Origin: Chloroflexota bacterium
GTDB lineage: Bacteria; Chloroflexota; Dehalococcoidia; SM23-28-2; RBG-16-64-32
DNA length: 12,318 nucleotides
Assembly (NCBI GenBank): GCA_016190405.1
Contig: JACPQO010000096.1
Coordinates: forward strand, 1 to 12,318
Direction of reading: 5' to 3'
The notes under the pieces were generated by a model, which was given only the letters and a program-made list of their open reading frames with translations, had not been told where the DNA came from and did no database searches. A program made the position numbers and the translations under genes. Numbering within the stretch: the stretch's first letter is position 1; each line of letters begins with the position of its first letter. Of the stretch, positions 1-12,318 are shown piece after piece.

Positions 1-740
1 CTTCCCACCGCGCGCATAGCGTTGGTGCTGCAGTTCTGCTCGTGGTCGGCGTGGAGGATGAACAGGATGTCGATGGCCCGCTCCAGCACCGGGTCCGGCC
101 GGTACTTGGGCTCGGCCATCTTCCAGAGCATGGAAAGGAAGTTGCCGGTGTAGCTCAGATCGTTATCTGGGTAGACATAGGGGAGGCCGCGGCTGTGGCG
201 GTAGGCGAAGCCGGCGATGGTGGGCATCTTGGCGATAAGCCGCCAGGTCTGCTTCTCCCTCGACTCCGGGTCATCGACGTGCTTGGCGTCGGGGTAGAAG
301 GTGGAGAGCGCAGCCACCGTCCCCACCAGCATGCCCATAGGATGAGCGTCGTACTGGAAGCTCTCCATGAACTTCTTGTTGTTCTCGTGGACCCAGGTGT
401 GGTAGGTGATGTTGTGGGTCCACTCCCGAAGTTGCGGCTCGCTGGGCATTTCGCCGTAGAGGATCAGGTAGGCGGTTTCCAGGAAACTGCTCCGCTCCGC
501 CAGCTCCTCGATGGGGTAGCCCCGGTACTCCAGGATGCCGCGGTCACCGTCGATGTAGGTGATGGCGCTGCGACAGGACGCCGTGTTGGTGAAGGCCGGG
601 TCGTAGACCATCAGCCCGAAGTCTTGATCGGAGTCCTTGATCTGGCGGAAGTCCATGGCCCTCACCGTCCCGTCGACAATGGGGATCTCGTAGGTCCGGC
701 CGGTACGGCCGTCGGTCACGGTCAGCGCGTCCTTAGACAT
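1..740 (-). CDS. gltA: Citrate synthase, N-terminal part (cut by window edge)
   Basis: This enzyme condenses oxaloacetate with acetyl-CoA to give citrate, the entry step of the TCA cycle, in the cytoplasm. The minus-strand frame reads 246 residues from ATG at 738-740 and leaves the window without a stop. Recognisable family blocks are YRGYPIEELAE (about residues 72-82), a type II-like segment DAHPMGMLVG (131-140), and FILHADHEQNCSTN (227-240). The last block holds the first catalytic histidine (His233, in HADHEQN). The second His and the catalytic Asp lie beyond position 1. Full-length bacterial enzymes have about 370-430 residues, so roughly 40% is missing here. The start is fixed by an AAGGAGG Shine-Dalgarno at 747-753, 6 nt upstream. 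It lies 69 nt downstream of the hemerythrin gene on the same strand and may be co-transcribed. The identification is secure; whether it works on citrate or 2-methylcitrate cannot be told from this part. Confidence 0.95.
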   Translation of the reverse strand, partial: MSKDALTVTDGRTGRTYEIPIVDGTVRAMDFRQIKDSDQDFGLMVYDPAFTNTASCRSAITYIDGDRGILEYRGYPIEELAERSSFLETAYLILYGEMPSEPQLREWTHNITYHTWVHENNKKFMESFQYDAHPMGMLVGTVAALSTFYPDAKHVDDPESREKQTWRLIAKMPTIAGFAYRHSRGLPYVYPDNDLSYTGNFLSMLWKMAEPKYRPDPVLERAIDILFILHADHEQNCSTNAMRAVG

Positions 741-809
741 GGTGCGCCTCCTTCGTTTGCGGACAAAACTACTGCGGTTGCCTGGGCACTTATCTTTAGC
801 TTGCCGTTC

Positions 810-1367
810 CTATCTTAGCCCCATCTCCGCCTCCAACGCATCCAGAAGGGCGTGGTAGCGCTCGTGGACGCCGGGGCCCATCACCTCCGTCTCCACCCGT
901 TCGAACCGCTCCTCCATCTCACTCTGGTCTTCCGCGCTGAGGACCTCATCCGCCATAGGGAAGAGCACGTTCTCCTCTTTCCAGATGTGCTCCCGCAGCA
1001 GCTCCACGTAGCCGCGGGCGTTCCTGGCCATGATGCGGGCGGCCTGTTCGTCCCCGCTCTCGTAGTCTTCGATGGCAGCGGCGATGGCCCTGACGTAGGC
1101 CCGCCCCTCGTCGTGCTCGAACAGCATGACGGCGATGGGCCCTCCGTCGCGGGGCAGGCCGCGCTCCTGCAAGCGGGGGAACAGGTTCTCCTCCTCCTTG
1201 CCGTGATGGCACTCGTCGGCAAAATTCCGCACGAAGTCCACCGCCTCCCGGAACAAGTCCGATCGCACTGGCTCGCCAAGCTCGAGCCGGGCGACGGCCG
1301 TCTCCAGCACCGCCAGCATCCGCTCTATGGCGCGGTGCTCCATCTTGAGCTCTTCCGTAGCCGTCAA
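810..1367 (-). CDS. Hemerythrin/HHE cation-binding domain protein
   Basis: A predicted four-helix-bundle protein of 185 residues that binds a non-heme diiron centre; such proteins sense or store O2 or respond to oxidative/nitrosative stress. The ligand pattern is visible: His11 (MEHRAIERML), HH54-55 with GKEEENLFP (56-64), His85 (LFEHDEG), and His127 with KEENVLFP (130-137). This is the repeated H...KEE..LFP signature of the HHE family. No membrane segment or extra output domain is seen, so it is a stand-alone cytoplasmic form. The start is TTG at 1365-1367 behind a GGGAGGA Shine-Dalgarno about 5 nt upstream. An in-frame ATG (Met9) is possible but would sit only two codons before His11. It precedes citrate synthase on the same strand. 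Whether it serves O2 sensing, iron-sulfur repair or storage is unknown. Confidence 0.9.
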   Translation of the reverse strand: MTATEELKMEHRAIERMLAVLETAVARLELGEPVRSDLFREAVDFVRNFADECHHGKEEENLFPRLQERGLPRDGGPIAVMLFEHDEGRAYVRAIAAAIEDYESGDEQAARIMARNARGYVELLREHIWKEENVLFPMADEVLSAEDQSEMEERFERVETEVMGPGVHERYHALLDALEAEMGLR

Positions 1368-1404
1368 ACAGTCCTCCCTGCCAGACGCAGCCTATCCAAC
1401 CGCC

Positions 1405-1410
1405 ATCATA
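1405..1410 (-). promoter_or_regulatory. Possible -10 element of hemerythrin promoter
   Basis: The minus strand reads TATGAT here, one mismatch from TATAAT, in the 112-nt gap between the nuclease stop and the hemerythrin TTG. A start site near 1398 would give a leader of about 31 nt carrying the GGGAGGA Shine-Dalgarno. No convincing -35 hexamer is found 16-18 nt upstream, so this is only a candidate; read-through from the ATPase/nuclease operon is an alternative. Confidence 0.25.
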
Positions 1411-1479
1411 TCCCGCAGAGCGCCGCGCTGGCACCCGTCCATATGGTCCATCTCTGAGGGGCCGTCCGTCACATTGGCC

Positions 1480-2049
1480 CTAAAGCTGCTCCCTGGAGAC
1501 ATCGCGGGAGTTGTGCGCCGGCCCCACTCGCTTTCCGTCCAGGACCCGGAGCAGGTAGCGTTCGCCGCCGGAGAGGACGGCGGCGAAATGCTCGCTCACC
1601 ACCTCCTCGAAGGCGGGACAGATCCGTTCCTCCAGGGGCGCCACGCGGTAGCCGCGGAGCCTGCTCAGGGAGATGACGCCGGGCCGAAGCTGGCTGAGCG
1701 GGACGTCGGCCAGGATCCAGTCCTCGAACATCTGCATGCGCAGCGCCGCTATCATAGGGACGTAGCCATCGCTGGTACGGCCAGCCAGGGCATCGATGTT
1801 CTCCTTGGAAAGGGGGACCGCGCTGCTATCGGTCGTCTTCACTTCCAGGGCGTACTTCTCGCCGGCGGCGTTCGCCACGTCGATGTCGGCGCCCTGGACA
1901 CCCCGTTCGGTGAAATGGTGGAAGCCGGCGTTGTAGAAGGCGATGGCCAGCAGCTTCTGGGTGATCTTGCCGAAGATGCCGGGCCCGTACTGTTGCCGCA
2001 GCTTGCGGAGCTGATAGAAGGTCGCGGTCTTCATGTCGCCCCGCGTCAA
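1480..2049 (-). CDS. PD-(D/E)xK nuclease, Holliday-junction-resolvase-like
   Basis: A predicted small DNA endonuclease of 189 residues (184 if started at the ATG). The core reads GADIDVA (53-59) followed by YALEVKTT (66-73), giving the D...ExK metal-binding triad Asp55 or Asp57, Glu69 and Lys71. An N-terminal helix (GKITQKLLAIAFYNAGF, 27-43) precedes it, and KENIDALAG (82-90) then VPMIAALR (97-104) follow. This is the order seen in Hjc-type resolvases and related restriction-endonuclease-fold enzymes. The usual helix-1 glutamate is not obvious. The C-terminal 80 residues match nothing I recognise and may bind a partner. The first start, TTG at 2047-2049, overlaps the ATPase stop in the sequence TTGA. 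An ATG at 2032-2034 behind GGGG is an alternative. The tight coupling makes it the likely effector of the upstream ATPase. The fold is fairly sure; the role in defence or repair is inference. Confidence 0.8.
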   Translation of the reverse strand: MTRGDMKTATFYQLRKLRQQYGPGIFGKITQKLLAIAFYNAGFHHFTERGVQGADIDVANAAGEKYALEVKTTDSSAVPLSKENIDALAGRTSDGYVPMIAALRMQMFEDWILADVPLSQLRPGVISLSRLRGYRVAPLEERICPAFEEVVSEHFAAVLSGGERYLLRVLDGKRVGPAHNSRDVSREQL

Positions 2050-4223
2050 ACCCTGACGACTTTTGGCCCGCCCTGTTCGGTCCAGTCGACGAAGTCGTAC
2101 ACGGCCTTGCTCTTGGTGACGTTGGCCATAAGGAGCTTCCGCAACTCGTCGTCCGGGGTGGCTATGATCACTTTACGCCAGGAGGCCACGTCCTCCAGGA
2201 CGCCGACCAGCCTTCGCTTCGTGGCCGAGCCGAGGCTCTGCGCGGGATCGTCCAGCATCAGGAAACCGAAGGGCTGCGCTTCTCCAGCCGCCCGCGCCAG
2301 GCCCAGGAATATCGAAAGAGCCAGGCAGTTGAAGTCCCCCTGGCTCAGGATGGGCGTGGGGTCGGCGCCATCGGTGGTCTTGAAAGAATAAGAGTTGAGC
2401 CCGCTCCGGACGTCCTCCGTGACCTCGATCATCAAGCCCGATATGGCTGGATGGTCCGCCATGCGCCTGAAGTATTCGCTGAGAGACGCCCCGGCAGCCT
2501 GTATCTTGTCCTGGGCCTCCTCGCGGGAGACCGTGGCCAGGGAGCTCCTGATCACCTGCACGTCCTCCACCAACTGCGCCGCCTCGCCCCGCAGCTCATT
2601 CAGTTGGGCCACCTCCGGGCTCTCCCAGATGCGCTCGACGAACCTGCGTTTTTGCTCGTACCTGATGATCTCGTCGATGGTGCGCAGCTTCGCCAGCTGG
2701 TCGTAGATGCCGCCGCTGCCGCTTATCCGCTGCCTCTTCTGCTCTATGGCCTTGCCGATTCGCTCCAGATCGGCGTCGATCTCCGCCAGCCGGGCGCGCA
2801 TGAGCGCCGCCGGGTCATCCACCCTGCCCACGATCTCGCGGCCGAGGGCGCGGCCGACCTGGCCCAGCCAGCCGGCCACCTCCGACGCGGCATCCCGGAC
2901 GCCCTTCTCCAGCTTCTCCAATTGGGTTCTCAAGGACTGGATCCCATCAATCTGAAAGGCGTGGGTCTCCCGTTGCCTGGCCAGCTCCTCGATCTCCTGT
3001 GAGAGGGTCTGCTCCCACTCGCTTTCCAGGTGGGCGAGCAGTTGGGGCGCCTGGCTGCCACACAGGGGACAGCGGCTCGCCGCGTCCGGCGCCGCCGTCT
3101 TGAGGTACTCTACGGCCTCGCGGACCAGGCCGGCCCTCTTGTCCATCTCGCGTATCCTGGTGTCCAGCTCGTCGACCTTTCCTTTCCGCTCGCGAAGACG
3201 CTGCGCCAGCGCGGTGGCATCGCCATTCTGTCGAATGAAAGTTTCCAGCTCCTGGCGCGCCTGCGCTTCCCTTTCCCTTGTGGCCTCATACTGTCCACTC
3301 AACTTGCCCAGCTCCTGCTGCTTCTTGGCCAGCGCCTCCTGCCTGACGACGTCAGGCGCCTGGGCCCACAGGCTGTCCAGTTGGTCCTTGGCCCACTGCC
3401 GGAACGTCTCTATCTCTTCGTATCGCTGGGGCGAGGCGACCTGCAGCTCCGGCACCTCCAAGTCGCGGGCCAGGGAGCGGATCGCCTCGGCGATCTCTCC
3501 GGCCATGCTCAGCGCCGCCTGCTCCGTTATCTCCTCCGGCCTGAGCCCCTGCGCCATGGCCTTCGCCTTCTCCTCCCGTATGAGGTTTTCGAAGGTCCGG
3601 ATGCTTTGCTCCGCTCGTATCCGGAGGCCCTCGAAGGCGCCCTCCATGCTGCGTTGCCCTTTCTCCACGTCGGCCAGGCGGATCCCCCGCAGCAGCTCCC
3701 GGTACTCCGATAGCCCCAGCAGCCGGTCGATGGCGTCGTTCCGCTCCCGCGCTTCGTTGGTCAATATGGCCCGCACCGTCTCCTGGTGCTGGTAGACGGT
3801 GGTCATGAAGTCGCGGAAGGACGTGCGGAACAGGGCCGGCAGACGTCCGGCGGCGGCTTCCCCCTGGAGCCGGGTACCATCCGGGAGGACGACCATGAGG
3901 GTTCCGCCGGACCGGCGCTTGCTCCCGTCCAGCTCGCGTCTTACGGAGTATGAACCGTCGGGGCCGCTGAACTGCGCTTCGACGGCTACTGCGCCATCGG
4001 CCGCCTGACGGTTGGCGACCTCCCAGTCCAGGCGCTCGCGGATGCCCGACTTCTTGCCCACGCAGTCATCGCCGAAGAGGCACCACTCTACTGCGTTCAG
4101 GGCGCTGCTCTTACCCCGGTGGTTCTCGCCGACTAGCAGCACAACCGGTTCGTCGAACGTGAACACGCGCTCGTCGGTGAACCCGCGGAAGCCGTTGATT
4201 GTGAGTCGCGTCAGGTGGAACAA
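2046..4223 (-). CDS. Rad50/SMC-like ABC ATPase with zinc hook
   Basis: A 725-residue ATPase with ABC half-sites at both ends of an antiparallel coiled coil. The N-terminal lobe starts LTRLTINGFRGF, with Walker A GENHRGKS (32-39) and a Q-loop region YQHQE (144-148). Charged coiled coils (about 185-380 and 400-600) flank a CPLC zinc hook (385-388), which in Rad50 dimerises two molecules. The C-terminal lobe has the signature LSQGD (626-630), Walker B FGFLMLDDP (652-660) and a D-loop region QSLGS. Two features are unusual: Walker B ends in Asp-Asp rather than Asp-Glu, and the H-loop histidine position reads ATPDD (Pro690). It is shorter than SbcC (about 1,000), and no SbcD-type phosphoesterase is adjacent, so this is not SbcCD. 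The start is TTG at 4221-4223, 11 nt after the small upstream gene and without a strong Shine-Dalgarno, suggesting translational coupling. Family placement is good; the biological role is not known. Confidence 0.9.
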   Translation of the reverse strand: MFHLTRLTINGFRGFTDERVFTFDEPVVLLVGENHRGKSSALNAVEWCLFGDDCVGKKSGIRERLDWEVANRQAADGAVAVEAQFSGPDGSYSVRRELDGSKRRSGGTLMVVLPDGTRLQGEAAAGRLPALFRTSFRDFMTTVYQHQETVRAILTNEARERNDAIDRLLGLSEYRELLRGIRLADVEKGQRSMEGAFEGLRIRAEQSIRTFENLIREEKAKAMAQGLRPEEITEQAALSMAGEIAEAIRSLARDLEVPELQVASPQRYEEIETFRQWAKDQLDSLWAQAPDVVRQEALAKKQQELGKLSGQYEATREREAQARQELETFIRQNGDATALAQRLRERKGKVDELDTRIREMDKRAGLVREAVEYLKTAAPDAASRCPLCGSQAPQLLAHLESEWEQTLSQEIEELARQRETHAFQIDGIQSLRTQLEKLEKGVRDAASEVAGWLGQVGRALGREIVGRVDDPAALMRARLAEIDADLERIGKAIEQKRQRISGSGGIYDQLAKLRTIDEIIRYEQKRRFVERIWESPEVAQLNELRGEAAQLVEDVQVIRSSLATVSREEAQDKIQAAGASLSEYFRRMADHPAISGLMIEVTEDVRSGLNSYSFKTTDGADPTPILSQGDFNCLALSIFLGLARAAGEAQPFGFLMLDDPAQSLGSATKRRLVGVLEDVASWRKVIIATPDDELRKLLMANVTKSKAVYDFVDWTEQGGPKVVRV

Positions 4224-4234
4224 GGCACCGTCTT

Positions 4235-4435
4235 CTACAGCATGTCTTCCAGCTTGACCACGAGAGCGTCGAACCTACGCCTTAGGTGGCTCATGCGCTT
4301 AGCGAGTTCATCCTGGACGCCCTCAGCCCCGCTCGACTGAAACGAACTGACGATGGTTTCCCACAGGGCGAGCCTCTCTTCCGTGCGGCGCCCCGAGGCG
4401 CGGACCTGCTCTTCCAAACGCTGTTCGTAGCCCAT
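4235..4435 (-). CDS. Small charged helical protein heading the ATPase/nuclease operon
   Basis: A 66-residue protein that I do not recognise. It is rich in Glu, Arg and Leu, with no membrane segment, no cysteine and no enzymatic motif. Two amphipathic stretches are visible, about residues 4-34 (YEQRLEEQVRA onward) and 40-66 (VQDELAKRMS onward), joined by a short SSGAEG turn. This suggests a helical hairpin or short coiled coil. The ATG at 4433-4435 is the only possible start, because an in-frame TGA lies 12 codons upstream and no GTG or TTG intervenes. It lacks a clear Shine-Dalgarno. The gene ends 11 nt before the ATPase start, and a strong promoter lies 173 nt upstream, which supports a real first gene of the unit. 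By position it could be an adaptor for the ATPase coiled coil or a regulator; this is inference. Confidence 0.65.
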   Translation of the reverse strand: MGYEQRLEEQVRASGRRTEERLALWETIVSSFQSSGAEGVQDELAKRMSHLRRRFDALVVKLEDML

Positions 4436-4584
4436 TTTTGCTGCCGTTTCGTCCTCGGATTGTCTAGGTCATCTCATTCAAGCGGCACGGCCCCGCAGTT
4501 GCCCGGCGGCCCGGGGCTGTTAGTGGGCTGAGCGGGGCACGGGCGGGCTCCTTGCGGCGATTGCTCCTGGCGCCGCTCCGCGCG

Positions 4585-4606
4585 GGTGCGACGGCGGCGC
4601 CGCACC
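4585..4606. repeat. Inverted repeat over the predicted operon start site
   Basis: GGTGCG (4585-4590) and CGCACC (4601-4606) form a perfect 6-bp inverted repeat with a 10-nt GC-rich spacer. It begins 2 nt downstream of the -10 box at 4608-4613 and covers the expected start of transcription. It could be a repressor operator or a 5' hairpin in the leader RNA. In such GC-rich DNA chance is also possible. Confidence 0.35.
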
Positions 4607-4607
4607 A

Positions 4608-4635
4608 ATTCTAGACGATATGTTCTACCTGTCAA
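4608..4635 (-). promoter_or_regulatory. Promoter of the coil/ATPase/nuclease operon
   Basis: On the minus strand a perfect -35 TTGACA (4630-4635) is followed after 16 nt by TAGAAT (4608-4613), one mismatch from the -10 consensus. A transcript would begin near 4601 and run into the 66-residue gene at 4435 with an unusually long leader of about 165 nt. This is the best minus-strand promoter in the 500-nt gap and gives the three-gene unit its own transcription start. Confidence 0.65.
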
Positions 4636-4689
4636 GGCCTCTGCCCCAGCAGGCGCGCCCGCCGATTCATGCTGTTGGGATTATCCGCA

Positions 4690-4709
4690 CCCCACCATGA
4701 ATAGTGGGG
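4690..4709. repeat. Short GC hairpin CCCCAC/GTGGGG
   Basis: A perfect 6-bp inverted repeat, CCCCAC at 4690-4695 and GTGGGG at 4704-4709, has an A/T-rich 8-nt loop (CATGAATA). No T-run follows on either strand, so it is not an ordinary intrinsic terminator. It lies about 230 nt upstream of the GGDEF/HD-GYP gene and about 55 nt upstream of the minus-strand operon promoter, so it may be an operator for either. Confidence 0.3.
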
Positions 4710-4923
4710 CATCAACGGCGCTGTTCGCCCCCGGGCGGAATATAACAGCCGATGGCCCCCCTGACCGTGAACGATCGGTGAAAAGCTCGCCGCACGCGCC
4801 CCGCCAGATACGATGCCCGTTCCGCGCCGCTGTTCTGTCAAGTAACGCTGCCCCTGCCTGTCCCCGTCTTACGCATATGAGGCCTGCTCACTGGTCGCCA
4901 AGCGCGGCCGCGGCCAGCAAAAC

Positions 4924-4929
4924 AGGAGG
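4924..4929 (+). promoter_or_regulatory. Shine-Dalgarno deciding a TTG start
   Basis: AGGAGG lies 6 nt before the TTG at 4936. No comparable site precedes the in-frame ATG at 4957 (Met8), so the TTG is taken as the start of the GGDEF/HD-GYP gene. Confidence 0.75.
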
Positions 4930-4935
4930 CGTAGT

Positions 4936-6510
4936 TTGTCTCCCATAAAGGCGGTGATGGATGAGGAGATGCGATCAAGGGAGGGTGCGGGAGTGATCGA
5001 GAGCCAAGAGCTTCAATCGGCCCTGACAGCAGAGCTGCTGGCTGAGTCACAGCGGCCGCTACTGCCAGCAGAGCCCTTCCAGGGAGAGGCCCGCCCAGAC
5101 CAACTGACCAGGCCCTTCAGGCTGCTGCGGCTTGGGGGCGTCGTCGCGGTGGCCAGTGCCCTGCTGACGGCCACCGTGACGCACCTCTCGATCGTCGGAG
5201 GGGTAGTGCCGCTGATGGCGGAGGCTTCGGTCCTGCTGGCCGTGGCGATGACCGGCGAGGCGATGCTACGATGGGCGGAAAAGCGGCTGCGGCGCGAGCG
5301 GGAACGGGCCCAGCGCATCTGGCTGAGCCGTCAGGCGGAGCTTCAGGAGATCGCCAGCCGGGATGACCTCACACAGCTCCAGAACCGGCGCTTCTTCTAC
5401 GAGCGGCTCCAGGAGGAGCTGGTCCATGCCGACAGCCACAAGAAGCCTCTGTCCATCGTCATGATCGACGTGGACGACCTCAAGGCGATCAACGACGACT
5501 TCGGTCACCAGGTCGGAGACGTCGTGCTGCGCCAGTTCGCCCGAATCCTCAACCGCTATGCTCAGGAGAACTACGTGACGGCCCGCCTGGGCGGCGATGA
5601 GTTCGCGGTCATCATGCCGGGGGCCGACCGGCGGCGGACGGACGAGTTAGCCTGGCGGCTGTGGGACGAGCTGGCAGCCTCTCCGGTCTACGAGAGCGAC
5701 ACTGCCAGCATCTACCTGGGGGTGTCCATAGGCAGCGGCGGCTATCCCTGGGGCGGCAACGACATGGAGGAGATTATCCACTGGGCGGATGCCAAGCTGT
5801 ACGCCAACAAACTGGAACGCAAGGGCCTCAAGGGTGCTGACCACAAACGAGCCGACAACCGCCTGGTCTCGGCTGTGGTGGGCGTCCTTTCCACTGCTCT
5901 GGAGATACGCGACAGGATGACGCACCACCATAGTCGGCGGGTGGCCCGGATGGCCGTGGTGGTGGCCAAGCAGATGGGGCTCTCGGACGAACTGGCGCTG
6001 GAGATCGAGTTCGCGGCGGCCCTGCACGACATCGGCAAGATAGGAGTGGCCGACAGCATCCTGCGCAAGGCCGACCCTCTGGAGCCCGCCGAGTGGAGAG
6101 AAATGCGCCGCCACTCCGAGCTGGGCTACGAAATCCTCAAAGGGATCGATTTCCTGCGCAGCGCCGCCGAGATCGTGTACGCGCACCACGAGCGCTACGA
6201 TGGCAAGGGGTACCCCCGCGGGCTGGCCGGGGAAGAGATCCCCATCGGCGCGCGGGTGTTCGCGGTAGTGGACGCCTTCGACGCCATGACCTCGCGCCGT
6301 CCCTACCGCGACGCCATGTCCCGCGAGATGGCTACCATCGAGGTGGCCCGCACCGCCGCCACGCAGTTCGACCCGCGGGTGGTGGAGACGTTCCTGGCGG
6401 TCGTCCGTGGCGGCCCGGACGACTTCTACGGCGACGGCGACGAGGAGTTCGGTTCTCGCATCGTCGTCAACGCCGCCCGCCCTAAGGGCACCGAGACGAC
6501 TATAAGTTGA
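4936..6510 (+). CDS. Membrane-anchored GGDEF and HD-GYP dual c-di-GMP enzyme
   Basis: A 524-residue protein that carries both a domain making c-di-GMP from two GTP and one that hydrolyses c-di-GMP. The first 60 residues are polar. Two hydrophobic segments (about 63-87 and 89-107) form a membrane hairpin with no recognisable sensor domain. A charged helix (111-140) leads to the GGDEF domain (about 141-300), with the metal site IDVDDLKAIND (177-187) and an intact GGDEF at 219-223. The inhibitory RxxD site just upstream is absent (QENY at that position). The HD-GYP domain (about 308-495) keeps HD (364-365), Lys368, His393, HHE (417-419), the DGKGYP block (422-427) and Asp447, so both active sites look complete. 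The start is TTG behind AGGAGG. It converges on a pilin gene, which suggests control of attachment. Which activity dominates in the cell cannot be read from sequence. Confidence 0.93.
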   Translation: MSPIKAVMDEEMRSREGAGVIESQELQSALTAELLAESQRPLLPAEPFQGEARPDQLTRPFRLLRLGGVVAVASALLTATVTHLSIVGGVVPLMAEASVLLAVAMTGEAMLRWAEKRLRRERERAQRIWLSRQAELQEIASRDDLTQLQNRRFFYERLQEELVHADSHKKPLSIVMIDVDDLKAINDDFGHQVGDVVLRQFARILNRYAQENYVTARLGGDEFAVIMPGADRRRTDELAWRLWDELAASPVYESDTASIYLGVSIGSGGYPWGGNDMEEIIHWADAKLYANKLERKGLKGADHKRADNRLVSAVVGVLSTALEIRDRMTHHHSRRVARMAVVVAKQMGLSDELALEIEFAAALHDIGKIGVADSILRKADPLEPAEWREMRRHSELGYEILKGIDFLRSAAEIVYAHHERYDGKGYPRGLAGEEIPIGARVFAVVDAFDAMTSRRPYRDAMSREMATIEVARTAATQFDPRVVETFLAVVRGGPDDFYGDGDEEFGSRIVVNAARPKGTETTIS

Positions 6511-6553
6511 AGCGAGCCGCCATCCGCGCACGGGTCGCCGGCATTCGCAGCTA

Positions 6554-6574
6554 CGCCGGCATGGCGAGCCGGCG
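6554..6574. terminator. Hairpin between convergent genes, possible terminator
   Basis: CGCCGGC (6554-6560) and GCCGGCG (6568-6574) form a perfect 7-bp stem with a 7-nt loop in the 76-nt gap between the convergent GGDEF/HD-GYP and pilin genes. A third copy, CGCCGGC at 6536-6542, could compete for pairing. Neither strand has a T-run after the stem, so strong intrinsic termination is doubtful. Confidence 0.3.
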
Positions 6575-6586
6575 GGTCCACACAGT

Positions 6587-6757
6587 CTACAGGCTGGGCG
6601 CGATTGAGCCCAGTGCCCCCGCTATCGCCACGCTCAGCGTGGCCAGGGCGATGACGCAAACGGCGGCTACGAACGCAATTATCATGCCGTACTCGGCAAG
6701 ACCCTGACCTTCTTCCTCCCTCAGTGGCGCCAGCATCAGGCGCATCGCGCTCTTCAT
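6587..6757 (-). CDS. Flp/Fap-type (type IVb, Tad) prepilin
   Basis: A 56-residue prepilin. After a short basic leader (MKSAMRLMLAPLR) come EEEGQGLAEYG (14-24) and a hydrophobic segment of about 26 residues (24-49), the Flp family layout. The prepilin-peptidase motif G-x4-EY is exact: Gly17, QGLA, Glu22-Tyr23. Cleavage after Gly17 would leave a 39-residue mature pilin that packs through its hydrophobic helix into a thin Tad pilus. Flp precursors usually have 50-80 residues, so the length fits. ATG at 6755-6757 follows an AAGGAGG Shine-Dalgarno (6763-6769) by 5 nt. The stop is TAG at 6587-6589. No other tad genes (CpaF/TadA ATPase, TadB, TadC, TadV) are in the window, so it depends on genes elsewhere. 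It faces the c-di-GMP enzyme gene tail to tail. The internal cysteine (Cys34) in the hydrophobic helix is unexceptional. Confidence 0.88.
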   Translation of the reverse strand: MKSAMRLMLAPLREEEGQGLAEYGMIIAFVAAVCVIALATLSVAIAGALGSIAPSL

Positions 6758-6854
6758 TGGGCCCTCCTTCCCGCAGCCTCCGACACAAGACTAGACGCGC
6801 AAGCATGAGCCGATGGTTGGCCGTCGGGGTGAACAATTGGGGAAATCGCCGCTA

Positions 6855-7487
6855 TCAGCCCATTCGTGCTGCCCGGTCCGCCACCACCAGGGGCCCCAGG
6901 AGCAACAGGGCGCAAGCGTAGCCGCCCAGGACATCGCTCGGCCAGTGGACGCCCAGGTAGACGTTCGCCGGCCCGTTGAAGACCAGGATGAACAGGGACA
7001 GGGCGCCCAGGGCCCAGCGGGCCGTCGTGGCCAGCGTCAGAGCGATCGAAAGATAGAGCAGGAAGCCGTACAGATACGTCCCGCTCATCACGTGGCCGGA
7101 AGGGAAGCTGGGGCTGGAGAAAGAGGCGCGCAGGTCCACCAGCTCCGCGCTGGGGCGCGGCCTATCGACAATGTCCTTGATGGAGGCTGCCAGCAGCGGC
7201 AGCAGGACAAGCCCTACGGCCAGGAGGATCGCCTGCCGGCGATAGCCCCGCAGCCAGAGGACCAGCGCGATGGCCGCCCCGGTAGCCAGGACCACTTCCG
7301 TAGAGACGACGGCTCGCACCGTGTCGGAGAAATCCTCGCCGGGGAAGGCCAGCCCCTGCGCCCAGGTGGTGATGCCCACGTCGCCCGGGAGAGTGTCATG
7401 GCGGGCCGCCAGGAACGTGAGGGCCAGCGTCAGTCCCAGGAGGGCCAGCCAGAGGGCGCCGGCGACTAGCAGGCCGAGCCGTGACAT
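6855..7487 (-). CDS. PAP2-family membrane phosphatase, altered third motif
   Basis: A 210-residue integral membrane protein of the type 2 phosphatidic acid phosphatase family, which removes phosphate from lipid phosphates such as phosphatidate or undecaprenyl diphosphate. Hydrophobic helices are seen at about 5-27, 65-79, 86-102, 134-152, 157-171 and 186-204. The motifs are C1 KDIVDRPRP (104-112, K-x6-RP), C2 PSGH (129-132) and C3 NVYLGVHWPSD (175-185). His132 and His181 are the expected proton donor and phospho-histidine nucleophile, and Asp185 is present. C3 normally begins Ser-Arg, with the arginine holding phosphate; here it reads Ala174-Asn175, so catalysis may be weakened or the substrate different. 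The ATG start lacks a close Shine-Dalgarno and lies 26 nt after the oxidoreductase stop, so it is probably translated from the same message. The substrate is not predictable. Confidence 0.88.
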   Translation of the reverse strand: MSRLGLLVAGALWLALLGLTLALTFLAARHDTLPGDVGITTWAQGLAFPGEDFSDTVRAVVSTEVVLATGAAIALVLWLRGYRRQAILLAVGLVLLPLLAASIKDIVDRPRPSAELVDLRASFSSPSFPSGHVMSGTYLYGFLLYLSIALTLATTARWALGALSLFILVFNGPANVYLGVHWPSDVLGGYACALLLLGPLVVADRAARMG

Positions 7488-7513
7488 CGAGATGTCGACC
7501 CTGCCGGCGCTCC

Positions 7514-8599
7514 TTAGGCCAGCGGGAGTTGGTCTCCGCCGGACGCCGCCGAGCGGTAGATGGCGTCCACCGCCCGGTGCGCCTCCAGGGCCAGCCGGAA
7601 GTCCGGGAAGGGGTCCTTTCCCTGGGCGACGGCGCTGAGGAAGAAGTAGTCCTCCAGCGAGAAGCGGCGCAGGGCATCCTCAAAGGCGGGCTCCGCCAGG
7701 CCGATCTGCTGGAGGTAGCGGCGTCGCACCTCATCCTCCGAGATCGTCTCGGCCGGCTTGCCGTGGGCCTGGAAATGGATCGGGCCCAGGAAGTCGTCGT
7801 CGACGAAGAAGGCGCCGTTCTCGAAGAACAGCTCCAGCCGGCGCGTCGAGGGGCGTCCGATGACGTTGTGCCAGACCGACACCAGCTCCGCCTGTCCCCC
7901 GTCCTGGAACTCGATGTGGGCCAGGGCCAGGTCTTCCACCCCCTCGTGGCCGGCGAAGTTGCGGACGGAGCCGCGCACCGTGCGGATGTCCCCGCCAAAC
8001 CAGCGCAGGACGTCCAGGTCGTGGATCGAGTGCTCCAGGAGGGCGCCTGAGCCGACCAGCCGGCGGTCCTTGCGCCACTCGCTGGCGTAGTGGCCCTGCA
8101 CCGGGAAGAACTGGTCGTCGCGCAGGATTATGGCCATCAGCCGTCCCAGCGACGGGTCTTCCGTCAGGGCCTTGAGGACGGCGAGGATGGGAGAGTGGCG
8201 GAGGATGAGGCCCACGCCGGCCTTGACGCCGGCCCGTTCCACGGCGACCACCATCTCCTGCACGTCTGGCAGCGCGGCGGCCAGAGGTTTTTCGCAGAAG
8301 ATGTGCTTGCCCCGCTCCGCGGCGCGCAGGACGAGCTCCTTGTGCCAGGCCGTGGGCACGCAGATGTAGACTACATCGATATCGGGCGAGTCGATGACCT
8401 CCGGCGCCTGCGTCGTCACCCACGGTACCCCCGCCGCCTCGGCGAAGGAGCGGGCGCGGGTCTCGTCCAGGTCGCAGACAGCGGCGTAGCGGACATCGAC
8501 CAGGCCCAGGCGGATCAGGCCGCGGATGGCGCGGGAGTGAAAGCGCCCGATGAGCCCGCAGCCGATAAGGCCGATGCGGAGCGGCGGTGGCGACGACAT
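7514..8599 (-). CDS. Gfo/Idh/MocA-family NAD(P)-dependent oxidoreductase
   Basis: A 361-residue cytoplasmic dehydrogenase of the glucose-fructose oxidoreductase/inositol dehydrogenase family, which oxidises or reduces sugars, cyclitols and related compounds. The N-terminal Rossmann fold has GCGLIG (13-18) and an acidic residue after strand 2 (VCDLDE, 41-46) that favours NAD. The family EKP motif is at 103-105. The C-terminal alpha/beta domain holds LLEHSIHDLD (187-196), where His193 is the likely catalytic histidine. Length fits the family. ATG at 8597-8599 has AAGGGG about 4 nt upstream. Its own promoter overlaps the end of tetR. The PAP2 gene follows 26 nt later. The substrate cannot be named; a link to the neighbouring diiron protein through the TetR regulator is only positional. 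Confidence 0.93.
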   Translation of the reverse strand: MSSPPPLRIGLIGCGLIGRFHSRAIRGLIRLGLVDVRYAAVCDLDETRARSFAEAAGVPWVTTQAPEVIDSPDIDVVYICVPTAWHKELVLRAAERGKHIFCEKPLAAALPDVQEMVVAVERAGVKAGVGLILRHSPILAVLKALTEDPSLGRLMAIILRDDQFFPVQGHYASEWRKDRRLVGSGALLEHSIHDLDVLRWFGGDIRTVRGSVRNFAGHEGVEDLALAHIEFQDGGQAELVSVWHNVIGRPSTRRLELFFENGAFFVDDDFLGPIHFQAHGKPAETISEDEVRRRYLQQIGLAEPAFEDALRRFSLEDYFFLSAVAQGKDPFPDFRLALEAHRAVDAIYRSAASGGDQLPLA

Positions 8600-8606
8600 C
8601 TAGCCC

Positions 8607-8635
8607 CTTATAGGGCAGGCGCGGGTCTGGGTCAA
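8607..8635 (-). promoter_or_regulatory. Near-leaderless promoter of the oxidoreductase
   Basis: The minus strand reads TTGACC (8630-8635), a 17-nt spacer, then TATAAG (8607-8612). The -35 box includes the TGA stop of tetR. Standard spacing puts the start of transcription at about 8600, one base before the ATG at 8599, so the transcript would be leaderless or nearly so. Read-through from tetR would instead use the AAGGGG Shine-Dalgarno, which itself overlaps the -10 box. Confidence 0.55.
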
Positions 8636-9288
8636 GCGGTCAGGAGGCCGCGCGTAAGGCGGTCCAGCGCCGGGCTAACGAAATCGGCGAGCGCATCGCG
8701 GCGCTCGGCCGACGTGGCCCCGGCGGGAGCGTGGCGACCGAGGAGGGCGTCCTCAAAGGCCATGAGGATGGTGTAGATCACCTGGCGGGCGATGGCCTGG
8801 ACGTCGTCGCGGGGCAGCTCGCCTTTAGCCATGTAGCGCTCCAGAACGGAGGTCAGGCCGCTCTCCCACAGATTGGCCAGCCGCTGGTACTGCTCGCTGG
8901 CAGCCTCATCGCCGCCCAGCCCCTCCATGATGATGAGGCGCAGGAAGTCGCGGTTCTCGTCCATGATGTTGATCGCCCCGCGGACCATCCAGCGCAGGGT
9001 GTCCGCCAGGGGGACATCGACCGATACGCGTTGCAGCTCCTGGAGGCTGTTTACGAAGCCGCGCTCCTCCACCAGGGCGTCCAGCAGCTCGCGCTTGGAC
9101 TGGAAGTGGTAGTAGATAGCGGCATCCGTGATCCCCGCCTCGCGGGCGATGTCGCGGACGGTAGTGCGGGCGAAGCCGCGCTCGGAAAAAAGGCGCAGGG
9201 ACGCGTCCAGAATCTGCTGGCGGGTCTGGGGGCCCTTGCGGGTTCTCTTGAGCGACGGCTGGGCGGCGAGAGCGCGTTCCGCAGTCAT
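8632..9288 (-). CDS. TetR-family transcriptional repressor
   Basis: A 218-residue DNA-binding repressor that leaves its operator when it binds a small ligand. After a basic tail (residues 12-23) comes the N-terminal helix-turn-helix domain: QQILDASLRLFSERGF (24-39), then the TTVRDIAREAGITDAAIYYHF block (about 42-62), the family signature. The remaining roughly 150 residues form an all-helical ligand and dimer domain of unknown specificity. I start at ATG 9286-9288, which has GGGAG just upstream. A longer form from TTG at 9336 would lie inside the spacer of the predicted promoter, ahead of the transcript start, so I reject it. The gene is divergent from the diiron protein gene, 223 nt away, and a perfect palindrome follows the promoter of that gene. 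This suggests that it represses the diiron gene. Confidence 0.92.
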   Translation of the reverse strand: MTAERALAAQPSLKRTRKGPQTRQQILDASLRLFSERGFARTTVRDIAREAGITDAAIYYHFQSKRELLDALVEERGFVNSLQELQRVSVDVPLADTLRWMVRGAINIMDENRDFLRLIIMEGLGGDEAASEQYQRLANLWESGLTSVLERYMAKGELPRDDVQAIARQVIYTILMAFEDALLGRHAPAGATSAERRDALADFVSPALDRLTRGLLTA

Positions 9289-9320
9289 AATCTCCCGGCT
9301 TGGTTGCTGGTCTCCAGACG

Positions 9321-9349
9321 AACGTAGCACCGCCAATCCTTCGGGTCAA
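9321..9349 (-). promoter_or_regulatory. Promoter of tetR with extended -10
   Basis: The minus strand reads TTGACC (9344-9349), 17 nt, then TACGTT (9321-9326) preceded by TGC, an extended -10. The start of transcription would be near 9314, about 26 nt before the ATG at 9288. The quality is moderate: the -10 matches three of six consensus bases, helped by TGn. Confidence 0.45.
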
Positions 9350-9415
9350 CGCGAGAAGGCCCGGCGTGGCGGGCGGACAGGCGCGGGAATGACGCAAACC
9401 GGCCCGTCCGACCGC

Positions 9416-9444
9416 TTGACAAATTCCCTCGCCCGTGCTAGAAA
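9416..9444 (+). promoter_or_regulatory. Promoter of the diiron protein gene
   Basis: TTGACA (9416-9421, perfect -35), a 17-nt spacer, and TAGAAA (9439-9444) preceded by TGC, an extended -10. The start of transcription would be near 9451, giving a leader of about 60 nt that contains the palindrome at 9457-9470 and the GGAGGG Shine-Dalgarno at 9497-9502. Confidence 0.65.
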
Positions 9445-9456
9445 TGAGTTCACAAG

Positions 9457-9470
9457 TTAGCGGGCGCTAA
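9457..9470. promoter_or_regulatory. TetR-type operator palindrome
   Basis: TTAGCG-GG-CGCTAA is a perfect inverted repeat of two 6-nt arms around 2 nt. It lies just downstream of the -10 box at 9439-9444, at about +7 to +20 of the diiron gene transcript. Its size, symmetry and position beside a divergent tetR gene suit a TetR-family operator, where binding would block early transcription. No second full copy is seen near the tetR promoter, so autoregulation is not evident. Confidence 0.6.
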
Positions 9471-9511
9471 TCTAAGAAATCGACTTGTCCTTAGCCGGAG
9501 GGTAGCCACCC

Positions 9512-10600
9512 ATGGCAGTCGACGTTGATACGCTGGAGAAGCTGCGCAGCGAGATGGAGGTCGCCAAGCTGGACCTTACGTGGCTGAACCTCGACCATGA
9601 GCGCACCTGGGGCGTTCGCGCCAAGCCCGGCAAACGCGGCCTCACCCTGGACGAGGTTGAAATCGGGTCCTACGGCGAGGTCCCGGAGCAGAGCCAGAAC
9701 CGCTCGATCAAGGCCAGGGGCTCCGTCGCCCGCCCGGACGCGCCCCGCGTGCCCGGGAGCTACGCCGGTAGGGCGGACGTCTACTCCGAAAACACCCGCC
9801 TTCTCTACGAGGAGGCTGTCCAGCGCCAGTGGTCCTCCGCCACGGACATCCCCTGGCAGGACATCCAGCCCCTTCCCGACGACATCGAGCGCGCCATGTG
9901 CCAGCTCTGCACCTTCCTTACGGAGGTCGAGTTCATAGCCGGCGACACGCCCGGACAGTGGCTGCCCAAGATCAACAGCGAGCACCACGAGGTCAAGCTC
10001 TTCCTGCTCACCCAGATCATGGACGAAGCGCGCCACCTGGACGTCTTCCGCAAGCGCGCCTTCGCCAACGGCGGCGGCCTCCTCACCTCTCTGCCCCAGA
10101 ATGGCCTGCGGGTGATAATCGAGGCCAAGGACTTCACCGAGATGTCGGCCATCATGCACGTAGCCGCCGAGGGGTTCGTCCAGTCGATGTTCCGCATGGG
10201 CGAGTACATCGGCCAGAACGACGCCGAGAAGCGAATGTTCCGTCTCTGCGGCCAGGACGAGTCGCGGCACCTGGGCTTTGGCGTCATGCACCTCAAGTAC
10301 GTGATCGAGAACGAGCCCTGGCGGCGCGAGGAGATCCACCACTACCTGGACAAGGTGGAGGGCACGCTGGCCCCTGACCCGCTGGACGGCGACCCCACGA
10401 ACTTCGCCCTGTTCGAGGCGCTGGCCATCCTCATGGGCGGCGGCATCAAGAACATCGATAAGGGCATCCAGATGTCCATGCAGGTCCAGCGCAAGCGCGT
10501 CAACGAGTACATGCACCGGCTGGGCGTCGCCGGCCTGGGCGACCGCCGCGACCGCATGAGCCCGATGCTGAAGCAGTTCCTGGACCCGGCCAGGAACTAG
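9512..10600 (+). CDS. Ferritin-like diiron-carboxylate protein (R2/AurF-like oxidase)
   Basis: A 362-residue soluble protein of the ferritin-like superfamily with a complete set of diiron ligands: Glu138 or Glu140 (LTEVEF), DEARH (171-175: Glu172 and His175), Glu220 (AAEGF) and DESRH (249-253: Glu250 and His253). Two ExxH helices plus two single-Glu helices define the O2-activating carboxylate-bridged sites of ribonucleotide reductase R2, R2-like ligand-binding oxidases, AurF-type N-oxygenases and bacterial multicomponent monooxygenases. The first 90 residues are polar and variable. No electron-transfer or R1 partner is nearby, which argues against a true R2 subunit. ATG at 9512 follows GGAGGG by 9 nt. 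The gene stands alone between a strong promoter with a TetR-type operator and an intrinsic terminator. An inducible oxidase is likely; its substrate is unknown. Confidence 0.8.
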   Translation: MAVDVDTLEKLRSEMEVAKLDLTWLNLDHERTWGVRAKPGKRGLTLDEVEIGSYGEVPEQSQNRSIKARGSVARPDAPRVPGSYAGRADVYSENTRLLYEEAVQRQWSSATDIPWQDIQPLPDDIERAMCQLCTFLTEVEFIAGDTPGQWLPKINSEHHEVKLFLLTQIMDEARHLDVFRKRAFANGGGLLTSLPQNGLRVIIEAKDFTEMSAIMHVAAEGFVQSMFRMGEYIGQNDAEKRMFRLCGQDESRHLGFGVMHLKYVIENEPWRREEIHHYLDKVEGTLAPDPLDGDPTNFALFEALAILMGGGIKNIDKGIQMSMQVQRKRVNEYMHRLGVAGLGDRRDRMSPMLKQFLDPARN

Positions 10601-10628
10601 TTCCCCAGCGTGCTACCAAGGGCCACCC

Positions 10629-10670
10629 GGCCCCCGGACCGAAAGATTGGTCCGGGGGCCTATTGTTTGT
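10629..10670 (+). terminator. Intrinsic terminator after the diiron gene
   Basis: A perfect 12-bp stem, GGCCCCCGGACC (10629-10640) with GGTCCGGGGGCC (10649-10660), has an 8-nt loop (GAAAGATT) and is followed by the T-rich TATTGTTTGT (10661-10670). It lies 28 nt after the stop of the diiron gene. The other strand lacks a T-run, so it works for the plus strand. Confidence 0.88.
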
Positions 10671-10765
10671 CTCCAGCAGCGGTGGATGCGGGCCGAGGGC
10701 CGGTGCTGTGGCCGGCGTATGAGGAGCCTCACCATGGGCCGGTCGAGGCCGTTGGTGCGAATCTG

Positions 10766-10812
10766 AGCGGCGCCGCTTCCCGCTCGTCCTGAGGCTCTCG
10801 TAGGACGAGCGG
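10766..10812. repeat. REP-like palindromic element in a convergent gap
   Basis: An 11-bp perfect inverted repeat, CCGCTCGTCCT (10780-10790) with AGGACGAGCGG (10802-10812), encloses an 11-nt loop containing GAG and CTC that can extend the stem. Just before it is a 12-nt perfect palindrome AGCGGCGCCGCT (10766-10777). No T-run follows on either strand. Its look, with CGTCCT and AGGACG arms around a GAG-containing loop, recalls dispersed REP-like palindromes found in many GC-rich genomes. The rest of the 10671-10827 gap shows no gene. Copy number cannot be judged from one window. Confidence 0.55.
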
Positions 10813-10827
10813 AGCCACCACCTGCCG

Positions 10828-11562
10828 CTAGTACGGCATCACGAAGCGCGCCAGGGGCAGCTCCGTATCGGCCACACAGTAGGTGGCGGCGATCATGTTC
10901 AGCACCGGCAGCAGGTGCCAGGGATCGCCCTCGTTAGACGCTGGATAACGGACCTCGCCCCGGCCCCGCAGAGACTCCCCGATCTGGTAGTCCGGGTCGA
11001 TCTGGACCATCTCCAGCAGCGTGTGATGCTTTCCCTCTTCGATGGCCGGCGCCAGCCGCACGTTCAGCATCGGGTCGAAGCGGATGAGGCCGGGATCGAT
11101 GCTCTCGGGGCGCGACAAGCGCATCTCGGCCACTCTGGCCCCGAGCCGGGCGACCGTGGCAGAAACACCGCGGGGGCCGGCCGCGAGCCGCACGCGGCCC
11201 AGCTTGCAGGGGAAGCCCCAGACCTCGCGCAGGGCGGCCAGGGCCGGCTCGCTGTCCACGATGGCCTGGAGCGTGAAGGCGCGGATGAACAGGCGGGCGC
11301 GGCAGCCGATGTACTGGGCGGTCAAAGAGAAGGGCCCCACGGCGCTTTCAGGGTAGTGGGCAACGGTGATGACGGCGTAGGCGGGCGAGGAGCGGCTGAG
11401 GGCCGGCGGCAGCCAGTTGAGAACGGTCTCCTGGTCCGTCTCGAAGACCAGCTTGAGGATGCGGGCTCCGGGCAGCGGCCAGGGCGGCGGCGGGTACAGC
11501 GGAGAAACTAGCGGTAGAGCGTGGGGCAGGCGCTCCTGGGTGAGGCGGCCGTAGTCGGGCAT
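10828..11562 (-). CDS. Acetoacetate-decarboxylase-like protein lacking the Schiff-base lysine
   Basis: A 244-residue protein of the acetoacetate decarboxylase superfamily. Family landmarks are a proline-rich start (PPPPWPLPGA, 24-33), FETDQETVLNWLPP (40-53), the YPESAVGP block (70-77), VDSEPALAALREVWGFP (102-118) and FDPMLNVRLAP (162-172). In the classic enzyme the active-site peptide ends Tyr-Pro-Lys-Lys-Leu, and the first lysine (Lys115) forms the Schiff base. Here the same place reads Phe-Pro-Cys119-Lys120-Leu, so that lysine is missing. The second acidic position of the YxES..G block is also not evident. It is therefore probably not a true acetoacetate decarboxylase; other superfamily members catalyse aldol, dehydration or hydrolysis reactions. 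I take ATG 11560-11562, 2 nt after the monooxygenase stop, without its own Shine-Dalgarno. A longer frame running to 12315 reads through the monooxygenase gene out of frame and is not real. Confidence 0.85.
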   Translation of the reverse strand: MPDYGRLTQERLPHALPLVSPLYPPPPWPLPGARILKLVFETDQETVLNWLPPALSRSSPAYAVITVAHYPESAVGPFSLTAQYIGCRARLFIRAFTLQAIVDSEPALAALREVWGFPCKLGRVRLAAGPRGVSATVARLGARVAEMRLSRPESIDPGLIRFDPMLNVRLAPAIEEGKHHTLLEMVQIDPDYQIGESLRGRGEVRYPASNEGDPWHLLPVLNMIAATYCVADTELPLARFVMPY

Positions 11563-11564
11563 GC

Positions 11565-12318
11565 TTAGGGCATCGCGGGCGTGCCGAGGCAGCGCGAGCG
11601 CGGCCTGCGCCCGTCGGTCGCCGCTGTCTTGTCGAAGGCCGGCATCACCTCTTGGGCGAACAGGCGCAGGGAGCGCAGCACTCGCTCCTGGGGTATCTGC
11701 TCGGCGGTGTTGATGATGAACACCATGCGGTCGACGCCGATCTCCTCCCACATCTTGAGGTTCTTGATGACCGTCTGCGGGCTGCCGATGCCCATCCCTT
11801 CCCGGATGACGCCGCCGCCGGCGGGGCCGCTGGCCCGCGACTCGGTGTCGCGACGGATGGCGAACAGGAGCCCGGGCGTCCTGTAAGCCGTCGTTGGGTA
11901 GACGGAGCCGATGCCGATGAAGTGCGCGGCCAGCAGGGAGAACGTGTACACCAGCTTCGTGCCCCAGACCTGCGCCTCCTCGTCCGTCTCGTCGACGTGG
12001 AGGAAGGTGACGCCGTTGACCTGCTCGTTGACGAACTCGCCGACCGGCTGGCAGGAGCGGATGACGCGGCGGTAGTCCTTGACCCGCTGCTCGTACTCCT
12101 GGGGCGTGCCGATGGAGACGCCCAGGCAGCCGAGGCCGCGCTCGGCGGCCTGGATGGCGGTCTCGGGGCTGGAGACGGCCACCCATATCGGCGGATGGGG
12201 CTTCAGGACCGGCTTGGGAACGATGGCCCGCTCGGGCATCGAGAAGTACTTGCCGCGCCAGGAGAAGGTCTCCTGGGTCCACATCTTGGGGATGGCGCGC
12301 ACGGCCTCGTCCCACATC
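11565..12318 (-). CDS. Luciferase-like flavin-dependent monooxygenase, C-terminal part (cut by window edge)
   Basis: The last roughly 250 residues of a bacterial-luciferase-like (LLM) oxidoreductase, a TIM-barrel enzyme that uses reduced flavin or F420. Typical blocks, numbered from the first Met seen, are WRGKYFSMPE (20-29), VPKPVLKPHPPIWVAV (33-48), a GLGCLGV strand (61-67), and SPQTVIKNLKMWEEIGVDRMVF near residue 200, the C-terminal LLM motif. Full proteins have 330-400 residues, so the N-terminal part of the barrel lies beyond position 12318; the Met at 12315-12317 is internal, not the start. The C-terminal tail (DGRRPRSRCLG onward) is unusually basic and could be an extension. The stop TAA is 2 nt from the ADC-like start, so the two are surely co-transcribed and likely act in one pathway. 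The substrate and the cofactor choice cannot be told. Confidence 0.9.
   Translation of the reverse strand, partial: MWDEAVRAIPKMWTQETFSWRGKYFSMPERAIVPKPVLKPHPPIWVAVSSPETAIQAAERGLGCLGVSIGTPQEYEQRVKDYRRVIRSCQPVGEFVNEQVNGVTFLHVDETDEEAQVWGTKLVYTFSLLAAHFIGIGSVYPTTAYRTPGLLFAIRRDTESRASGPAGGGVIREGMGIGSPQTVIKNLKMWEEIGVDRMVFIINTAEQIPQERVLRSLRLFAQEVMPAFDKTAATDGRRPRSRCLGTPAMP

Follow-up and report, generated by a model that had tools for sequence, protein, structure and literature searches.

Positions 1-12,318 of contig JACPQO010000096.1 of a Chloroflexota bacterium (GCA_016190405.1), here called the window, carry a three-gene unit encoding a small protein, a zinc-hook ABC ATPase and a predicted nuclease. 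The clearest relationships, as judged from profile alignments, are unexpected: those of the ATPase to arcadin-4 and of the small protein to arcadin-3, the products of adjacent genes of the Thermoproteota crenactin (arcade) cluster. The most likely function would be that of a Rad50-type DNA-structure sensor licensing an Hjc-like nuclease against invading DNA. We tentatively favour a form of this reading in which the unit makes one complex that would clamp the ends or branched structures of invading DNA and then license the nuclease to cut.

Organization of the unit

The unit, first predicted at positions 1480-4435, is real and consists of three minus-strand ORFs. The small protein gene (4235..4435, minus strand, 66 aa, ATG start) lies upstream of the ATPase gene (2046..4223, minus strand, 725 aa, TTG start), and the ORF coordinates bear out the predicted 11-nt gap between them. 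The predicted 4-nt overlap between the ATPase and nuclease genes is found when the nuclease (1480..2049, minus strand) is read from a TTG as a 189-aa protein; it gives way to an 11-nt gap if translation starts at an ATG 15 nt further in. This ATG is at least as likely a start, since it matches the starts of other aligned nucleases: the column of window Met6 holds Met in 26 of 33 of them and is the first residue in 22 (some starts having been picked by the analyst).

A candidate sigma-70-type promoter, TTGACA-16-TAGAAT (4608..4635, minus strand), matches 11 of the 12 consensus positions and precedes the ATG of the small gene, the first of the unit, by about 170 nt. Given two promoter-like sites in the scanned region against a shuffled mean of 0.5, the predicted "strong promoter" is plausible, as a consensus match only. 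Rfam and tRNA scans found no RNA family and no tRNA in the window.

The ATPase and the small protein

The ATPase had been described as a Rad50-like zinc-hook protein, and the motifs agree. In an alignment of 38 ATPases, Walker A, GENHRGKS (4107..4130, minus strand, residues 32-39), has G32, G37, K38 and S39 invariant; the zinc-hook motif CPLC (3060..3071, minus strand), which occurs once in the window ATPase, has Cys385 and Cys388 invariant; a conserved ABC signature-like LSQGD follows (2334..2348, minus strand, residues 626-630); and Walker B, FLMLDDP (2244..2264, minus strand), has D658 and D659 invariant. Asp659 occupies the usual position of the catalytic Glu, which is Glu in 6 of 8 Rad50-like rows (two not read) and in 9 of 12 arcadin-4 proteins, and Gln in 3 of 4 LmuB (one not read). 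The protein matches Pfam AAA_23 with 55.7 bits, and the best matches of its profile to solved structures are Rad50. A predicted coiled-coil model (pLDDT 87, pTM 0.59) retrieved two chains of a Mre11-Rad50-Nbs1 structure as the top two Foldseek rows.

The alignment with arcadin-4 by hhalign runs over the whole length of the protein (695 columns, E 3.5e-55). On the NCBIfam arcadin-4 model NF053563 the ATPase scores 84.3 bits, under the cut-off of 860. Identity with Coalescin/ASRP (ClsN) was rejected, the NCBIfam ASRP model giving 48 bits against 84 for arcadin-4. PMC9389158 places arcadin-4 in a separate, Rad50-affiliated clade. In our tree of 54 sequences the present family forms a clade of its own, apart from arcadin-4 and Rad50 (UFBoot 100). 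LmuB was dropped from this tree because a 58-sequence tree that included it had long branches and poor support. Both trees omit L016, in which undetermined bases interrupt the ATPase reading frame, as well as six fragments or broken copies (L011, L014, L028, L034, L035 and L039).

The 66-aa protein is probably helical; its matches to solved structures, chiefly designed helical bundles or helical proteins of other kinds, are uninformative. Its relation to arcadin-3 is carried by the profile-profile result (hhalign, probability 92.2, E 5.8e-7, 49 columns). On the NCBIfam arcadin-3 model NF053562 it reaches E 0.03 and 14.3 bits, for a cut-off of 90. In 10 of 12 arcade loci the small-protein profile finds a match where arcadin-3 lies (E 1.9e-5 to 0.087), and in 8 of the first 25 arcadin-4 loci a match under E 0.1. 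Because the same profile reaches E 0.006 on an unrelated gene (L081), only the five arcade-locus matches at about E 0.001 or better stand clear alone. The arcadin-3/-4 kinship of the two proteins had been missed by the earlier sequence reading.

The nuclease

The third protein is predicted, from its profile and its model, to be a PD-(D/E)xK nuclease of the Hjc fold, in line with the earlier label "Hjc-like nuclease"; among solved structures, the best matches of its profile are Hjc. D55 (1885-1887, minus strand) and the ExK residues E69-V70-K71 (1837..1845, minus strand), read from the alignment of 34 nucleases, are conserved, D55, E69 and K71 being identical in 34 of 34. One nuclease outside this alignment (L010) has Arg at the position of the catalytic Lys, which counts against a nuclease-based explanation. 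The protein stays below the NCBIfam Hjc equivalog NF040854 (13.7 bits, cut-off 70).

The first-helix Glu of Hjc is catalytic. In the present family the residue aligned with this Glu in two Hjc-like proteins (L100 and L101) is Gln31, invariant in 34 of 34 sequences, so that Hjc-type junction resolution cannot be assumed.

Rad50 and Hjc being repair proteins, repair is the natural alternative: an accessory repair or recombination complex whose ATPase would tether broken or stalled DNA and whose nuclease would resolve branched intermediates arising in the host chromosome. The best solved-structure matches of the two larger proteins speak for it, as does the position of the window copy among ordinary chromosomal genes. 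We consider it less likely in view of the invariant Gln31, the sparse and divergent distribution and the defence-type genes near several copies, the last two of which are detailed below.

Linkage and distribution

Scanning GTDB genomes yielded 39 related loci. Directly downstream of the ATPase, 35 of them have the nuclease or a remnant of it; directly upstream, 33 have the small gene (in three loci no DNA was available there). All three genes stand together in 30, a conservation of the complete arrangement that exceeds chance. The predicted linkage extends across the ATPase homologues, most of which carry both partners. Four further loci include three with all three genes in order (L129, L136 and L137, the nuclease of the last running off the contig end) and one with a truncated ATPase (L134). 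Distances between the three proteins correlate (Mantel r 0.88 for ATPase and nuclease over 27 rows, 0.77 for ATPase and small protein over 31, 0.72 for nuclease and small protein over 27; 0 of 5000 permutations reached the observed value in any case), a result that shared descent by itself could produce. The nuclease is not always needed, since three loci of one small phylum (L027, L030 and L031) retain the small gene and ATPase in genomes that lack any such nuclease.

These nuclease-less versions, like the full-length relation to arcadin-4 and the arcadin-3/-4 gene order, would suit a chromosome-organising or cytoskeleton-linked module, in which the arcadin-3/-4-like pair would do the job that it does in the crenactin cluster and the nuclease would be an add-on. 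Such a role seems improbable to us: no actin-like protein was found among the window proteins scanned (the window being all that this covers), the unit is sparse, and the nuclease adjoins the ATPase in 35 of the 39 loci. Of 300 Thermoproteota genomes, 3 match the nuclease profile, with no overlap with the 45 arcadin-4 genomes. The idea that the nuclease is a relative of arcadin-2 was discarded, hhalign having found no relation. A different way of joining the two families is possible, though less likely than not: the unit could be an undescribed DNA-surveillance machine and a nuclease-armed relative of arcadin-3/-4, and the crenactin cluster would have taken up a Rad50-type DNA-clamping module like those that, in other settings, protect genomes together with an Hjc-like nuclease.

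The unit is sparse; the genomes that carry it are filed under many groups of bacteria and some of archaea. In one Chloroflexota class, the ATPase (E 1e-40) and the nuclease (E 1e-12) are found in the same 3 of 294 genomes, all of them entry genomes, and the other 291 have neither. A further set has 3 positive genomes out of 148, entry genomes counted. In another class 6 of 31 genomes carry the ATPase, entry genomes included and one copy being a fragment; four of the six were already in the 39-locus scan, one of them recognised by its matching coordinates. This last frequency is less sparse than that of a rare defence system and speaks against defence. The three copies of the Chloroflexota class are only 26-37% identical to one another, whereas two share 73% and 65% identity with copies from genomes filed as Proteobacteria and Anaerolineales, and two actinobacterial copies (L037 and L038) cluster with archaeal ones (UFBoot 98 in the 58-sequence tree with LmuB). 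Divergent copies within a class and close copies in distant groups are, on these sequences, the apparent mark of an accessory element. No relative was found in viral contigs, which counts against the favoured reading.

Gene neighbourhood

At least 6 of 22 loci have defence-type genes within 6 kb of the unit: SIR2-like and HerA (L002), AbiU-like (L012), OLD-like (L023), Cas3 (L032), PbeA-like and methyltransferase (L036), and AriA-like (L037). No defence gene was found among the window proteins scanned, a subset of its ORFs, which counts against defence; the window copy is surrounded by ordinary chromosomal genes. In a comparison at E 1e-15, 150 proteins encoded beside the unit in 22 of the 39 loci matched 125 PADLOC families, against 26 for 150 control proteins (out of 151, taken from 13 regions in ten host genomes), both counts including redundant families. 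The control set also matched methyltransferase/type IIG, DndA/SspA and mad3 models. Thirty of the 150 neighbours were scanned singly in PADLOC, at E 1e-15 and 1e-20, and a single further one in Pfam; among the thirty, a neighbour in L033 matched an RtcR-type CARF regulator and one in L020 the unspecific mad3 model. Two Csm6/CARF-type matches in the neighbour set are not assigned to a locus. Distribution and neighbourhood together lean towards a conflict system.

In the favoured reading, that of a sensor licensing a nuclease, ATPase dimers would be joined at the zinc hook, with the small protein bound to the ATPase as a subunit or a brake. Given the Asp at the position of the catalytic Glu, the ATPase could clamp DNA in an ATP-dependent manner and hydrolyse ATP slowly. 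The nuclease would be switched on only by a recognised DNA structure, and the target would presumably be phage or plasmid DNA.

Relation to Lamassu

No system in PADLOC is matched by all three proteins and, as predicted, there is no whole-system match to Lamassu, Wadjet or Gabija. The best PADLOC match of the ATPase is nevertheless the LmuB model PDLC03859 (164 bits, residues 2-700), and the unit has to be weighed as a divergent subtype of Lamassu whose nuclease effector is minimal and whose LmuC is shortened. The other family members score 132-165 bits on this model, above arcadin-4 (121-127) and Rad50 (112-129) and not far under the weakest LmuB of four Lamassu-like loci (203, 373, 402 and 486). 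A DxPSQ follows Walker B, a form common to 3 of the 4 LmuB, and Foldseek rank 22 is taken by a chain from a Lamassu complex of solved structure. Three of the LmuB score far higher, at 373-486 bits, and PDLC03859 is unspecific: as it is the best of all PADLOC models for arcadin-4 and Rad50 too, the match is not diagnostic of Lamassu. In the reverse direction, the ATPase profile gives 86-145 bits for 12 arcadin-4 proteins, 58-76 for two Rad50-like proteins and 15-23 for the three of four LmuB among the matches listed. The hhalign comparison with LmuB covers 65 columns, weak by itself with an LmuB alignment of just four sequences. None of the 34 nucleases matched LmuA at E 0.1, and the window small protein had no PADLOC match to LmuC at E 1. 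Lamassu Walker B motifs generally show a Glu-to-Gln change, according to PMC10586767; here Asp is found in 38 of 38 aligned ATPases. A Lamassu subtype is therefore the least probable of the explanations weighed, and Lamassu identity was rejected on the PADLOC controls (arcadin-4, Rad50 and LmuB), the four LmuB neighbourhoods and hhalign together. The LmuB at 203 bits does narrow the gap on PDLC03859 to the window ATPase.

Because PDLC03859 is the best PADLOC match for Rad50, arcadin-4 and the present family alike, it is unsafe to use without partner genes. The family itself, filed in bacterial and archaeal genomes, is a distinct addition to the nuclease-coupled ATPases of SMC/Rad50 type, and with a minimal set of three proteins it should lend itself to easy reconstitution. 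Arcadin-3 and arcadin-4, whose functions are obscure, gain relatives that are linked as a pair away from the crenactin cluster. That they handle DNA becomes a testable idea; if the unit is indeed a surveillance machine related to them, they would connect the archaeal cytoskeleton with DNA. We found no description of the three-gene unit in the literature outside preprints and most subscription papers; an earlier description is possible.

Comparison with known systems

Lamassu (LmuA-LmuC-LmuB, an ABC-3C system) resembles the unit in combining an SMC/Rad50-like ATPase, a nuclease and a small protein, and in the D-x-P-[STA]-Q after Walker B. It differs in gene order, in the Walker B residue, in its weak LmuB profile relation and in protein sizes: the nuclease has 189 aa against 382-443 for the first gene of the four Lamassu-like loci (genes that only their size and order identify), and the small protein 66 aa against 163-175 for their middle gene. 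Wadjet (JetABCD) also couples an SMC-type ATPase with a nuclease, but has four parts, JetA-D, for the three genes here; no Jet model is among the best 25 of 97 PADLOC families for the ATPase, and the nuclease and the small protein had no PADLOC match at E 1, Jet models included. As to Gabija (GajA OLD-TOPRIM nuclease and GajB helicase), the best GajA match to the ATPase is limited to residues 3-89 (31.5 bits), and the genes beside the ATPase had no PADLOC match at E 1.

The nuclease resembles archaeal Hjc and RecU Holliday-junction resolvases in its predicted fold and in having the D and ExK residues; its model has longer N- and C-terminal helices, Gln replaces the first-helix Glu throughout the alignment, and its gene adjoins that of the ATPase. 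Mre11-Rad50 and SbcCD share the Rad50-type head, the zinc-hook motif and a nuclease partner. In the window this partner is a predicted Hjc-fold PD-ExK nuclease and not a metallophosphoesterase, the predicted absence of which was confirmed among the window proteins scanned, including the genes adjoining the ATPase; an extra 66-aa protein and the Asp at the catalytic position of Walker B are further differences. The Rad50 equivalog NF003034 gives 54.8 bits against a cut-off of 700, a weak test, with comparison genomes and controls also below. Finally, in the arcade cluster, as in the unit, a small protein gene lies directly upstream of a zinc-hook ATPase gene. The window proteins fall below the NCBIfam arcadin-3 and arcadin-4 cut-offs and the ATPase belongs to a separate clade; crenactin and arcadin-2 are absent among the window proteins scanned, and the unit adds a predicted Hjc-fold nuclease to the pair.

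Organization and conservation of the unit

In the window, the three genes lie on the minus strand. The ORF for the small protein (4435-4235) adjoins that for the ATPase (4223-2046), whose TTG start lies at a position common to most aligned relatives, and the nuclease ORF, read from a TTG, occupies 2049-1480. The 4-nt overlap between the last two that was originally proposed holds if this TTG is used. It is lost if the nuclease begins at an ATG 15 nt further in, and the column of this residue, Met6, is a methionine in 26 of the 33 other aligned nucleases, so that the start must be regarded as uncertain. The first gene is preceded, at a distance of ~170 nt, by a good sigma-70-type site, a candidate promoter.

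The three genes are a genuine unit. When GTDB genome contigs were searched with a profile of 38 ATPases of the family, 39 related loci were retrieved, several of them on short and possibly mis-binned metagenome contigs. The contig titles include Chloroflexi, Aerophobetes, Cloacimonetes, Nitrospirae, Thermodesulfobacterium, Deltaproteobacteria, Omnitrophota, Caldisericia, Dadabacteria and WOR-3; actinobacterial groups, Gemmataceae, Chrysopegis and archaea, among others, are also named. The nuclease gene is directly downstream of the ATPase gene in 35/39 loci (counting the remnants L028 and L034, and L008, cut by a contig end) and the small gene directly upstream in 33/39, the DNA at its position being absent in three. 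The full set is present in 30/39. As many of these loci had gone into the profiles, four that were found later, outside the 39, served as a check: all three genes stand in the same order in three of them, and in the fourth the ATPase is truncated. The linkage put forward in the original prediction is upheld. Pairwise distances of the three proteins correlate, as expected for co-inherited genes.

Exactly one such nuclease is encoded in 20 of the 24 genomes behind the loci, and none in four. In the class of L019 (titled Dehalococcoidia), 294 genomes were searched, and both ATPase and nuclease are confined to the same three; these were already known from the locus search, so that the prevalence outside them is 0/291. 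A genome (G217) from the phylum of L039, Thermoproteota by title, carries a unit, L111, with profile scores identical to those of L129 (G864), from the actinobacterial class of L022; this is probably a mis-binned contig.

Some loci lack the nuclease or carry an altered one. In three of the five genomes examined of one phylum (G017, G019, G020; loci L027, L030, L031), the small gene and the ATPase are present, with no such nuclease beside the ATPase or elsewhere in the genome. At L028, the nuclease is reduced to its beginning (~3233-3403, downstream of the ATPase), its frame continuing into what by eye resembles a restriction-system DNA methyltransferase; a small PIN-like gene, also by eye, lies upstream. 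At the Gemmataceae-filed L010 (~12148-12645), the catalytic lysine is replaced, E-I-R standing for the E-x-K found elsewhere.

The ATPase, the small protein and the arcadins

The ATPase has a Rad50-like head and one CPxC motif; where Walker B would have its catalytic Glu, all 38 aligned sequences and all 34 family members of the tree set have Asp. Its predicted model (pLDDT 87, pTM 0.59) best matches a Mre11-Rad50-Nbs1 structure, followed by many SMC proteins, with a Lamassu chain at rank 22; fold alone is therefore insufficient to place it. In profile-profile comparison, 695 columns align with arcadin-4 (E 3.5e-55) and 65 with LmuB (E 1.2e-11). A tree of the head domain, built with LmuB left out, recovers the family as a single clade (UFBoot 100), separate from both arcadin-4 (mean distance 3.36) and the Rad50-like proteins (3.90); arcadin-4 itself, supported at only 68, is a possible sister group.

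Conservation of the small protein is low (mean column identity 25 percent). Its profile matches an arcadin-3 alignment (prob 92.2, E 5.8e-7), and arcadin-3 has the same position, directly ahead of the ATPase, in the arcade loci examined, where the order is crenactin, arcadin-2, arcadin-3, arcadin-4 (crenactin and arcadin-2 being named by size, order and likeness to the cluster described in PMC5173319, not by family scan). Among 300 genomes of the phylum of L039, arcadin-4 occurs in 45 (E 1e-40) and the nuclease profile is matched in three (1e-6), with no overlap between the two sets.

Defence or repair

We put the chances that the unit serves in defence at about even. Its distribution across bacterial and archaeal genomes is sparse, copies within one class are only 26-37 percent identical, actinobacterial copies group with archaeal ones, and remnants exist. 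Defence-type genes lie within 6 kb at L002, L012, L023, L032, L036 and L037, and 125 PADLOC families were found near units, compared with 26 in an equally large control, although this comparison is small, counts redundant models and has a control set with some matches of its own. That one phylum has the small gene and the ATPase but lacks the nuclease also speaks against defence, as does the setting in the window, where the remaining genes with Pfam matches are ordinary (hemerythrin, GGDEF-HD, PAP2, Gfo/Idh/MocA, TetR, acetoacetate decarboxylase and luciferase-like families).

Two further window ORFs have no Pfam match at E 1e-5: by eye, one of 56 aa (6590-6757, minus strand) resembles a Flp-type pilin, and a 362-aa protein (9512-10597, plus strand) has a ribonucleotide-reductase-R2-type diiron look. 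At L002, the unit is preceded on its own strand, ~325 nt away, by a SIR2-like gene and, after it, HerA (6059-8898), an arrangement resembling the SIR2-HerA defence pair.

In PMC10586767, Rad50 complexes are described as recognizing DNA ends, and the proposal for Lamassu is that sensing of DNA structures comes first and activation of its effector second. By analogy, the ATPase would probably dimerize through its hook, clamp either branched DNA or a DNA end, and position the predicted Hjc-fold nuclease. The Walker B Asp would favour a long-lived ATP state, and the small protein may serve either as a stable subunit or as a brake.

Comparison with Lamassu

PADLOC labels the window ATPase LmuB, at 164 bits. 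That model, PDLC03859, also outscores all other PADLOC models for three arcadin-4 proteins (121-127 bits) and two Rad50-like proteins (112-129 bits), so that single-gene LmuB calls made from it are unsafe. One Rad50-like gene, L088, adjoins a gene resembling Mre11 by eye. For the LmuB proteins of four loci whose neighbours have the sizes of LmuA and LmuC, the scores are 203, 373, 402 and 486 bits, and other members of the ATPase family score 132-165 bits; on that one model, the family therefore lies between Rad50/arcadin-4 and LmuB. Neither partner of the ATPase has a PADLOC match to LmuA or LmuC. Lamassu as defined, its features being taken from PMC10586767, is accordingly rejected, in agreement with the earlier view that the small first gene and the nuclease match no subtype that could be named. 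The ATPase family and three of four LmuB nevertheless have a D-x-P-[STA]-Q motif in common, which leaves room for a distant tie between them.
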